A DNA stretch of 64,000 bases, taken from Nocardioides alkalitolerans DSM 16699 (GTDB lineage: Bacteria; Actinomycetota; Actinomycetes; Propionibacteriales; Nocardioidaceae). Positions within the stretch are counted from its first letter, which is position 1. Every line of letters begins with the position of its first letter. The stretch spans positions 310,001-374,000 of the forward strand of contig NZ_AUFN01000011.1 in NCBI RefSeq assembly GCF_000426525.1. The letters run 5' to 3'. The translations under genes and the position numbers were made by a program. Shown here piece by piece: positions 1 to 64,000 of the stretch. A model generated the notes under the pieces. That model saw nothing but the letters and a program-made list of their open reading frames with translations. It was not told where the DNA came from and made no database searches.

Positions 1-130
1 GGGAGTCCGTGCCGCAGGGCAGGCGGCCCCAGAGCACGTGGTCGGGCGTCGACGGCAGGTACGTCGCGGCGCGCACCGGGCCCGTGCCGGCGTCGAGCGG
101 GGCGGTCGGGGCGGGGAAGTGGCCGGGCAT
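1..130 (-). CDS. Acetamidase/formamidase family protein, N-terminal fragment
   Basis: Reading leftwards from an ATG at 130, the frame stays open to the window edge and gives 43 residues. The stretch YLPSTPDHVLWGRLPCG resembles the start of FmdA/AmdA acetamidase/formamidase proteins, where a conserved 'TP-x-x-V-x-W-G' precedes the first beta-strands. Such enzymes hydrolyse short-chain amides to ammonia and the acid in the cytoplasm. Only the N-terminus is visible, so no catalytic residue can be checked. The ATG has no clear Shine-Dalgarno sequence. The gene diverges from the next one. The family call rests on one motif and is moderate; another amidohydrolase is possible. Confidence 0.55.
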   Translation of the reverse strand, partial: MPGHFPAPTAPLDAGTGPVRAATYLPSTPDHVLWGRLPCGTDS

Positions 131-240
131 GGCCGGGAGCGTACGGAACCGGTGTTTCAGGGGTGTTCCGAGGCGTTTCGTGGCGGGCTCGGCGCGGAAA
201 CCGCGGTGCGGCGGAGGTCCTCCGACCGTAGCCTCGACGG

Positions 241-756
241 ATGGCGCTCCTGTCCTTCCAGCTGGTCGCCGACGAGGGGGACCACCGGGTCCAGGTGCTC
301 GTCGGGGGTCGCCCCCTGCCCGAGATCGCCGGTGGCACCGTCGCCAGCTGGTGGACCGGACCGACCGTCTCCGAGATCGGCTCCTCCTCGCGCCACTTCC
401 TGGACCGGCCCGCCTTCGACTTCGCCGCCACCACCACCGGTGACCCCGACGACGCACCCGGCGTCGAGGACCTCGTGGTCGAGTTCGCACCGCTCGGCGG
501 GACCGTGCTCGCCGGCACCGGCGTGGCCACCTGCTCCTGCGGCGGGTTCGGCTGCAGCTCCGTCTTCGTCGACGTCGTCCTCCTGCCCTGGGCCGTGCGG
601 TGGGAACGGTTCTACGACGGCACCGGCACCACCCTCGAGCGCCTCGGACCCTTCGAGGTCCGCCGCGGCGCCTACGAGCGGGCCCTCGCGGACCTCGACC
701 GCCAGATCGCCGAGCGGCCCGTGCCGTACGGCGAGCCCCGGCGCGAGCGGTGGTGA
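241..756 (+). CDS. Hypothetical protein with a Cys-rich CSCGGFGCSS motif
   Basis: 171 residues with normal protein composition and the strong third-position GC bias of the neighbouring real genes. I do not recognise the family. It is soluble, has no signal peptide, and carries a cluster of three cysteines (CSCGGFGC, near residue 100) that could bind a metal or form a disulphide. The C-terminal third is charged and probably helical (RRGAYERALADLDRQIAER). There is no Shine-Dalgarno close to the ATG, but a TAGCCT hexamer at 229-234 lies at the right distance for a -10 element of a leaderless transcript. Function unknown. Confidence 0.6.
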   Translation: MALLSFQLVADEGDHRVQVLVGGRPLPEIAGGTVASWWTGPTVSEIGSSSRHFLDRPAFDFAATTTGDPDDAPGVEDLVVEFAPLGGTVLAGTGVATCSCGGFGCSSVFVDVVLLPWAVRWERFYDGTGTTLERLGPFEVRRGAYERALADLDRQIAERPVPYGEPRRERW

Positions 757-830
757 GGGCGCGGGCGGCGGTGGCAGCGTGAGCTGGTGGGGAGGGCTCA
801 GCACTGGGTCGAAACTCTTGGTGGGTGGGG

Positions 831-950
831 TGCGAGCGCAGCCGGCTCGATGGGTGAGGGGCGAGTGCAGCGCGTCCGGTGGGTGAGGAGCGAGCGCAGC
901 ATGTCTCGGTGGGTGAGGAGCGAGCGCAGCGAGCGTCTCGAAGCCACGCG
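831..950. repeat. Short direct repeats, ~30-bp period (REP-like)
   Basis: Three near-identical copies of GGTGGGTGAGGAGCGAGCGC start near 849, 878 and 908, the last running on into GCGAGCGTCTCGAAGCC. A weaker copy precedes them. The 757-1018 interval otherwise holds nothing recognisable. The same motif in the opposite orientation, GTTTCGAGACGCTCGCTGGC, lies beyond the DUF222 gene at 2893-2960, so the gene is bracketed by one repeat family in inverted orientation. Confidence 0.75.
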
Positions 951-1018
951 CGCCCCCGGGGCATGACGGCACACCCCAGTGACGGGTGTCGCTGAGGTGT
1001 GCGGTCAGACGGGCAGGT

Positions 1019-2473
1019 TCAAGCGGGCAGAGGGATCGTGCCGTGGGGGTCGACGAGGTACTGCTGGTCGTGGGGGCTCGTCCAGACGAAGGATCCGTCG
1101 GGCAGGCGGCGGTAGCGCCACCGTCTCTCGGGTCCTGCACCGGTCAGCGATGGGTGGGTCTTCACGCGGTGATGTCGCCGGCAGAGCGGGGCGAGGTTGG
1201 TCGTGGAGGTCTGACCCGGTGGCCCGCCGTCATCTGCTCGGACGTACTCATCGACGTGGTCGAGGTCGCAACCCCGCGCGGGCCTCGTGCAGTGCGGGAA
1301 CACGCAGGCGGGTCGGGTGAGGCGGACGCGTTCGGCGATCCGGTCGGGGATCTCGTAGGCGTCGACCGCGATCTGGTCGCGCAGGTCGATCACCGGCTTC
1401 ACGACGACCTGGGTGGAGGTTGCGCGGCACCATTCGCGGACCTGCTCGGCGAGCACGAAGCTGCGGGTCTTCTCGACCCGTGCGAGATCGACGCCGCCGC
1501 AGGCGTTGGGGTCCAGGTCGGTGAGCGCGGTCTCGGAGAGGTGGACGTGGAGCACGACCTGACGCGCCTTCGATCGCGTCGCGGCCGGCGGGGTGTCGCT
1601 GCCGGTCTGGTTGCTGGCCTCGCCCGTCGTGGTCCGCACAGCGTCGGCGTTGTCGCAGCCGCTGAGGTCGAGCGTGGTCTGACGCCGCGCGATCTCACCG
1701 ACCGCGGATGATCGCCGTGCGTCGAGGGAGTCCAGCGACCCCGCGAGCGCGAGGTCAGCGGCCACGCGGGACACGGCGTTCTCGAGGTCGAGGGCGTCGG
1801 CGAGGTCGAGGGTGCCGGACACCGGCACCACACCCCGACCCGGATCCACCTGGGCGTCGAAGTCGAAGTCGATGTCGAACCGTCGGGTGGCGTCGGAGTC
1901 GGCGCGGTCGAGCTCGGCCTTTTCGGGGTCGAACCGGGCGACCGCCTCGGCGACCAGCTTCTGCGCGGTCACCAGTCCGGTCTTGTGGGCCACGGGTGCG
2001 AGGTGACGGTCGACGAACTCCGCGCCCTCGACCGTGAGCTGGGTCGTCTCCTGCGCGATCTTCCGAGCCCTCCACACCGGCAACGCGCCGACCATGACCC
2101 GCGCCCAGAGCCTGGGGAGCCGGTGCCGCAGCTCGACCGCCTCACCGACCAGCCGGCGACCGGAGTCGGTCGACAGACCGAGGGCGGCGGCGATCTCCAC
2201 GACGCAGAACTCCGACACCAACGGAGCGCCCGGCCCGCCGAGCTCCCCGAACACGTCCGCGCCCGGGAGCAGGTGCGCATCGGAGCGGAGCAGCCCAAAC
2301 GGGCCGTACTGGTCGGCGACCACGCCGCCCTCGGTGTGCGCGTCGGCCCAGTCCGCGACCGCCACGAGGACCTCGACCTCCGCCGCCCGCTGACGGGCCA
2401 GAGCCGCCCGGGCACCGTCGAGCAGCACGGCCGGGAAGGCAGTGCTGCCGAGGGTGGCGGTGGGCGGGCTCAT
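1019..2473 (-). CDS. DUF222 / HNH endonuclease (13E12 repeat family)
   Basis: 484 residues. The N-terminal two thirds are the helical DUF222 region of the mycobacterial 13E12 repeat family; the C-terminus (about residues 390-438) is an HNH nuclease domain with CVFPHC, DLDHVDEY and NLAPLCRRHHRVK, so the metal-binding and catalytic histidines are intact. These genes occur in many copies in actinomycetes and are thought to be mobile or selfish, though their role is unproven. The ATG at 2473 lies six bases after a TAGAAT -10 element (2480-2485 on the minus strand), so the transcript is probably leaderless. A near-consensus SOS box lies just upstream, pointing to DNA-damage control. Related repeats flank it on both sides. 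Confidence 0.9.
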   Translation of the reverse strand: MSPPTATLGSTAFPAVLLDGARAALARQRAAEVEVLVAVADWADAHTEGGVVADQYGPFGLLRSDAHLLPGADVFGELGGPGAPLVSEFCVVEIAAALGLSTDSGRRLVGEAVELRHRLPRLWARVMVGALPVWRARKIAQETTQLTVEGAEFVDRHLAPVAHKTGLVTAQKLVAEAVARFDPEKAELDRADSDATRRFDIDFDFDAQVDPGRGVVPVSGTLDLADALDLENAVSRVAADLALAGSLDSLDARRSSAVGEIARRQTTLDLSGCDNADAVRTTTGEASNQTGSDTPPAATRSKARQVVLHVHLSETALTDLDPNACGGVDLARVEKTRSFVLAEQVREWCRATSTQVVVKPVIDLRDQIAVDAYEIPDRIAERVRLTRPACVFPHCTRPARGCDLDHVDEYVRADDGGPPGQTSTTNLAPLCRRHHRVKTHPSLTGAGPERRWRYRRLPDGSFVWTSPHDQQYLVDPHGTIPLPA

Positions 2474-2486
2474 GTCCTGATTCTAT

Positions 2487-2502
2487 TCGATCACGCGTTC
2501 GA
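2487..2502 (-). promoter_or_regulatory. Probable LexA (SOS) box of the DUF222/HNH gene
   Basis: Read on the minus strand the site is TCGAACGCGTGATCGA. It differs at one base from the actinobacterial SOS consensus TCGAAC-N4-GTTCGA. It sits directly upstream of the TAGAAT -10 hexamer of the leaderless DUF222 gene, where LexA binding would block RNA polymerase. Mycobacterial 13E12 genes are known LexA targets, which supports the reading. Confidence 0.65.
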
Positions 2503-2575
2503 TCGCCAGGCACTGGAGGTGATCTGGGGATAACTGTTTGACCAGGTCAAGCGGCCCTTAGCTGCCGAGAGGGGC

Positions 2576-2990
2576 CAGTGGTTTCGAGACGGGCCTAGCG
2601 GCCCTCCTCAACCACCGGGGCACGAGCCTCGCGGCCCTCCTCAACCACCGCGGGCGCGGGCTTGGCGACCCTCCTCCACCACCGTGGGCGCGAGCCTCGC
2701 GGCCCTCCTCAACCACCGCGGGCGCGGGCTTGGCGACCCTCCTCCACCACCGTGGGCGCGAGCCTCGCGGCCCTCCTCAACCACCGCGGGCGCGGGCTTG
2801 GCGACCCTCCTCCACCACCGTGGGCGCGAGCCTCGCGGCCCTCCTCAACCACCGCGGGCGCGGGCTTGGCGACCCTCCTCCACCACCGTGGCCGTGGTTT
2901 CGAGACGCTCGCTGGCGCTCGCTCCTCAACCACCGGGAGACGCTCGCTGGCGGTCGCTCCTCCACCACCGGGGGCGCTCGCTCCACCACC
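2576..2990. repeat. Repeat block: four 68-bp tandem units plus REP-like copies
   Basis: Units of 68 bp begin at about 2641, 2709, 2777 and 2845 with near-perfect identity. Each unit is a dimer of diverged 34-bp halves, GGCCCTCCTCAACCACCG... and GACCCTCCTCCACCACCG.... At both ends (2579-2625 and 2893-2975) are copies of GTTTCGAGACG...CTCCTCAACCACCG, from which the tandem unit appears to have been amplified. Open frames through the block are repeats of low-complexity peptide and are not credible genes. This explains most of the 705-bp gap 2474-3178; the remainder is unremarkable GC-rich DNA. Confidence 0.85.
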
Positions 2991-3178
2991 ACCGTTCCGC
3001 ACGCGGGGCCCTCCCGCCCCGAACGGCCCCCCTCGACGACCGAAGGCACGGCCAGACGTGGTCCGGCCGGGCCTCGGAGTCGGCCAAGTCCCGGTGGGCG
3101 GCGTCCGACTCTGAAAGGCTGAACCAGCGGCGACGCCGGCAACGAGGCGCGACGTGACCGACGTACGAGGGGGACACC

Positions 3179-3889
3179 ATGACGGGGGACGACAGCACGC
3201 AGGACGACGGCCGAGCGCCTGGTGGCGCGGGCGGCCCGCAGCCCGGCTGGTACGGCGCGGACCCCGGGGCGGAGCGCTGGTGGGACGGCACGTCCTGGAC
3301 GGCGCACACCCGCCCGACCCCTGACCCGCCCGCCCCGGCCTCCGACCCGACCGCAGACCCGATGGCAGACCCGACGGCAGACCCGACGGCCGCCCCGACT
3401 TCCGGCTCCACGTGGGTCCCGGCCCCGGCTCCAGCCCCGGTCACGAACTGGAGGATCGTCGGCCCCTTGATCGGTGGGGTCGTGCTCGTGGTGGCCCTGG
3501 TCGTGACCCTGGTGGTGGTGCTGGGCGGCGGTTCCGGTCCCTCTAGCGCTCCGACCGATGCGACGGAGGACGACTTCTGCGAGGCGATGGACGAGGTCTA
3601 CGGCCTCATCTTCGTGCTGGCGTTCCAGGAGGGTGACCAGGAGTGGGAGACGGGTCGCATGGTGGACGTGCTCGTCGACACCGGCACTCCCGCGGGCATC
3701 GAGGACGACGCGCGCGCGGGCTTCGAGGAGCTGGTGGCCGGCCTCGAGCTGGCGGACGGGATGACGTACGACGAGCTCGAGGAGTCAGGTGAGGGGAACG
3801 TCAGCGGGGACGGCGACGACAGCCCGGAGAGCGACGCCTTCGAGACCTACACCGAGGAGACGTGTGGCACGCCGTTCGGCACGGACTGA
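3179..3889 (+). CDS. DUF2510-domain single-pass membrane protein
   Basis: 236 residues. An N-terminal DUF2510 motif (about residues 20-45: PGWYGADPGAERWWDG, SWTAHTRP) is followed by a Pro/Thr/Asp-rich linker with repeated D-P-T/M-A units, one transmembrane helix (about 95-120) and an acidic extracytoplasmic domain with two cysteines (DDFCEAM and EETCGTP). DUF2510 is a cytoplasmic N-terminal module common in actinobacterial membrane proteins; its partner is unknown. The ATG has GAGGGGG a few bases upstream. The extracytoplasmic domain is repeated in the next gene, so the two arose by tandem duplication. Function unknown. Confidence 0.85.
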   Translation: MTGDDSTQDDGRAPGGAGGPQPGWYGADPGAERWWDGTSWTAHTRPTPDPPAPASDPTADPMADPTADPTAAPTSGSTWVPAPAPAPVTNWRIVGPLIGGVVLVVALVVTLVVVLGGGSGPSSAPTDATEDDFCEAMDEVYGLIFVLAFQEGDQEWETGRMVDVLVDTGTPAGIEDDARAGFEELVAGLELADGMTYDELEESGEGNVSGDGDDSPESDAFETYTEETCGTPFGTD

Positions 3890-4334
3890 CCGGCCCGACG
3901 ACGGCAGGACCACCCGCCGAAGGCCCGTGCGTGCCCTCCTCGGCGGCACCGTCGTCGTCGCCGCCCTCGTGGTCGCCTTGGTCGTGGTGATCGGCGGTTC
4001 CCGCGCTTCGGACGCGCCGGCCGACGCCACCGCGTACGACTTCTGCCTCTCGGTCGGCGAGGTCCGGGCCCTCCTCGCCGAGGAGGGTGCGCGGGCCGAG
4101 GGCGAGCCCTGGGAGACGGACCGCATGGTCGAGGTCCTGGCCGACACCGGAGCTCCGGCGAGCATCTCGGACGACGGGCGTGCCGGGTTCGAGCAGCTCG
4201 TCGACGGCCTGGAGGACGCCGACGGCACGACCCGCGCCGAGATCGAGGAGGCAGGTGACCTCACGGGCGACCGCGGTCCGGAGGGCGACGCCTTCGACAC
4301 CTACGTGGAGGAGACCTGCGGCGACCTCGGGTAG
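3864..4334 (+). CDS. Membrane-anchored paralogue of the preceding gene, lacking DUF2510
   Basis: From a GTG at 3864 (GAGGAGA at 3854-3860, inside the previous coding end) this encodes 156 residues, overlapping the upstream gene by 26 bp in another frame. It has a short basic N-terminus, one transmembrane helix and an extracytoplasmic domain that matches the upstream protein block by block: DATAYDFC / DATEDDFC, WETDRMVEVLADTG / WETGRMVDVLVDTG, DDGRAGFEQLVDGLE / DDARAGFEELVAGLE, and YVEETCG / YTEETCG. The paired cysteines are kept, suggesting a conserved disulphide. The DUF2510 module has been lost. Role unknown, possibly working with the upstream protein. A GTG at 3927 is an alternative start. 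Confidence 0.8.
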   Translation: MARRSARTDRPDDGRTTRRRPVRALLGGTVVVAALVVALVVVIGGSRASDAPADATAYDFCLSVGEVRALLAEEGARAEGEPWETDRMVEVLADTGAPASISDDGRAGFEQLVDGLEDADGTTRAEIEEAGDLTGDRGPEGDAFDTYVEETCGDLG

Positions 4335-4350
4335 GAGCGGGCCGGCTGGC

Positions 4351-4623
4351 TCACGGGTCCGTCTCGGTCTCGGGCTCGGCCTCCAGCTTCTTCTCGAGCC
4401 GGTGGAACTTGGCGAAGAACCACGCGCAGACGCCGACGATCGCCACCGCGCACGCGACGGTGACGAGGCAGAAGTACCAGAAGCCCGTACCCACCGGTTC
4501 CTGGGTCATGCCGGCCACGAGGAGAAGGGCCATCCCGCCGAACATCGCCCCACTGGTGAAGCAGAGCCACTTGAGCGGGTTGCGCATCACCATCCGGTTG
4601 AACCTGGCGACGGGGTTCCTCAT
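4351..4623 (-). CDS. Small two-helix membrane protein
   Basis: 90 residues from the ATG at 4623, which overlaps the stop of the upstream gene by four bases (ATGA). Two hydrophobic helices (about 20-40 and 48-70) are followed by a basic-acidic tail, FHRLEKKLEAEPETETDP. No family recognised. It is last of three translationally coupled genes headed by xthA; whether it works with the nuclease or simply shares its promoter cannot be told. The frame remains open further upstream but that part is antisense-like and overlaps the neighbour, so the overlapping start is preferred. Confidence 0.75.
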   Translation of the reverse strand: MRNPVARFNRMVMRNPLKWLCFTSGAMFGGMALLLVAGMTQEPVGTGFWYFCLVTVACAVAIVGVCAWFFAKFHRLEKKLEAEPETETDP

Positions 4624-4829
4624 CCGCCGAGCAGCCTGCGGTTCTGCCGGCGGGTGAGCAGGTACGTCACCGGGCCGAGCACGGCGGCGAACACGAGGCA
4701 CCTGACGAGGAGCCCCACCGCGGACGGGTCCCCCGTGAGGGAGACGCACACCGCGAAGATGACGGTCCCGATGACCGTGGAGATGGCGGTGTAGAGGACG
4801 GGGCGCGCCAGCCCGAACTGCTTGGTCAC
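4620..4829 (-). CDS. Small two-helix membrane protein
   Basis: 69 residues: MTKQFG, then two hydrophobic segments (about 10-30 and 37-58), ending in the basic tail LTRRQNRRLLGG. The start codon overlaps the xthA stop by four bases (ATGA), and its own stop overlaps the next start in the same way, so the three genes are probably translated in series. I do not recognise the family. The length and two-helix layout match the downstream gene, though I see no clear sequence identity between them. Confidence 0.75.
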   Translation of the reverse strand: MTKQFGLARPVLYTAISTVIGTVIFAVCVSLTGDPSAVGLLVRCLVFAAVLGPVTYLLTRRQNRRLLGG

Positions 4830-5608
4830 GGGAGGTCCAGGTCGACCACGACGGGCGCGTGGTCGGAGGCGCCCTTGCCGGCGCGCTCGTCACGGTCGAT
4901 GAACGCCCCCGTCACGCCGGCGGCGAAGGACGGCGACCCGAGCACGAAGTCGATGCGCAGGCCGCGGTTGCGCTCGTAGCGCTGCCGGAAGTAGTCCCAG
5001 TACGTGTAGACCTCCGGGCCGGGCGTGTGAGGCCGCACCACGTCGTCGTACCCGTCGTCGATGAACCCCTGGAAGGCCGCGCGCTCCGGTGCCGTGACGT
5101 GGGTGGAGCCGGCGAACGCCAAGATGTCGAAGACGTCCTCGTCCCGCGGTGCGACGTTCCAGTCGCCGACGAGCGCCGTCGGGGTGTCGACCCAGCCCTG
5201 CGCGGACTCCCGCAGCCGCGCGAGCCACTCGAGCTTGTAGACGTAGTGCGGGTCGTCGACCTTGCGACCGTTCGGCACGTAGAGCGACCACACGCGCACC
5301 CCGCCGCAGGTCGCGCCGATCGCGCGCGACTCCGCCACCGGGGGCTCCCCGAACGTCGGCATGCCGGGGAACCCGACCTCGACGTCCTCGAGCCCGACGC
5401 GGCTGATGATCGCGACCCCGTTCCACTGGTTCACGCCCGCGGCGGCCACCTCGTAGCCCCGCGACGTCAGCCCCATCAGCGGCAGCTGCTCCTCGCGGGC
5501 CTTCGTCTCCTGCAGCGCCAGCACGTCGACGTCGTGGCGGTCGAGGAAGGCCTCGACGCGGTCGATGCGGGAGCGGAGGGAGTTGACGTTCCAGGTCGCG
5601 ATACGCAC
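4826..5608 (-). CDS. xthA: Exodeoxyribonuclease III
   Basis: 260 residues, normal for the ExoIII/APE1 family of Mg-dependent endonuclease/exonuclease/phosphatase-fold enzymes. It cuts DNA at abasic sites and degrades 3' ends in base-excision repair. The metal-binding start MRIATWNVNSLRSR, the ALQETK glutamate, VGDWNVAPRDED, LRIDFVLGS and the C-terminal SDHAPVVVDL active-site Asp-His are all present. The ATG at 5608 opens directly with the conserved N-terminus, so the start is secure. It heads an operon with two small membrane proteins joined by ATGA overlaps. Confidence 0.95.
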   Translation of the reverse strand: MRIATWNVNSLRSRIDRVEAFLDRHDVDVLALQETKAREEQLPLMGLTSRGYEVAAAGVNQWNGVAIISRVGLEDVEVGFPGMPTFGEPPVAESRAIGATCGGVRVWSLYVPNGRKVDDPHYVYKLEWLARLRESAQGWVDTPTALVGDWNVAPRDEDVFDILAFAGSTHVTAPERAAFQGFIDDGYDDVVRPHTPGPEVYTYWDYFRQRYERNRGLRIDFVLGSPSFAAGVTGAFIDRDERAGKGASDHAPVVVDLDLP

Positions 5609-5627
5609 CCGGCGAGCGTACGGCGCG

Positions 5628-7445
5628 TCAGCGGCCCGGCAGGAACGAGGTCAGCAGCCCCGGCGTGGTGGCGTCGGCGAGCGGTACGGCGTCGGCGAGG
5701 GGCACGTCTCGGATGACGACGGCCTCCGAGCCGGCGGCGGTCGTCGCCACGAGGTTCGCCAGCCCGCGACGGCGCTGGAAGAACGTCTGGCTCACCACCC
5801 AGCCGATGACGCCCTCGGCCTCCAGCACGGTGCGGTGCCGCGCGAACGCGCCCGACCCGGCCACGAGGTGGAGGGGACCGTCGTCGTCGGTGGTGAGGGC
5901 GTGGCCGAGGTTCCGGTACGACGCCTCCGCCCCGGCGACGCCGAGCAGGAGGAGCGCGGCGATGCCGACCACGGGCGGCCACCAGGGCCCCTCGAGGACG
6001 ATCGTGGCGACGACGCCCGCCGTACCCGCGATAAGGGTGGACCACTGCCAGCGCACGTGGGCGCGGCGGCGGGCGGCCCCGCCGTGGGAGACGAGGGTCC
6101 GGCCCAGCGGGCGCGACGCCTCGGCCGCCGGGCCGAGCACGCGGTGGGCGACGTCGACCGCGACCGAGGTGGGGCACGACGGCAGGATCTTCGTCGTGCC
6201 GTCCTCGACGCCGGTGGCCAGCGTCGACAGCTCGGCGCCGTCGGCGAGGCGCATGAGCGCGGGCTCGACCAGCTCGACGCCGCGGACGCGACGGTCCTCG
6301 ACGGTGGTCGACCGTGTGGTGAGCAGGCCCGCGGTGAGCCGCAGCGACGTGTCGCCCGCCTGCTGGCCGCCGGGCTGCCGCACGAGGCGGTAGTTGAACC
6401 ACTGCAGCACGTAGCCCGTGATCGACAGCGCGAGCCACGCCACCAGGAGGATCACGGCGCCGGCGACCAGCACCAGCGGGAGGGCCTGCGACCCGAGCCA
6501 GCCCCACGCGCTCTGCGCGTGCTCGGTGTCCCAGATCGGCAGGTCGTCGAGGAACTGCGACGACGCACCCAGCGCACCGGCGACGATCGCGAGCCGCGCG
6601 AGGCTGAGCGGCGCGAATCGCAGCCACGCCCAGTGCATCGTGGCGAGCTCGACGGTCGGGCCGACGCCGACGGGCTCGCCCGGGTGGCGGTCGCCGGGGT
6701 GCCAGCCGGTGCTGGGGGAGCCGCCCGGGGTCGAGCCCTGCGGGTCGGCGGAGCCCGTCGCGTACGGCGCGGGGTCGCCCGCCGTCGTACCCGCCGGGCC
6801 CGTCATCGGGCCCGCGGTCGTCCCGGCCGCCTGCGCGCGGTGCAGCAGGGAGGTGCGCAGGTGGGCCGCGGCGTCCTTGCCGAGGGTCTCGAGCTCGATG
6901 CGGGTGTCGTCGACGCCGGTGCCGATCTCGACCTTCGTCACCCCGAGCAGCCGGTGCACCAGGGGCGCGGTGAGGTCGACGCTCCGCACGCGGTCGAGCG
7001 GGGCGGTGAGGTTCGTCTTGTTGAGCAGCCCGCGGCGCACCTCGAACTGGGTCGCCGTCTGCCGGTAGTACGTCGTCAGCCACGGGACCGCACCCAGCAC
7101 GGCCGCGCTCACGACGGCCACCGGGAGCAGCAGCAGCGACCAGAGACCGCCGCCCGAGCTGCCGATCCCGAAGAAGCCGATGATCAGCGGGATCGCGAAC
7201 TGGCGCAGCACCGCCAGCGGTCCGATCACCAGGAGGCGCTTGTCGAGGCGGTGCCAGGCCGGGCCGCCGTCGTCGGCGACGCCCGGGGGCGGGCCCGCGC
7301 CGTACGGCGAGGAGCCCTGCTGCGGGACGGGCTGCTGCGGGAAGGGCTGCTGGTACGGCGGGGGGCCCGGCGGCTGGTACGGCGGGGGGCCGGGCGGCTG
7401 CTGGGGCGGCTGCTGGGGCGGCTGGTACGGCGGTGGGGTGCTCAC
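5628..7445 (-). CDS. Multi-pass membrane protein with bacterial PH (bPH2/DUF304) domains, YdbT-like
   Basis: 605 residues from a GTG at 7445 that overlaps the upstream stop (GTGA). A Pro/Gln/Tyr-rich N-terminus (about residues 1-60, PPYQPPQQPPQQPPGPPPY) leads into paired membrane helices and then three bPH2-type domains in succession; the first is marked by FEVRRGLLNKTNLTAPLDRV and VEIGTGVDD, the second by TTRSTTVEDRRVRGVELV, the third by RHRTVLEAEGVIGWV. The layout matches Bacillus YdbT, which pairs with YdbS, and here the gene is coupled to a YdbS-like one. In Bacillus the pair has been linked to protection against certain bacteriocins; the actinobacterial role is unknown. Confidence 0.85.
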   Translation of the reverse strand: MSTPPPYQPPQQPPQQPPGPPPYQPPGPPPYQQPFPQQPVPQQGSSPYGAGPPPGVADDGGPAWHRLDKRLLVIGPLAVLRQFAIPLIIGFFGIGSSGGGLWSLLLLPVAVVSAAVLGAVPWLTTYYRQTATQFEVRRGLLNKTNLTAPLDRVRSVDLTAPLVHRLLGVTKVEIGTGVDDTRIELETLGKDAAAHLRTSLLHRAQAAGTTAGPMTGPAGTTAGDPAPYATGSADPQGSTPGGSPSTGWHPGDRHPGEPVGVGPTVELATMHWAWLRFAPLSLARLAIVAGALGASSQFLDDLPIWDTEHAQSAWGWLGSQALPLVLVAGAVILLVAWLALSITGYVLQWFNYRLVRQPGGQQAGDTSLRLTAGLLTTRSTTVEDRRVRGVELVEPALMRLADGAELSTLATGVEDGTTKILPSCPTSVAVDVAHRVLGPAAEASRPLGRTLVSHGGAARRRAHVRWQWSTLIAGTAGVVATIVLEGPWWPPVVGIAALLLLGVAGAEASYRNLGHALTTDDDGPLHLVAGSGAFARHRTVLEAEGVIGWVVSQTFFQRRRGLANLVATTAAGSEAVVIRDVPLADAVPLADATTPGLLTSFLPGR

Positions 7446-7951
7446 GTCGCGTCGTCCTGCGTGGCGGCGGTGATGGCGGTGAGGTCGGCGACGAGGCGCC
7501 GGGCGAGCTCGGCGTCGAGGCAGTCGATCGTCAGCGGCCCCGCCGCGGAGGCGGTGGTGACGGTGAGCGACCGCAGCGAGAACATGCGCATGATCGGGCC
7601 CTGCGTCGAGTCGACCGTCTGCACGCGGGAGAGCGGCGCGATCCGCTCCTCGACGGTGAGCCAGCCGCTGCGGGTGTGGACGGCGTCGTCGGTGACCTCC
7701 CAGCGGTGCACGCGGAACCGGAACGACGGCATCACCAGGGTCCACGCGAGGAGGAGGAGCGCGACGACCAGCGCCGGGACGGTGAACCACCACGGGCGGT
7801 CGGACCAGAGGAGCACCACCAGGCCCAGCACGACCCACACGACCGCCGTCGTGATCCCGGCGACGAGGCGCCAGTAGGTCACGGCGCGGGGCGAGACCTG
7901 GTGGGTCGGCTCGCGGAGGGCCACGGGCACGGGCGGCACAGCAGGTTCCAT
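7442..7951 (-). CDS. Membrane protein with one bPH2 (DUF304) domain, YdbS-like
   Basis: 169 residues from the ATG at 7951; a GTG three codons upstream (7960) is possible and neither has a good Shine-Dalgarno. Two transmembrane helices (about 24-44 and 50-70) precede a single bPH2 domain with RWEVTDDAVHTRSGWLTVEE and PLSRVQTVDSTQGPIMR, the usual signature of the YdbS half of YdbS/YdbT pairs. Its stop overlaps the start of the larger partner by four bases, so the two are probably made together as a membrane complex. It diverges from ychF across an 83-bp gap. Confidence 0.85.
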   Translation of the reverse strand: MEPAVPPVPVALREPTHQVSPRAVTYWRLVAGITTAVVWVVLGLVVLLWSDRPWWFTVPALVVALLLLAWTLVMPSFRFRVHRWEVTDDAVHTRSGWLTVEERIAPLSRVQTVDSTQGPIMRMFSLRSLTVTTASAAGPLTIDCLDAELARRLVADLTAITAATQDDAT

Positions 7952-8034
7952 CGACGTCACCCGGCGAGCCTCGCACACGGGGCGGGGCTCCTTGATGTGA
8001 ACCGCACCCGCGTCGCGCCGTAGAGTCTGCGCCC

Positions 8035-9108
8035 GTGGCACTCACCATCGGCATCGTCGGGCTCCCCAACGCGGGCAAGTCGACCCTCTTCAACGCACTG
8101 ACCAAGAACGACGTGCTCGCGGCGAACTACCCGTTCGCCACGATCGAGCCGAACGTCGGGGTGGTCGGTGTGCCCGACGACCGGCTCGCGAAGCTGGCGG
8201 AGATCTTCGGCTCGGCCAAGGTGCTCCCCGCGACGGTCGAGTTCGTCGACATCGCGGGCATCGTGCGCGGCGCCAGCGAGGGCGAGGGCCTCGGCAACAA
8301 GTTCCTCTCCCACATCCGCGAGTCGGCGGCGATCTGCCAGGTCACCCGCGTCTTCCGCGACGAGGACGTGACGCACGTCGACGGCGAGGTCAACCCCGCG
8401 AACGACATCTCCACCATCCAGACCGAGCTGATCCTCGCCGACCTCGACACGGTCGAGCGCGCGGTGACGCGGCTGGAGAAGGAGTCGCGCAAGGTCAAGG
8501 ACCTCGTCGCGAACCTCGAGGCGGCGAAGGCCGCCAAGGAGGCGCTGGAGTCGGGCACCCCGATCATCGCCACCGACATCGACCGCTCCCTGCTGCGCGA
8601 GCTGTCGCTGCTCACCGCGAAGCCCTTCCTCTACGTCTTCAACTGCGACGCCGACGAGCTCGCCGACGACGAGCTCAAGCAGCGCATGCGCGACCTGGTC
8701 GCCCCGGCGGAGGCGATCTTCCTCGACGCGAAGTTCGAGTCCGAGCTGATCGAGCTCGACGACGAGGAGGCCGTGGAGTTCCTCGCGGAGGCCGGCGTCG
8801 ACGAGCCCGGCCTCGAGGTGCTCGCCCGCGTCGGCTTCGAGACCCTCGGCCTGCAGACCTACCTCACCGCCGGTCCCAAGGAGACGCGCGCCTGGACCGT
8901 GCCGCAGGGCGCGAGCGCCCCCGAGGCCGCCGGCGTCATCCACACGGACTTCCAGAAGGGCTTCATCAAGGCCGAGATCGTCTCGTACGACGACCTCGTC
9001 GCCGCGGGCTCCATGGCCAAGGCCAAGGAGGCCGGCAAGGTGCGCATGGAGGGCAAGGACTACATCATGGCCGACGGCGACGTGGTGGAGTTCCGCTTCA
9101 ACGTCTGA
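8035..9108 (+). CDS. ychF: Redox-regulated ATPase/GTPase YchF (Obg family)
   Basis: 357 residues, the usual size. P-loop GLPNAGKST, effector region ANYPFATIEPNVG, G3 motif FVDIAG and a coiled-coil insert (DLDTVERAVTRLEKESRKVK) are followed by the TGS domain with TYLTAGPKETRAWTV and KGFIKAEIV near the end. YchF proteins prefer ATP over GTP because the G4 NKxD is changed; here FNCDADEL fills that place. It is a conserved ribosome-associated nucleotidase linked to translation and stress. Start is GTG, 30 bases after a TAGAGT-type -10 (8020-8025), so the leader is very short. It diverges from the bPH2 pair. Confidence 0.97.
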   Translation: MALTIGIVGLPNAGKSTLFNALTKNDVLAANYPFATIEPNVGVVGVPDDRLAKLAEIFGSAKVLPATVEFVDIAGIVRGASEGEGLGNKFLSHIRESAAICQVTRVFRDEDVTHVDGEVNPANDISTIQTELILADLDTVERAVTRLEKESRKVKDLVANLEAAKAAKEALESGTPIIATDIDRSLLRELSLLTAKPFLYVFNCDADELADDELKQRMRDLVAPAEAIFLDAKFESELIELDDEEAVEFLAEAGVDEPGLEVLARVGFETLGLQTYLTAGPKETRAWTVPQGASAPEAAGVIHTDFQKGFIKAEIVSYDDLVAAGSMAKAKEAGKVRMEGKDYIMADGDVVEFRFNV

Positions 9109-9297
9109 CCGTCCCGCTCGACGGCGGCTCGTCGTCCCAGACGATGGTCAGCGTCGACCGGAAGGCGTCGACGCCGTCGTACGACGACGGTGGTGCGCCC
9201 AGCAGCCGCCGGGCGTGTCCGGGGAGCCGAGGACGCCCCAGCCGTGGTCGTCGTACCAGGCCCGGACCACCCCGGACGTCGTTCCCAGGTCGCGCAC
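9098..9297 (-). pseudogene. Cold-shock-domain-like gene, frameshifted
   Basis: On the minus strand a frame from about 9297 (GTG) reads VVRAWYDDHGWGVLGSPDTP then GGCWAHH, which is the first half of a short cold-shock-like protein (V-x-x-W-x-D-x-x-G-W-G-V-L-x-S-P-D-x-P-G, W-A-H). At the run CACCACCGTCGTCG the frame is lost, and the rest, SSYDGVDAFRSTLTIVWDDE followed by PPSSGTVRR and a stop at 9098, continues in another frame. One missing or two extra bases would restore a protein of about 65 residues. It overlaps the end of ychF convergently by 11 bp. It is either a real pseudogene or a sequencing error in a repetitive spot. Confidence 0.6.
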
Positions 9298-9408
9298 GCC
9301 CGGAGTGTGTCCGATCGGTGCCACGGGATGGCAGCGATCGACCACGCTGTGTCGCGGGCCGCACGCCTCCGGCGCGTGGCCGTAGGTACCTCACCCCCTG
9401 CCCACGCC

Positions 9409-9448
9409 TTCCTGAACGCGCCTTCAGGTGCCTTCAGGTCCGCTTCAG
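9409..9448 (+). promoter_or_regulatory. TTCAG direct repeats, probable OmpR-type regulator site
   Basis: TTCAG occurs at 9423, 9433 and 9444 with 10-11-bp spacing, one helical turn, after a fourth, inverted copy (CTGAA at 9412-9416). This is the usual layout of tandem sites for winged-helix response regulators. It lies about 75 bp upstream of the PepSY gene at 9524. No two-component pair is next to it, so the cognate regulator would be elsewhere. The rest of the 9109-9523 gap, apart from the cold-shock remnant, shows nothing recognisable. Confidence 0.5.
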
Positions 9449-9523
9449 CGAGGGCGTCGCACAGTGGTGCCATCGCCACGGGGTGCACCACCCCGGGACA
9501 CCACCACCCTGGAGGAAACAGTC

Positions 9524-10153
9524 ATGAGCAAGGTCACCAGCAAGCGCGTCCTCGTCCCCGGCATCGCGGTCGTCGCCGTGCTCGCCGCCGGCGGCATCTT
9601 CTGGGCGGTCAGCGGCGACGGGGACGACCTGAGCCGTGACGACCGCGAGCGCGCCGAGTCCGCCGCCGTCGAGGAGGTCGGCAGCGGCCGGGCCGTGGAC
9701 GCCGACGTCGACGACGACACCGACGAGGGCGGCTCGCGTCTCTACGACGTCGAGGTCGTCGACGCCGACGGCCTCTCCTGGGACGTCCTGCTCGACGAGG
9801 ACTTCGAGGTGATCAGCAGCCGCGCCGACGACGACGGCCGCGGCGACCGCGGTGACGACGGCCAGGGCTCCGGCGCCGGTGCGGTTCCGAGCGCCGACCC
9901 GAGCGCGTCCTCCAGCACCTCGCCCGGCACCGCGCCGACCGGCGACGCCGACGACCAGCCCATCAGCGACGAGGAGCGTGCCCAGGTCGCCGCCGCGGCC
10001 GAGGCCGCCGTCGAGGGCGGCACCGCCGTCGACGTCGACCGCAGCGACGACGCCGGCGAGGCCTTCGAGGTCGAGGTCCGCGACGCGCAGAACCAGGACT
10101 GGGACGTCACCCTCGACGCCGACCTCGGCGTCATCTCCGCCGTCCGCGACTGA
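9524..10153 (+). CDS. Membrane-anchored protein with two PepSY domains
   Basis: 209 residues from the ATG at 9524 with GGAGGAAA at 9511-9518. An N-terminal transmembrane helix (about 9-28) is followed by two PepSY-like domains, roughly 38-95 and 145-209. They repeat one pattern: AESAAVEEVGSGRAVDADVD ... YDVEVVDADGLSWDVLLD and AAAEAAVEGGTAVDVDRS ... FEVEVRDAQNQDWDVTLD, joined by a low-complexity Asp/Ser/Pro linker. PepSY domains lie outside the membrane and are thought to inhibit peptidases or sense envelope state; actinobacterial copies are often controlled by envelope two-component systems. The protein is very acidic. The TTCAG repeats upstream fit such control. Confidence 0.85.
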   Translation: MSKVTSKRVLVPGIAVVAVLAAGGIFWAVSGDGDDLSRDDRERAESAAVEEVGSGRAVDADVDDDTDEGGSRLYDVEVVDADGLSWDVLLDEDFEVISSRADDDGRGDRGDDGQGSGAGAVPSADPSASSSTSPGTAPTGDADDQPISDEERAQVAAAAEAAVEGGTAVDVDRSDDAGEAFEVEVRDAQNQDWDVTLDADLGVISAVRD

Positions 10154-10159
10154 CCCGCG

Positions 10160-10348
10160 CTACTCGCTCAGCTCGGCCCGGACGATGAACCCGGTCGCGA
10201 CGGCGACCGCGGCCACGACGAGGACGATCCCGAGGCGCATCTGGGTGGGGGAGGGACCGCGTCCCCGCGCCTGGAGCCGCAGTGCGGCCGCCGAGCCCGC
10301 GAGGAGCGCGAGGCCACCGACGGCCAGCACGAGGAGGAAGGCGACCAT
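10160..10348 (-). CDS. Small membrane protein, possible Pho-regulon member
   Basis: 62 residues from the ATG at 10348 (a GTG at 10366 would add six). Two hydrophobic helices (MVAFLLVLAVGGLALLAG and LGIVLVVAAVAVATGFIV) are separated by a basic loop, LRLQARGRGPSPTQMR. No family recognised. It is convergent with the PepSY gene, seven bases apart. Its interest lies upstream: two 11-bp spaced GTTCACC repeats on its own strand about 55 bp before the start form a textbook PhoP/RegX3 PHO box, so it may be induced when phosphate is short. Confidence 0.7.
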   Translation of the reverse strand: MVAFLLVLAVGGLALLAGSAAALRLQARGRGPSPTQMRLGIVLVVAAVAVATGFIVRAELSE

Positions 10349-10402
10349 GCCCCGAGTGTCGTACACTCCTCAACTACCTGACCGACCGTCGGCCGCCGTC
10401 CC

Positions 10403-10424
10403 GGTGAACCCTGGGTGAACCCCG
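10403..10424 (-). promoter_or_regulatory. PHO box (two GTTCACC repeats, 11-bp period)
   Basis: The plus strand carries GGTGAAC at 10403-10409 and 10414-10420, which reads on the minus strand as GTTCACCCAGG followed by GTTCACC. Both heptamers match the actinobacterial PHO-box unit exactly and have the required 11-bp period. The only correctly oriented gene is the small membrane protein starting at 10348. SenX3-RegX3 is encoded in this window. Confidence 0.6.
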
Positions 10425-10435
10425 GTACGACGCAC

Positions 10436-10467
10436 GCGAGCCGCGCCCCCGAGGGGACGCGGCTCGC
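10436..10467 (-). terminator. Intrinsic-type terminator hairpin
   Basis: GCGAGCCGCG and CGCGGCTCGC form a 10-bp stem, extended by CCCC/GGGG around a tiny loop with one bulged A. It lies 42 bp downstream of the stop of the secreted protein at 10509 and separates it from the small membrane gene. There is no strong U tract, as is usual in GC-rich actinomycetes. Confidence 0.65.
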
Positions 10468-10508
10468 GGCCGTGCGGTGCTGCGGTGGAGCGGGCTGTGC
10501 GGGAGCGG

Positions 10509-11966
10509 TCAGCGGACCTTGCCGAAGGACAACGTCGAGTTGAGCGGCTTCCAGAGCGGCTTGGCCACGGCGATGCCGACGGTCAGCGTCTTGCCGCGCG
10601 CGGCGCTGGTGACCGTGTACGTGCGGGACTTCGCGCCCGGGATCGCCCGGCCGTCGAGGAACCACTGGTAGTAGACCTTGGTGCCCTGGGCCACCGCGGT
10701 CGAGGTGAGGACCGGCGCCGAGACCGACACCGTGCTGCCCGCCCGCGCCGTACCGGACTTCACGGCCGGCGTGCGGACCCAGGCCGCGGGCACGGAGCGC
10801 TGGCCGACCGTGCCGAAGTTGAAGGAGCCGGTGCGGGTCAGGTAGCCCGGCGCGGCGAACGCGATGCCGAGCGTGAGCGTGCGGCCGATGGCGTTGGCCG
10901 GCGGCGTGTAGGTCCGCGACTTCGCGCCCGGGATGACCGCCCCGTCGAGGTACCACTGGTAGTACGGCCGCAGCTCGGCGACGGTGCCGGTGTGGGTGAA
11001 CGACGGCGCCGAGACACCGACGGGCGTGCCGGCGAACGCAGCCCCGGACTTGGCGCCCGGGGTGCGCACCCAGGCGGCGGGGAACTGCTGCGTCGGGGCC
11101 GAGGTGACGATCTCGATCTCGTCGAACCAGACCAGCACGGGGGCCTTGCCGGCCTTCTCCGCGCGGATCGACACCAGCGCGATCTCGCCCCCGAGGTGGT
11201 GGGGGATCCGGAAGCGCGAGACGGGGGCGTTGCCGGTCACCGTCTGCGACAGGATCGTGGTGAAGGGCCAGTCGTCGTCGCTCACGACGCTGGCCGAGGC
11301 CGAGCCCGACTCACGGGCGAGGGCGCCGCGCCCGTCGGCGCCGGCGCGGAAGGACTCGAACCAGTAGCCCCCGTCGTCCTCGAGGTCCTCGGGCGAGATC
11401 GAGCTGACGACCGTGTGGAAGGTCGTGCCGGGCTCCCACTCGCCGTCGTACGCGATGTCGATGGGGACCCCCGTCGGCAGCGTGTCCACGGCCTCCACGC
11501 CGCCGACCTCGAGGCGCGCGGCGGTGGGTGCGCCGACCTCTTGGTAGGCGACCTCGGTGGTCGTCGAGCCGACCAGGCGTTCGCGGGAGTCGTACTCCTG
11601 GATCGTGACCGTGTAGGTCTGGCCGCTCACCAGTGCGTCAGGGGCGTAGCCGCAGTCCACCCAGGCCTGGCCCGTGCGTGAGCGACGGTCGTAGTCGGCC
11701 CAGGTGTACACGTCCACCGCGGGGGAGAGCGCGACCTCGTAGAAGGCGCCGGGCGTGCTGTCCGTGAACTCGACGACGAACCCGCAGCTGGCGTCGACGA
11801 ACGGCAGGTCGTAGCCGTAGTCGATGTCCTCCGCCTCCGCGTAGGACACGTCCGTGATGGTGATCCCGCTCGACGCGGCCTGGGCCGGCGTGCCGAACCC
11901 GGTCCCGCTGACCACGAGCGCGGCCGACCCTGCGGCGACGACGCCCGTCGTGATGATCCTGCGCAT
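10509..11966 (-). CDS. Secreted protein with two C-terminal Ig-like repeats
   Basis: 485 residues. A Sec signal peptide (MRRIITTGVVAAGSAALVVS..., cleavage probably after PAQA) is followed by an N-terminal half I do not recognise, which has beta-rich, fibronectin-like strands (GQTYTVTIQEYDSRERLVG), and by two tandem repeats of about 90 residues. Each repeat holds YYQW-[YF]-LDG-x-x-IPGAKSRTYT and a following G-[RK]-T-L-T-[LV]-GIA strand. This repeat is common at the ends of secreted actinobacterial proteins and probably serves surface attachment or spacing. No catalytic motif seen. Hairpins lie on both sides, so it is likely a single-gene transcript. Confidence 0.85.
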   Translation of the reverse strand: MRRIITTGVVAAGSAALVVSGTGFGTPAQAASSGITITDVSYAEAEDIDYGYDLPFVDASCGFVVEFTDSTPGAFYEVALSPAVDVYTWADYDRRSRTGQAWVDCGYAPDALVSGQTYTVTIQEYDSRERLVGSTTTEVAYQEVGAPTAARLEVGGVEAVDTLPTGVPIDIAYDGEWEPGTTFHTVVSSISPEDLEDDGGYWFESFRAGADGRGALARESGSASASVVSDDDWPFTTILSQTVTGNAPVSRFRIPHHLGGEIALVSIRAEKAGKAPVLVWFDEIEIVTSAPTQQFPAAWVRTPGAKSGAAFAGTPVGVSAPSFTHTGTVAELRPYYQWYLDGAVIPGAKSRTYTPPANAIGRTLTLGIAFAAPGYLTRTGSFNFGTVGQRSVPAAWVRTPAVKSGTARAGSTVSVSAPVLTSTAVAQGTKVYYQWFLDGRAIPGAKSRTYTVTSAARGKTLTVGIAVAKPLWKPLNSTLSFGKVR

Positions 11967-11991
11967 TTCCCCTCGTTCCCCTGGCGCGACA

Positions 11992-12018
11992 GAGCTCGGG
12001 ACGGCTTGTCCCGAGCTC
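11992..12018 (-). terminator. Perfect 11-bp stem hairpin, probable terminator
   Basis: GAGCTCGGGAC at 11992-12002 pairs with GTCCCGAGCTC at 12008-12018 around a 5-base loop. It is 76 bp past the stop of the SRPBCC gene and 26 bp before the start of the secreted protein at 11966, so it most likely ends the lcp-SRPBCC transcript, though it could act in the leader of the next gene. Confidence 0.55.
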
Positions 12019-12093
12019 GTGCGCGAAAAGTAACCGAGGGCGCGGGAAGAGGAGGGGGAAATGACGAAACGTTGCCGGAAACCTGCGCCAGGG

Positions 12094-12537
12094 TCAGGCG
12101 CGGCCGCCCAGCCGGGAGGCGAGGTTCGCGAGCAGCTCGTCGTGGATGCGCGCGAGCCCCTTGGGGGCGAAGGTCTTCTCGAAGAAGCCGCCGATGCCGC
12201 CGGCGCCCTTCCAGGTGGTGGTCACGGTGACTTCGCTGCCCGAGCCGTCGGGCGTCACGGCGTACCGCGTGACCATGGTCGAGTGCCGGTCGGTCTCGAC
12301 GACCTCGCTGCCGTCGACGGTGACGTCGGCGAGCACGTGGCGCACCCGCTTCTCGGTCGCGTGCAGCCGCCAGGTGACGACCGTGCCGGAGCCGATGCCG
12401 CCCTCGACCACGGAGTAGTCGGTGTACTTGTCGGTCAGGATCGCGGGCCTGACGGTCGTGTAGTCGCTCAGCGCGTCCAGGGCCACGGCCGGCGGGACGG
12501 ACAGGTGCGTGTGGGTGGTGGCGGTGACCTGGGCCAT
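12094..12537 (-). CDS. SRPBCC (START/polyketide cyclase-like) family protein
   Basis: 147 residues, typical for the single-domain SRPBCC superfamily, whose helix-grip fold binds hydrophobic ligands. The pattern is as expected: an N-terminal strand (VTATTHTHLSVPPAVALDAL), VVEGGIGSGTVVTWRLHA in the middle, EVTVTTTWKGAGGIGGFFEK and a long C-terminal helix (ARIHDELLANLASRL). Many actinobacterial members have this 'GxGTVV' form; the ligand is unknown. It is cytoplasmic with no signal. It lies 86 bp downstream of the LCP gene on the same strand and may share its transcript. Confidence 0.85.
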   Translation of the reverse strand: MAQVTATTHTHLSVPPAVALDALSDYTTVRPAILTDKYTDYSVVEGGIGSGTVVTWRLHATEKRVRHVLADVTVDGSEVVETDRHSTMVTRYAVTPDGSGSEVTVTTTWKGAGGIGGFFEKTFAPKGLARIHDELLANLASRLGGRA

Positions 12538-12623
12538 CGTCGTCTCCTCGAGGTCGGGGTGGTGGTGGGTGATGGTGGCTCAGGCCGTCGCCCGTACGGC
12601 GGGGGCCCGAGCCGGTGCGGGCC

Positions 12624-13868
12624 TCAGCAGAGGCCGTTCTGGTCGGCGAACTCCTCGGCGTCGATGCCCTCCGGCGCGGACGTCGTCGGGTCGTCGGCCG
12701 AGTCGTCGCTCGGGTCGTCGGACGTGCCGGTCGTCGGCGCGTCCGACGCGCTGCCGGTGGGGGCCGGAGCGGGCCCACCGGTGTTGACGGAGCCCCCGCT
12801 CTCCTCGGCGCCGATGGAGCCCTCGAGGAACTGCGGGGTCAGGGGCTGGTCCGTGCGCACCAGCGTCCACAGGTCGTCGGCCTCGTCGGTCCACACGAGG
12901 CGGTTCGGGTCCTCGACCCACTCCTCGCTCGGCACCGTCAGGAACGTGATGTTGTCGAGGCCGATCCCGTTGAGCTGCAGGCCCAGCTGACCGAGCTTCG
13001 CGAGGTCGCGGTACTCCTCCGTGATGGTCATCGACCCGGTGACCGCCTCGAGGAAGCCGGTGATCCGCGACGGGTTCGTCAGCGTCTCCGCCGACACCAC
13101 CTTGTTGGCCATCGACGCGAGGAAGGCCTGCTGGCGCTTCATGCGGCCGACGTCGCCGTTGATCGAGAGCTGGTGGCGCTCGCGCACGTAGATGAGGGCC
13201 TCCTCGCCGGTGGCGGTGAAGGTGCCCTCGCGGGGCAGCGCGTCGTTGAAGCGGCTCTCCTCGATCGGCTCGGGCAGGCAGATCTCGACCCCGTCGATCG
13301 CGTCGACCATGTCCTCGAAGCCGCCGAAGTCCATCTCGACGGTGGCGTCGACGTAGATGCCGGTGAGGGACTCCACCGTGCGGGCCGTGCAGATGGCGTC
13401 GGCCTCGTCGTACGCGGTGTTGAACATGACCATCTCCTCACCCGGCACGACCTCGCCGTCCTCGAGCTCGCAGTCGGGGCGGTCGACGAGCGCGTCGCGC
13501 GGCAGGCTGATGCCGTAGGCGAAGTCGCGGTCGCCTGAGACGTGCATGACGATCGCCGTGTCGGACCGCGCGCCCTCCTCGGGGTTGTTGAGGTCCGAGC
13601 CCACGAGCAGGATGTTGAGCGGCTCCTGGGGCGTGTCGGCGGCCTCCTTGTCGGGCCGCTCGCCCATCCGCTGCTCCGAGTCGGCGAAGGTGTCGATGTT
13701 GGCGCCCAGCTGCCGGTAGGCGAACGCGGCGGTCAGGGTGGTCACGAGCGCCAGCACCGCCGCGGTGGCCACGACGGCCCGCAGCACGGTGTGGCGTCGC
13801 TTGCCGCGGGCGCGCCGCTTCGGGCGGGTACGGCGGTCGGCGGCGCTCGACGCGGGGTCCTGTGGCAC
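12624..13868 (-). CDS. LytR-CpsA-Psr (LCP) family glycopolymer transferase
   Basis: 414 residues. A basic cytoplasmic N-terminus (KRRARGKRRHTVLR), one transmembrane helix (about 28-50), then the extracellular LCP domain (about 80-280) with NILLVGSDLNN, RSDTAIVMHVS, ISLPRDALVD and the conserved arginines in RHQLSINGDVGRMKRQQAFL. LCP enzymes move glycopolymers such as arabinogalactan or teichoic acids from lipid carriers to peptidoglycan. The C-terminus is an acidic Ser/Thr/Asp stalk ending in a lone Cys (QNGLC). No LytR_C domain is seen. Start is GTG at 13868. Confidence 0.92.
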   Translation of the reverse strand: MPQDPASSAADRRTRPKRRARGKRRHTVLRAVVATAAVLALVTTLTAAFAYRQLGANIDTFADSEQRMGERPDKEAADTPQEPLNILLVGSDLNNPEEGARSDTAIVMHVSGDRDFAYGISLPRDALVDRPDCELEDGEVVPGEEMVMFNTAYDEADAICTARTVESLTGIYVDATVEMDFGGFEDMVDAIDGVEICLPEPIEESRFNDALPREGTFTATGEEALIYVRERHQLSINGDVGRMKRQQAFLASMANKVVSAETLTNPSRITGFLEAVTGSMTITEEYRDLAKLGQLGLQLNGIGLDNITFLTVPSEEWVEDPNRLVWTDEADDLWTLVRTDQPLTPQFLEGSIGAEESGGSVNTGGPAPAPTGSASDAPTTGTSDDPSDDSADDPTTSAPEGIDAEEFADQNGLC

Positions 13869-13940
13869 GGCTGCTCCCGGTGGAGGTGAGGGGTGTCGGC
13901 CCCCAACCTACGTTCCGACGCCCCGCGCCGCCCGGGAAGG

Positions 13941-14903
13941 TCAGCGAGCCCGTACGCCCCGCACCAGGTCGGCGGCCGCTCCGTCCCACCGCGGATGGTC
14001 GAAGGTGAAGCCGGCGTCGAGCAGCCGGCCGGGCACGACGCGACGGCTCTTGAGCAGCAGCTCGGGGTCCGTCCGCAGGATGAAGGCGCCGATCGAGGCC
14101 ATCCAGCGGGTGGCCGGCAGGCCCGGTCGGCGACCCCACGCCCGACGCAGGCCGCGCATCAGCTCGCGCTGCGGCAGCGGTCCGGGCGCGGCGAGGTTGA
14201 CGGGTCCGTCGAGGTCGTCGTGCTCGAGCAGGAACAGCACCGCCCGGGCGAAGTCGTCGGCGTGGATCCACGACACGTACTGGCCTCCGCCCGCGACCGG
14301 GCCGCCGAGGCCGAGCCGGGCGAGCCAGAGCAGGTAGTCGAGCACACCCCCACGCTCGGTGCCCATCACCATCGCGGTCCGCAGGGCCACCCGCCGGGTC
14401 GCGGGCAGGTCGGCCTCCTGCTGCGCCGCCTCCCAGCGGCGGGCGATCCGCACGCTGTACTCCCAGTACAGGGGCACGTGCGGCTCGTCGCCGCCGATGA
14501 CGCCGGTGGCCTCGTCGTGGGCGGGACCGCGGGTGTCGGCGTAGATCGTCGCCGTGCTCATCTGCAGCCAGACCCGTGGCGGGCGCTCGGCCTTCATCAC
14601 GGCTTCGCCGACGACCCGTGTGGACTCGACCCGCGAGTCCATCATCTCGCGCAGGTGCTCGTCGGTGTAGCGGCAGCTCACCGTGCGACCGGCCAGGTTG
14701 ACCACGGCGTCGGCGCCGTCGAGCTCGTCGGCCCACGGGCCGAGCGTCCGCCCGTCCCACTCCACGTGGCGCACGCCCGGCTCGAGGGGGCGGGGGTGAC
14801 GGCTCAGGACGACGACCTCGTGACCCTGCGCGACGAGCGCCCGACGCAGGACGCCACCGACGTGGCCGGTGCCACCGGGGATGACGATCTTCATGGGAGA
14901 CAT
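13941..14903 (-). CDS. TIGR01777-type NAD-dependent epimerase/SDR with DUF1731 C-terminus
   Basis: 320 residues. An N-terminal Rossmann motif (KIVIPGGTGHVGGVL), the family hallmark GADAVVNLAGRTVSCRY, STATIYADTRG and a C-terminal DUF1731-like tail with DPELLLKSRRVVPGRLL. Members are related to cell-division inhibitor SulA-type epimerases of E. coli (YfcH); the substrate is unknown. The ATG at 14903 is six bases after a TAGGCT -10 (14911-14916, minus strand), suggesting a leaderless message; a second ATG at 14894 is possible. A perfect 14-bp palindrome just upstream matches those before the TetR operon, so this gene is probably repressed by that TetR protein. Confidence 0.88.
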   Translation of the reverse strand: MSPMKIVIPGGTGHVGGVLRRALVAQGHEVVVLSRHPRPLEPGVRHVEWDGRTLGPWADELDGADAVVNLAGRTVSCRYTDEHLREMMDSRVESTRVVGEAVMKAERPPRVWLQMSTATIYADTRGPAHDEATGVIGGDEPHVPLYWEYSVRIARRWEAAQQEADLPATRRVALRTAMVMGTERGGVLDYLLWLARLGLGGPVAGGGQYVSWIHADDFARAVLFLLEHDDLDGPVNLAAPGPLPQRELMRGLRRAWGRRPGLPATRWMASIGAFILRTDPELLLKSRRVVPGRLLDAGFTFDHPRWDGAAADLVRGVRAR

Positions 14904-14922
14904 GACGTCAGCCTAGGATGAA

Positions 14923-14967
14923 TTGAACGCGTTCAAAAGAGGCTCGAGGGTAAAATGAACGTGTTCA
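14923..14967. promoter_or_regulatory. Two TetR-type operators upstream of the epimerase gene
   Basis: TTGAACGCGTTCAA at 14923-14936 is a perfect palindrome, and TGAACGTGTTCA at 14956-14967 repeats its arms (TGAAC-N2-GTTCA). The first lies within the promoter region of the epimerase gene starting at 14903. The same arms appear before the operon containing the TetR gene. The 14904-15226 gap also holds a tandem duplication and no gene. Confidence 0.65.
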
Positions 14968-15041
14968 AGAACGCAGTTGCGGGGTGGCTCGGGGGTGGGC
15001 GAAGCGTGGGTGTGCGGAGAGGTCCCCGGTGACGCGGAGGG

Positions 15042-15225
15042 TGCGGACCCAGGCCCGCGGGATCGGCTGGCCTTAGTCCGCGGCGGGCGGGCCGTCGATG
15101 GAGTGCGGACCGAGGCCCGCGGGATCGGCTGGCCTTAGTCCGCGGCGGGCGGGCCGTCGATGGGGTGCGGACCGAGGCCCGCGGGATGCGGTGGCTGGAG
15201 TCCGCGCCTGGGGCCGAGGTCGCGC
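15042..15225. repeat. Imperfect 61/62-bp tandem duplication
   Basis: A unit beginning GTGCGGACC and containing GGATCGGCTGGCCTTAGTCC occurs at 15042 and 15103, with a third diverged, partial copy from 15165. Units one and two differ by about three changes, one a single-base indel, so the duplication is recent. It lies directly downstream of the TetR stop codon at 15227. No coding or structured RNA function seen. Confidence 0.75.
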
Positions 15226-15226
15226 G

Positions 15227-15919
15227 TCAGTCCCGCAGCGACCGGGCGAGCGCGGCGATGTCGCCGGCGACGCCGCGCACGACGGGCAGGCGGGTGAGTC
15301 GCCCGAGCCGATCGACGAGCGGCACGACACCGCGCACGAGGGCGCGGGTGCGGGCCTGGTCGTCGGAGGAGTCGTAGACCCAGAAGAGCACCATGCCCAT
15401 CTGCAGCAGCCAGAGCAGCTCGGGCATCTCCTCGCGCAGCGCGGCGGGCAGCTTGAGGTCCGAGCCGGCGAGCACCTCGCGGTGGATCGCGACGGAGGCC
15501 TCGCGGGCCGCCGCCGACTCGGGCGAGAAGGGCGAGAGAGGGCTGCGGGGGTCGGCGGCGTTCCGGAAGAACGTGCCGGCGAAGTCGTGGTACGGCGCGG
15601 CGAGGTCGATCCACCGCTCGAGCACGCCCGCGAGCCGGGGGGCGAAGGCGGTCTCGTCGGCCAGGACGTCGGTCACGACCTCCTGGTGCTCGCCCGAGAT
15701 CTGGTCGTAGAACCCCTGGACGAGGTGCTCCTTGGAGGCGAAGTAGTAGTACGCGCTGCCCAGGGAGACCCCGGCGGCGTCGGCCACGGCCCGCATGGTG
15801 GTGGCGTCGTACCCGCCCTCCTTGAAGAGGCGCATGGCGGCCGAGACGATGCCGGCGCGCGTGGCCTCGGCCTTGGCGGAGCGGGGGGCGGGCGTCGGCA
15901 CGGGAGCCAGGGTAGTCAC
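15227..15919 (-). CDS. TetR-family transcriptional regulator
   Basis: 230 residues from a GTG at 15919, chosen because it follows the stop of the upstream gene by 34 bp; the frame stays open further but has a poor N-terminus. The HTH is clear: ATRAGIVSAAMRLFKEGGYD, then TTMRAVADAAGVSLGSAYYY FASKEHLVQGFY, about residues 18-65. The C-terminal ligand domain is longer than many and includes a His/Trp-containing pocket region (LERWIDLAAPYHDFAGTFF). It is the second gene of an operon with a membrane protein, with two palindromes before the operon and two before the epimerase gene, fitting an autoregulated local repressor. Confidence 0.88.
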   Translation of the reverse strand: MTTLAPVPTPAPRSAKAEATRAGIVSAAMRLFKEGGYDATTMRAVADAAGVSLGSAYYYFASKEHLVQGFYDQISGEHQEVVTDVLADETAFAPRLAGVLERWIDLAAPYHDFAGTFFRNAADPRSPLSPFSPESAAAREASVAIHREVLAGSDLKLPAALREEMPELLWLLQMGMVLFWVYDSSDDQARTRALVRGVVPLVDRLGRLTRLPVVRGVAGDIAALARSLRD

Positions 15920-15953
15920 CGGGGCCCGCGGTGCGCGCGGGTGCACGCCGCGG

Positions 15954-16397
15954 TCACCGACCCGGAGCGGGGTACGGCGGGTAGCCACCCACCTGGCCGG
16001 GCCCGGGGCCTCGGAGGGCGGAGGCGCCGGCGGTCGCGCGCTGCGCCTGCTCGACGCCGTGGCGCTTCCGGATCGAGTTGAAGAGCACGATGTTGAGGAA
16101 GTGGACGGCGCCCACCACGAGCAGCACGACGCCGACCTTCACGCTCAGCGCCTCGAGCATCGCGCCCGCGTCCGGCACGGGATCGCCGACCCGCAGGAAG
16201 AGCAGCACGAAGCCGACGTTGAGCAGGTAGAAGCCGACGACGAGCAGGTGGTTCACGGCGGCGGCGAGGTCGGTGCGTCCGTCGAAGACGTCGGCGAGGA
16301 ACGCCGCGCCGTTGGTGAAGAGCGTGCGGGCGACCCACACCGTGATCGGGAGGGTGATGGCGAGGTAGCCGAGGTACGTGGTGACGGTCCAGTCCAC
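15954..16397 (-). CDS. Integral membrane protein, co-transcribed with TetR
   Basis: 147 residues, GTG start at 16397 preceded by GGAGAT. Three hydrophobic helices: about 8-28, 47-67 (NHLLVVGFYLLNVGFVLLFL) and 83-105 (VKVGVVLLVVGAVHFLNIVLF), then a basic stretch NSIRKRHGVEQ and a Gly/Pro/Tyr-rich tail. No family name recognised. As first gene of the TetR operon, with operators immediately upstream, it is the regulator's most direct target; a role in membrane stress or lipid handling is only a guess. Confidence 0.8.
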   Translation of the reverse strand: MDWTVTTYLGYLAITLPITVWVARTLFTNGAAFLADVFDGRTDLAAAVNHLLVVGFYLLNVGFVLLFLRVGDPVPDAGAMLEALSVKVGVVLLVVGAVHFLNIVLFNSIRKRHGVEQAQRATAGASALRGPGPGQVGGYPPYPAPGR

Positions 16398-16411
16398 GGG
16401 ATCTCCTAGAG

Positions 16412-16470
16412 TCGAACGTGTTCGAAAATGGTCTCGGCCCGACTGTACGGCTAGTTTTGAACATGTTCAA
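16412..16470. promoter_or_regulatory. Two TetR-type operators upstream of the membrane protein-tetR operon
   Basis: TCGAACGTGTTCGA (16412-16425) and TTGAACATGTTCAA (16457-16470) share the GAAC-N2-GTTC core with the two sites at 14923-14967. The first ends 15 bp before the GTG start at 16397. The shared core at four places around one TetR gene makes it the likely operator. Confidence 0.65.
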
Positions 16471-16612
16471 TACGCCAGGTCTGGTCGGCCTGCCGTCGTG
16501 GGGAGCGGATCCCATAGGCCACCTCCGGGAGCTCCGCGGACGGCCTCGGCGGCGTCGGATCGGAGGTGACATGGCTCACTTTCGTGTGCAAAGGTGGGGA
16601 TCACGGCCGCGT

Positions 16613-16624
16613 TAAATCGATTTA
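16613..16624. promoter_or_regulatory. TAAATCGATTTA palindrome, LacI-type operator candidate
   Basis: A perfect 12-bp palindrome with a central CG step, unusually AT-rich for this DNA, lies 25 bp before the ATG of the secreted lyase-like gene at 16649. Central-CG palindromes are the usual operators of LacI-family sugar regulators. No LacI gene is in the window. Confidence 0.5.
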
Positions 16625-16648
16625 CTACCTTCGACCACCGGAGCATCC

Positions 16649-19153
16649 ATGAGCTCGTTCCTCCATCGCCCGTCCCGACCTCGGCGGGCCGCCACCGCCC
16701 TGGTCGCTGTCGTCGCCACCGCACTGGCGGGGGCGGCCTCGAGCCCCCTGGCGGTCTCGGCCGCCGAGCCCGACGACTCGGCGACGGTCACGTTCACCGA
16801 CGACTTCGAGCGCACCACCGACGGCAGCGCCGGGCTGGGCAACGGCTGGACCAGCCCGCGGGGCACGTGGCAGATCACCGACGGCGAGGCGCTCAACGCG
16901 GTCACCGGAGCGCAGAACAACGTCACGACCCAGGACGGTGTCGAGCTCGGCGCCACGTGGAGCGTCAGCGCCGACGTGCGCGTCCAGCCCTACGCCCCGG
17001 CCACGGGCCGGGAGTGGAGCGGGGTGGCGGGCAACGTGCGCAGCACGAGCGGCTCGCTCTCCTACTACCTGCTGCGACTCACGACCTCGGCGACCTCGGG
17101 CAACCCGGGCACGGGTCGCTGGCACCTCCTCAAGATGACCGGCAGCTCGACCGTCCAGGTGCTGAAGGAGGGCACCTTCACGGGCCCGGCCTCGCTCCCC
17201 GGCCACGACGGCGTCGTGGCGACCCTCTCGCGGGACGGCAACGAGCTCTCGGGGTCGATCGTCGACGCCGACGGCGGCGTGCTCGTCGACACCACCGTCA
17301 CCGTGCCGACCGACGTCGCCCTCGTCGGCGGTCGTGCCGGTCTCTACACCGTCACCGACAACCTGCGTGCCGACTCCTTCGAGGTCACCACCTCGACCCC
17401 CGCGGTCCAGCCGCCCGGCCCGCTGGTCTGCGACCAGGCCGACGGCAGCTACGAGTTCCCCCAGGACGGCAACGAGGTGCTGGAGACCAGCGACCTCGGC
17501 CTCACCTGGGCCGGCATGTTCGTGGTCCAGGACCTGCTCACCCGCGGTGACGACCAGTACGTCGGTTTCTACGACGTCGACCGCACGATGGTGATCGCGC
17601 ACCGGACGCTCCCCGACGGCGAGTGGACCTACCAGGAGCTCCCCGAGCGCCTCGGCTGGGACAGCCACAACTACATCTCGCTCGGCCTCGACCGCGACGG
17701 CACGCTCCACGTGTCCGGCAACATGCACAACGTGCGGCTCGCGTACTTCAAGACCGCTCCCGGCGGCGACATCGCGACCCTCACCCGCGTGCCGGTCATG
17801 GTCGACGCCGCCACCGAGAACAGCGTGACCTACCCGGAGTTCGTGAACCGCCTCGACGGCAGCCTCGTCTTCAGCCACCGCAACGGCGGCAGCGGCAGTG
17901 GCGTCACCTACTTCAACGTGTACGACGAGGAGGCCGGCGCCTGGGTGCGGCTCATCGACCAGCCGTTCTTCGACGGCCAGGGCTCGGCCGAGAACCCGGA
18001 CGGCACCTGGAACTCCTACTTCCAGGGCCCCACGCTCGGCCCCGACGGCATGTTCCACCTGCTCTGGGTCTGGCGCGACACGCCCGACGCGGCGACGAAC
18101 AGCATGCTCACCTACGCCAAGAGCGAGGACCTGGTCAACTGGGTCGACGCCGCCGGCGAGCCCCTGAGCACCCCCTTCACGTACGGCGAGGGCGACGTCG
18201 TCGACCCGATCCCCGACTTCGCCGGTCTGCTCAACGGCAACGCCCGGATCGGGTTCACCGCCGAGGGCGAGGTGCTCGTCAGCTACCACAAGTACGACGC
18301 CGACGGTCACTCGCAGCTGTACGCGGCCACCCCGGCCGCGGACCCCGCCGACTGGAAGATCAACCAGATCAGCGACTGGGAGGGACGCTGGAGCTTCGGC
18401 GGCGGCGGCACGCTCGTCTTCGAGGTCCAGATGCTCGGCTCGGAGCTCCTCGCCGACGGCAACGTCCAGGTGAACTTCGCCTGCTCGGGCGTGCGCCAGA
18501 GCATCGTCATCGACCCTGACCTGGAGCCCCTGGCCCAGACGCCGACCCCCGCCCTCCCGGGCGACCTCTCGGAGGTGCGGACGCCGTACGAGGGTGTCGA
18601 GGACCTGCAGGTCAACGTCACGCGCGACCGCGGCGACGGCGCCGAGCCGGCGACCGACCGGGGCCGCTACGTGCTGCGCTGGGAGACCCTGCCCGAGAAC
18701 CGCGACCTTCCGCGCGACGAGTGGCCGCGTGACGGCAGCACGCTGCAGGTCGTGCTGCTGGGCGAGGAGACCGAGGTGCCGCCGGTCGACCCGGAGCCCG
18801 AGCCCCCGGTGACCCCGGAGCCCGGCTCGATCGGTGTCGGCTCCAGCCTCACGGTCGGGGCGCCCTGGCGCTTCGGTCGGGTGGGCACGGCGAAGCCGTT
18901 CACGATCTTCTACGCCGGCGAGGACGCCACGCGCGTCAGCGGCACGGCGTACGTGACGATCCGCAAGGCCGGCACGGCCCAGGTGATCGCGCGTTCGTGG
19001 CGCTACAGCGGCACCACGACCCGCATGTGGACCCCCGCCGTGCCCACCACGGGCAGCTGGCAGGTCAGCGTGACGTTCGTGCCCGACGACCCGGCGTACC
19101 GCGCGACCGTCCGGTCGTGGTGGCAGTGGACGACGGTGTCCGGCCGACCGTGA
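16649..19153 (+). CDS. Secreted BNR-repeat protein, polysaccharide-lyase-like
   Basis: 834 residues, ATG at 16649. A signal peptide (about 1-40, RRAATALVAVVATALAGAA) precedes a jelly-roll-like domain of the DUF1080/concanavalin type (about 45-250, FTDDFERTTDG). Next comes a seven-bladed propeller of the BNR_4 type (about 260-620) with GWDSHNYISLGLDRDGTLHV, SGNMHNVRLAYF, RNGGSGSG and FQGPTLGPDGMFHLLWVWRD. The tail (about 725-834) is a beta-rich repeat domain. BNR_4 proteins include ulvan and related polysaccharide lyases that use His/Tyr residues in such loops, so breakdown of a plant or algal uronic-acid polysaccharide is likely but unproven. The LacI-type palindrome upstream fits a sugar-induced gene. 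A UUCG-loop terminator follows. Confidence 0.75.
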   Translation: MSSFLHRPSRPRRAATALVAVVATALAGAASSPLAVSAAEPDDSATVTFTDDFERTTDGSAGLGNGWTSPRGTWQITDGEALNAVTGAQNNVTTQDGVELGATWSVSADVRVQPYAPATGREWSGVAGNVRSTSGSLSYYLLRLTTSATSGNPGTGRWHLLKMTGSSTVQVLKEGTFTGPASLPGHDGVVATLSRDGNELSGSIVDADGGVLVDTTVTVPTDVALVGGRAGLYTVTDNLRADSFEVTTSTPAVQPPGPLVCDQADGSYEFPQDGNEVLETSDLGLTWAGMFVVQDLLTRGDDQYVGFYDVDRTMVIAHRTLPDGEWTYQELPERLGWDSHNYISLGLDRDGTLHVSGNMHNVRLAYFKTAPGGDIATLTRVPVMVDAATENSVTYPEFVNRLDGSLVFSHRNGGSGSGVTYFNVYDEEAGAWVRLIDQPFFDGQGSAENPDGTWNSYFQGPTLGPDGMFHLLWVWRDTPDAATNSMLTYAKSEDLVNWVDAAGEPLSTPFTYGEGDVVDPIPDFAGLLNGNARIGFTAEGEVLVSYHKYDADGHSQLYAATPAADPADWKINQISDWEGRWSFGGGGTLVFEVQMLGSELLADGNVQVNFACSGVRQSIVIDPDLEPLAQTPTPALPGDLSEVRTPYEGVEDLQVNVTRDRGDGAEPATDRGRYVLRWETLPENRDLPRDEWPRDGSTLQVVLLGEETEVPPVDPEPEPPVTPEPGSIGVGSSLTVGAPWRFGRVGTAKPFTIFYAGEDATRVSGTAYVTIRKAGTAQVIARSWRYSGTTTRMWTPAVPTTGSWQVSVTFVPDDPAYRATVRSWWQWTTVSGRP

Positions 19154-19170
19154 CCCGCTGAACCCCAGGA

Positions 19171-19200
19171 GAGGCGGTCGACCTTCGGGTCGGCCGCCTC
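19171..19200 (+). terminator. Intrinsic terminator with UUCG tetraloop
   Basis: GAGGCGGTCGACC and GGTCGGCCGCCTC pair through 12 of 13 positions around TTCG. The hairpin is 17 bp after the stop of the lyase-like gene and also lies downstream of the convergent VOC gene, so it may serve both. Confidence 0.75.
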
Positions 19201-19225
19201 TTCGCGTTCGCTCAGCAGCGCCGCC

Positions 19226-19624
19226 TCAGCCGGCCGGCGGGGCGAAGAACTCGAGCGCGATGTTGTCGGGGTCGCGGAACGAGAGGCCCGACCCGTAGTG
19301 CGCGTCGACGACCCCGCCGTGGCTGATCCCGAGCTCGTCGAGCCGGCCCGCCCAGGTCTCGAGCTCGGCGCGGTCCGCGCAGGCGAAGGCCAGGTGGTCG
19401 AGGCCCGTCACGTGCTCGTCGAACGTGCCCTCCGCCCCGGCCGGGTGGGTGTGCAGACCGAAGAGCTGGCCGCCGTCGAGGGCGAAGACGGTGTGGTGGA
19501 ACCCGCCGGTCGTCTCGTCCTCGTCGAGCACGGGGTCGGCGCCGAACAGCGCGGCGTACCAGCGGGTGCTGCGCTCGAGGTCGGTCACGGTGACGGCGGC
19601 GTGGGCGAGGGGAGGGAACGGCAT
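19226..19624 (-). CDS. VOC (glyoxalase/dioxygenase) superfamily protein
   Basis: 132 residues. AAGGAG five bases upstream fixes the start at the ATG at 19624 rather than the GTG two codons earlier. Two beta-alpha-beta-beta-beta modules are visible: HAAVTVTDLERSTRWYAALFG with FALDGGQLFGLHTHP, and GLDHLAFACADRAELETW with LSFRDPDNIALEFF. Metal ligands are plausible at His-11, His in LHTHP, His in LDHLAF and the Glu in ALEFF. VOC proteins include lyases, resistance proteins and dioxygenases; which this is cannot be said. It stands alone between two convergent neighbours. Confidence 0.88.
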   Translation of the reverse strand: MPFPPLAHAAVTVTDLERSTRWYAALFGADPVLDEDETTGGFHHTVFALDGGQLFGLHTHPAGAEGTFDEHVTGLDHLAFACADRAELETWAGRLDELGISHGGVVDAHYGSGLSFRDPDNIALEFFAPPAG

Positions 19625-19745
19625 GGGCACTCCTTCGTGCGGCGGACGGTCCTCCCACCGTCGCCGACCCGGGTGCGCCGCACACTCCCCGGGCGGGCAG
19701 GCACTCGCCCGCCGGGCCTGGCCGACCGGGCAGGGAGGGGAGCGG

Positions 19746-22118
<2,373 letters not shown>

Positions 22119-22229
22119 TCTCTCCCTCGGCCGCGCACGGTCGCGCCGCCGTCCCGTGCTGATTGTGGACCACTCCCCGGGGGCGCGGGCCCGAATGCTC
22201 CAGGCTTGTCCGTGCGCGCGGCCACAGCC

Positions 22230-23744
22230 TCAGCGGGTACGGCGCAGCAGCCGCGACACGCGGTCCGGGACCCCGACCACCCGGGGGAGCAGCGCTCGGA
22301 CGCTGCGCCCGTGCCAGGCGCCGGCCCAGAGGCCCGCGCCGTACGCGGCGTCGTCGAGCCGACGGGCCACGCCGTACCGCACGACGTCGAGGTCCGGGCG
22401 CACCGACCGGTGGTCGGCGACGGCCTCCGCCACGGCGGCGACCACGAGAGCCCGGCGGGCCCGGGGCGACACGACGGCCGCGGCGACCGCCAGCGGCCAG
22501 TGGTGCCGCGTGAGCGAGCCGGCCGTCTGGGACGCGGTGGCGACGACGCCGCCGCCGACCAGCCGGGCGGACGTCAGGAGCGGTCGGTGCGCCGAGCCGA
22601 GGCGCCGGGAGAGCGCCACCGTCGTGGTGCCGGTGACGGCGAGCGCGACCGGGGCCGACCACCGGCGCTGCGCGAGGACGGCGACGGTGAGGGCCGCCGT
22701 CCAGGGCGTGAGCACCATCGGGGCGACCGCGTCGCCGTGCCGCCGCGCCAGCTCGGCGGCGCCGGTGCCGTAGTAGGCCTTGCGGCGCAGCCACGGGCCC
22801 CAGGCCGTGCGGTGGTCGTGGCGGACGACCGCCTCCGGGTCGTAGCGCACGCGCCAGCCGGCGGCGGTGAGGCGCCACACGAGGTCGACGTCCTCGGCGA
22901 CGCGCAGCGCCTCCGCGAACCCGCCCGCGAGCGACGCCGTGCGCCCGGCGAGGCAGGCGCTGGGCACGTAGGAGACCGTGCCGCCCGGACGCACGGCGGC
23001 CGCGACGCGTCCCAGGTCCAACGACGACCGGGCCTGCTCGTAGCGCCACAGCCAGGTCGGCCGCTCACCCGGAGCCGTGGGCTCGCCGAGCACGCGCGGG
23101 GCGACGAGCGCCAGCGCCGGGTCGGCGAAGTGGGCCAGCAGCCGCTCGAGCCAGCCGTCGACGGGGCGCACGTCGGCGTCGCAGAACACGACGTACGGCG
23201 TGCCCACCGCCGCGAGACCGGTGTTGCGGGCGGCGCCGGGTCCGCGGTTCGTGGCGTGGTGCAGGAGCCGGACGTCGAGGCGCTCCGCCCGGGCGGCCAC
23301 CACCCGCGCGAGCGCGTCGGGGTCGGCGGAGGCGTCGTCGACCACCACTACCGCGAGGCCGTCGGGCAGCACGTCGAGGAGCCGCGCCAGCCGCGGGGCG
23401 TCGTCGTGCACCGGTACGACGACGGTCACCTCGCCGTACCCACCGGTGGGCGGGGCGGGAGAGGGATCCAGGTCGGGGTCCGCGAACCCGCGGTCGAGCA
23501 GCGCCCGGCACAGCTGGGCCCCGACCGCGTCGTCCGCGACCAGCGAGCGGTCGGTGCCCAGGCGTCCGACGGCCGCCGGCCTGAGGTGCAGCACCCCGGT
23601 CGCCGTGCCCCCGACGAGGAGGCCGCCGCCGTCGAGCACCCGGGTGCGGGGCGAGAGCCGCACGCGGAAGCCCCGGGGGAGCGCGACCCCCGTGGGGCCG
23701 GGCGGGCTCGCGGGCTCGACCGGGCCTCCCTGCGTCGTGGTCAC
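22230..23744 (-). CDS. mftF: Mycofactocin system glycosyltransferase MftF
   Basis: 504 residues, GTG at 23744. The N-terminal segment (LPRGFRVRLSPRTRVLDGG, GTATGVLHLRPAAV) is the MftF-specific preface; it leads to a family 2 glycosyltransferase domain with VTVVVPVHDDAPRL, VVVVDDASADPDA, TNRGPGAARNTGL, the DXD-like FCDADVRPVDGW and AEDVDLVWRLTAAGW. In mycobacteria MftF adds a beta-1,4-glucose chain to the redox cofactor mycofactocin. C-terminal hydrophobic stretches could associate with the membrane. It diverges from the dehydrogenase gene that would use the cofactor. The other core genes (mftA-E) are absent from the window, so this is a split system. Confidence 0.88.
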   Translation of the reverse strand: MTTTQGGPVEPASPPGPTGVALPRGFRVRLSPRTRVLDGGGLLVGGTATGVLHLRPAAVGRLGTDRSLVADDAVGAQLCRALLDRGFADPDLDPSPAPPTGGYGEVTVVVPVHDDAPRLARLLDVLPDGLAVVVVDDASADPDALARVVAARAERLDVRLLHHATNRGPGAARNTGLAAVGTPYVVFCDADVRPVDGWLERLLAHFADPALALVAPRVLGEPTAPGERPTWLWRYEQARSSLDLGRVAAAVRPGGTVSYVPSACLAGRTASLAGGFAEALRVAEDVDLVWRLTAAGWRVRYDPEAVVRHDHRTAWGPWLRRKAYYGTGAAELARRHGDAVAPMVLTPWTAALTVAVLAQRRWSAPVALAVTGTTTVALSRRLGSAHRPLLTSARLVGGGVVATASQTAGSLTRHHWPLAVAAAVVSPRARRALVVAAVAEAVADHRSVRPDLDVVRYGVARRLDDAAYGAGLWAGAWHGRSVRALLPRVVGVPDRVSRLLRRTR

Positions 23745-23875
23745 GACCGCACCGTACGGGGTCGTGCGCCGCGCCCGCCGCCGTGACGGCGCCACCTGCC
23801 CGGTCGGAGAGGGGAGCCCCTCACCACGCGACCCGTATCCGGATCCTCGTCTGTCGCAGTGGCCCACGTCACTCC

Positions 23876-23881
23876 TAGCGT
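23876..23881 (+). promoter_or_regulatory. Candidate -10 element of the alcohol dehydrogenase gene
   Basis: TAGCGT lies 44 bp before the ATG at 23926 in the 181-bp divergent gap with mftF, with GCAGTGG about 17 bp further upstream as a weak -35. It is the best actinobacterial -10 match here. The gap also holds ATCCGGAT, a short palindrome at about 23838, which could bind a regulator. Confidence 0.4.
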
Positions 23882-23925
23882 CGCTGGGGAGCGCCACCCC
23901 CATCAGGTCCCAGGAGGTCACCACC

Positions 23926-25218
23926 ATGCAGGTCGACGAGCTGCTCAAGCCGTTCCCCATCAAGGAGTTCCACCCGTTCCCCCGTGCCCTCATGGGGCCG
24001 GGCGCGCACGAGATGATCGGTCCCGAGGCCCTCAAGCTGGGCTTCCGCAAGACGCTGGTGATGACCTCGGGCCTGCGCGGCACCGACATCGTCCACAAGA
24101 TCGTCGAGTCGATGAAGTACCACGGCCTCGAGGTCGTCGTGTACGACAAGGTCGAGTCGAACCCGAAGGACTACAACGTCATGGACTCCGTGGCGCTCTA
24201 CCAGGAGAACGAGTGCGACTCGTTCGTCTCCATCGGTGGCGGGTCCTCCCACGACGCCTGCAAGGGCGCCCGCGTCTCCGTCGCCCACGACGGTCGCAAC
24301 GTGAACGAGTTCGAGGGCTTCAACATGTCCGAGAACCCGAAGAACCCGCCGCACATCGCGGTCTCCACCACGGCCGGCACCGGCTCGGAGACCTCGTGGG
24401 CCTACGTCATCACCGACACCACGACGGACCCCGACAACCCCCACAAGTACGTCGCGTTCGACGACGCCTCGGTGGCCACCCTGGCGATCGACGACCCGGT
24501 GCTCTACTTCGACTGCCCGGTCGACTACACCGCCCAGTGCGGCTTCGACGTGCTCGCCCACGCCTCCGAGCCCTACGTCTCGCGCCTCAACTTCGAGCCG
24601 AGCCTCGGCAACGCGATCCGGGCCATCAAGCTCACCAACGAGAACCTCCGCGAGGCGGTCTGGAACGGCCAGGACCTCAAGGGGCGCGAGGGCATGATGT
24701 ATGCCCAGTACATCGCCGCCCAGGCGTTCAACTCGGGCGGGCTCGGCATCATCCACTCGATCAGCCACGCGGTGAGCGCCTTCTACGACACCCACCACGG
24801 GCTCAACAACGCGATCGCGCTGCCGCGCGTGTGGGCCTTCAACATGCCCGCCGTCTACGGTCGGTTCGCCGACATCGCCGAGGCGATGGGCGTCGACACC
24901 CGCGGCATGACCAAGCCGCAGGCCGCCGACGCCGCGCTCGCCGCCGCGATCCGCCTCCTGCGCGACGTGGGCATCCCGGAGCGGTTCGTCGACGTCACGG
25001 CCGACTCGTACTCCAAGAACCGCCTCGGCACCGGTCCGACCGCGTTCTACGAGAACGCGCCCGTCATCAAGGGCGACGCCGACGACGTCGACCGCATCAC
25101 GAACCACGTGCTCGGCGACGCGTGCACCCCCGGCAACGCCAAGGAGTGCACGTTCGAGACCGTGCGCCCCGTCGTGGAGCACTGCATGACGGGCGACCTG
25201 GACGACCTCCTGTCCTGA
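23926..25218 (+). CDS. mno: NDMA-dependent methanol/alcohol dehydrogenase (iron-containing ADH family)
   Basis: 430 residues, ATG at 23926 with AGGAGG at 23912-23917. It begins IKEFHPFPRALMGPGAHEMIG and shows the group III ADH dinucleotide region (VSIGGGSSHDACKGAR), STTAGTGSETSW, and the metal ligands in CGFDVLAHASEPYVS and IIHSISHAVSAFYDTHHG. The sequence reads as the Mno/Mdo family known from Amycolatopsis, Rhodococcus and mycobacteria: decameric enzymes with tightly bound NAD(P)H that oxidise methanol and other primary alcohols to aldehydes in the cytoplasm with the dye NDMA as artificial acceptor, and with mycofactocin in vivo. MoxR, VWA and MftM genes follow on the same strand, and MftF is divergent. 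Confidence 0.9.
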   Translation: MQVDELLKPFPIKEFHPFPRALMGPGAHEMIGPEALKLGFRKTLVMTSGLRGTDIVHKIVESMKYHGLEVVVYDKVESNPKDYNVMDSVALYQENECDSFVSIGGGSSHDACKGARVSVAHDGRNVNEFEGFNMSENPKNPPHIAVSTTAGTGSETSWAYVITDTTTDPDNPHKYVAFDDASVATLAIDDPVLYFDCPVDYTAQCGFDVLAHASEPYVSRLNFEPSLGNAIRAIKLTNENLREAVWNGQDLKGREGMMYAQYIAAQAFNSGGLGIIHSISHAVSAFYDTHHGLNNAIALPRVWAFNMPAVYGRFADIAEAMGVDTRGMTKPQAADAALAAAIRLLRDVGIPERFVDVTADSYSKNRLGTGPTAFYENAPVIKGDADDVDRITNHVLGDACTPGNAKECTFETVRPVVEHCMTGDLDDLLS

Positions 25219-25257
25219 GCCTCGCCCCCGCACCGCCCCGCACCTGCCCCCGGCCGG

Positions 25258-25318
25258 GTAGTCCCTGACGGAACGGTCGTGCCCGCGAACCGCGAGCGAC
25301 CAGAACGTCAGGGACTAC
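25258..25318. repeat. 61-bp inverted repeat / long hairpin
   Basis: GTAGTCCCTGACG (25258-25270) and CGTCAGGGACTAC (25306-25318) form a perfect 13-bp outer stem; inside, GGTCG/CGACC and CGCG/CGCG continue the fold. It lies 39 bp after the dehydrogenase stop and 64 bp before the moxR start. It could attenuate transcription between a highly made enzyme and its accessory genes, or be a small dispersed palindromic element. Confidence 0.65.
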
Positions 25319-25382
25319 CTGCGGGGGTCGGGGCCGCCCCGCTGCCACCGCCCGCCAGCACCGCCGATCCGAGGAGCCGCTC

Positions 25383-26684
25383 GTGACCACGACCCCGACC
25401 GCCGACACCCCCGTCCCGGGCACCTCCGGTACGCCGCGCGAGCCCGGCGAGCCCGGCGAGCCCGGTGAGGCACCGGTGGGCTTCGAGTCCGTGGCCGCGG
25501 TCAAGGAGCGGTTCACGGAGGCCGGCTACCTGCCCGACGACCGCCTGGCCACCACCGTGTTCCTCCAGACCCGGCTCGACAAGCCGGTGCTGCTGGAGGG
25601 GCCGGCCGGCGTCGGCAAGACCCAGCTCGCGCAGACCCTGGCCGAGGTCACGGGCCGCCGCCTGCTCCGCCTGCAGTGCTACGAGGGCCAGGACGAGACG
25701 AAGGCCCTCTACGAGTGGGACTACGGCAAGCAGCTGCTCTACACCCAGATCCTGCGCGAGAAGATCGGCCAGGTCGTCGCCGACACCACGACCATCAGCG
25801 AGGCCGTCGAGCGCATCGCGGCCCAGGACAGCGTGTTCTTCTCCGACCGCTTCCTCTCCCCGCGGCCCCTGCTCGAGGCGATCACGTCCCCCGAGCCGGT
25901 CGTGCTCCTCATCGACGAGGTCGACCGCGCCGACGAGGCGCTCGAGGCGGTGCTGCTCGAGCTGCTCTCGGAGTACCAGATCTCCATCCCCGAGATCGGC
26001 ACGATCACGGCGGTCCACGCGCCGTACGTGGTGCTGACCTCCAACAACACGCGTGACCTCTCCGCCGCCCTCAAGCGGCGCTGCCTCCACCTCTTCCTCG
26101 ACTACCCCGAGGCGCAGCGCGAGCTGGAGATCATCGCGTCGAAGGACACGGGGCTGTCCGCCGCTCTCTCGACCCGGCTCGTCGAGGTCGTGCGGCAGCT
26201 GCGCGAGCTCGACCTGCGCAAGGCACCGAGCATCTCGGAGACGATCGACTGGGCGCGCACCCTCGCCGTGCTCGGCGTCACCGAGCTGTCGTCGGAGGTG
26301 CTGGCCTCCACGATGAACGTGGTCGTGAAGTACGAGCGCGACCTCGCCCGGGCGCTCAAGGAGATCCCGCGCCTCGTCGACCCGAACGCGACGGTGCCCG
26401 ACAGCCTCCACACGGGCCACGGCCACGGCCACGGCCACGGGCACGGCCACGGCCCGGGCGCCGACCACCGCCACGACGGACCCGCCGACGACGGCCCGAG
26501 CGGCAAGGACGTGCGCGCCGCGAAGGACCAGCCGGGGCGCCACGACGAGAACTACTACGGCGCCCCCGGGTCCCCGGGCGGCGACAAGGGCGGCAAGGGC
26601 GGCAAGGGCTCGGCGCCGAGGTCCGTGCCCAGCGGCCAGGGCTCCCGCTCGTTCGCCGCCGGCGCCCGCAAGCGCCCGGTCTGA
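25383..26684 (+). CDS. MoxR-family AAA+ ATPase with His-rich tail
   Basis: 433 residues, GTG at 25383 with GAGGAG upstream. The AAA+ core (about 40-310) shows Walker A EGPAGVGKTQLAQTLAE, Walker B VLLIDEVDRADEAL, sensor 1 VVLTSNNTRDLS and the arginine-finger region ALKRRCLHLFLDYP. MoxR ATPases work with VWA proteins to insert metals or cofactors into enzymes, as in methanol dehydrogenase or CO dehydrogenase maturation. The tail after residue 340 holds (GH)6 and further histidines, then Gly/Lys-rich low complexity. The DNA for the His run is a GGCCAC hexamer repeat. The VWA partner gene follows 28 bp later. Confidence 0.9.
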   Translation: MTTTPTADTPVPGTSGTPREPGEPGEPGEAPVGFESVAAVKERFTEAGYLPDDRLATTVFLQTRLDKPVLLEGPAGVGKTQLAQTLAEVTGRRLLRLQCYEGQDETKALYEWDYGKQLLYTQILREKIGQVVADTTTISEAVERIAAQDSVFFSDRFLSPRPLLEAITSPEPVVLLIDEVDRADEALEAVLLELLSEYQISIPEIGTITAVHAPYVVLTSNNTRDLSAALKRRCLHLFLDYPEAQRELEIIASKDTGLSAALSTRLVEVVRQLRELDLRKAPSISETIDWARTLAVLGVTELSSEVLASTMNVVVKYERDLARALKEIPRLVDPNATVPDSLHTGHGHGHGHGHGHGPGADHRHDGPADDGPSGKDVRAAKDQPGRHDENYYGAPGSPGGDKGGKGGKGSAPRSVPSGQGSRSFAAGARKRPV

Positions 26685-26712
26685 GCCCGGTCGCGGCGAG
26701 AGGGGTACGACG

Positions 26713-28254
26713 ATGGAAGGCGCCCTGCACCGCTTCATCCGCCTGCTGCGCCTGCACGGGGTGCGGGTCAGCACCGCCGAGGCGATCGACGCCATGCACG
26801 CCGTCGGGGTCGAGGGGGTGCTGGCCGAGCGCGAGGTGCTCCGGTCGGCGCTCGCCGTCTGCCTGGTCAAGGACCGGCGCGACCTCGCGACGTACGAGCG
26901 GGTCTTCGACCGCTTCTTCGGGCTCCGCGCGGTGGTCGACGACGACGGCGACCACGGCCACGACCACACCCACGACGACCTCGTCGACGACGGCGTGCTC
27001 GACCAGTTCACGCTCTCCGACAGCCCGGGCGACCTGCCGCAGGACGGCCACAGCCACGACAAGCCGAAGGACATCAAGGAGTTCTTCAAGCCCGAGGACC
27101 TGGCGCAGCAGTACAACCTGCACCAGGAGGCCGACAAGATCGACATGGCCTCGATGACCGACGAGATCGTGCTGTCGAACGAGAAGCAGTCGAACATCGG
27201 CGAGGCCGCCCGCGTCCAGATCTCGACGTCGCGGATGCACAACCCCGGCAACCCCGGCGAGATCGCCAGTACCCCCGGCCTCCAGCTCGACACCGAGCTG
27301 ACGGTGGCGGAGGAGCTGACGCTGCTGTCGTGGCTCGAGGAGGCCGAGGCCTCCGACGAGCCCATGGACCCCGAGCACGCCGCCACCCTGGCCGCGCTGC
27401 GCGAGGCGCTCGCGCCCTTCCTGGAGGCGCTGCCCGAGCGCATCAAGCAGCACCTCGAGGAGCTGATGGCCCTCGACGTCGAGCTCGAGAGCCGCGAGAT
27501 CCAGGCCGCCCAGGCCGAGACGGTCGACGAGGAGGAGCGCGCCGCGCTGGAGGAGTCGCTGCGCCGGTTGCTGCGCTCGCTGCACGGGGCGCCGCGCTCC
27601 CGCCGCACGGCCTCGGCCCGCGGCGTGGTCGACGGGCGCCGCACGATGCGGTCGAACATGCGGTACGACGGGGTGCCCTTCCGACCGGTCGCCGTCAGCA
27701 AGGTCGAGGACCGCCCGCGGCTCATGGTGCTCTGCGACGTGTCGCTCTCCGTGCGCTCGACCGCCCGGTTCACGCTGCACCTGGTGCACGGACTGCAGTC
27801 GGTCGCCGCGTCGGTGCGCACCTTCGCGTTCGTCTCCGACCTCGTCGAGACCACCGACCTCTTCGCCGAGCACCGCACGGAGGAGGCGCTCTCGCTCGTG
27901 CTCGCCGGTCTGCCCGCCGGCGGCCTCCTCGACGTCGACGCGGACTCCGACTACGGGTCGATGTTCGACACCTTCCTCGACCAGTACGGCGGGGCCGTCA
28001 CGCGTCGTACGACGCTCGTGGTGCTCGGCGACGGCCGCAGCAACGGCCGGGACCCCGGGCTCTCCTCCTTCGAGGAGCTGGCGCGCCGCGCCCGCTCGAC
28101 GGTGTGGCTGACGCCCGAGCCCCGCTACTCGTGGGGCCTGGGCCGGTGCGACCTGCCGGCGTACGCCGAGCACTGCGACCGCGTCCAGGTGGTGCGCAAC
28201 CTGGCCCACCTCGAGAAGGCGACCGAGGACCTGCCGGCCGGGCGGTCGCGGTGA
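26713..28254 (+). CDS. VWA/CoxE-like protein with His-rich segment
   Basis: 513 residues, ATG at 26713. An N-terminal helical part (about 1-75, LHRFIRLLRLHGVRVSTAEA) is followed by a His/Asp-rich stretch (DDDGDHGHDHTHDDLVDDG, and DGHSHDKPKD), a helical middle, and a C-terminal von Willebrand A domain (from about residue 335) with the MIDAS motif LCDVSLSVRST and VVLGDGRSNGRDPG. The overall plan matches CoxE/YehP-type partners of MoxR ATPases. The His stretches in both partners suggest they bind the iron or zinc needed by the dehydrogenase two genes upstream; that link is inference. It overlaps the next start by four bases (GTGA). Confidence 0.88.
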   Translation: MEGALHRFIRLLRLHGVRVSTAEAIDAMHAVGVEGVLAEREVLRSALAVCLVKDRRDLATYERVFDRFFGLRAVVDDDGDHGHDHTHDDLVDDGVLDQFTLSDSPGDLPQDGHSHDKPKDIKEFFKPEDLAQQYNLHQEADKIDMASMTDEIVLSNEKQSNIGEAARVQISTSRMHNPGNPGEIASTPGLQLDTELTVAEELTLLSWLEEAEASDEPMDPEHAATLAALREALAPFLEALPERIKQHLEELMALDVELESREIQAAQAETVDEEERAALEESLRRLLRSLHGAPRSRRTASARGVVDGRRTMRSNMRYDGVPFRPVAVSKVEDRPRLMVLCDVSLSVRSTARFTLHLVHGLQSVAASVRTFAFVSDLVETTDLFAEHRTEEALSLVLAGLPAGGLLDVDADSDYGSMFDTFLDQYGGAVTRRTTLVVLGDGRSNGRDPGLSSFEELARRARSTVWLTPEPRYSWGLGRCDLPAYAEHCDRVQVVRNLAHLEKATEDLPAGRSR

Positions 28255-29210
28255 GCGTCGTGCCGCCGGCCCCGGTGCCGCCGGCCCCGGTCGCGACGGC
28301 CACGGACGCGACGGCCACCACCATCGACCCCCTCGCGCCGGCGCTGCCCGGCCTCTACCGCGACGCCGTCGTCGAGGTCCGCGCCGTCGGCGGGCACCGG
28401 TCCCGTCTCACCCTCGCCACGGTCCGCACGCCCCACTTCGACCTAACGTCGGTCGGCGACCGCGTGCGGGTGGAGCACGTGCTGGGCGCCGACGACGTCG
28501 ACGACGACCTGGCCGGGCTGGTGGCCGACGAGCTGTTCGGCCCCGGCTGGCTCCGGGGCGCCGACCTCTTCGAGCGCATCTTCACGGGCGTCGTCCGCTC
28601 CCTCGACCCCGATCCGCTGGCGGCCTGGGAGCGCTTCTACCGCCACACCCTCGAGCGGGTGGAGGCGGCGACGGTCACGGCCGACGGGCCGGTCGGCTCC
28701 GGTCACGGCACCATCGCCGAGTACGCCCCCGTCTACCGCCACGCGGAGGCCCTGCTCCCGCCCGGCTCCGTGCTCGAGATGGGCTGCTGCTTCGGGTTCC
28801 TCGCGCTCCGGCTGGCCGCCGCGGGGCGCGAGGTCACCGCCTCGGACGTCGCCCCCGGGACGGTCGGCCTGCTGGGGGCGATGGCGCCGCGCCTCGGCCT
28901 CGGGCTGACGACCGTGGTGGCCGACGCCGCCCACCACCCGGGCGCCGACGGCTCGGTCGACGCGGTGCTGGTGCTGCACCTGCTCGAGCACGTCGACGCC
29001 GACCACGGCGTCCGCATCATCGCCGAGGCGTGCCGGCTGGCGCGGCGCCGCGTGGTCGTCGCCGTACCCCTGGAGGACGTGGCCGAGGAGACCTGGGGCC
29101 ACGTGCGCACCGTCGACCTCGCCGACCTCGACGCCTGGGGCGCCGCGACCGGGCTGGCGTACGACGTGCACGAGCACCACGGCGGCTGGCTCGTGCTCGA
29201 CGTCAGATGA
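28251..29210 (+). CDS. mftM: Mycofactocin oligosaccharide methyltransferase MftM
   Basis: 319 residues, GTG at 28251 overlapping the VWA stop. A Pro/Ala/Thr-rich start leads to a segment typical of MftM (LATVRTPHFDLTSVGDRVRV, VADELFGPGWLRGADLFERI) and then a class I SAM-methyltransferase fold: motif I VLEMGCCFGFLALRL, VTASDVAPGTVGLL, and the post-motif VLVLHLLEHVDADHG, ending with VHEHHGGWLVLDV. MftM O-methylates the glucose chain that MftF builds on mycofactocin. This supports the view that the locus maintains glycosylated mycofactocin for the dehydrogenase. It converges with the response regulator gene, overlapping it by 8 bp. Confidence 0.82.
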   Translation: MSVVPPAPVPPAPVATATDATATTIDPLAPALPGLYRDAVVEVRAVGGHRSRLTLATVRTPHFDLTSVGDRVRVEHVLGADDVDDDLAGLVADELFGPGWLRGADLFERIFTGVVRSLDPDPLAAWERFYRHTLERVEAATVTADGPVGSGHGTIAEYAPVYRHAEALLPPGSVLEMGCCFGFLALRLAAAGREVTASDVAPGTVGLLGAMAPRLGLGLTTVVADAAHHPGADGSVDAVLVLHLLEHVDADHGVRIIAEACRLARRRVVVAVPLEDVAEETWGHVRTVDLADLDAWGAATGLAYDVHEHHGGWLVLDVR

Positions 29211-29907
29211 CGCCCAGCTTGCTGGCCTCGTAGACCGCCTCGGCCCGGCGCGAGACGCCGAGCTTGCGCAGGATGTTGCCCACGTGGAACTTCGCGGTGG
29301 TCTCGGAGATGAACAGGCGCTCGCCGATGCCCTTGTTGGAGTGGCCCCGTGCGAGCAGCCGCAGCACCTCCCGCTCGCGCTCGGTCAGCCGGCGCACGTC
29401 GGTGACCTCTGGGGCGTTGAGGCCCCGCACCATCGCGGCGGCGCTGCGGGCGTCGAACGCGCTGCCGCCGCGGCTCACGTCGCGGATGGCCCGGATCAGC
29501 CCGGAGGTGTCGACGTCCTTCACGACGTACCCCTTCGCGCCCACCCGGATCGCGCGCAGCACGAGCTGGTCGTCGAGGAACGTCGTGAGCACGAGCACGC
29601 CGAGGCCGGGGTGGGTCGCGACGAGGTCGGCGCACAGCTCGAGGCCCTCGGTGTCGGAGGAGGTCGAGAGCTTCAGGTCGAGCAGCACGATGTCGGGCCG
29701 CACCCGCCCCACGACGACGAGCGCCTCCGCCGCTGTCGAGGCCTCGGCGAGCACCCGCAGGTCGGGCTCGCGCTCGAGGATCGACCGCAGTCCCTGCCGG
29801 ACGATCGCGTGGTCGTCGACGAGCATGATGCCGACGGTGCCGGCCGTGCGGTCGACGGCCCGGTCGTCGGCGACGCCGGTGTCGCCGACGGGGATCGTGG
29901 TGGTCAT
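29203..29907 (-). CDS. LuxR/NarL-family response regulator (MadR-like)
   Basis: 234 residues. Receiver domain (about 25-145) with IMLVDDHAIVRQGL, phospho-Asp in DIVLLDLKLSTSSDTEG, LTTFLDDQ and YVVKDV lysine; then a LuxR HTH with LTEREREVLRLLARGHSNKG and TTAKFHVGNILRKLGV. All phosphorylation residues are present. Its start overlaps the sensor kinase stop by four bases (ATGA). With the kinase and the ErcA-like gene it resembles the MadSR and Erc-type systems that switch on alcohol oxidation; the nearby dehydrogenase operon is the expected target. The MadR name is from memory of the mycobacterial system and not tested. Confidence 0.88.
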   Translation of the reverse strand: MTTTIPVGDTGVADDRAVDRTAGTVGIMLVDDHAIVRQGLRSILEREPDLRVLAEASTAAEALVVVGRVRPDIVLLDLKLSTSSDTEGLELCADLVATHPGLGVLVLTTFLDDQLVLRAIRVGAKGYVVKDVDTSGLIRAIRDVSRGGSAFDARSAAAMVRGLNAPEVTDVRRLTEREREVLRLLARGHSNKGIGERLFISETTAKFHVGNILRKLGVSRRAEAVYEASKLGVI

Positions 29908-31298
29908 GGGGTGTCCTCTCGGGGTGGGGCGGTGACGAGGTCGCGGATGAGCGACGGGCGGCCCCGGTCGGTGATGGGCAGCGGCACCCGCAGCTCGACG
30001 CGCACGCCGCCGAGGCGGGCGCGCCGGAAGGCGAGGGTGCCGCCGAGCTCGAGCACGCGGGACTCGATGTTGGCGAGACCGCGGTGGCGTCCGTCGACGG
30101 CAGCCCCGCGCTCGAGGCGCAGCAGGCGCGCCAGCTCGACGGGGTCGCCCCCGCCGTCGTCGGCGACGGTCACCACCAGCTCGTGCGGCCGGTAGCGCAC
30201 GCGCACCACGGCCCGGGTGGCCCGGGCGTGGTTGGCGACGTTGAAGAGGGCCTCGCCGACGGCGCGGGCGAGGTCGTGGTCGGCGTCGGCGGGCAGCTCG
30301 GCCGCGTCGCCCTCGACCCGCACCTGCACCGCGAGGCCGGGCCGGTGGTGGTCGGCCAGCTCGTGGAGCAGCTCGGGCAGCGTCGCGACCGTGGCGCTGT
30401 GGGGGCGGTGCAGCGCGTAGATCGCGCGCCGCAGCTGGTCGACCGCCTCCGCGCTGAGGGCCTTCGCGGTCGCCAGGCGGGCGGCGATCGACGTGGCACC
30501 CAGGTCGCTCGCCTCACCGCGCGCCAGCTCGACCGCCATGCCCGCCGACAGCACGAACTGGGTCACGGAGTCGTGCAGCTCGCGCGCGATCCGGTGGCGC
30601 TCGGTGTCGACGAGCTCGCGCTGGTGGGCGACGACGAGCCGGCGCTCGACGTGCCGCAGCTCGGCCGTGCGGGCCTCGAGGTCGCGGCGCTGGGCCTGGG
30701 CTTCGTCGTACAGCCGCTGCGCGCGCCGGTGCAGGGCCAGGCCGGCGTGGTACTGCTCCGAGGTGTGCAGGGAGACGGCCGCGTGGTTGGCGAGGATCCG
30801 CAGCACGGACAGGTCGCCGGGCTCGGGGTCGGCGGGCAGCCCGTGCAGCCCCACGAGGCTGCCGATGTGGCGACCCTCGAGCGTCATCGGCACCCGCACC
30901 CACCGGCTCTCGTCCGACGACCGGGTGGCGTGCCCGGCGCGTACGGCGCCCAGCTCGCGCCGCACGAAGGCGGGCAGCGTCGCCTCGTCGTCGACGGGTG
31001 CTCCGTCCTGCGCCAGGGCGAGGAAGCGCGGGCGCGCCCCCGGGAGGTGGCCGTCGGAGAGCGCGAGCAGGGTCCACTCGGCCTCGAGGTGCGCCGACGC
31101 CGCCCGGACGACCTCCTCGAGCAGCCCGCGCGGACCCTCGACGGTGCGCACCAGCGCGCGCGAGATCGAGTCCATCGCGCGGACCGCGCGCTGCGTGCGC
31201 TCGTCGGAGCGCACGTAGGCGCGGTAGTAGGAGCCCTTGCCGGAGCGGACCCCCGTCAGGGCCTCCAGGTCGGGCCGCGCCGGGTGGTCGACGGTCAC
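29904..31298 (-). CDS. GAF-domain sensor histidine kinase (MadS-like)
   Basis: 464 residues, GTG at 31298 overlapping the ErcA-like stop by four bases. No membrane helices, so it is a cytoplasmic sensor. An N-terminal helical segment (GSYYRAYVRSDERTQRAVRA) precedes a GAF domain (about 60-195), a coiled coil (HRRAQRLYDEAQAQRRDLEA), HisKA_3 with RIARELHDSVTQFVLSAGMA, and HATPase_c with GEALFNVANHARAT, VVTVADDGGGD and HRGLANIESRVLELGG. It is the NarL-type kinase for the regulator downstream. Being soluble, it would read an internal signal such as an aldehyde, a redox state, or the ErcA-like protein itself. Confidence 0.9.
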   Translation of the reverse strand: MTVDHPARPDLEALTGVRSGKGSYYRAYVRSDERTQRAVRAMDSISRALVRTVEGPRGLLEEVVRAASAHLEAEWTLLALSDGHLPGARPRFLALAQDGAPVDDEATLPAFVRRELGAVRAGHATRSSDESRWVRVPMTLEGRHIGSLVGLHGLPADPEPGDLSVLRILANHAAVSLHTSEQYHAGLALHRRAQRLYDEAQAQRRDLEARTAELRHVERRLVVAHQRELVDTERHRIARELHDSVTQFVLSAGMAVELARGEASDLGATSIAARLATAKALSAEAVDQLRRAIYALHRPHSATVATLPELLHELADHHRPGLAVQVRVEGDAAELPADADHDLARAVGEALFNVANHARATRAVVRVRYRPHELVVTVADDGGGDPVELARLLRLERGAAVDGRHRGLANIESRVLELGGTLAFRRARLGGVRVELRVPLPITDRGRPSLIRDLVTAPPREDTP

Positions 31299-32512
31299 AG
31301 CGCCTCGCGGAAGAGGGTGACGATCTCCTCCTCGGAGGCGGTGCGCGGGTTGGTCGTGAGGCAGGCGTCGTCGAGGGTGGTCCGGGCGAGCTGGGGGATG
31401 TCGTCCTCGCTCACCCCGAGCGCCCGCAGGCCGCTCGGCACGCCGACGTCGTCCGCCAGCCGCCGGACGTGCTCGGCCAGCAGCTCGGCGGCCTTCTCGC
31501 CGTCGGCCCCGTCGACGTCGAGCCCGGCCGCCCCGGCGAGGTCGAGGAAGCGCGCCGGCGTGGCGCGGGCGTTGTAGCGGATGACGTGGGGGAGCAGCAC
31601 GCCGTTGACGACGCCGTGGGGCAGGTCGAGCAGGCCGCCCACCTGGTGGCTCATGGCGTGGGTGGCGCCGAGGATCGCGTTGGTGAAGGCGAGACCCGCC
31701 TCGAGGCTGGCCTGGGCCATCTTGGCGCGGGCGTGCTCGTCGCGGGGCGAGGTCATCGTGGTGCGCAGGTGGCGGCAGACGAGCCCCACGGCGTTGAGGG
31801 CGTGGCTGTCGGCGAGGGGGTTGTGGGCCAGCGAGACGAACGACTCGACCCCGTGCGTGAGCGCGTCGAGACCCGTCGCGGCGTTGAGGTCCTCGGGCAT
31901 CGTGACGAGCAGGCGCGGGTCGGTCACCGAGATGTCGGGCACGAGCGCGCGCCCCATGATCGTGATCTTCACGGAGCGCTCGGTGTCGGTCACGATGCAG
32001 AACTGGCTCACGTCGGCGCCCGTGCCGGAGGTGCTGGGGATCATCAGCATCGGCGGGATCGGGTGCGTCACCTGGTCGACCCCCGCGAAGTCGAGGATGT
32101 CGCCCGCGTTGCCGGAGAGGATCGCGACGCCCTTGGCGGCGTCCATCACCGAGCCGCCGCCGATGCCGATGATCACGTCGGCCTCGCTGGCGACGTACCG
32201 CTCGTAGGCGGCCCGCACCTCGTGGTCCTTCGGGTTCGGCGTGACCGCGCTCCAGATCACGGGGTGGAGCCGGGCGTCCCGCAGGTACGCCGTGAGCTCG
32301 TCGACCCAGCCGGCCTCGCAGATGCCGGGGTCGGTGACGACGAAGGGGCGCCGCGCGCCGAGCCGGGCGGCGGCGAAGCCCGCCTCGGCCAGCGAGCCGA
32401 AGCCGAAGACGATCTCGGGGGCGTGGAACTTGAGCAGCGGGGCCGGAGCGGCCTGGCGGTGGTCGTGCCCGTGGGCCTGCGCCCGGGAGGCCGGCGGCGC
32501 CATCAGCGTCAT
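31295..32512 (-). CDS. ercA: Iron-containing alcohol dehydrogenase-like regulatory protein ErcA
   Basis: 405 residues from the ATG at 32512; the frame stays open upstream but that part is not protein-like. After a short His-containing leader (AQAHGHDHRQ) the Fe-ADH fold begins, LKFHAPEIVFGFGSLAEAG, with IIGIGGGSVMDAAKGVAIL, STSGTGADVSQF, and metal ligands in LDALTHGVESF, ATHAMSHQVGG and DLPHGVVNG all intact. It reads like ErcA, an ADH homologue needed for regulating ethanol oxidation in pseudomonads, and it is co-transcribed with a kinase/regulator pair as there. It may sense the alcohol or aldehyde by binding or turning it over. A plain 1,3-propanediol-type dehydrogenase is the alternative. 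Confidence 0.78.
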   Translation of the reverse strand: MTLMAPPASRAQAHGHDHRQAAPAPLLKFHAPEIVFGFGSLAEAGFAAARLGARRPFVVTDPGICEAGWVDELTAYLRDARLHPVIWSAVTPNPKDHEVRAAYERYVASEADVIIGIGGGSVMDAAKGVAILSGNAGDILDFAGVDQVTHPIPPMLMIPSTSGTGADVSQFCIVTDTERSVKITIMGRALVPDISVTDPRLLVTMPEDLNAATGLDALTHGVESFVSLAHNPLADSHALNAVGLVCRHLRTTMTSPRDEHARAKMAQASLEAGLAFTNAILGATHAMSHQVGGLLDLPHGVVNGVLLPHVIRYNARATPARFLDLAGAAGLDVDGADGEKAAELLAEHVRRLADDVGVPSGLRALGVSEDDIPQLARTTLDDACLTTNPRTASEEEIVTLFREAL

Positions 32513-32611
32513 CGCGGGCCCCGTCGGGCGCAGCGGCGGGCGTGGGTGGTGCGAGGGGTACGGCGTTCGTTCACGGGCACTCCAGGGTCCGGCCTGCGGC
32601 CCTGCCCGTGG

Positions 32612-32650
32612 TGTGACCGGCATCACGTGCAGGGAGGGTGGCCCCACCCT
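32612..32650. promoter_or_regulatory. CRP-like site and a second palindrome upstream of ercA
   Basis: TGTGACCGGCATCACG at 32612-32627 matches the Crp/GlxR pattern TGTGA-N6-TCACA except for the last base. AGGGTGG-CC-CCACCCT at 32635-32650 is a separate 16-bp palindrome. Both are 100-140 bp upstream of the ercA start. Either could control the sensor operon, the first by carbon-source signals. The rest of the 216-bp gap shows nothing else. Confidence 0.4.
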
Positions 32651-32728
32651 GGCCCGCACGAGGTTGCGAGCACGTTGCCGGGGCCGCTGCGGTCCCGGCA
32701 CCGTGCTCGGCGGCGTGCTCCGCCGGTC

Positions 32729-33505
32729 TCAGTCCTGGTCGACCCGGTGCACCTTGTGCTGGGCGGCCTGGGCGCGGGGGCGGATGACGAGCTCGTCGAT
32801 GTTGACGTGGCTGGGGCGGGTGACCACCCAGGCGACGGCGTCCGCGACGTCGTCGGCGACGAGGGGGTCGGGCACCCCGGCGTACACCTTGTCGGCCGCG
32901 TCCTGGTCGCCCCCGAAGCGCACGAGGGAGAACTCGGGGGTGTGCACCATGCCGGGCGCGATCTCGGTGATCCGGATCGGCTCGCCCACGAGCTCGAGGC
33001 GCAGGGTCTGGGTGACGACCTTCGTGCCGTGCTTCGCGGCGACGTAGCCGGCGCCGCCCTCGTAGGCCACGCGGCCGGCGGTCGAGCCGATGTTCACGAC
33101 CACGCCGTCGCCGCTGGCGCGCAGCGCGGGCAGCACGGCCTGGGTCACCTGCAGGAGGCCGACGACGTTGACCTCGTACATCGAGCGCCACTGCTCGGCG
33201 TCGGCCCGCTCGACCGGGTCGGAGCCGAAGGCGCCGCCGGCGTTGTTGACGAGCACGTGCACGACGGGGCCGGCGGCCGCGGCGAGGGCGGCGACCTGTG
33301 CGGCGTCGGTCACGTCGCACGCGACGGCGGTGCCGCCGATCTCCGCGGCGAGGGCCTCCACGCGCTCGGCCCGGCGGGCGGCGCAGACCACGTGGAAGCC
33401 GGCGCCGGCGAGCGCGCGGGCGGTCGCCTCGCCGATGCCGCTGCTGGCGCCGGTCACGACGGCGGTACGGCGGGCGGGGGCGGCGGTGGGCTCGGTGGAG
33501 GTCAT
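32729..33505 (-). CDS. Short-chain dehydrogenase/reductase (YdfG-like)
   Basis: 258 residues from the ATG at 33505. Classical SDR: cofactor motif [20 protein letters not shown], catalytic Ser in [23 protein letters not shown] for Tyr-x-x-x-Lys, and PGMVHTPEF. The arginines after the first strand ([12 protein letters not shown]) suggest NADP(H). It resembles YdfG-type enzymes acting on 3-hydroxy acids or serine, but the substrate cannot be told. The end has an extra Gln/His-rich tail, [14 protein letters not shown]. It diverges from mshA over an 86-bp gap and does not look part of the alcohol locus. Confidence 0.9.
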
Positions 33506-33591
33506 GCCTCGATTCTGACCGACTTGGCCCGACGGTGGAGAATGGGGCCCGGTCCGCACACCACGGGCCCCGGGCGTCTGGAGGAGGCAGC

Positions 33592-34860
33592 ATGAAGCGG
33601 GTCGCGATGATCAGCCTCCACACCTCCCCCCTCGACCAGCCGGGCACCGGCGACGCGGGGGGCATGAACGTCTACGTGCTCGAGCTCGCCCGCCGTCTCG
33701 GCGCCCTCGGGGTCGAGGTCGACGTGATGACCCGCGCCACCTCCTCGCGGCTCCCCGCCGTCGTCGAGGCCGCGGAGCGGGTGCGGGTCCGCCACCTCGT
33801 CGCCGGTCCCTACGAGGGGCTCGGCAAGGCCGACCTCCCCGCCCAGCTGTGCGCGTTCGCCCGCGAGGTGCTGCGCACGGAGGCCGAGGCGCCGCTCGGC
33901 CACTTCGACGCGGTGCACTCCCACTACTGGCTGTCGGGCCAGGTCGGGGCGCTCGCCCGCGACCGCTGGGGTGTGCCGCTCGTGCACTCGATGCACACGA
34001 TGGCGAAGGTGAAGAACGGCGCGCTGGCGCTCGGTGACACCCCCGAGCCCGCGGTGCGCGTGATCGGCGAGGAGCAGGTCGTCGACGCCGCCGACCTCCT
34101 CGTCGCCAACACCGAGCGCGAGGCCGACGACCTCGTCAGCCTGTACGGCGCCGCCCCCGAGCGCGTGCGCGTGATCCACCCGGGGGTCGACCTCGACCTC
34201 TTCCGGCCCCAGCACCGGGCGACCGTGCGGGCCGCCCTCGGCCTGCCCGTCGACGCCCACGTCGTGCTGTTCGCCGGTCGCATCCAGCCCCTCAAGGCGC
34301 CCGACGTGCTGGTGCGTGCCGTCGCCGCCCTGCTCGAGGCCGACCCCGGCCTGCGCCCGCGGCTCGTGGTCCCGATCGTCGGCGGTCCCTCCGGCTCCGG
34401 CCTCGAGCGCCCCGAGGCTCTCGCCGACCTCGTCGCCGAGCTCGGTCTCGGCGACGTCGTGCGCTTCGTCCCGCCGGTCGGCCAGGCCGAGCTCGCCTGG
34501 TGGTACGCAGCGGCCACGGTCGTCGCCGTGCCGTCCTACAACGAGTCGTTCGGCCTCGTCGCGCTCGAGGCTCAGGCCACGGGCACCCCGGTGGTCGCCG
34601 CCGGCGTCGGCGGGCTCGTCACCGCGGTGAACGACGGCACCAGCGGCCTGCTGGTCGACACCCACGAGCCGGTCGACTGGGCCCGCGTCCTGCGCCGCGT
34701 GCTGCGCGACCCCGACCTCCTGCTCGACCTCTCGGCCGGCGCCCTCGAGCACGCCCGCGCGTTCGCCTGGGAGCGGGCCGCCGAGTCCACGATCGCCGCC
34801 TACGAGCAGGCGCGCCGCACCCTGCGCGCCCCGGCCGACCGATCGCCGGCCGACCGGTGA
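33592..34860 (+). CDS. mshA: D-inositol-3-phosphate glycosyltransferase MshA
   Basis: 422 residues, ATG at 33592 with GGAGGAGG close upstream. GT4-type glycosyltransferase that joins UDP-GlcNAc to 1L-inositol-1-phosphate, the first step of mycothiol synthesis. Family marks are intact: [32 protein letters not shown], the [14 protein letters not shown] stretch that is diagnostic for Msh[31 protein letters not shown] and [20 protein letters not shown]. The 3' end overlaps the ybjN-like gene by four bases, as in many actinomycetes, and senX3-regX3 and gpm lie nearby as in Mycobacterium. Confidence 0.96.
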
Positions 34861-35453
34861 CGGGCCCGACGCAGGACACGCCCGACGGGCTCGGCGCCGC
34901 CCCGTCCGCCGACCTCGACGAGGCCGCCGCCGGGTTCCTCCGCGACCACCTGGCGGCCACCGAGATCGAGTACGACGAGGCCACCCCCGGCGTCTTCTCC
35001 CTCTCGCTGCCCGGCGAGCGCAAGCTGACCGTGCCCGTTCGCCTCGACGTCGGGCGCCACGCCCTCGGCGTGCACGCGTTCGTCTGCCGCAACCCCGACG
35101 AGAACCACGAGGGCGTCTACCGCTGGCTGCTGCAGCGCAACCTCCGCATGTACGGCGTCGCCTTCGCCGTCGACCACAGCGGCGACATCTACCTCGACGC
35201 CCGGCTCCCGCTCGAGACGCTCACGTCCGACGGGCTCGACCGGCTGCTGGGCTCGGTGCTCACCTACGCCGACGAGTCGTTCAACACGATCCTCGAGCTC
35301 GGGTTCGCCTCCTCCATCCGCAAGGAGTGGGAGTGGCGCACCGACCGCGGCGAGTCGACCCGCAACCTCGAGGCGTTCAGGGGGTGGCTCGAGTCGGGGC
35401 AGCCCCGTCCTGACCCCGACCAGCCGGACCCGTCGGCGCCGGACCGGGACTGA
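34857..35453 (+). CDS. YbjN-domain protein
   Basis: 198 residues, GTG at 34857 within the mshA stop (GTGA). The YbjN fold, related to type III secretion chaperones, is seen from about residue 25 ([66 protein letters not shown]). The function of actinobacterial YbjN is unknown, but its place directly after mshA is conserved. The last 25 codons, a Pro/Asp-rich tail, overlap the convergent EamA gene by 77 bp. Confidence 0.9.
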
Positions 35454-36408
35454 CCGGCGGCACCACCGGCGGGCGCCGCCGGGTGAGCAGCACGCCGACG
35501 ATGCACAGCGCGCCGCCCACGAAGGCCAGCGGCGGTGGCACCTCGCCGAGGAACAGCCACGCCAGGCCGCTCGCGATGAACGGCACGAGGAACGTCGACA
35601 TCGCCATCGTCGAGGCGTCGGTGCGGGTGAGCGCGTAGGCCCACGTGCTGAAGGCGATCGCGGTCGGCACGAGGCCCAGGTAGACCACCCAGAGCACGGT
35701 GGAGAGCTCGGCCGTGCGCAGGACGTCGACCAGCTGGACCGACCACGGCAGGCAGACGACCGCGCCGATGACGCAGGCCAGGAAGGTGACCTCGAGCGCT
35801 CCGGCCCGGCCGAGGATCGGCTTCTGCGCCAGCACCCCGATCGCGTAGGTGACCGCAGCGACGACCGCGAGGAGCACGCCCAGCAGGTCGCCGTTCTCGT
35901 GGCCCGACGACGCCTGGCCGATGACCACGACGCCGCTGAAGCCGACGCCCATGCCGAGGGCGAGCCAGCGGTGCATGACCTCGCCGAGGAAGACGCACGC
36001 GAGCCCGGCCACGATGAGCGGCCCGATCTGCACCACGAGGGCGGCCGTACCGGCGTCGATGCGCTGCTCGGAGGCGTTGAGGGCCAGGTTGTAGACGCCG
36101 AACCAGGCCGCACCGCAGAGGAGCAGCAGCGGGAGGTGGCGTCGTACCGGCCAGCGGTGGCCCGACCGCGGACGCAGCGCGAGCAGCACGCCGAGGGCGA
36201 CGGCGGCGACGAGCAGACGACCCAGCGACAGTGCGCCGGGCGGCACGTCGTCACCCAGGTGGCGGATCGCCACGAACGCCGAGGCCCACGCCAGCAGCGT
36301 CACGGCCGCCGCCGCGACCGGCAGCCACGTCGGTGCCGGGCGCGTGGCGCCGACGCGGGTGCCGGGGGCGTCGGGGAGGGGCTCGGTGCGCGGGGTCGGG
36401 GTCGTCAC
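35377..36408 (-). CDS. EamA-family (DMT) transporter
   Basis: 343 residues, GTG at 36408. Ten hydrophobic helices arranged as two EamA repeats: the first from VTLLAWASAFVAIRHLGDD, the second from LLAVVAAVTYAIGVLAQKP with the typical GLVPTAIAFSTWAYALTR and LVPFIASGLAWLFLGE. Members export metabolites such as amino acids or sugars; the substrate is unknown. Mycobacteria have a LysE exporter at this place between ybjN and gpm, so an exporter here may be a conserved theme with a different family. Its end overlaps ybjN by 77 bp. It follows regX3 by about 100 bp on the same strand. Confidence 0.92.
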   Translation of the reverse strand: MTTPTPRTEPLPDAPGTRVGATRPAPTWLPVAAAAVTLLAWASAFVAIRHLGDDVPPGALSLGRLLVAAVALGVLLALRPRSGHRWPVRRHLPLLLLCGAAWFGVYNLALNASEQRIDAGTAALVVQIGPLIVAGLACVFLGEVMHRWLALGMGVGFSGVVVIGQASSGHENGDLLGVLLAVVAAVTYAIGVLAQKPILGRAGALEVTFLACVIGAVVCLPWSVQLVDVLRTAELSTVLWVVYLGLVPTAIAFSTWAYALTRTDASTMAMSTFLVPFIASGLAWLFLGEVPPPLAFVGGALCIVGVLLTRRRPPVVPPVSPGPAPTGPAGRGQDGAAPTRATP

Positions 36409-36508
36409 GGGTCGACGCTAGGCGATGGCGCCGACAGCCGACACGCGGGAATCGGTCGTCGTACGACGAACCCCCGCCAACCCCGCGCCAACCCCGCGCC
36501 GGACCCGC

Positions 36509-37186
36509 TCAGAGGTCGAGCTTGTAGCCCAGCCCACGCACGGTGACGAGGTACTTCGGCTCGCTCGGGTCGGGCTCGAGCTTCGCGCGCAGCCGCTTCA
36601 CGTGCACGTCGAGGGTCTTGGTGTCGCCGACGTAGTCGGAGCCCCAGACCCGGTCGATGAGCTGGCCGCGCGTGAGCACGCGGCCCGGGTTGCGCAGGAA
36701 CATCTCGAGCAGCTCGAACTCCTTGAGCGGGAGCCGCTGCTCGAGGCCGTCGACGGTGACGACGTGGCGCTCCACGTCCATCCGCACGGGGCCGGCCTCG
36801 AGCGTGCTGGGGGAGAGGTCGGGCTCCACGCCGCGGCGCAGCACGGCGCGGATCCGGGCCACGAGCTCGCGGGGCGAGTACGGCTTGGTGACGTAGTCGT
36901 CGGCGCCGAGCTCGAGGCCCACCACCTTGTCGACCTCGTCGTCCTTGGCGCTCACCATGATCACCGGCACGCTCGAGGTCTGCCGGATCTGGCGGCAGAC
37001 CTCGGTGCCGGGGATGCCCGGCAGCATGAGGTCGAGCAGCACGATGTCGGCGCCGTTGCGGTCGAACTCGGTCAGTGCGGCGTTTCCGTCGGCGGCGATC
37101 GCCACCTCGAAGCCTTCCTTGCGGAGCATGTAGGCGAGCGCGTCGCTGTAGCTCTCTTCGTCCTCGACGACGAGTACCCGGGTCAC
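36509..37186 (-). CDS. regX3: Response regulator RegX3 (OmpR/PhoB family)
   Basis: 225 residues from the GTG at 37186, preceded by AGGAGGAAAG and overlapping the senX3 stop by four bases. Receiver: VLVVEDEESYSDALAYML, phospho-Asp in ADIVLLDLMLPGIPG, VSAKDDEVDK and YVTKPYSPREL; winged helix: LPLKEFELLEMFLRNPGRVL, LIDRVWGSDYVGDTKTLDVH and VRGLGYKL. RegX3 is the phosphate-starvation regulator of mycobacteria and controls uptake genes, binding direct repeats of the PHO-box type. Two such boxes occur in this window, at 38428 and 10403. Confidence 0.95.
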   Translation of the reverse strand: MTRVLVVEDEESYSDALAYMLRKEGFEVAIAADGNAALTEFDRNGADIVLLDLMLPGIPGTEVCRQIRQTSSVPVIMVSAKDDEVDKVVGLELGADDYVTKPYSPRELVARIRAVLRRGVEPDLSPSTLEAGPVRMDVERHVVTVDGLEQRLPLKEFELLEMFLRNPGRVLTRGQLIDRVWGSDYVGDTKTLDVHVKRLRAKLEPDPSEPKYLVTVRGLGYKLDL

Positions 37187-38367
37187 GGGCTTTCCTCCTG
37201 GTGGGTGCTGCGAGTGGTGCGGGACGTGGTGCCGCTGGACGCGAGCTCGCTCGCGATGCGGGGCAGGCGCAGCCGGAACGTCGAGCCCTGGCCCTCGACG
37301 GACCACACGCGGACGTCGCCGCCGTGGGTCGCTGCGACGTGCTTGACGATGGAGAGCCCGAGGCCGGTGCCCCCGGTGGAGCGGTGGCGGGCCGGGTCGA
37401 CGCGGTAGAAGCGCTCGAAGATGCGGTCGATCTCGCCGGCGGGGATGCCGATGCCCTGGTCGGTGACGGCGATCTCCACCGACTCCTCGAGGGTCTTCGA
37501 CGACACGACGACGGTCGATCCGGCGGGGCTGTAGTTGACGGCGTTGGCCACCAGGTTGCCGACCGCGATGAGGATCTGCTCGTGGCTGCCGAAGACGGCG
37601 AGGCCGGACTCGCCGGAGGTGGTCACAGTGACCCGACGGTTCTGCGCGTCGATCGCGCTGGTGTCGATCGCCGCGGTGACGACCTCGTCGACGTCGACCG
37701 GTGCCGGGTGCTCGAGGGGGTCGTCGCCCTGCAGCCGCGACAGCTCGATGATCTGCTGCACGAGCACGGAGAGCCGCTCGCTCTCCTTCTTCATGCGCTG
37801 CGCGAACCGCACGACGGCCTCGGGGTCGTCGGAGGCGTCGACCACGGCGTCGGCCAGCAGCCGGATCGCGCCGACGGGCGTCTTGAGCTCGTGGCTGACG
37901 TTCGCCACGAAGTCGCGGCGCACCTCCTCCACGCGGTGCTCCCGGGTGCGGTCCTCGACCAGCGCGAGCACGAGCCGCGAGCCGAGGGGCGCCACGCGGG
38001 CGATGACGGTGCGGCTGGGGTAGCCCGCCCGCGTCATGGTGATCTCCTGCTCCCGGATCTGGCCGTCGCGCCGCACCTGCCGCACCATCTCGGCGAGGCG
38101 CGAGTCGACGACGTCCTGGCCGCGCACCAGGCCCAGCGCGTACGCCGGGGCCGAGGCCTTGAGCACGACGTCGTCGCCGCCGACGACGACCGCGCTGCTG
38201 CGCAGGACGGAGAGGACACCTGCCACGCCGGCGGGGAGCAGGGGCTCCTCGGGGGGCTCAGGCTGCTTGTGCTGCAGGCGGTCGCTGATGTGCCACGCCA
38301 TGACCCCGGAGCCGGCGACGAGGGCGCCCAGGAGGGCGGCCACGAATGCCTGGGTCGTCGGGTCCAC
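37183..38367 (-). CDS. senX3: Sensor histidine kinase SenX3 (PhoR-like)
   Basis: 394 residues from a GTG at 38367 just before the first membrane helix; a GTG at 38391 is also possible. One or two N-terminal helices (AFVAALLGALVAGSGVMAWH), a PAS-like domain (about 65-165), HisKA with RRDFVANVSHELKTPVGAIR, and HATPase_c with GNLVANAVNYSP, VTDQGIGIPAGEIDRIFERF and GGTGLGLSIVKHV. It phosphorylates RegX3 and, with PhoU and the phosphate transporter, senses external phosphate. It is divergent from phoU, with a PHO box between, so the system controls itself. Confidence 0.95.
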   Translation of the reverse strand: MDPTTQAFVAALLGALVAGSGVMAWHISDRLQHKQPEPPEEPLLPAGVAGVLSVLRSSAVVVGGDDVVLKASAPAYALGLVRGQDVVDSRLAEMVRQVRRDGQIREQEITMTRAGYPSRTVIARVAPLGSRLVLALVEDRTREHRVEEVRRDFVANVSHELKTPVGAIRLLADAVVDASDDPEAVVRFAQRMKKESERLSVLVQQIIELSRLQGDDPLEHPAPVDVDEVVTAAIDTSAIDAQNRRVTVTTSGESGLAVFGSHEQILIAVGNLVANAVNYSPAGSTVVVSSKTLEESVEIAVTDQGIGIPAGEIDRIFERFYRVDPARHRSTGGTGLGLSIVKHVAATHGGDVRVWSVEGQGSTFRLRLPRIASELASSGTTSRTTRSTHQEESP

Positions 38368-38427
38368 GAGCCGATCGTACGCATTGTCCACCGGTGCCCC
38401 GGACCACGCGATCCCTGGCGCGGCACT

Positions 38428-38449
38428 GTTCACCGCGCGTTCACGCCAC
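38428..38449 (+). promoter_or_regulatory. PHO box between senX3 and phoU
   Basis: GTTCACCGCGC and GTTCACGCCAC are two direct repeats with an 11-bp period; the first heptamer is a perfect match to the consensus and the second has one change. The site lies 40 bp before phoU and 61 bp before senX3. A TAGGTT -10 (38476-38481) ahead of phoU gives a very short leader. Confidence 0.75.
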
Positions 38450-38488
38450 GTGCGCCACCTGCTGCCTGGGCCCTCTAGGTTCGTGGGC

Positions 38489-39151
38489 ATGCGTGATGCC
38501 TTCCACGAGCAGCTCGATGCTCTCTTCGACGATCTCTCCGCCATGGCGGGTCAGGTGCGGCGCGCCGTCGCCGACGCCACCACCGCCCTCCTCTCGGGCG
38601 ACGCCCTCGTCGCCGAGAAGGTGATCACCGGTGACCTCGAGATCGACCTCACGCGCGAGCGGGTGGAGGAGAACGCGTTCTCCCTCCTCTCGCTCCAGCA
38701 GCCGGTGGCCGGTGACCTGCGGGTCGTCGTCGCGGCGCTGCGCATGGTGGCCGAGCTCGAGCGCATGGGTGACCTCTCCGTCCACGTCGCCAAGATCGCC
38801 CGCCTGCGGGTGCCCGACCTCGCTGTCCCGGCGTCGGTGCAGCCGACCCTGGGCCGCATGGCCAAGGTCGCCGAGACGATGACGGCGCAGGTCGAGCGCA
38901 TCATCCTCGAGCGCGACGCCGAGTCCGCGCGCGACCTCCACCTCGTCGACGACGAGATGGACACCCTGCGGCGCGCCACCTTCTCCGCCATGCTCGACGA
39001 CGAGTGGCCCCACGGGGTGGAGGCGGCGGTCGACCTCGCCCTGCTGGGCCGCTACTACGAGCGCATCGCCGACCACGCGGTGTCGGTGGCCAACCGAGTC
39101 GTCTTCGTCGTCACGGGCGAGAACCCGGCCGGCAGCGCCTCGCAGCGCTGA
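38489..39151 (+). CDS. phoU: Phosphate-signalling protein PhoU
   Basis: 220 residues, ATG at 38489. Two three-helix PhoU repeats: MRDAFHEQLDALFDDLSAMA and VEENAFSLLSLQQPVAGDLR in the first half, and RATFSAMLDDEWPHGVEAAVD with YYERIADHAVSVANRVVFVV in the second, with the metal-binding E/D-x-x-D motifs (ELERMGDLSVHVA, YYERIADHAV). PhoU holds the PhoR-type kinase inactive when phosphate is plentiful. Divergent from senX3-regX3, an arrangement seen in Streptomyces and other actinomycetes. A strong terminator follows. Confidence 0.96.
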   Translation: MRDAFHEQLDALFDDLSAMAGQVRRAVADATTALLSGDALVAEKVITGDLEIDLTRERVEENAFSLLSLQQPVAGDLRVVVAALRMVAELERMGDLSVHVAKIARLRVPDLAVPASVQPTLGRMAKVAETMTAQVERIILERDAESARDLHLVDDEMDTLRRATFSAMLDDEWPHGVEAAVDLALLGRYYERIADHAVSVANRVVFVVTGENPAGSASQR

Positions 39152-39174
39152 CGACGCCCCACCCGTCCAGCTGG

Positions 39175-39198
39175 GGCCCCCGGCGCACGCCGGGGGCC
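39175..39198. terminator. Bidirectional terminator between phoU and the XRE regulator gene
   Basis: GGCCCCCGGC and GCCGGGGGCC form a perfect 10-bp stem around GCAC. It fills the 47-bp gap between convergent stops at 39151 and 39199 and so can end both transcripts. Confidence 0.8.
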
Positions 39199-40113
39199 TC
39201 AGTCGTCCCAGGACCAGGCCATCCCGACGGTGCCGGGCGGGCAGTCGAGGGCCAGCAGCACGGCGTGGCCGCGGTGGTCGGGCTGGACCCGGCGGCGCGG
39301 GTGGAGAGGCGTCCCGTCGCCGTGCAGCTGGTAGGACTCGACGCGCGCCGGCACGTCGTCGGTCCGGAACTTCACGACGAGCAGGTACTCCCGCACCGGC
39401 AGGCTGCAGCTCGCGTCGTACGACGTGTCGCGCGGCCCTGCGCCCTCCGTGCCGAGCTCGTAGTCGATGAGCACGGCGTCGCCGCGCCGCAGCGGCACGT
39501 CGTAGTCGAGCCGGACGCCCACGACCCGGTGGTCGTGGTCGACGATCTCGTGCCCGACGGAGCCGCCGCCGTGGACGATCAGGCGTGGCGTGCCGGCGGT
39601 GTGGTCGTCGAGGAACTGGGTGATGCCCATCCCCGTGAGCCCGTCCGCCTCCGCGCGGCCCACGATGCGGCTGCGCGCGGACGCCAGCCGCCGGTCGGCG
39701 CCGATCACGACCTCGTCGTGGTGGGAGATGCGGCCCAGCAGGAGGCTGTCGGGGTTCTCGACCGTCTCGGTGATCCGCCGGACCACGTCGCGGGCCGCGA
39801 AGCGGGGGAGGGTGACCTCGTCGGTGCGGGGTGCGACCGGCCCCCGCGGGCGCGGCGCGGGCACGCGGGAGACGAGCTCGCCGCCGGGGAGCCCGAGGAG
39901 GGCCTCCAGGTGGGCGACGACCTCGAGGGACGCACGCCGACCGGGGGTGCGCGCCCCCGTCTGCCAGTAGCTGAGGGTGGCGACGCTGATGCTGACGCCG
40001 CGCTGGGCCAGCCGGCGCTGCACCGACTCGAGACCGAGCCCGCTCGCCTCGAGCGCGGCGCGGAGCGCGGTCGCGAAGCCGTCGTCCTTGGCCTCGGGGG
40101 CGACCAGGGTCAC
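39199..40113 (-). CDS. XRE-type HTH regulator with unknown C-terminal domain
   Basis: 304 residues, GTG at 40113 with GGAGAGGA upstream. N-terminal helix-turn-helix (about 10-75: ALRAALEASGLGLESVQRRL, SVATLSYWQTGARTPGRRAS), then an unrecognised beta-rich domain of about 200 residues with no membrane segment, containing DSLLLGRISHHDEVVIGADR, LIVHGGGSVGHEIVDHDH and the end VGMAWSWDD. Similar proteins occur in many actinomycetes near gpm/phoU. The target is unknown; 105 bp separate it from gpmA on the same strand. Confidence 0.85.
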   Translation of the reverse strand: MTLVAPEAKDDGFATALRAALEASGLGLESVQRRLAQRGVSISVATLSYWQTGARTPGRRASLEVVAHLEALLGLPGGELVSRVPAPRPRGPVAPRTDEVTLPRFAARDVVRRITETVENPDSLLLGRISHHDEVVIGADRRLASARSRIVGRAEADGLTGMGITQFLDDHTAGTPRLIVHGGGSVGHEIVDHDHRVVGVRLDYDVPLRRGDAVLIDYELGTEGAGPRDTSYDASCSLPVREYLLVVKFRTDDVPARVESYQLHGDGTPLHPRRRVQPDHRGHAVLLALDCPPGTVGMAWSWDD

Positions 40114-40218
40114 GTCCTCTCCTCCATCTCGGCCGGCAGGACCGGTCGGGGGTGAAGGGCGCAACGCTAGTGGCCGTCGGTCCTCAGCGGAACGGGCGAC
40201 GCGGGGGAACCTTCCGGT

Positions 40219-40962
40219 TCAGCGGCCCTGGTTCGCCACGGCCGCCGCAGCCGCCGCAGCGGCCTCGGGGTCGAGGTACTCGCCGCCCGGCACCGTCGGA
40301 CGCAGGTCGTCGTCGAGCCGGTAGACCAGGGGCATGCCGGTCGGAATGTTGAGGCCGGCGATGTCGTCGTCGGAGACCTGGTCGAGGTGCTTCACGATGG
40401 CGCGGAGGCTGTTGCCGTGGGCGGCGACGAGCACGGTGCGACCCTCGCGCAGGTCGGGCACGACCGCGGAGTCCCAGTAGGGGAGCAGGCGGCCGATGAC
40501 GTCCTTGAGGCACTCGGTGCGCGGGGCCTCGTCGCCGAGGTCCGCGTAGCGCGGGTCGGCGGCCTGCGAGAACTCGTCGTCGTCGGCGATGGCCGGCGGG
40601 GGCACGTCGAAGCTGCGACGCCAGAGCATGAACTGCTCCTCGCCGAACTCCTCGAGGGTCTGCTTCTTGTCCTTGCCCTGGAGCGCGCCGTAGTGGCGCT
40701 CGTTGAGGCGCCACGAGCGACGGACCGGGATCCAGTGGCGGTCGGCCGCGTCGAGGGCGAGCGCGGCGGTGTTGATCGCCCGGCGCTGGAGCGACGTGTG
40801 CACGACGTCGGGCAGGACGCCGGCGTCCTTGAGCAGCTCGCCGCCGCGGACGGCCTCGCCGCGGCCCTTCTCGGTCAGGGCCACGTCGACCCAGCCGGTG
40901 AAGAGGTTCTTGGCGTTCCACTCGCTCTCGCCGTGGCGGAGCAGCACGAGGGTGTAGGTCAC
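40219..40962 (-). CDS. gpmA: 2,3-bisphosphoglycerate-dependent phosphoglycerate mutase
   Basis: 247 residues, the family length. Catalytic RHGESEWN at residues 9-16, [26 protein letters not shown], the second acid-base Glu in [15 protein letters not shown] and the late [14 protein letters not shown] histidine are intact. It interconverts 3- and 2-phosphoglycerate in glycolysis. The C-terminus has a poly-Ala stretch ([13 protein letters not shown]), coded by imperfect GCC/GCG repeats. GTG start at 40962, three bases after the stop of the lipoprotein gene, so the two are co-transcribed. Confidence 0.97.
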
Positions 40963-40965
40963 GGG

Positions 40966-41673
40966 TCAGCCCTCCGTGGGAGCGTCGGTCGAGGTCTCGG
41001 ACTCCGGCGTGGCCGGCTCCGGGGTGACGGTCGCGGGCTCCTCGGGAGCGGCGTCGGCGGAGCGGTCGAGGTCGGCCCACGGGTTGGGGGCGCCGTCGTG
41101 GCTCTCGCCGAAGTGCTCCTCGGTGTCGGTGCCCTCCTCCGACTCCTCGCCCGACTCCTCGCCGTGCTCGAGCGGGAGGGTCGTGGTGGTCTCGTCGTTC
41201 GGCACGACGGGCACCCACATCGTGCGCTCGATGTCGCCCTCGGTGAACACGAGCGGGACGCTGGCGCCGCTGACCACCGTCTCGCCGGTGACGATGATCG
41301 GGTCGAGCGTCTCGTCGGCGAGGTTGACGTACTCGTTGCTCGTCATCTCGAAGGGCTCGTAGCCCTCGACCTCGACCTCGTCGCGCGGCGCGATCTCCGG
41401 CGTCGTCGCGGGCTCCAGCGTCTTGTTGACGAAGGTCGCGATGAGCGTGCCCGAGCCGTCCTCGGCCGAGACGATCACGAGGCCGACGACGTCGATCGGC
41501 GCGTCCTCGCGGAAGTTGGCGCCGTTGGCCGGCACGTAGGGCAGGTCCGTCGAGACGTCGAAGCCCGACTTGCCGCACGACGAGAGCGCGGGGGCGGCCA
41601 CGAGGGCGCCGGCCAGGAACAGGCCGAGGCGGCGTCGGTTGCGGGAGAAGGTGCGTGCGGGGGTGCGCTGCAT
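40966..41673 (-). CDS. Lipoprotein of unknown function
   Basis: 235 residues. A twin-Arg-like basic start (RTFSRNRRRLGLFLAGALVA) and lipobox ALSSCG give a lipid-anchored Cys near residue 33. The mature part (about 34-150) is beta-rich, with ADETLDPIIVTGETVVSGAS and VPLVFTEGDIERTMWVPVVP, and resembles the small extracellular copper-chaperone-like lipoproteins of actinomycetes in layout, but no His/Met metal motif is clear. The tail is acidic Glu/Thr/Pro low complexity. It precedes gpmA by three bases; the pairing of a lipoprotein with gpm is seen in other actinomycetes, reason unknown. Confidence 0.82.
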   Translation of the reverse strand: MQRTPARTFSRNRRRLGLFLAGALVAAPALSSCGKSGFDVSTDLPYVPANGANFREDAPIDVVGLVIVSAEDGSGTLIATFVNKTLEPATTPEIAPRDEVEVEGYEPFEMTSNEYVNLADETLDPIIVTGETVVSGASVPLVFTEGDIERTMWVPVVPNDETTTTLPLEHGEESGEESEEGTDTEEHFGESHDGAPNPWADLDRSADAAPEEPATVTPEPATPESETSTDAPTEG

Positions 41674-41803
41674 CGTGGATACCTTCGTCGTCGGGCAGTG
41701 GTGCCGTGGTCGTACGCCGCCCTGCTGGCGCGGCCGGGCACAGCCTAGCGTTCGCGGGTGACCCGGTGGTGTGCCCCCTCGCCGCGGCCGGTCACAGTCG
41801 GCG

Positions 41804-42640
41804 TCAGCGGGTGAGGCCGCTCGTGGCGGCCACCGCGACGAGGCCCGCGACGACCAGGGCGGTGGCGAGGCTCGCGAGCAGCAGCAGGCGCGGCGCCCCC
41901 GTGCGGAGGGCCAGGCGCAGTGGCAGATGGCGACGTCCGCTCCGGTTGTCGGGCACGAGGCCGGGCAGCGCCCGCAGCACGTGCACGCACACGCCGAGGG
42001 CGCCGGCCAGCACGACGATCGCGACCGTGGGTGGTGCGCCGCCCTCGTAGCTGCCGCCGAGCCCGCCGTACGAGAGGAAGAACGGGTAGAGCGCGTACGA
42101 CGCCGCCCACGGCACCCAGGAGAGCACCGAGCCGCGCAGCACGAGGTTGCCGAGCACCCCGATGACGACGCTGCCGACGTACGCGGCGGCCGCCGTCGTC
42201 CCGTTGGCGACCGCCAGCGGGACGAGCGCGAGGACGGCGCACGCGAGCGCGAACCAGACGGTGCCGTGGTCGAGGCGACCGGCGGCGACGGGCTTGCGCG
42301 GCCGCTCCTCCCGGGCGTCGGAGCCGCGGTCGACGAGGTCGTTGTGCCACCCCAGCACGGCCTGGCCGAGCGCGACGGTCGCGAGCACGAGCCAGACCTC
42401 GGTCATCGGACGTCCGGCGACGAACGCGGCGCCCGCGACGCCGAGCGCCGTCAGCACCAGCTGGCGCGGGTGGGCGGCCTGGGCGAGGTCGAGCGCGGTG
42501 CGCACGCTGCGGGGCACCCTCGGGCGGGGGAGGCGTCCGGTCCTCGGCCTGCCGGTCCCGGTGGTGTCGTCGCCGGTCTCGTCGACCTCGGGGGTCGCCG
42601 GTGCGGGCGAGGTCGTCGCGTCGGTGGAGGAGGCCGCCAT
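41804..42640 (-). CDS. UbiA-family prenyltransferase-like membrane protein
   Basis: 278 residues, ATG at 42640. An acidic Thr/Pro-rich N-terminus is followed by about eight membrane helices (from residue 50). The first Asp-rich motif is kept as HNDLVDRGSDAREERPRKPV, equivalent to N-D-x-x-D-x-x-x-D of UbiA enzymes. The second motif is less clear; LPGLVPDNRSGRRHLPLRLA (about 230) takes its place. UbiA proteins attach prenyl chains to aromatic or sugar acceptors. The acceptor is unknown, and menaquinone synthesis would normally show more neighbours. Confidence 0.85.
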   Translation of the reverse strand: MAASSTDATTSPAPATPEVDETGDDTTGTGRPRTGRLPRPRVPRSVRTALDLAQAAHPRQLVLTALGVAGAAFVAGRPMTEVWLVLATVALGQAVLGWHNDLVDRGSDAREERPRKPVAAGRLDHGTVWFALACAVLALVPLAVANGTTAAAAYVGSVVIGVLGNLVLRGSVLSWVPWAASYALYPFFLSYGGLGGSYEGGAPPTVAIVVLAGALGVCVHVLRALPGLVPDNRSGRRHLPLRLALRTGAPRLLLLASLATALVVAGLVAVAATSGLTR

Positions 42641-42854
42641 GAGGAGGAGTATCGACCACGGGCGAGCAGTTTGGGGAGGTCAGCGGGCGCGTCGGAGCGA
42701 GCGGGACGACGGGGGACCGACGGGCGACCGTCCTCCGTCACGCCGTCCTGACGGGACGTCTTCCGGCCGCCGGAACACAGCATTCCGTCATCTGTCAACC
42801 CCTCGTCATGCCGCTGACCTGCACAAACGCAGCCGAGGGAGGCGTCACACCGTG

Positions 42855-42860
42855 GTAGAG
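42855..42860 (+). promoter_or_regulatory. -10 element of carD
   Basis: TAGAGT lies 30 bp before the carD ATG, with TGCACAAAC as a poor -35 about 25 bp upstream. CarD promoters of this class often depend on an extended -10; the GG before TAGAGT is compatible. The 249-bp gap to the divergent UbiA gene has no other recognised signal. Confidence 0.5.
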
Positions 42861-42889
42861 TGGGTCCCCTAGGAAGGGGAACCTGACAT

Positions 42890-43375
42890 ATGACTTTCAC
42901 CGTCGGCGAAACGGTCGTCTATCCCAATCACGGGGCCGCAGTCATCGAGGACATCGAGATGCGGAAGATCAAGGGAGAGGACCGGGAGTACCTGGTCCTG
43001 AGGATCGTGGCACAGCAGGACCTGGTCGTGAGGGTGCCGGCGTGCAACCTCGACCTCGTCGGGGTCCGCGACGTGGTCGACAAGGAGGGTCTCGACCGTG
43101 TGTTCGACGTCCTCCGTGCCGAGCAGGTCGAGGAGCCGACCAACTGGTCGCGTCGCTACAAGGCCAACCTCGAGAAGCTGCACAGCGGTGACGTCATGAA
43201 GGTGGCCGAGGTCGTGCGCGACCTCTGGCGCCGGGAGCGTGACCGCGGTCTGTCGGCCGGCGAGAAGCGGATGCTCGCGAAGGCGCGGCAGATCCTCGTC
43301 TCCGAGCTCGCGCTCGCCGAGAGCACCAACGAGGACAAGGCGGAGTCCATCCTCGACGAGGTGCTGGCCTCCTGA
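42890..43375 (+). CDS. carD: RNA polymerase-binding transcription regulator CarD
   Basis: 161 residues, ATG at 42890 with AAGGGGA upstream. The N-terminal RNAP-interacting Tudor-like domain ([39 protein letters not shown]) and the C-terminal DNA-binding helices with the essential Trp ([40 protein letters not shown]) are intact. CarD stabilises open promoter complexes and is essential in mycobacteria. It is usually followed by ispD and ispF on the same strand; here ispD is inverted. A strong hairpin ends the gene. Confidence 0.97.
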
Positions 43376-43407
43376 GGCGACCCCCTCCACGCACCACAGC
43401 ATCGATC

Positions 43408-43436
43408 ACGGCCCCGGGAGAACCTCCCGGGGCCGT
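43408..43436 (+). terminator. Terminator of carD
   Basis: ACGGCCCCGGGAG and CTCCCGGGGCCGT form a perfect 13-bp stem around AAC, 33 bp after the carD stop, followed by GTCGTCGTTCC. This separates carD from the next gene on the same strand. Confidence 0.8.
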
Positions 43437-43487
43437 CGTCGTTCCCGGGAGCGGCGGCGGGGCATAGGTTGGCCGGGTGAGGCACAC

Positions 43488-44045
43488 GTGACGTACGACG
43501 AGCTCGAGGGCCCGGTCTGGGGCACGGTGGTCGAGGAGGGGCGCGGCTCCCTGCCCTTCGCGCTGGTGCACGGCGAGTCCCTCGTCGCCTGCGCCGCGTG
43601 GGCGCTCGGCGCCGCCGGGGTGGACGCGATCAGCCTGGGCACGCCGTGGGCCGACGTCCGGGCGGCCGAGGTGCCGTTCGTGCTCCACGACTCGCTGTGC
43701 CCGCTGCTCGACGCCGACGACCTCGTCGCGTGCGTCCGGCGGGCTGTCGACGACGACGTCGTGGTGGTGGGCGTGCGCCCGGTCACCGACACCGTGAAGG
43801 TGGCGCGCGACGGACTGCTCGGCGAGACCGTCGACCGCGACGCGCTCGCCGCCGTCGCGTCGCCCGTCGTGCTGCCCGTGTCGGTCGTCGCCGACCTGGA
43901 ACGGCTGCCGAGCCTCGACTTCGGTGCGCTCGTCACCGCGCTGCAGGAGCGCTACCGGGTCGTGCTGGTGGAGGTGCCGGCCGCGGGCCGGCGGGTGTCC
44001 GGGCCGGACGACCTCGCGGTGCTCGAGGCCCTCACCACCCCGTGA
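43488..44045 (+). CDS. IspD-like paralogue lacking the nucleotide-binding motif
   Basis: 185 residues, GTG at 43488, about 20 bp after a TAGGTT -10 (43465-43470). The second half aligns with IspD: VGVRPVTDTVKVARDGLLGE then TVDRDALAAVASPVVLP matches the IspD 'RPVTDTVK...TVDR..L..VQTPQ' segment, and LHDSLCPLLDADDLVACV matches IspD HDAARPL. The N-terminal G-x-G-x-R-x-G...K that binds CTP is missing: the protein starts PVWGTVVEEGRGSLPFALVH. It is therefore probably not a cytidylyltransferase. It ends 14 bp inside ispD, convergently. A regulatory or structural partner of IspD is one idea; a similar short IspD-like gene is found beside ispD in some other actinomycetes, from memory. Confidence 0.75.
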   Translation: MTYDELEGPVWGTVVEEGRGSLPFALVHGESLVACAAWALGAAGVDAISLGTPWADVRAAEVPFVLHDSLCPLLDADDLVACVRRAVDDDVVVVGVRPVTDTVKVARDGLLGETVDRDALAAVASPVVLPVSVVADLERLPSLDFGALVTALQERYRVVLVEVPAAGRRVSGPDDLAVLEALTTP

Positions 44046-44763
44046 GGCCGGGGGTGCGGGCGTCCAGCAGGGCGACCGCCGCCGGCACGTCCTCGGCGTA
44101 CGTCACCTTGAGGTTGGCGGGCGACGACGGGACGGCGACCACCGCCAGGTCGGTGCCGGTGGCCGCGGCCCAGGCGCTCACGCAGCCGGCCGTGTCGGTG
44201 GCCTCGACCCCCGAGGCGTCCGCCCACCGGTAGGCGGCGAGCAGGTCGTGCCCGCGGAACGCCTGCGGGGTCTGCACGCCGACGGTCCGGGCGTCGCCGG
44301 TCAGGTCGGCCACGGGGCCGCCGTCGCGTCGTACCAGCGCGGGCAGCTCGACCGCCGGCACCGCGCCCCCCTGGGCCTCCGCGGCCTCGAGAGCACGGGT
44401 GAACAGCTCGGGGCGGGCCAGCGGACGCGCCGCGTCGTGGAGGGCCACCACGTCCACGTCGCCCGACAGCAGGTCCTGCTCCAGCGCGGCGAGGGCCGCG
44501 AGCTCGGAGGCGTGTCGCGTGGCGCCGCCGTGCACCAGCAGCACCTCGCGCTCGCCGAGGTGGGGCGCCACCGCGGCGGCGACCAGCTGCTCGTCCTCCG
44601 GGCGCACCACCAGCACCACGCGCACGACGTCGGGGACGGCGAGCGCCGTACGGAGGGCACGCACCAGCACGGGCTCGCCCGCGAGGTCCAGGAGGACCTT
44701 GTTGACGCCCGCCCCGACCCGGGTGCCCGAGCCGCCGGCGAGCAGGACGACGGCGGGCCTCAG
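44032..44763 (-). CDS. ispD: 2-C-methyl-D-erythritol 4-phosphate cytidylyltransferase
   Basis: About 243 residues. N-terminal CTP-binding loop VVLLAGGSGTRVGAGVNKVLL, LHDAARPLARPELF, VGVQTPQAFRGHDLLAAYRW, ATDTAGCVSAW and the end LKVTYAEDVPAAVAL are all in place. It joins MEP to CTP in the MEP isoprenoid pathway. The frame has no ATG, GTG or TTG near the conserved start; the best codon is CTG at 44763, overlapping the upstream TGA (CTGA). The gene is thus coupled to the GIDE-domain gene. It is on the opposite strand from carD, unlike the usual order, and ispF lies 3 kb away. Confidence 0.9.
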   Translation of the reverse strand: MRPAVVLLAGGSGTRVGAGVNKVLLDLAGEPVLVRALRTALAVPDVVRVVLVVRPEDEQLVAAAVAPHLGEREVLLVHGGATRHASELAALAALEQDLLSGDVDVVALHDAARPLARPELFTRALEAAEAQGGAVPAVELPALVRRDGGPVADLTGDARTVGVQTPQAFRGHDLLAAYRWADASGVEATDTAGCVSAWAAATGTDLAVVAVPSSPANLKVTYAEDVPAAVALLDARTPGLTGW

Positions 44764-45563
44764 CGGACGATCCCGACCACGACGCCGGCGACGGCGAGCG
44801 CCACGGCGAGGGCCAGCAGGCCGTAGCCCGTGAGGCCGGACATCTTGGCCTCCTGGCCCTTGTCGTCGAGCACCTCGTCCTCGGACCGGGTCGTGATGAG
44901 GATGCGGTCGTCCTGGGGCGCGCGGATCTCGAGCCGGCCGTCGCGGTCGACGGCCTCGCCGGAGACGAACACCCGGGTGCCGGGCGTCAGCACCCACTCG
45001 TCGTACTGGTAGCCGACCGTGCCCCCACGGTCGGCGGCCGGCAGCGACAGCGAGAAGGAGCCCAGGCTGAGCTGCGTGCCGGCGTTCCCCTGCGCCTCCG
45101 GGCGGAACTCGCTGACGGTCTTGCGCGCCTGCTGCACGTTGTGGGTCGGCACCACGACGACCTCGCCGTGGTCGTCGCGCACCACGAAGGCGTCGCGGCT
45201 GCGGTTGTTGGCCACCTTCTCCTTGCGCTTCTCGACCCGGCGACGGCCCTCGTCGTCGCGTCGCACGTGCTCGTAGTGGCGGGTGACGCGGTGCTGGTGC
45301 CACACGCACTCGGTCTTCGAGATCTCCGAGGTCAGCAGGCCGCCGGGGCCGGCGACGACGACGCCCTCGACCTCGACGCGCTCGCGGTAGGCGCCCGGCC
45401 CGGCGGCGGCCGTGGCGTTCTGGTGCAGCTCGTGGAGCAGCGCGGTCGTGCTGGTCTCGACCCCCAGCAGCCCGGCGACGTTGGCCGAGGCCTGCCGGGC
45501 CTTGTAGAGCGAGAGAGCGCCGATCGCGGCGGCGAAGCCAGCGGCGACGAACAGGTAGACCAT
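44760..45563 (-). CDS. GIDE-domain (E3 ligase-like) membrane protein
   Basis: 267 residues, ATG at 45563 with GAGGAG eight bases upstream. An N-terminal helix (about 2-20) and a C-terminal helix (GYGLLALAVALAVAGVVVGI) flank a soluble part that matches the GIDE domain of mitochondrial MUL1-type proteins and their bacterial relatives: VEVEGVVVAGPGGLLTSEIS, TECVWHQHRVTRHYEH, EVVVVPTHNVQQARKTVSEF, and GYQYDEWVLTPGTRVFVSGE. Bacterial members lack the RING finger, as here, and have no known activity. It is directly coupled to ispD. Confidence 0.85.
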   Translation of the reverse strand: MVYLFVAAGFAAAIGALSLYKARQASANVAGLLGVETSTTALLHELHQNATAAAGPGAYRERVEVEGVVVAGPGGLLTSEISKTECVWHQHRVTRHYEHVRRDDEGRRRVEKRKEKVANNRSRDAFVVRDDHGEVVVVPTHNVQQARKTVSEFRPEAQGNAGTQLSLGSFSLSLPAADRGGTVGYQYDEWVLTPGTRVFVSGEAVDRDGRLEIRAPQDDRILITTRSEDEVLDDKGQEAKMSGLTGYGLLALAVALAVAGVVVGIVR

Positions 45564-45739
45564 GGCGGGCTCCTCGGGAGGGGGACGGGCGTGCCGGGCC
45601 ATCCTGCCGTCCGCCGGGGCGCACCAAACCCGGGCCGCTGCCGGAAGGTGTTTTCACGGGCGTAACGCGGCGACACGCCCCGTCAACACGCGGCGCCTAG
45701 TTTCGCGCCACCAGCGGGCTCGGGACGAGGGAGGCACGG

Positions 45740-46093
45740 ATGGGCGGGGCGCAGGAGTGGCGGCCGGTCTGCCGCGTCGCGGAGCTCGAGGTCGAGCGCG
45801 GCGCGACGGCACTGGTGCACGGTCAGGCGATCGCCCTGTTCCGCACCGCGGACGACCTGGTCTACGCGCTCGGCAACCACGATCCGTTCGCCCACGCCTC
45901 GGTCATGGCGCGGGGGATCGTGGGCAGTCGCGACGGCGTGCCCTTCGTGGCGTCGCCGGTGCACCGTCACTCCTTCGACCTGAGGACGGGCCGCTGCCGC
46001 GAGGACGAGGGCGTCACCGTGCCGGCGTACGAGGTCAAGGTCGTCGAGGGCGTCGTCCTCGTCGGCAGTCGCAAGCAGGAGGTCGTGGCATGA
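45740..46093 (+). CDS. nirD: Nitrite reductase small subunit NirD (Rieske-like fold, no cysteines)
   Basis: 117 residues, ATG at 45740 after GAGGGAGGCAC. The fold and order fit NirD: WRPVCRVAELEVERGATALV, VYALGNHDPFAHASVMARGI and FVASPVHRHSFDLRTGRC. As in known NirD proteins the CxH...CxxH iron-sulfur ligands are missing, with N-H-D and P-V-H-R-H in their places. NirD partners NirB in NADH-dependent nitrite reduction, but nirB is not next to it or in the window. The stop overlaps the next gene by four bases (ATGA), a CbiX-like protein, which fits the sirohaem need of NirB. Confidence 0.88.
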   Translation: MGGAQEWRPVCRVAELEVERGATALVHGQAIALFRTADDLVYALGNHDPFAHASVMARGIVGSRDGVPFVASPVHRHSFDLRTGRCREDEGVTVPAYEVKVVEGVVLVGSRKQEVVA

Positions 46094-46881
46094 GCACCGG
46101 AACGAACGAGACCGACGGAACCATCCTCGTGACGCTCTCGCGGGGGAGCGGCGCACCCGCCGGCGACCTCGTGCCGCGGGCCGTGACGACCCAGGCCGGA
46201 CGCCGGCTGGGCGGGGTCGGGCGCGTGACCTGCTTCCTCGACGGCGGGGGCCCGCGCTACACCACCGTCCTCCGTACCCTGGCCCGCCAGGGCCGCCGCG
46301 TCGTCGTCGTGCCCCTCACCCTGACGACGGACCCCGAGCTCGGCGAGTACGCCGCTGCGGGCGCGCGCCTGCCCGGGCTCGGCCCGGACACCGTGCGCGT
46401 GACGCCCGGCATCGGCCCCCACCCCCTGCTCGCCGAGGCGGCCAGCCGCCAGCTGGTGGCCGCCGGCGCACGGTCCGCGGACGCGGTCGTGCTCGTCGGG
46501 GCGGGCCACGGCGCCGCCACGACCGAGTCGGAGCTGCAGCGCGCGGCGGAGCTCCTCCACGCCCGACGCCGGCACGCGGTGGTGCGGCCCGCGGGCGTGA
46601 CCGGTACCGGTGCCCCCGTCGCGGAGACCGTCGCCGAGCTGCGCGCGCAGGGCCTGCGTGTGGCGGTCGCGCCGTACCTGCTGGGCAGCGGACCGCACGC
46701 CAACCGTGCCTCGGCCCTCGCCCGGGCGAGCGGTGCGGACGTGCTGGCCGACGTGCTCGGACCCCACCGGCTGGTCGTCGAGCTCGTCGCCCGTCGCTAC
46801 CTCGGGGCGGTCGGACGGGCCACGGCGCGCAGCGCGGCCCGAGGGACCGGTCGGGCCGCCGCGCGGAGGCCTGCCGCCTGA
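46090..46881 (+). CDS. Sirohydrochlorin chelatase-like (CbiX/SirB family) protein
   Basis: 263 residues, ATG at 46090. Two chelatase-like halves are seen: VVVVPLTLTTDPELGEYAA, VVLVGAGHGAATTESELQ, and VAVAPYLLGSGPHANRASAL with ARASGADVLADVLGPHRLVV. The family inserts iron or cobalt into sirohydrochlorin. The first-half active-site His-Gly-[ST] is changed: ILVTLSRGSGAPAGDLVPRA has R-G-S where H-G-S is expected, and the H of the second strand is also absent, while the second half keeps AGHG and GPH. It may use the second half only, or be impaired. Coupled to nirD. Confidence 0.75.
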   Translation: MSTGTNETDGTILVTLSRGSGAPAGDLVPRAVTTQAGRRLGGVGRVTCFLDGGGPRYTTVLRTLARQGRRVVVVPLTLTTDPELGEYAAAGARLPGLGPDTVRVTPGIGPHPLLAEAASRQLVAAGARSADAVVLVGAGHGAATTESELQRAAELLHARRRHAVVRPAGVTGTGAPVAETVAELRAQGLRVAVAPYLLGSGPHANRASALARASGADVLADVLGPHRLVVELVARRYLGAVGRATARSAARGTGRAAARRPAA

Positions 46882-46912
46882 GGCTCGACACGCCTGACAG
46901 AATGGCCGGGCC

Positions 46913-47710
46913 ATGAGCGCACGCCCCGGAGAGATGACGATCGACGAGCTGGCCGCGCGGGTCGGGATGACCGTGCGGAACGTCCGCGCGTACGCCACCC
47001 GCGGCCTGATGGCCGCGCCGCGCCTCATCGGCCGCAAGGGCTACTACAACGAGGACCACGCCGCCCGCCTCGCGCTCGTGCGCGACCTGCTCGACCGGGG
47101 CTACACCCTCAACGCGGTCGAGAAGGCCCTGGCCGAGAACCCGCACGTGCCCGAGACCCACGCGCTCGACCTGCTGACCCTGCTCACCCGGCCCGTCGGC
47201 GGCCCCGTCGAGCCGGAGGAGGTCACGGTCGACGCGCTCGCCGACCTGGCCGGCATCGCGCACGACGAGTCGTTCGTGGGTGCGCTCGAGCAGCGGGGCC
47301 TGCTGCAGCGGCTCGACCCGGACACCGTGCGGATGCTCCGACCGGCGCTCGTGCGCGCCGGTGCCCAGGGCATGCGGATGGGGCTGGGGAAGGACACGGT
47401 GGTCGGGCTCTTCGACCAGTCCCACACGCACCTCGGCCAGATGGCGGCCGACTACGTGGAGGCGTTCCGGCACGACGTGTGGCAGCGCTTCCTCGCCGAG
47501 GGCATGCCCGAGGAGAAGTGGCCCGACCTCGTCAGCAGCATCGAGGCGCTGCTGCCGATCGTGAGCCAGGCCGTGCTGGCGTCGTTCCGCTACGAGCTCG
47601 CCCAGGTGATCGAGCGGGTGCTGGCGGAGGAGCTGGGCGCGCTCACCGGCGAGCAGGCCGAGGCGCTCTTCGGGAGCGGCGACTCCCCGCTCGGCGGGTT
47701 CTCGGGCTGA
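46913..47710 (+). CDS. MerR-family transcriptional regulator
   Basis: 265 residues, ATG at 46913. HTH at the N-terminus: TIDELAARVGMTVRNVRAYA TRGLMAAPRLIGRKGYYNED, then HAARLALVRDLLDRGYTLNA. The C-terminal 190 residues are helical with a region (LGQMAADYVEAFRHDVWQRF) as found in the large MerR proteins of actinomycetes with B12-independent effector domains. No Cys cluster, so it is not a metal-thiolate sensor. It lies 31 bp after the CbiX-like gene on the same strand and may be co-transcribed. The target is not evident. Confidence 0.88.
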   Translation: MSARPGEMTIDELAARVGMTVRNVRAYATRGLMAAPRLIGRKGYYNEDHAARLALVRDLLDRGYTLNAVEKALAENPHVPETHALDLLTLLTRPVGGPVEPEEVTVDALADLAGIAHDESFVGALEQRGLLQRLDPDTVRMLRPALVRAGAQGMRMGLGKDTVVGLFDQSHTHLGQMAADYVEAFRHDVWQRFLAEGMPEEKWPDLVSSIEALLPIVSQAVLASFRYELAQVIERVLAEELGALTGEQAEALFGSGDSPLGGFSG

Positions 47711-47713
47711 GCC

Positions 47714-48220
47714 TCAGGCCACCGGTACGACGAGGGCGGTGGCGAGCGCCGCGACGCCCTCGCCGCGGCCCGTGAGCCCCAGCCCGTCGGTCGTGGTGGC
47801 CGACAGCGTCACGGGTGCCCCCACGGCCGCGCTCAGGACCTGCTCCGCCTCGGACCGGCGCCCGCCGATCCGGGGACGGTTGCCGATCACCTGCACCGCG
47901 ACGTTGCCGATCACGAACCCGGCGGCGGTCACGCGCCGTACGGTCTCGGTCAGCAGCGCGACCCCGGACGCCCCCGCCCACTCGGGCGCGGACGTGCCGA
48001 AGTTGCTGCCGAGGTCTCCGAGCCCCGAGGCCGACAGCAGGGCGTCGCACGCGGCGTGCGCGGCGACGTCGGCGTCGGAGTGGCCCTCGAGCCCCCGGGG
48101 CTCGTCGGGGAAGTGCAGGCCGGCGAGGTGCATCGGCACGCCGTCCGCGAAGCGGTGGACGTCGGTGCCCACCCCGACGCGGGGCAGGAGGGGCCTGGGG
48201 TCGGGGGACGGTACGGTCAC
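47714..48220 (-). CDS. ispF: 2-C-methyl-D-erythritol 2,4-cyclodiphosphate synthase
   Basis: 168 residues, GTG at 48220. The zinc-binding and substrate residues are intact: [43 protein letters not shown], and the C-terminal [20 protein letters not shown]. It forms MEcPP in the MEP pathway, two steps after IspD. It sits alone on the minus strand, convergent with the MerR gene four bases away and divergent from the sulfite-oxidase-like gene. In most actinomycetes ispF directly follows ispD, so this locus has been rearranged. Confidence 0.96.
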
Positions 48221-48283
48221 GGGAGGATCATGCCGGACCCGGCCCGCGGAGCCCCGCGGAGCAGGTGGAGGGAGAATCGGCGC

Positions 48284-49864
48284 GTGAGCGAGGCACGGGG
48301 GCGCTGGGCCCTGGCGGGCGTGGTGGCCGCGCTGCTCGGCTTCGGGCTGAGCGAGCTGGCCGCGGGCGCCGTCACCCTGGAGGTCGGGCCCCTGCTGGGC
48401 CTGCGCGAGGCGATCATCACCGCCCTCCCGCCGGAGTACATCGTGCACAACGGCGTCGACCTCGTCGCGATCGCGACCGGACCGCTCCTCATCGTGCTCC
48501 TGGTGCTCGGCACCACCGCGCTGGCCGCCGCGACCGGCCTCGCCGCCTCCGACGGCTGGCGCACCCCGGCCGTCGTGACGGTCCTCGTGGCGGCGGTCGG
48601 GTTCCTGCTGGTCGTGGTGCGGCCCGCCACCACCCGGGTCGACTTCGTGCCCGTGGCGGCCGGGGCACTCGGCTTCGGCATCGGGCTGGCCGTGGTCGGG
48701 GGCGGGTGGTCGCTGCTGCGCCGCGGCCGCGGCGTCCCGGAGGAGAGGGGTGCGGGCGAGGCCGGCCGGACCGACACCGACGAGCCGGGCCTCCGGGGCA
48801 GCCGGCGGGCCTTCCTCGTCCGTTCCGCCGTCGTCGTCGTGGCTGCCGTCGCGACGACCGTCGTGGGCGAGGTGATCGGCCAGGGCCGCCGCGTCGTCGA
48901 ACGGGGCCGCGACCTGCTGCGCCTCACGATGGTGACCCCGCCCCAGGTGCCCGCCGGCGCGCAGCTCGAGGTCGCCGGCCTCACTCCCTGGATGACCCCC
49001 AACGAGGACTTCTACCGCGTCGACTCCGCGCTCATCGTGCCGACGATCGACGCCGAGCAGTGGCAGCTGCGCATCCACGGCGAGGTGGAGCGGGAGGTGC
49101 TGCTCAGCTACACCCAGCTCATCGGCATGACGGTGCAGGAGGGGTGGCAGGCGCTGGTCTCGCTGCAGAACGAGCCGGGGGGCGACCTCGTGGGCAACGC
49201 CTGGTGGTCGGGGGTGCCGACCCGGGTGCTCCTGGGGATGGCCGGCGTGCTGCCCGGGGCCGACGCCGTCGTGCAGACGGGCCGCGACGGCTGGTCGTGC
49301 GTGACGTCGACGCAGGCGCTGGGCGACCCCCGCCGCGGCGGGCTCCTCGCCTTCGCGATGAACGGCGAGCCCCTGCCGCTCGAGCACGGCTACCCCGCGC
49401 GGACCATCGTGCCCGGCCTGTACGGCGCCGCGTCCGCCTGCAAGTGGGTGGTCGACTGGGAGGTCACGCGCCTCGACGTGGTGGCCGAGACCCGCGAGGA
49501 GGACCCGGCGCTGCTCACGCCCGTGCGTCCGTCCTCCCGGGTCGAGGTGCCGGCGTCGGACAGCGACCTGCCGCCCGGCGTGGTCCGCCTCGCGGGCACG
49601 GCCTGGGCGCCGCCGCAGGGCGTGAGCTCGGTGGAGGTGTCGGTCGACGGCGGTGCGTGGCGGCTGGCGATCCTGGGTGACGCGCGCGAGCACGACGCGT
49701 GGGTGCAGTGGCGCGCCGAGGTCGAGCTGGAGCCCGGTGAGCACGTCGTGCGCGCCCGGGCCCGCGACCGCGTCGGCAACCTGCAGGACGAGGGCGACCC
49801 CGAGGAGACCGAGGACCCGACCACGGGCCTCCACGAGGTGACGTTCACCGTCGTCGAGGCGTGA
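48284..49864 (+). CDS. Membrane-anchored sulfite-oxidase-fold protein, Mo-ligand Cys replaced by Ser
   Basis: 526 residues, GTG at 48284. Four to five membrane helices (about 8-145), then another (about 182-205) preceded by RRAF, lead to the extracytoplasmic sulfite-oxidase fold (about 235-430: [56 protein letters not shown]) and a C-terminal immunoglobulin-like dimer domain ([20 protein letters not shown]). Homologues have a Cys in '[LS]-C-V-S-N-x-x-G-G' that binds molybdenum. Here the stretch is [15 protein letters not shown], with Ser-293 at that place, so molybdenum binding is doubtful or altered. Confidence 0.88.
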
Positions 49865-49888
49865 GCGGGCCCGGCCCCCGGGCCGGGG

Positions 49889-51202
49889 TCACCAGTTGCG
49901 GCGGGTCCCGCGCGGCGGCAGCGGGTGGGCGGCGTCACGGATGACGTAGACGAGCCCGCCCGACTTGGGCAGCCAGACGTTCTCGAACTGGGCGCGCTGG
50001 TAGACGCGGCGCACGCCCTCCCGGTTCGGCGACGCCGGGTCGTTGACGACCACGTCGCCCTCGGGCGTGAAGCCCGAGATGACGAGCAGGTGGCCGTTGG
50101 TGGCGCCGATGGGCGAGCCCGACAGCTGGCCCCGGGCGAACGAGATCGAGGCGATGAGCGGGATGCCGTACGCGATGAACTCCTCCGCCTCGCGCAGGCT
50201 CTTGAGCCGGGTCACGAAGGCGCTGGCGACGCGCTGGTTGGCGTAGGCCGTGTTGAACGACCAGTTGCCGCAGCCGCCGTACGTGGTGTCGTACGTCATC
50301 CGGGCCGCGTGGTCGACCCACGGGTCGACGTGGCCGGCGGGCACCCACGACCAGGCGCTCGAGGTGGGCAGCGCCCGGTAGTAGTGGAGGACCATCGAGA
50401 CCGAGGTGGGGGAGCACCAGGCCTGGCCGCCGCCGCCGTACGACGGGTAGTGGCCCGAGTGCACCATCTGCGAGAACTGCGGCACGGGCAGCGTCTTCGC
50501 GATGCCCAGCGGCCGCGACGGCTGCACCGAGCCGGAGGGGAGGCGCGAGGTCATCGCGCCCACGGAGCGGACCGTCGGGCTGGCGGTGGTGGCGCCGACC
50601 TTGCGGTAGAGCGAGACCCGCAGCTGGAAGTCGCGCAGCCCCGTCGCGGAGCTGGAGCGCCACGTGTCGACCGCGACGTTCGCGAGGTCGTCGGTCTGGG
50701 CGCCGAACGACGTGCGGCGCACCTGGCTGTCGCCCGTGGCCCAGCGGGCCATCACGTCCCAGCTCGAGGTGCGGCCGGCGGCGTCCTTGCCGCGCACCTC
50801 GACCACGATGAAGCTGTCGCCGGGCGTGACCGCCGCCCACGACGGGATGAGCTCGGTGAAGGCGTAGCCCTCGCGGACCCACGGGGAGTACCAGGCACCG
50901 CCGGCGTACGTCTTGCCGTTGAGGGTGGTGCGCAGGCGGGCGTTGGCCGGCATCGCCAGCGCGCCCGTCGCGTCGACGACGACGCTGTCGAGCTGGCCGG
51001 TGCGCAGCAGGCGGGGCCCCTCCCAGGCGCGGTACATCACCTGGCGGGCGACCGCGGCGGAGGCCGGAGCGGCACCGCCGAGGGCACCGAGCGCCCCGAG
51101 GGCGACCGAGCCGGCGACGGCGGCGGCCGGGGCGCGCAGCAGGGTGCGGCGCTCGACGCCGGTGGTCGCGGGGTGGTCCGGGGTTCCGAGGGGCTCGCTC
51201 AC
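49889..51202 (-). CDS. Exported C39-like cysteine peptidase
   Basis: 437 residues. A Tat-type leader (ERRTLLRAPAAAVAGSVALG) is followed by a beta-rich N-terminal half (about 50-215, RQVMYRAWEGPRLLRTGQ) and a papain-fold peptidase_C39_2 domain (about 235-425). The catalytic triad is visible: Cys in GQAWCSPTSVSMVL, His in NGHLLVISGF and Asp in VVVNDPASPNREGVRRVY, with the Gln before it in PVPQFSQM. These enzymes are secreted by many actinomycetes and their substrate is unknown. It converges with the sulfite-oxidase-fold gene and diverges from cysS. Confidence 0.88.
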   Translation of the reverse strand: MSEPLGTPDHPATTGVERRTLLRAPAAAVAGSVALGALGALGGAAPASAAVARQVMYRAWEGPRLLRTGQLDSVVVDATGALAMPANARLRTTLNGKTYAGGAWYSPWVREGYAFTELIPSWAAVTPGDSFIVVEVRGKDAAGRTSSWDVMARWATGDSQVRRTSFGAQTDDLANVAVDTWRSSSATGLRDFQLRVSLYRKVGATTASPTVRSVGAMTSRLPSGSVQPSRPLGIAKTLPVPQFSQMVHSGHYPSYGGGGQAWCSPTSVSMVLHYYRALPTSSAWSWVPAGHVDPWVDHAARMTYDTTYGGCGNWSFNTAYANQRVASAFVTRLKSLREAEEFIAYGIPLIASISFARGQLSGSPIGATNGHLLVISGFTPEGDVVVNDPASPNREGVRRVYQRAQFENVWLPKSGGLVYVIRDAAHPLPPRGTRRNW

Positions 51203-51361
51203 CCGTCGAGCGTACGACGCCCCGCGGTCGCTGTCAGCGGATACGCACGAGGCGTGTGCGACCTCTGCGACGGGTGGGACGCGAGGGAGGGCGCGGCGCC
51301 GACGGTGAGCGCCGCCGCCGGCCCCCGGGCGCGACGAGTCGGCCGGAGGGCCTCGTGGCCC

Positions 51362-51367
51362 TAGAAT
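51362..51367 (+). promoter_or_regulatory. -10 element of cysS, leaderless transcript expected
   Basis: TAGAAT ends eight bases before the GTG start codon at 51375, placing the transcription start at or beside the first base of the codon. No Shine-Dalgarno is present. A T-box, which controls cysS in some bacteria, is excluded by the lack of any leader. Confidence 0.65.
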
Positions 51368-51374
51368 CAGGCGG

Positions 51375-52820
51375 GTGACCCTGCGCCTCTACGACACCGC
51401 GACCCGCGAAGTGCGTGACTTCGTGCCCCTCGTCGAAGGTCGGGCCGGTCTGTACGTGTGTGGTCTGACGGTGCAGTCGGAGCCCCACGTGGGGCACGTG
51501 CGGTCCGGGGTCAACTTCGACGTGCTGCGGCGCTGGCTGACCGCGCGCGGCCTCGACGTGACGTTCATCCGCAACGTCACCGACATCGACGACAAGATCC
51601 TCGCCAAGGCCGCCGAGCGTGGGCGCCCGTGGTTCGCCCACGCCCAGGCGATGCACCGCGACCTCACGGCGTCGTACGCGGCGCTCAACGTCGCGCCGCC
51701 CACCTACGAGCCCGCGGCGACCGGCCACGTGCCCGAGATGCTCGAGTTGATCGGCGCGCTCGTCGAGCGCGGCCACGCCTACGCGGCCGCCGACGGCTCG
51801 GGCGACGTCTACTTCGACGTGCGCTCGTGGCCGTCGTACGGCGAGCTCACCCGCCAGTCGATCGACGACATGGAGGCCGCGGCCGACGCCGACCCGCGCG
51901 GCAAGCGGGACGCCCGCGACTTCGCCCTCTGGAAGGGCCACAAGCCGAGCGAGCCCGCGACCGCCTCCTGGCCGTCGCCGTGGGGTCGCGGTCGGCCCGG
52001 CTGGCACATCGAGTGCTCCGCCATGGCGGGCAAGTACCTCGGCGAGGCCTTCGACATCCACGGCGGCGGGTTCGACCTCCGCTTCCCCCACCACGAGAAC
52101 GAGCAGGCCCAGTCGCGCGCGGCCGGGCACGCGTTCGCGTCGTACTGGCTGCACAACGCCTGGATCACGACCGCCGGCGAGAAGATGAGCAAGTCGCTCG
52201 GCAACACGCTGTCGATCCCGCGGATCCTCGAGCGCGTGCGGGGCATCGAGCTGCGCTACTACCTGGTGGCGGCCCACTACCGCAGCCACGTCGAGTTCTC
52301 GTTCGAGGCCCTCGACGAGGCCGCGGCCGGGTTCCGCCGGGTCGAGGGCTTCCTCGAGCGCGCCGGGGGCGACGCCACCGATGCGCCCGCAGGACTCCCG
52401 GGCCTCCCGGCCGCGTTCGTGGCCGCGATGGACGACGACCTCGCCACCCCGGCCGCGGTCGCCGTGCTCCACGACGCCGTGCGCGACGGCAACCGGTCGC
52501 TCGCCGACGGCGACACCGAGGCCGCACGCACCACGGCGGGCCAGGTGCGCGCCATGCTCGACGTGCTCGGGCTCGACCCGGCCGACCCGGCGTGGCCGTC
52601 CGCGGGCGGGAGCGCCGACGACGCCCTCGTGGCCGCGGTCGACGCCCTCGTCGCCGGGATGCTCGAGCAGCGTGCCGCCGCCCGGGCGGCCAAGGACTTC
52701 GCGACCGCCGACGCCATCCGCGACGGCATCAAGGCCGCAGGCATCGAGGTGACCGACACACCCAGCGGACCCGAGTGGTCCCTGGTCGACGGTGCACCCA
52801 CCAACAGACGGGAAGACTGA
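51375..52820 (+). CDS. cysS: Cysteinyl-tRNA synthetase
   Basis: 481 residues. Class I aminoacyl-tRNA synthetase: zinc Cys in [20 protein letters not shown] with the HVGH form of HIGH, the [14 protein letters not shown] zinc site with [13 protein letters not shown], and KMSKSLGN. The C-terminal helical domain ends [11 protein letters not shown]-type ([20 protein letters not shown]). Normal length for the family, so this is CysS and not the mycothiol ligase MshC. GTG start, probably leaderless. rlmB follows one base after the stop, as is usual. Confidence 0.97.
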
Positions 52821-52821
52821 C

Positions 52822-53790
52822 GTGCCAGGCAACTCACAGCGCAAGGGCGCGATCCGCAAGAGCGGCAAGGGCAACCCCACCGCCGGCTCCGGAGGTCGCG
52901 TGCGCCGCGGTCTCGAGGGCAAGGGGCCCACGCCCAAGGCCAAGGACCGGCCCTACCACAAGACCTACAAGTCGGCGAAGGCCGCGGAGCGGTCCGCCGC
53001 CCGGGGCGGCGGCCGCAGCGGTCCGCCGCGTCGTACGTCGAAGAGCAGCGACGCGGAGTGGGTGGCCGGGCGCAACTCGGTGGCCGAGGTGCTGCGCTCC
53101 GGCATCCCGGTGACCGGCGTCTACGTCGCCGAGGGCACCGAGCGCGACGGCCGCATGCGCGAGGTGTTCGGGCTCGCCGCCGAGCAGGGTGCGCCGCTCC
53201 TCGAGGTCACCCGCAACGAGCTCGACCGCCTGACCCAGGGTGCCGTGCACCAGGGGCTGGCGGCGCGGCTGCCGTCGTACGAGTACGCGCACCCCGACGA
53301 CCTGCTCGACCGGGCCGACGAGAAGGGCGAGCCCCCGCTCATCGTGGCCCTCGACTCGGTCACCGACCCGCGCAACCTGGGTGCGGTCATCCGCTCCGCG
53401 GCCGGTTTCGGTGCCCACGGCGTGCTGATCCCCGAGCGTCGTGCCGCCGGCATGACGGCGTCGGCCTGGAAGACGTCCGCCGGTGCCGCGGCCCGGATCC
53501 CCGTCGCGCAGACGGTGAACCTCAACCGCCAGCTGAAGGCCTACGCCGACGCCGGGCTGATGATCATCGGGCTCGCCGCCGACGGTGACATCGAGCTGCC
53601 CGACCTCCAGCTCGGCGACGGTCCGCTCGTCGTGGTGGTCGGCTCGGAGGGCAAGGGCCTCTCGCGCCTCGTCGCCGAGCACTGCGACCAGCTCGTGTCG
53701 ATCCCGATGGCGAACGACCTCGAGTCGCTCAACGCCGGCGTCGCCGCCTCCGTGGCCCTGTACTCCGTCGCTCAGTCGCGGCGCGCCTGA
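52822..53790 (+). CDS. rlmB: 23S rRNA (guanosine-2'-O-)-methyltransferase RlmB
   Basis: 322 residues, GTG at 52822, one base past the cysS stop. A long basic N-terminus (about 1-75, KGAIRKSGKGNPTAG and KAAERSAARGGGRSGPPRRT) typical of actinobacterial members precedes the substrate-binding domain (WVAGRNSVAEVLRSG) and the SPOUT methyltransferase domain with DSVTDPRNLGAVIRSAAGFG, VVVVGSEGKGLSRLV and IPMANDLESLNAGVAASVAL. It methylates G in domain V of 23S rRNA; actinobacterial proteins of this type may instead act at the thiostrepton site, so specificity is not certain. Confidence 0.93.
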   Translation: MPGNSQRKGAIRKSGKGNPTAGSGGRVRRGLEGKGPTPKAKDRPYHKTYKSAKAAERSAARGGGRSGPPRRTSKSSDAEWVAGRNSVAEVLRSGIPVTGVYVAEGTERDGRMREVFGLAAEQGAPLLEVTRNELDRLTQGAVHQGLAARLPSYEYAHPDDLLDRADEKGEPPLIVALDSVTDPRNLGAVIRSAAGFGAHGVLIPERRAAGMTASAWKTSAGAAARIPVAQTVNLNRQLKAYADAGLMIIGLAADGDIELPDLQLGDGPLVVVVGSEGKGLSRLVAEHCDQLVSIPMANDLESLNAGVAASVALYSVAQSRRA

Positions 53791-53793
53791 GCG

Positions 53794-55509
53794 ATGCCCG
53801 ACCAGCAGACCCCGCAGGACCCGGCCGACAGCACCACCACCGGCACCACCACCGGGGATCGACCGGGGCGCGGCACCCGCCGCCGTGCCCGGGTGCTGAC
53901 CGGCGTGGTCCTCGCCGTGGTCTGGCTGGGCGTCGGCGCCGCGGTGGCGCTCGCGCTCTTCCTGGGCAGCAGCCGGACCACCGTCGTCGCCGGCCACGAC
54001 ACCGTCGTGAGCCCGACCCTCGACGGGTACGCCGTGCTGCACCCGGGCGCCCTGCTGCCCGACGTGCGCGTCGACACCGGCGGCCGGATCGGTGTCGACC
54101 TCCAGCTCGGCAAGACCGAGGTCGCCTCGACGGAGGAGCTGGTGGAGCGCTACGCCTTCATCGCCTCCCAGCCCGACGCCCAGATCACCAAGGTCACCGA
54201 CCTCGTCACCGACATGGCCGTCTCCGCGATCCTGCGCGGCCTCGTGGCCGGCGCGGTGCCCGTGGGCATCTACCTGCTGCTCGGCCGCGACCGTCGTCGC
54301 CAGCTGCTGCGCGCGTCGCTGGGGTGGCGCGGCGGGGTCGTCGTCGTGGTGGTGCTCGCGGTCGGCGTCGGCCTCGTCGTCCAGCCGTGGGCGGGCGAGG
54401 ACGCGACGACCGACGAGGCCCAGGCCGAGGTGAGCCCGTGGCAGACGCTCGGCGAGTTCCTCGGCGACCAGGTCCCGCTCCCGGTGGAGGCGGCCGACGT
54501 CGAGATCCGGGCCGACGTGACGACCGCACAGACGCGGCGCCTCATCGAGAGCGCGGTCTCGACGTACGAGGCCTCCCAGGCGTTCTACGCCGACGCGGCC
54601 GAGCGGGCCGCCGACCTCGAGCTGCGCCAGCCCGAGGACGACGAGACCGTGGCCGTGATGGTCTCCGACCGCCACGACAACATCGGCATGGACCCGGTGG
54701 CCCGGGCGATCGGCGACACCGGTGGCGCGACCGTCGTGCTCGACGCGGGCGACGACACCTCGACCGGACAGCCGTGGGAGGCGTTCAGCCTCGACTCGCT
54801 CGACGACGCCTTCAACGACTACGACGAGCGCTTCGCCATCCTCGGCAACCACGACCAGGGCGACTTCGTCGGCGACTACCTCGCCGACAAGGGGTGGACC
54901 CGCGTGACCGACGGCGAGTCGATGGAGGGCCCCGGCGGCGGCGTGCTCATGGGCGTCGACGACCCGCGCTCCAGTGGCCTCGGCAACTGGCGCGACACCG
55001 TCGACCTCACCTTCGGGGAGGTCCGCGACCTGCTCACCGAGGCGGCCTGCGACGCCGAGGAGCGGGTCAACACCCTGCTCGTGCACGACGCCTCCCTGGG
55101 GCGTGACGCCCTCGCGCAGGGCTGCGTCGACCTGGTCATCGGCGGGCACATCCACGTGCGGTCCGACCCGACCCTCGTCGAGGGCGAGAACGGCGAGTTC
55201 GGCTACAGCTACACGAGCGGCACGACGGGCGGCGCGGCGTACGCGATCGCGGTCGGCAGCAAGCCCCGCCGTCCCGCCGAGACCACGCTCATCACCTACC
55301 GCGAGGGCCGGCCGGTCGGGATGCAGTGGGTCGTGCTCCAGACGAACGGTCGCTTCGACGTGGGCGAGTACGTCGAGCTCGACTACACGCCGTCGGAGGA
55401 GCCCGGCGACACGGGCGAGCTCGTGCCCGGTGACGACGACGAGACGCCGCTCGCGCCGGAGGACACGGAGGACTCGTCCTCCGACGAGGAGACCGTCCCG
55501 GCCGGCTGA
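53794..55509 (+). CDS. Membrane-anchored metallophosphoesterase
   Basis: 571 residues, ATG at 53794, three bases after the rlmB stop. Three membrane helices (about 35-57, 145-165 and 182-202) precede the calcineurin-like domain (about 285-520). Its metal motifs are changed or spaced as in this actinobacterial group: VSDRHDNIGMDP, VLDAGDDTSTGQPWEA, FAILGNHDQGDF, VHDASLG and GGHIHVRSDPTLV. The active site therefore looks complete and lies outside or inside depending on helix number; with three helices it is probably extracytoplasmic. The C-terminus is acidic. Substrate unknown. It is co-transcribed with cysS-rlmB, likely. Confidence 0.88.
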   Translation: MPDQQTPQDPADSTTTGTTTGDRPGRGTRRRARVLTGVVLAVVWLGVGAAVALALFLGSSRTTVVAGHDTVVSPTLDGYAVLHPGALLPDVRVDTGGRIGVDLQLGKTEVASTEELVERYAFIASQPDAQITKVTDLVTDMAVSAILRGLVAGAVPVGIYLLLGRDRRRQLLRASLGWRGGVVVVVVLAVGVGLVVQPWAGEDATTDEAQAEVSPWQTLGEFLGDQVPLPVEAADVEIRADVTTAQTRRLIESAVSTYEASQAFYADAAERAADLELRQPEDDETVAVMVSDRHDNIGMDPVARAIGDTGGATVVLDAGDDTSTGQPWEAFSLDSLDDAFNDYDERFAILGNHDQGDFVGDYLADKGWTRVTDGESMEGPGGGVLMGVDDPRSSGLGNWRDTVDLTFGEVRDLLTEAACDAEERVNTLLVHDASLGRDALAQGCVDLVIGGHIHVRSDPTLVEGENGEFGYSYTSGTTGGAAYAIAVGSKPRRPAETTLITYREGRPVGMQWVVLQTNGRFDVGEYVELDYTPSEEPGDTGELVPGDDDETPLAPEDTEDSSSDEETVPAG

Positions 55510-55548
55510 GCTTCCGGGCTCGGCCGACCCGGCTGACCCGCCTGCGCG

Positions 55549-56802
55549 CTAGAAGTAGTCGCGCACGTGGGTCTGCCGGCCGCCGAACCAGGCGTCGAGC
55601 AGCGCGTCGTACGTCGTCGGTCCGCTCAGGTGACCGGCCATCCGCAGGTTCGCGGTGCCCTGCGCTCCGGCGTACAGGAGCGAGACGCCCGCGACGGTGA
55701 ACCGCGGGAGGTCGCCCGACGCCGCGCCCGTGCGGGTGGCAGCGGCGGCGACGCCGTCGAGCGCGGTGAGGCGCCACGCGCCGTCGAGGAGGCCCACGGG
55801 ATCGTCGGCCACCTCGAGCTCGACCGTCCCGGGGACGGGCAGGGCCCGGGGCGCCATCGCCGCCGGCAGGTCGAGGATCCGCAGCATGTACGGATGGTGG
55901 GCCGCCCGCTCCCACGCCAGGGACGGCAGCACGAGCCGGGTGACGTCGGGGTCGGACGTGTGCAGCCGGATGCGGCCGGCCACGCTCGAGAACGACCCGA
56001 GCACCCGCCACAGCGCGCGGGCCGCGTCCCCGGTGAGGGCGACGAGGTCGTGCACCTCGATGGCGCTGTCCAGGTCGTACCCGCTGCCGCGGTCCCAGCT
56101 CGCGAACCCGACCACCCGCGCCGTCCCGTCGGTGTCGGGCTCCTCGGCGAGGGTCACGGCGAAGACCTCGTCGAGCAGCTTCTCGGCGTCCGCGAAGAGC
56201 GGACCGCGGCGGGTGAGGGGGCCGTTCTGGGCGGAGGCCCACGTGTCGTACGTCGCGAGCACCGCCGGCACGTCCGCCGGGGTCGCACGACGGGTGCGGA
56301 CGGTCGGGGAGGGACGCACGCCGGCCAGCGCGGTGGTCGGCACCTCGACGGTGTCGTAGGCGGCGACGACCTCGTAGCCGAAGCGCCGGTAGATGCCCGG
56401 CGCGGTCGGGTAGAGCGTCGAGAGCGCCGCTCCCGCCTCGGCGGACTCCACGAGGGAGGCGGCGAACAGCTCGTTCAGCAGGCCGCCGCCCCGGTGCTCG
56501 GCGGTGACGGCCACGCCGGCGTACCCGGTCGTCGGCACCGACGCGCCGCCGAACCAGGAGGTGTAGTCGTGGGTGCGGACCCGGGCGACCATCAGCGGTC
56601 CGTCGGGGTCGGCGGGATCGGGGAGCTCGTCGTCGAACGTGGCCCACATGGCGACGCCGGCGGGCCAGGCGTCGCCGACCGGCAGGGGCGGCGGCGTGCG
56701 GTCGCTCGGCCAGGCGCCGAAGGCCTCGGTGCCGAGCCGGCGTGAGGCGACGTGCACGCTCTCGGGGTCGTCGGGACCGAGCCGGCGGGTGTGGAGGGCC
56801 AT
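55549..56802 (-). CDS. Eis-family GNAT N-acetyltransferase
   Basis: 417 residues from the ATG at 56802 (a TTG three codons upstream is less likely). The three-part Eis architecture is seen: an N-terminal GNAT domain with GYAGVAVTAEHRGGGLLNEL and YPTAPGIYRRFGYE, a second GNAT-like domain (about 170-285), and a C-terminal sterol-carrier-like domain (about 300-417) ending in the conserved carboxyl-terminal aromatic (THVRDYF) that acts as general base in Eis. Mycobacterial Eis acetylates aminoglycosides and host proteins; here the substrate is not known. Confidence 0.92.
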   Translation of the reverse strand: MALHTRRLGPDDPESVHVASRRLGTEAFGAWPSDRTPPPLPVGDAWPAGVAMWATFDDELPDPADPDGPLMVARVRTHDYTSWFGGASVPTTGYAGVAVTAEHRGGGLLNELFAASLVESAEAGAALSTLYPTAPGIYRRFGYEVVAAYDTVEVPTTALAGVRPSPTVRTRRATPADVPAVLATYDTWASAQNGPLTRRGPLFADAEKLLDEVFAVTLAEEPDTDGTARVVGFASWDRGSGYDLDSAIEVHDLVALTGDAARALWRVLGSFSSVAGRIRLHTSDPDVTRLVLPSLAWERAAHHPYMLRILDLPAAMAPRALPVPGTVELEVADDPVGLLDGAWRLTALDGVAAAATRTGAASGDLPRFTVAGVSLLYAGAQGTANLRMAGHLSGPTTYDALLDAWFGGRQTHVRDYF

Positions 56803-56812
56803 GCCCGGCAAC

Positions 56813-58129
56813 CTACGGGCTGGTGTCGACCGTCGTCTCCCGGGTTTCCCCTCCCACCGCCGCGTCGGCGGCGTCGGCCGGCACGAGCCCGTCGTCCAGC
56901 GGGGGCGCGACGGCCTCGTCGGGCCGTCCGAGGAGGATCCGGTCGATGTAGTCGTGGGCGGTCTCGAAGATGTCGACCTCGTGGCCGGCGAGCTCGGAGA
57001 GGTACCAGCGGTGCTCGAGGACCTCGTGGAAGAGCTCCGGCCCGTCGAGCTTGCCGCGGGCCTCCGCCGGCACCATCGCGACGAGGGGCTCGTAGACCGT
57101 CGTCAGCCAGCGGTGCGCGACGAGGCCGCGGTCGGCGCCGCCCAGGTCGTGGTGGGCGCTGAAGGCGGCGATGTCGTTGAGCATCCGCCGCGCCTGGGCG
57201 TCCTCGACGTCCAGGCCCGTGAGCGCGCGCAGCTCGCGGCAGTGGTGGCCGAGCTCGACGACGCGGGGCTGGATCTCGACGCGGTCGCCGTCGAAGTCGG
57301 TGACGATGTCGAGCTCCTCGACGTCGAACCCGAGGTCGTTGAGGCGCTGGATGCGCTGCTCGATGCGCCACATCTCGTCGGTGGTGAACTCCTCGCTGCC
57401 GGTGAGCTCGCCCCACAGCGCGCCGTACCGCTCCTCGATCATCGCGACCACCGCGTGCGTCCCGAAGTCCTCGTCGAGCGTGCCGGCGGCCTGCAGGTCG
57501 CACAGCTCGGCGAACACGTTCTGGCAGCCGACCTCCACGTCGTACTCGCGGAGGCGGTCGGAGAGCGGGCTGCGCCACTCCCCGGTCTCGGCGTCGACGA
57601 GGTACGCCGCGAACCCGCCCGCGTCGCGCCGGAAGAGCACGTTGGAGAGCGAGACGTCGCCCCAGTAGAAGTCCGCGAGGTGCAGCCGCACCAGCAGCAC
57701 GACGAGGGCGTCGACGAGCGACGAGACGTGGTCGGCGCCGGCCCCGTGGGCGAAGAGGCTGCGGTAGGGGAGGGAGAACCTCAGGTGCTGGGTGAGGAGG
57801 GCCGCGGGCAGGGCCTCGCCGTCGGCGCCGACGCGGCCGGTGACCACGCCCTGCGCCACGACGGCGGGCAGGCCGGAGCGCTGGAGGTCGCGCAGCATCC
57901 CGTACTCCCGGAAGGCGATCGCCTCCTCGGTCTCCTTCACCGCGTACGTCGACCCGGCCGGCGCCCCGGGCCGGCCGCGGGTGTCGAGCCGCACGATGCG
58001 GACGACGTGGCGGGAGATGCCGCGCGGGAGCGGTACGACGACGTCGTCGCTCCAGTCGGCGAGCGGGAGCGACCAGGGCAGGCGGACCAGGGCCGGGTCG
58101 GGGCGGTTCGCCACGATGCGCAGTGCCAC
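56813..58129 (-). CDS. DUF4032-domain protein (lipopolysaccharide kinase-like fold)
   Basis: 438 residues from the GTG at 58129 with AGGAGGAACCC directly upstream. The N-terminal half reads like a protein-kinase-like fold: YAVKETEEAIAFREYGMLRD for the ATP-site Lys and Glu, LLVRLHLADFYWGDVSLSNV for the catalytic loop (W-G-D-x-S-x-x-N) and LVDAETGEW for the metal-binding D-x-E. The C-terminal half (about 215-400) is DUF4032. Conserved in actinomycetes with unknown function; the catalytic residues suggest a phosphotransferase. It lies ten bases upstream of the Eis gene, so the two are probably one operon. Confidence 0.88.
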   Translation of the reverse strand: MALRIVANRPDPALVRLPWSLPLADWSDDVVVPLPRGISRHVVRIVRLDTRGRPGAPAGSTYAVKETEEAIAFREYGMLRDLQRSGLPAVVAQGVVTGRVGADGEALPAALLTQHLRFSLPYRSLFAHGAGADHVSSLVDALVVLLVRLHLADFYWGDVSLSNVLFRRDAGGFAAYLVDAETGEWRSPLSDRLREYDVEVGCQNVFAELCDLQAAGTLDEDFGTHAVVAMIEERYGALWGELTGSEEFTTDEMWRIEQRIQRLNDLGFDVEELDIVTDFDGDRVEIQPRVVELGHHCRELRALTGLDVEDAQARRMLNDIAAFSAHHDLGGADRGLVAHRWLTTVYEPLVAMVPAEARGKLDGPELFHEVLEHRWYLSELAGHEVDIFETAHDYIDRILLGRPDEAVAPPLDDGLVPADAADAAVGGETRETTVDTSP

Positions 58130-58173
58130 GGGTTCCTCCTGCCGTCCGTCGTCCGGTCGCGGGTGCTGCGACC

Positions 58174-58620
58174 CTACGACGGCGTGACCTCGGGGTCGAG
58201 GAAGGTGCCGCCCGGCCCGAGGTCGGCGGCGACGTCGGCGGGGTTGGCGAGGCGGCACGAGCGCAGGCTCAGGCAGCCGCACCCGATGCAGCCGTCCAGC
58301 TGGTCGCGCAACCGCTCGATGCGCTCGATCTGCTGGTCGAGACGGGCGCGCCAGGCCTGGCTCAGCCGGGTCCAGTCGGCCTTGGTGGGCGTGCGGCCCT
58401 CCGGCAGCGTGGCGAGGGCGGCGCCGATCTCCTCGAGGCTCAGCCCCACCTGCTGGGCGCTGCGGATGAACGCCAGGCGTCGCAGGGTCGGCTGCGGGTA
58501 GCGGCGCTGGTTGCCCGACGTACGCGCCGAGGAGACGAGCCCGAGGGTCTCGTAGTAGCGCAGCGTCGAGTGCGCGACGCCCGAGCGCTCGGCGACCTGG
58601 CCGATGGTCAGGAGGTGCAC
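58174..58620 (-). CDS. soxR: Redox-sensitive transcriptional activator SoxR
   Basis: 148 residues. MerR-type HTH at the start (LTIGQVAERSGVAHSTLRYY, TLGLVSSARTSGNQRRYPQP), a dimer helix (LDQQIERIERLRDQLDGC) and the [2Fe-2S] motif C-x2-C-x-C-x5-C in DGCIGCGCLSLRSC. SoxR turns on its targets when redox-active compounds oxidise the cluster. The target is not next to it; the DUF4032 gene 45 bp downstream on the same strand could be co-transcribed. It diverges from tRNA-Thr. Confidence 0.95.
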   Translation of the reverse strand: MHLLTIGQVAERSGVAHSTLRYYETLGLVSSARTSGNQRRYPQPTLRRLAFIRSAQQVGLSLEEIGAALATLPEGRTPTKADWTRLSQAWRARLDQQIERIERLRDQLDGCIGCGCLSLRSCRLANPADVAADLGPGGTFLDPEVTPS

Positions 58621-58714
58621 GCGCGCGAGCCTACGACCTCGAGGGGGCTGGAGGTCCAGGGTCGTCGTCCCGGGCCGTCTGCCGCCTGTGGTGCGGGTCG
58701 GACGCGCCCATGTC

Positions 58715-58720
58715 TAGGAT
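58715..58720 (+). promoter_or_regulatory. -10 element of tRNA-Thr
   Basis: TAGGAT lies 22 bp before the first base of the tRNA, with GTGCGGGTCGGACG upstream lacking a good -35. Spacing gives a short 5' leader of about 15 bases for processing. Confidence 0.5.
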
Positions 58721-58742
58721 TGCCGGGCCGCTCCCGCGGCAG

Positions 58743-58815
58743 GCCGCGTTAGCTCAGTTGGTAGAGCATTCGCCTTGTAAGCGAAAGGTCGAGAGTTCGA
58801 GGCTCTCACGCGGCT
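58743..58815 (+). tRNA. tRNA-Thr (anticodon UGU)
   Basis: Full cloverleaf: acceptor GCCGCGT/ACGCGGC (7 bp), D arm GCTC...GAGC, anticodon stem TTCGC/GCGAA with loop CTTGTAA, so the anticodon is TGT at 58776-58778, T arm GAGAG-TTCGAGG-CTCTC, and discriminator T, as usual for threonine. The CCA end is not encoded. Length 73 nt. Confidence 0.95.
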
Positions 58816-58850
58816 CCGGTTGTCGGTGGCGACACCTAGCGTCCGGCGTC

Positions 58851-59255
58851 ATGGCGGAGTGTCGAGGATGCGGCGGTGCCCTCACCGGCCGGCACCAGAA
58901 GAGCTTCTGCAGCAACGGGTGCCAACGGCAGGCCGACCGTCGCCTGAGGACGGAGGCCTGGCTGGCGTCCGGTGTTGCCTTCATCGACACGAATCCGCGG
59001 CACTACGTGCGGCTCCACCTGATGGAGGAGCAGGCCGGCAGGTGCGCTCTGTGTCGCGGTGAGGCGACGTGGAACGGCCGTCCCCTCACCCTGGTGCTCG
59101 ACCACGTCGACGGGGACGCGAACCACAACGCGCGTGGCAACCTGCGGCTCGTGTGCCCGAACTGCGACAGCCAGCTGCCCACCTACAAGGCCCGCAACCG
59201 CGGGCGCGGTCGTGCCTGGCGGCGCGAGCGGTACGCCCGGGGCGATTCCTACTGA
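58851..59255 (+). CDS. Small HNH endonuclease with N-terminal zinc finger
   Basis: 134 residues, ATG at 58851, with TAGCGT at 58837-58842 as a -10, so the message may be leaderless. An N-terminal Cys4-type finger (CRGCGGALTGRHQKSFCSNG C) is followed by a compact HNH domain: CALCRGEATWNGRP, LVLDHVDGDANHNARGNLRL and VCPNCDSQLPTYKARNRG. The DH...N...N/H residues and Cys pairs are complete. Such small stand-alone HNH proteins are found on phages and islands and act as nicking or homing enzymes. It lies 36 bp after tRNA-Thr, a usual integration site, but I see no integrase. Confidence 0.9.
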   Translation: MAECRGCGGALTGRHQKSFCSNGCQRQADRRLRTEAWLASGVAFIDTNPRHYVRLHLMEEQAGRCALCRGEATWNGRPLTLVLDHVDGDANHNARGNLRLVCPNCDSQLPTYKARNRGRGRAWRRERYARGDSY

Positions 59256-59289
59256 CGCAGCCCTCAGTCGGTCCCGGACGTCCCGGGAC

Positions 59290-60276
59290 TCACTCCGGGC
59301 GCAGCTCGCCGTGCACGTCGGCGTGGGGCACGGACGGGATGGTGCCGAGGCGGCCCTTGGAGAAGTCCTCGAACGCCTGCTGCACCTCGGCGCGGGTGTT
59401 CATGACGAACGGGCCCATCCACGCGATCGGCTCCCGGATCGGCAGGCCGCCGAGCACGATCACCTCGAGCGCGCCGTGGCGGCCGTCCTGCTGGCGGTCG
59501 GCGCCGATCGTGACCGTCTCGCCGTGGCCGAGCACCGCGAGCTGGCCCGTGCGGACCTTCCGTCGGCCGCCCGAGACGTAGCCGTCGCCGCTCATCACGT
59601 AGACGAGCGCGTTGAAGTCGGTGCGCCACGGCATGACGAGCTCGGCGCCCGGAGACACGGTCGCGTGCACCATCGCCATCGGGGTGCGGGTGCTGCCGGG
59701 GCCCGTGATGCCGTCGACCTCGCCGGCGATGACGCGGATGAGTGCGCCGGCGTCGGCCGACGTGCCCAGCCCGACCTCGCTGGCCCGCAGGTCCTGGTAG
59801 TGCGGGGGCAGCCACTTGTCGGCCTTCGGCAGGTTCACCCAGAGCTGGATGCCGTGGAAGAGGCCCCCCTCGACCACGAGCCACTCCGGCGGGGCCTCGA
59901 TGTGGAGCAGGCCCGAACCCGCGGTCATCCACTGGGTGTCGCCGTCGGTGATCGACCCGCCGCCGCCGTGGCTGTCGGCGTGGTCGAAGACGCCGTCCAT
60001 GATGTAGGTGACGGTCTCGAAGCCGCGGTGCGGGTGCCACGAGGTGCCCTTCGGCTCGCCCGGCGCGTACTCCACCTCGCCCATCTGGTCCATGTGGATG
60101 AAGGGGTCGAGCGCCCGGGCGTCGACGCCGGCGAACGCGCGCCGGACGGGGAACCCCTCGCCCTCGTAGCCCTGCGGGGCGGTGGTGACGGTGACGACCG
60201 CGCGGTCCTCCGCGCCGGGCAGCGCCGCGACGGTGCGGGGGAGGACGGTCCAGTCGGGGACGTTCACTGCGGGCAC
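59290..60276 (-). CDS. Pirin family protein
   Basis: 328 residues from the GTG at 60276, six bases after GAGGAG; a TTG at 60303 is less likely. A bicupin with the metal-binding N-terminal cupin: GTSWHPHRGFETVTYIMDG, the QWMTAGSGLLHIEAP histidine, and a C-terminal cupin without clear ligands (ADIFVLGG-like region ALEVIVLGGLPIREPIAWMG). The iron ligands H-x-H-...-H-...-E are present. Bacterial pirins include quercetin dioxygenases and stress-response proteins. The inverted repeat GTAGTT-N8-AACTAC just upstream is probably its operator. Confidence 0.93.
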   Translation of the reverse strand: MPAVNVPDWTVLPRTVAALPGAEDRAVVTVTTAPQGYEGEGFPVRRAFAGVDARALDPFIHMDQMGEVEYAPGEPKGTSWHPHRGFETVTYIMDGVFDHADSHGGGGSITDGDTQWMTAGSGLLHIEAPPEWLVVEGGLFHGIQLWVNLPKADKWLPPHYQDLRASEVGLGTSADAGALIRVIAGEVDGITGPGSTRTPMAMVHATVSPGAELVMPWRTDFNALVYVMSGDGYVSGGRRKVRTGQLAVLGHGETVTIGADRQQDGRHGALEVIVLGGLPIREPIAWMGPFVMNTRAEVQQAFEDFSKGRLGTIPSVPHADVHGELRPE

Positions 60277-60304
60277 GGGGAGCTCCTCGGGTCGATGGCC
60301 CAAT

Positions 60305-60324
60305 GTAGTTGACGAGTGAACTAC
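60305..60324. promoter_or_regulatory. Inverted repeat before pirin, operator candidate
   Basis: GTAGTT at 60305-60310 and AACTAC at 60319-60324 are perfect inverted arms 8 bp apart, 29 bp upstream of the pirin GTG. On the minus strand the core contains the promoter region. The layout (AC-TA-rich arms) recalls HxlR or MarR sites such as those that respond to quinones or aldehydes. No regulator gene adjoins. Confidence 0.5.
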
Positions 60325-60364
60325 CTGTCGAGGACTTCTGTTCCCGACCCGTCGGACCGCCCGG

Positions 60365-61246
60365 TCAGCGCAGCTGGCGCGCCGTGAACCGCTCGGGCGG
60401 GCTGGCGATGGAGGCCTGGGCGCCGACGAGCTGGATCTCGCGGGTGCCGGCGGCGATCGTCGCCTCGAGGACCGCGTAGACGGTGGCGGTGGTGCGCTCG
60501 AGCGCCACCTCGGGCGAGCCGGTGGTGGTGAGGTGGGCCAGGTAGAGCGCCGAGGTCACGTCGCCGCACCCGTTGGGGGCGATCGGCAGCTGCGGGGTCG
60601 TCACGGCCCACGCGCCGTCGTCGGAGACGGCGTAGACCTCGAGCGCGCCCTCGGGGGTCTCCTCGGTGATCACGCTGGTGACGAGCACGTCGCGGGGCCC
60701 GCGGTCGCGGATGACGTCGACCGCTGCGAGCACCTCGGCCTCGGTGGTCGTCGTCGTGCCGGCGAGGAAGTCGAGCTCGAAGTGGTTCGGCGTGAGGATG
60801 TCGGCCTGCGGCACGACGTGGTCGCGCATGAACTCCGGGATGCCCGGGCGCACGAACATCCCGCGGCCGACGTCGCCCATCACGGGGTCGCAGCAGTAGA
60901 CGGCGCGGGGGTTGAGCTCCTTGACGCGGGCGACGGCGTCGAGCACGACGCCCCCGACTTCCTCGGCGCCCTGGTAGCCCGAGAGCACGGCGTCGGCCGT
61001 CGCCAGCACGCTGACCGCACGACCGTCGGGCCCGGTGACCTCGCGCTCGCCGATGCCGGTGATGACGTCGGCGACGTCGGCGGGGTCGAGCAGCGGCCCG
61101 CGCCACGCGCCGTACCCGGTGTGGTTGGAGAAGTGCACCGTGAGCACCGGCCACACCTCGTGACCCAGGCGCTGGAGGGGGAACGTGGCCGCGGAGTTGC
61201 CGACGTGCCCGTAGGCGACCGACGACTGGATGGACAGGATCTTCAC
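60365..61246 (-). CDS. pdxY: Pyridoxal kinase
   Basis: 293 residues. Ribokinase-like fold: MKILSIQSSVAYGHVGNSAA at the start, the FSNHTGYGAWRG lid, DPVMGDVGRGMFV, LTPNHFELDFLAG and the anion-hole GCGDVTSALYLAHL with the catalytic Asp. It phosphorylates pyridoxal for PLP salvage. It lies 40 bp upstream of nothing coding on its own strand; pirin is beyond it after 88 bp on the same strand. Confidence 0.95.
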   Translation of the reverse strand: MKILSIQSSVAYGHVGNSAATFPLQRLGHEVWPVLTVHFSNHTGYGAWRGPLLDPADVADVITGIGEREVTGPDGRAVSVLATADAVLSGYQGAEEVGGVVLDAVARVKELNPRAVYCCDPVMGDVGRGMFVRPGIPEFMRDHVVPQADILTPNHFELDFLAGTTTTTEAEVLAAVDVIRDRGPRDVLVTSVITEETPEGALEVYAVSDDGAWAVTTPQLPIAPNGCGDVTSALYLAHLTTTGSPEVALERTTATVYAVLEATIAAGTREIQLVGAQASIASPPERFTARQLR

Positions 61247-61295
61247 GCCGTTGATCCTGCCACGGTCGGCCGCCGCGGCGGCGGTGCCGGGGCGC

Positions 61296-62090
61296 TCAGG
61301 CGACCTGCAGCGACCGCTTCGAGAGGCCCATCCAGTAGCCGTCGATGCGCTGGTCGCCGGGGGCGTCCGCCGCGGTGGCCGCGCCGAGGGTGACGAACAG
61401 CGGCGTGTAGTGCTCGACGGTGGGGTGCGCGTAGGGCATGCCGGGCGCCTTGGCCTGGTAGGCCGCCAGCTCGTCGACGTCGCCGCGGGCGAGCGCGTCC
61501 GCGGCCCACAGGTCGAAGTCGACCGACCAGCCCGGCGCCTTCGCCTCGATGGTGAAGTCGCGCAGGAAGGGGAGCCCGTGGGTGAGGAAGCCCGAGCCCA
61601 TCACCAGCACGCCCTCGTCGCGCAGGGGCCGCAGCCGCTCGCCGAGGGCGAGCAGCCGGTAGGGGTCGTGGGTCGGCAACGACATCTGCAGCACGGGGAT
61701 GTCGGCCTCGGGGAACATGATCTTCAGCGGCACCCAGGCGCCGTGGTCGAGGCCGCGGGAGGCGTGCTGGTGCACCGGTTCGCGGTCCGGCATCATCGCG
61801 GCGACGCGGGCGGCCAGCGCCGAGGCGTCGGGCGTGGCGTACTGCATCTGGTAGTAGCGCGGGTGGAAGCCGCCGAAGTCGTAGACGAGGGGCACGCCCG
61901 ACGCGCTGAGGCTGACGGGCGCCGACTCCCAGTGCGCGCTCACGATCAGGATCGCCTTCGGCCGTGGCAGGCCGGCCGCCCATGCGCTCAGCTGGGCCGA
62001 CCAGAGGGGGTCGTCGAGCAGGGGCGGGGCGCCGTGGCCGATGTAGAGGGCGGGCATGCGGCCCGTCGTGGCGGGGCTGGTCTCGGTCAT
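61296..62090 (-). CDS. DODA-type class III extradiol ring-cleavage dioxygenase
   Basis: 264 residues, ATG at 62090 with AGGAGA seven bases upstream. The zinc or iron ligands of the YgiD/DODA group are present: YIGHGAPPLL, IVSAHWESAPV, GFHPRYYQMQY, LDHGAWVPLKIMFPEADIP and GSGFLTHGLPF. Plant DODA opens the ring of L-DOPA; bacterial members act on catechols or quinones in the cytoplasm. It is divergent from a MarR gene with the operator between, the typical set-up for quinone or catechol response. Confidence 0.92.
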   Translation of the reverse strand: MTETSPATTGRMPALYIGHGAPPLLDDPLWSAQLSAWAAGLPRPKAILIVSAHWESAPVSLSASGVPLVYDFGGFHPRYYQMQYATPDASALAARVAAMMPDREPVHQHASRGLDHGAWVPLKIMFPEADIPVLQMSLPTHDPYRLLALGERLRPLRDEGVLVMGSGFLTHGLPFLRDFTIEAKAPGWSVDFDLWAADALARGDVDELAAYQAKAPGMPYAHPTVEHYTPLFVTLGAATAADAPGDQRIDGYWMGLSKRSLQVA

Positions 62091-62131
62091 GGCGTCTCCT
62101 GCGGTCTGGTGTGGCAACTGTAGGGAGAACA

Positions 62132-62147
62132 ACTTGAAGTTTCAAGT
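62132..62147. promoter_or_regulatory. MarR operator between the DODA and marR genes
   Basis: ACTTGAA-GT-TTCAAGT is a 16-bp palindrome 42 bp before the dioxygenase ATG and 70 bp before the MarR start. It is the only strong palindrome in the gap and is the probable site by which the MarR protein represses the dioxygenase. Confidence 0.7.
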
Positions 62148-62216
62148 ATTCCGGAGGTGGTCCAGACCGTCCCCTCCGGCGCCGCGGCGTCGCCGCAGGT
62201 GACCTAGGGTGCGAGC

Positions 62217-62696
62217 GTGGCGGAGACTCCCTGGCTCGACGACGACGAGATGGCCGCGTGGCTGGCGCTCGTCGGGGTGCTGCTACGGCTCGGCCCCGCC
62301 CTGGACTCCCAGGCCCAGCGCGACGCCGGCATGACCCACTTCGACTACCAGGTGATGGCGATGCTCTCGGGCGCGCCCGAGCGGCGGCTCGCGATGAGCG
62401 AGCTGGCCGCCCGCACCAACTCGTCGCTCTCGCGCCTCTCGCACGTCGTCAAGAAGCTCGAGGCCCGCGGCTGGCTCGCCCGCTCGCCCTCGCCCACGAA
62501 CCGACGCGTCACCGAGTGCGAGCTGACGACCCACGGGTACGACGTGCTGGTCGCCGCCGCCCCGGGGCACGTGAGCGCCGTACGACAGCTCGTGTTCGAC
62601 GGGCTGAGCCCCGAGCAGGTGCGTCAGCTCGTCGCGATCGCCACGACGGTGCGCGCGAACCTCGACGCCTCCGACCTGCGCACGCTCGACGGCTGA
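62217..62696 (+). CDS. MarR-family transcriptional regulator
   Basis: 159 residues, GTG at 62217, preceded by TAGGGT (62205-62210), so the message is probably leaderless. Winged HTH: LAMSELAARTNSSLSRLSHV VKKLEARGWLARSPSPTNRR, the wing DPxxR-like SPTNRRVTEC, and dimerisation helices on both sides (WLDDDEMAAWLALVGVLLRL; LSPEQVRQLVAIATTV). A Cys in the wing region could sense quinones or oxidants. It is divergent from the dioxygenase gene and convergent with ung, three bases apart. Confidence 0.93.
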   Translation: MAETPWLDDDEMAAWLALVGVLLRLGPALDSQAQRDAGMTHFDYQVMAMLSGAPERRLAMSELAARTNSSLSRLSHVVKKLEARGWLARSPSPTNRRVTECELTTHGYDVLVAAAPGHVSAVRQLVFDGLSPEQVRQLVAIATTVRANLDASDLRTLDG

Positions 62697-62699
62697 GCG

Positions 62700-63395
62700 T
62701 CAGAGGCGCCAGTCGACCGGCTCGCCGCCCTGCTCGACGAGCAGCGCGTCGACGCGGCTGAACGGCTTCGAGCCGAAGAACCCGCGGTGCGCCGAGAGCG
62801 GCGACGGGTGGGCCGACGCCACCGACGGCACGTCGCCGAGGTGGGGCACGAGCCCCTGGGCGTCCTTGCCCCAGAGGATCGCGGCGAGCGGGCCCCCGCG
62901 CCGTACGAGCGCCGTGATCGCCGTCGCCGTGACGTGCTCCCAGCCCTCGCCGCGGTGGGACGCCGACGCTCCCGGTCGCACGGTCAGGCACCGGTTGAGC
63001 AGCATGACGCCCTGGTCGGCCCAGGCCGTGAGGTCGCCGTGCTCGGGGGTGGGGAGGTCGAGGTCGTCGCGCAGCTCGCGGTAGATGTTCTCGAGGCTGC
63101 GGGGCACGGGGCGCACGTCGGGCGCCACCGCGAAGCTCAGGCCGATGGGGTGGCCGGGGGTCGGGTAGGGGTCCTGGCCCACGACCAGCACGCGGACGTC
63201 GGCGAGCGGCCGCGCGAACGCCTTGAAGACGTCGTCGCCCGCGGGCAGGTACGGCCGGCCCGCCGCGATCTCGGAGCGGAGAAAGGCGCCCATGGCAGCG
63301 ACCCGGTCGTCGATCGTCGGATCGACCTCGGCGAGGGCCTCGGCCCAGTCGGCGGCCATCAGGCCCTTCTCCACGAGACCCGCGAGTGCGCTCAT
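62700..63395 (-). CDS. ung: Uracil-DNA glycosylase
   Basis: 231 residues, ATG at 63395; upstream in-frame codons give a non-family N-terminus. Family 1 UDG: active-site [20 protein letters not shown] with the catalytic Asp, [30 protein letters not shown], and the DNA-intercalating [20 protein letters not shown]. It removes uracil from DNA to start base-excision repair, with ExoIII (also in this window) acting later. It follows the oxidoreductase gene by 22 bp on the same strand. Confidence 0.97.
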
Positions 63396-63417
63396 GGGCG
63401 TCGATCCTGCCGCAGGC

Positions 63418-64000
63418 TCACGCGATGCGACCGCGCAGGTCGCTCGCGTCGGCGGGGCGCTCGTGCGCGGCGAGCACGGCCCGGGCGGCGTCGCGACGCT
63501 CCTCCACGTTCCACAGCAGCACACCGACGACCTCGGCGTCGTCGAAGTAGTAGACGACGAGGCGGCGCTCGCCGTCGTCACCGTCGGGCAGCTCGTCGGT
63601 CACCGTCTCGAGCGACGCGTCGAGCGTGCCGACGGCCTCGAAGCGGTGCCCGAGCACGGCGGAGTAGAAGTAGGGCGTGTGGTCGTAGGTCTCGTCGGAG
63701 CCGGCCAGGATGCGACCCGCCACGCGGCCCATCGTCGTGGCGTTGTCGACGTGCTCGACGCGCGTGGTGCCGAGGATCCGGTCGGGGTACGTCGCCACGT
63801 CGCCCGCCGCGTGCACCCCGGGGACGCCGGTCGCGAGCCGCTCGTCGACGACGATGCTGCCGTCGTCGGCCAGCTCCACGTCGAGCCCGTCGAGGCGGCC
63901 GGCCGGCTCGATGCCCAGGCCGACCACGACGACGTCGGCGGTGGTCGTCGAACCGTCCTCGAGGTCGAGCCGGACCCCGTCCTCGTCCCCCGACCCGCCG
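63418..64000 (-). CDS. FAD/NAD(P)-dependent oxidoreductase, C-terminal fragment
   Basis: The frame is open to the window edge and gives about 194 residues of the C-terminal part. It reads as a ferredoxin/rubredoxin reductase-type flavoprotein: [20 protein letters not shown], then the FAD-binding [40 protein letters not shown], and a C-terminal reductase domain with [20 protein letters not shown] and [16 protein letters not shown]. These enzymes pass electrons from NAD(P)H to ferredoxins for P450s or dioxygenases. The N-terminal FAD and NAD motifs lie outside the window. Confidence 0.9.

Follow-up and report, generated by a model that had tools for sequence, protein, structure and literature searches.

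According to excerpts of PMC5005354 the LexA regulon of Mycobacterium tuberculosis includes the 13E12 members Rv0515, Rv1702c, Rv3074 and Rv3776, and excerpts of PMC4181829 likewise place 13E12 HNH genes under LexA; the preliminary description of our locus was therefore right in calling the mycobacterial 13E12 genes LexA targets. The first of these papers, citing Davis 2002, also carries the idea of mobile elements which are active on damage. In the part of PMC8151990 that was available, five putative HNH endonucleases are induced by mitomycin C through RecA, the family being left unnamed there. A second damage switch is that of PafBC, a RecA-independent damage activator whose promoter motif resembles (PMC6789036, PMC8223512 and PMC11804915, excerpts) the RecA-NDp consensus tTGTCRgtg-8 nt-TannnT, quoted in an excerpt of PMC5656591. 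No paper containing both "PafBC" and "13E12" was found in the open-licence literature, nor, in those texts as far as they were available, any account of PafBC control of DUF222 genes, of an exchange of switches or of a nested hybrid promoter; supplementary regulon tables (e.g. for M. smegmatis PafBC) could list 13E12 genes. Within that literature, LexA control of 13E12 genes is known already and the PafBC wiring, the exchanges and the hybrid described below are apparently new.

The window, that is, the whole 64-kb stretch of DNA that was analyzed (C3:310001-374000), is part of a genome of 4.85 Mb in 16 contigs, which was also scanned; its named relatives are mostly Nocardioides, which makes it a probable member of the Nocardioidaceae. 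Like the 13E12 (REP13E12) genes of M. tuberculosis, the window gene belongs to a multi-copy HNH family with LexA-regulon members. It differs from them in the location of its box, within the -35/-10 spacer and 29 nt 5' of the ATG, and in its GATCGA arm, in that sister copies have PafBC promoters, and in that the genes are framed by REP-like palindromes. The features are listed in Table 1.

Table 1. Features at and around the DUF222/HNH gene (window coordinates)
Feature	Position	Strand	Remarks
DUF222/HNH nuclease gene	1019..2473	minus	484 aa, ATG at 2473
LexA (SOS) box TCGAACGCGTGATCGA	2487..2502	minus	in -35/-10 spacer; start 29 nt 5' of ATG
-10 hexamer TAGAAT	2480..2485	minus	same position in paralogues
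-35 slot TGGCGA	2503..2508	minus	adjoins box directly; poor TTGACA match
TTATCCCCA, conserved, DnaA-box-like	2525..2533	minus	reads TTCTCCACA in other copies
REP-like palindrome GGTGGTTGAGGAG..CGTCTCGAAACCAC	2578..2616	minus	upstream of window gene
Second upstream REP-like palindrome	2894..2934	minus	beyond tandem-repeat stretch
Downstream REP-like palindrome	908..947	plus	inverted relative to upstream ones

The assignment of the gene to the DUF222/HNH type, made earlier from the sequence, is borne out by a match of its product to PF02720 (E 6.6e-6; 26.1 bits, gathering score 24.4) and by an HNH motif in the C-terminal part, CVFPHC..CDLDH..NLAPLCRRHH, which was read from the sequence. Residues H406, N426 and H435, together with C390, C395 and C431, are nearly invariant in 39 homologous proteins. 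The Pfam HNH model did not match the protein and no NCBIfam family was found for it. The predicted structure has a pLDDT of 83 for the full protein and of 89 for the first 200 residues modeled alone. Foldseek returned no match at E <=0.001 for the whole protein (PDB, viral models) or for the N-domain (PDB), a lack from which no new fold should be concluded. When the N-domain was aligned structurally, every one of the top 11 rows was a ParB, Noc, KorB or Spo0J structure (Z 4.0-6.0), with unrelated folds from 4.0 down. The N-terminal helical domain thus offers a weak ParB/KorB-like match that we treat as a lead, since a widespread arrangement of helices may be enough to give Z values as low as these; it would be akin to the DNA-binding domains of ParB, Noc and KorB in fold class, and is unlike them in its low Z and in lacking a Foldseek match. 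The C-terminal part aligns with the HNH domains of IscB and McrA (Z ~5), and McrA was also the best match (E 0.038) in a sequence search of solved structures.

The LexA box at the promoter can be read directly and departs from TCGAAC-N4-GTTCGA at one of 12 positions, as first reported. Along the minus strand, box (2502-2487), a single base (2486), TAGAAT (2485-2480), six bases and the ATG (2473-2471) follow one another; the hexamer and its distance from the start codon are thus as originally given, whereas the box, said to abut the -10 hexamer, is separated from it by one base. Because only 6 nt lie between the -10 hexamer and the ATG, the transcript is predicted to be leaderless. At the -35 slot, or within 1 base of it, TTGTAT or TTGAC-like letters can be seen by eye in some of the boxed relatives. 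In the window, LexA sites with <=3 mismatches number 62, against 29.5 expected from shuffles, so that a lone near-match says little; at <=1 mismatch there are two, the box at 2487-2502 and a site at 43092. The promoter has no RecA-NDp motif, the sole site in the window with <=1 mismatch being that at 58820.

The latter is an exact PafBC/RecA-NDp motif (58820-58842, plus strand), situated 8 nt 5' of the ATG of ORF 58851-59252. The 134-aa product shows a weak match, below the cut-off, to recombination endonuclease VII (PF02945, E 0.0015), and this ORF may encode another damage-induced nuclease.

Pfam identifies 18 DUF222 genes in the genome and the DUF222-type genes number 21 in all. A search upstream of these other copies, which the preliminary description had proposed as a check, showed a LexA box (<=2 mismatches) at 15/21, and in 13 of the 15 it starts exactly 29 nt 5' of the ATG; the absence of boxes elsewhere that would have spoken against that description was thus not observed. 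Eleven copies form a close family: compared with the window protein, nine of the other ten proteins show 87-93% identity and the tenth, which looks frameshifted, 66%; all 11 have the box start exactly 29 nt before the ATG. A box is also kept, at nearly the same spacing, by some diverged relatives. L049, a separate gene whose product is 44% identical to the window protein, carries TCGCACACGTGTTCGA 36 nt 5' of the ATG, and L285 is a second copy of this type with the same box. Scanning the genome for the composite of box and -10 hexamer gave 14 sites: the 11 of the close family, two at DUF222-like genes missed by Pfam (L050, 43% identical to the window protein, and L061, 41%), each with its box 29 nt before the ATG, and one 3-mismatch site at C1:787710. 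PF02720 did not match L050, L061 or L049 as whole proteins at E values up to 0.1, and these three were placed by alignment. Genome-wide there are 47 LexA sites with <=1 mismatch, compared with 4 for the pattern read backwards, and 13 of the 47 precede DUF222-type genes when coordinates are compared by hand. A chance match of a single motif was rejected: the recurrence at other genes rules it out, and the controls are against it.

The second arm of the box is GATCGA in ten of the 11 close copies and GAGCGA in the other, the consensus arm occurring in none, so that affinity may be moderate. This arm is not a private defect of the family, because the region upstream of lexA, which is encoded in the genome and preceded by a box of the same type, also holds a GATCGA-type half, TCGAACGTCTGATCGA. 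Full-consensus boxes are found at a dnaE2-like error-prone polymerase gene (cut by the locus end) and at imuA'. Another repressor might use the box, for instance an ArsR-family protein, whose motif is noted in excerpts of PMC8151990 to be similar to the mycobacterial SOS box. The company that the box keeps here, at lexA, the dnaE2-like gene and imuA', and its replacement in relatives by another damage switch (see below) make this very improbable. Between lexA and a divergent gene, L295 (C9:115092-115249) contains a cluster of LexA boxes, partly of the GATCGA type, and by eye a PafBC-like sequence.

The boxes of the 11 close copies go back to common descent and so cannot count as independent, and one might ask whether a functionless box was merely carried along with recently duplicated genes. 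Over the 55 pairs of these paralogues, however, the arms are 98.5% identical, compared with 57% for the 15 nt preceding the box. Third positions of the first 120 codons are 64% identical over the same pairs, a figure lowered by indels because the comparison was made without gaps. Two of the 11 copies (L055 and L052) look frameshifted and both have kept the box. Homologues that have other flanks, and 28-48% identity in the best segment, moreover carry boxes too, and boxes are in excess throughout the phylum sample described below. Arm conservation and the boxes of diverged homologues led us to reject hitchhiking, which is hardly credible; judged by these and by the phylum-wide excess, the box would appear to be functional.

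The six DUF222-type genes lacking a LexA box all possess TTGTCRGTG-N8-TANNNT, with 0 mismatches, 7 nt before an ATG; a gene with neither switch was not found among the 21. The preliminary description had spoken of the LexA box only; that part holds, and the PafBC/RecA-NDp promoters of these six copies had been missed, so that its overall reading is partly supported. Exact RecA-NDp sites number 14 in the genome, the remainder including sites preceding uvrB, sbcD and recA (75 nt 5' of the recA ORF); the six sister copies thus share the exact motif with these members of the PafBC regulon. PafC is encoded (PF19187, E 6.4e-40), adjoining a second WYL/WCX gene which is PafB-like. No PafBC site with <=1 mismatch was found at the LexA-boxed copies of the genome, and the two switches therefore look exclusive in it.

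The Nocardioidaceae set comprised 65 loci, several of them from one strain and hence not independent, and 4 of the 65 were cut off; among the 61 readable ones the PafBC motif (<=2 mismatches, start at the right distance) was found at 40, the LexA box at 12 and neither at 9. In three of these nine (L080, L089, L107) the usual place is taken by a motif with 3 mismatches. The closest relatives found of the window family, those of Nocardioides sp. ChNu-153, have PafBC motifs and no LexA boxes. A tree was built from 92 proteins, with 4 of the 11 copies of the window family and with the labels of L107, L080 and L089 set by hand. The LexA-boxed window clade is sister to ten PafBC genes (100% SH-aLRT). 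At least 7 changes are needed among the rows carrying a LexA or a PafBC label, and when each label is set against all other rows, branches with good support require no fewer than 5 changes for PafBC and 9 for LexA. The tree was quickly made and has long branches, so the exact number of changes is uncertain. It would seem from the pattern that damage control was kept while the regulator was replaced.

For the wider sample we used genomes that we take to be actinobacteria of one phylum. PF02720 was matched in 57 of 149 genomes, and 43 of the 57 were sampled for 108 genes, 29 taken automatically and 79 by hand among the matches listed; L272 repeats the gene of L178 and was left out of the count. 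Two genes had too little upstream DNA for the main test and three for a looser, start-anchored one. Within 450 nt upstream, at <=1 mismatch, a LexA box was present at 55/106, a PafBC motif at 20/106 and either at 64/106 (LexA only 44, PafBC only 9, both 11, neither 42), it being understood that genes of one genome are not independent. At least one wired gene occurs in 29/43 sampled genomes, and 14/43 have neither motif at 1 mismatch. In the controls the same motifs were found inside 0/108 genes and at 2/104 far-upstream regions; 100 permuted LexA palindromes gave a mean of 0.09 gene (maximum 1) and permuted PafBC motifs 0.06 (maximum 1). Of Mutator-type transposase genes drawn in like manner from the genomes (30 loci, 6 dropped for too little upstream DNA), 0/24 had either motif. 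Loosening LexA to <=2 mismatches brought either motif to 82/106, but the far-upstream control then rose to 16/104. Under the looser rule tied to the start codon 36/105 genes had neither motif; on average 0.6 genes were hit by each of 60 permuted LexA palindromes (maximum 3) and 0.92 by the permuted PafBC motifs, one of which reached 17/105. The motif-less genes may have misplaced starts, or the wiring may be absent from them.

These promoters fall into four architectures. The spacer type has the box between -35 and -10, as at the window gene. In the start type, of which TCGAACNN-ATG-TTCGA is an example, an in-frame start codon occupies box positions 9-11; this holds for 22 of 46 boxes (<=1 mismatch), and by eye the codon is ATG in all but two of the 22. 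Some of these genes also have a later in-frame start, and the start codon in the box is a candidate only. The third type has the PafBC motif alone. The fourth, represented by 16 genes at <=2 mismatches, has both motifs: counted from where the PafBC motif starts, the box begins after 22 nt in seven genes and after 10-11 nt in another seven, where it itself supplies the -10. The 10-11 nt register is also seen by eye, with one box mismatch, at a gene of plasmid pMYC1 of Mycobacterium adipatum. The exact nested hybrid turned up at 27 sites in a search of 393 genomes, spread over 11 genomes from 3 genera, and its reversed control at 0. The gene behind the hybrid is of the DUF222 type at 22/27 sites by tblastn, with a reference set that included hybrid-site proteins passing the HMM (self-matches left out), and at 1 more by HMM; two of the remaining sites are at contig ends and two are unconfirmed, giving DUF222 at 23/25 readable sites. 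A LexA box nested in a PafBC promoter thus appears to be tied to DUF222, and in this the genes are unlike the PafBC regulon at large.

What such a nuclease does is less clear. It might be a host repair enzyme, damage-induced and structure- or mismatch-specific, working with RecA, RuvABC and DnaE2/ImuAB, with many copies for dosage. The repeated exchange of switches on the tree fits a benefit to the cell, and a role of 13E12 HNH proteins in mismatch repair has been proposed in PMC4181829, where, in the excerpts available, it rests on co-expression and annotation. The widely varying copy number and the 92/149 genomes without a match are odd for a core repair enzyme, and we entertain this function only tentatively. 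A nuclease which degrades the chromosome and kills the damaged cell is an unlikely role. It has a precedent in the M. smegmatis HNH nuclease MSMEG_1275, which is reported to cut chromosomal DNA and to contribute to cell death (PMC9416677), yet neither "DUF" nor "13E12" occurs in the available text of that paper, where MSMEG_1275 was the only one of five overexpressed HNH genes to inhibit growth greatly, and a lethal gene in many copies would be hard to keep.

REP palindromes with RAYT proteins are a known case of a gene framed by inverted, multi-copy palindromes. The window gene likewise stands between palindromes that are inverted relative to each other (2578-2616 and 908-947) and multi-copy in the genome; its DUF222/HNH product differs from RAYT in that it is presumably not a Y1 transposase. 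Between the two upstream REP-like elements, window 2640-2890 is by eye a tandem repeat with a unit of palindrome-like pieces. The palindrome (GGTKGAGGAG..TCTCGAARCCAC) has 41 exact copies in the genome and 0 when reversed. By hand count 30 of the 41 lie <=1 kb from a DUF222-type gene, 26 of them at the 18 Pfam genes and 4 at L285; two more are found ~1.3 kb before L049, and nine are solitary. No DUF222 gene was detected by tblastn beside these nine (L286-L294), two of which are near contig ends; a 42-residue match at L290 is palindrome DNA also contained in an over-extended query. The upstream palindrome is present at 11/11 copies of the LexA family, ending in ten of them 102-104 nt before the ATG, and the inverted downstream one, 60-125 nt past the stop, at 7/11. 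It also precedes the PafBC copies (5/6 by script, the sixth by eye). No exact palindrome was found near L050 or L061. The gene and its palindromes look like a unit.

A further element, TTNTCCMCAG, is conserved ~50-60 nt before the ATG of DUF222 genes and includes window 2525-2533 on the minus strand. Its core TCCACAG occurs upstream of 13/60 Nocardioidaceae genes versus 0 in the control, and of 15/104 versus 2 in the phylum. The window version TTATCCCCA resembles a DnaA box; the core is enriched, and the full TTGTCCACA is rare (1/60 and 1/104, respectively).

A selfish element could account for these units if the DUF222 protein helped its own palindrome-framed unit to copy to new sites, damage control timing the copying to breaks and recombination. 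Eleven dispersed and mostly very similar copies, two of them apparently frameshifted, agree with this, as do the palindromes at both LexA and PafBC copies and the weak ParB/KorB-like fold. No target-site duplication or empty site was obtained for the window copy among 98 genus genomes; the gene to its left was matched in only 5 of the 98, its own genome included, the other four matches being weak. DUF222 matches were absent from 50,697 phage records (one query) and numbered 4 and 5 for two queries in plasmid records, so that spread by these vehicles is not supported. The absence of the downstream palindrome at 4/11 copies and of any near L050 and L061, as well as the nine solitary palindromes, also count against it. 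We regard the selfish reading as possible rather than probable. The earlier suggestion of an element that moves accordingly keeps the rank of a conjecture: the copies are dispersed and palindrome-framed, but no empty site and no phage record was obtained, and few plasmid records.

Very probably, then, the window gene encodes a 13E12-type DUF222/HNH nuclease which is repressed by LexA and transcribed without a leader after damage, in a family selected for damage control rather than for one regulator. The elements, their spacing, conservation and recurrence were observed, and the mode of action of LexA and PafBC is taken from published mycobacterial work; we infer the binding and regulation by both in this organism, and leaderlessness, from sequence. 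LexA would occupy the box in the -35/-10 spacer until RecA filaments on single-stranded DNA promote its self-cleavage, whereupon RNA polymerase would fire from TAGAAT, starting at or within 1-2 bases of the ATG. That the nuclease is made only on DNA damage, as the preliminary description implied, would be a prediction. Other copies and relatives would receive damage control from PafBC, which requires single-stranded DNA and RNA polymerase for its action at the -26 element, and some would use both, the LexA box being placed inside the PafBC promoter or immediately after it. Less certainly, the protein would bind DNA through its ParB-like HTH domain and cut or nick it with the HNH part during repair of damaged chromosomes.

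ParB/KorB-like proteins bind palindromes. With considerable doubt, one might suggest that DUF222 proteins are palindrome-binding HNH nucleases, with a ParB-like HTH, acting on their own REP-like palindromes; they would form a damage-licensed, REP-coupled actinobacterial family whose promoters were repeatedly rebuilt from either or both damage sensors since the protein is useful, or tolerable, only when single-stranded DNA is present.

With the hybrid promoter there is a compact natural example of one start site at which a repressor and an activator read a like signal. DUF222/13E12, a family of many copies with at least 18 matches in one sampled genome, is listed by Pfam as a domain of unknown function. 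The wiring of many of its members across the phylum to damage through two unrelated regulators suggests that cells want the nuclease made when DNA is damaged and, together with the swaps and the nested hybrids, turns this into a testable claim on repair or genome rearrangement.
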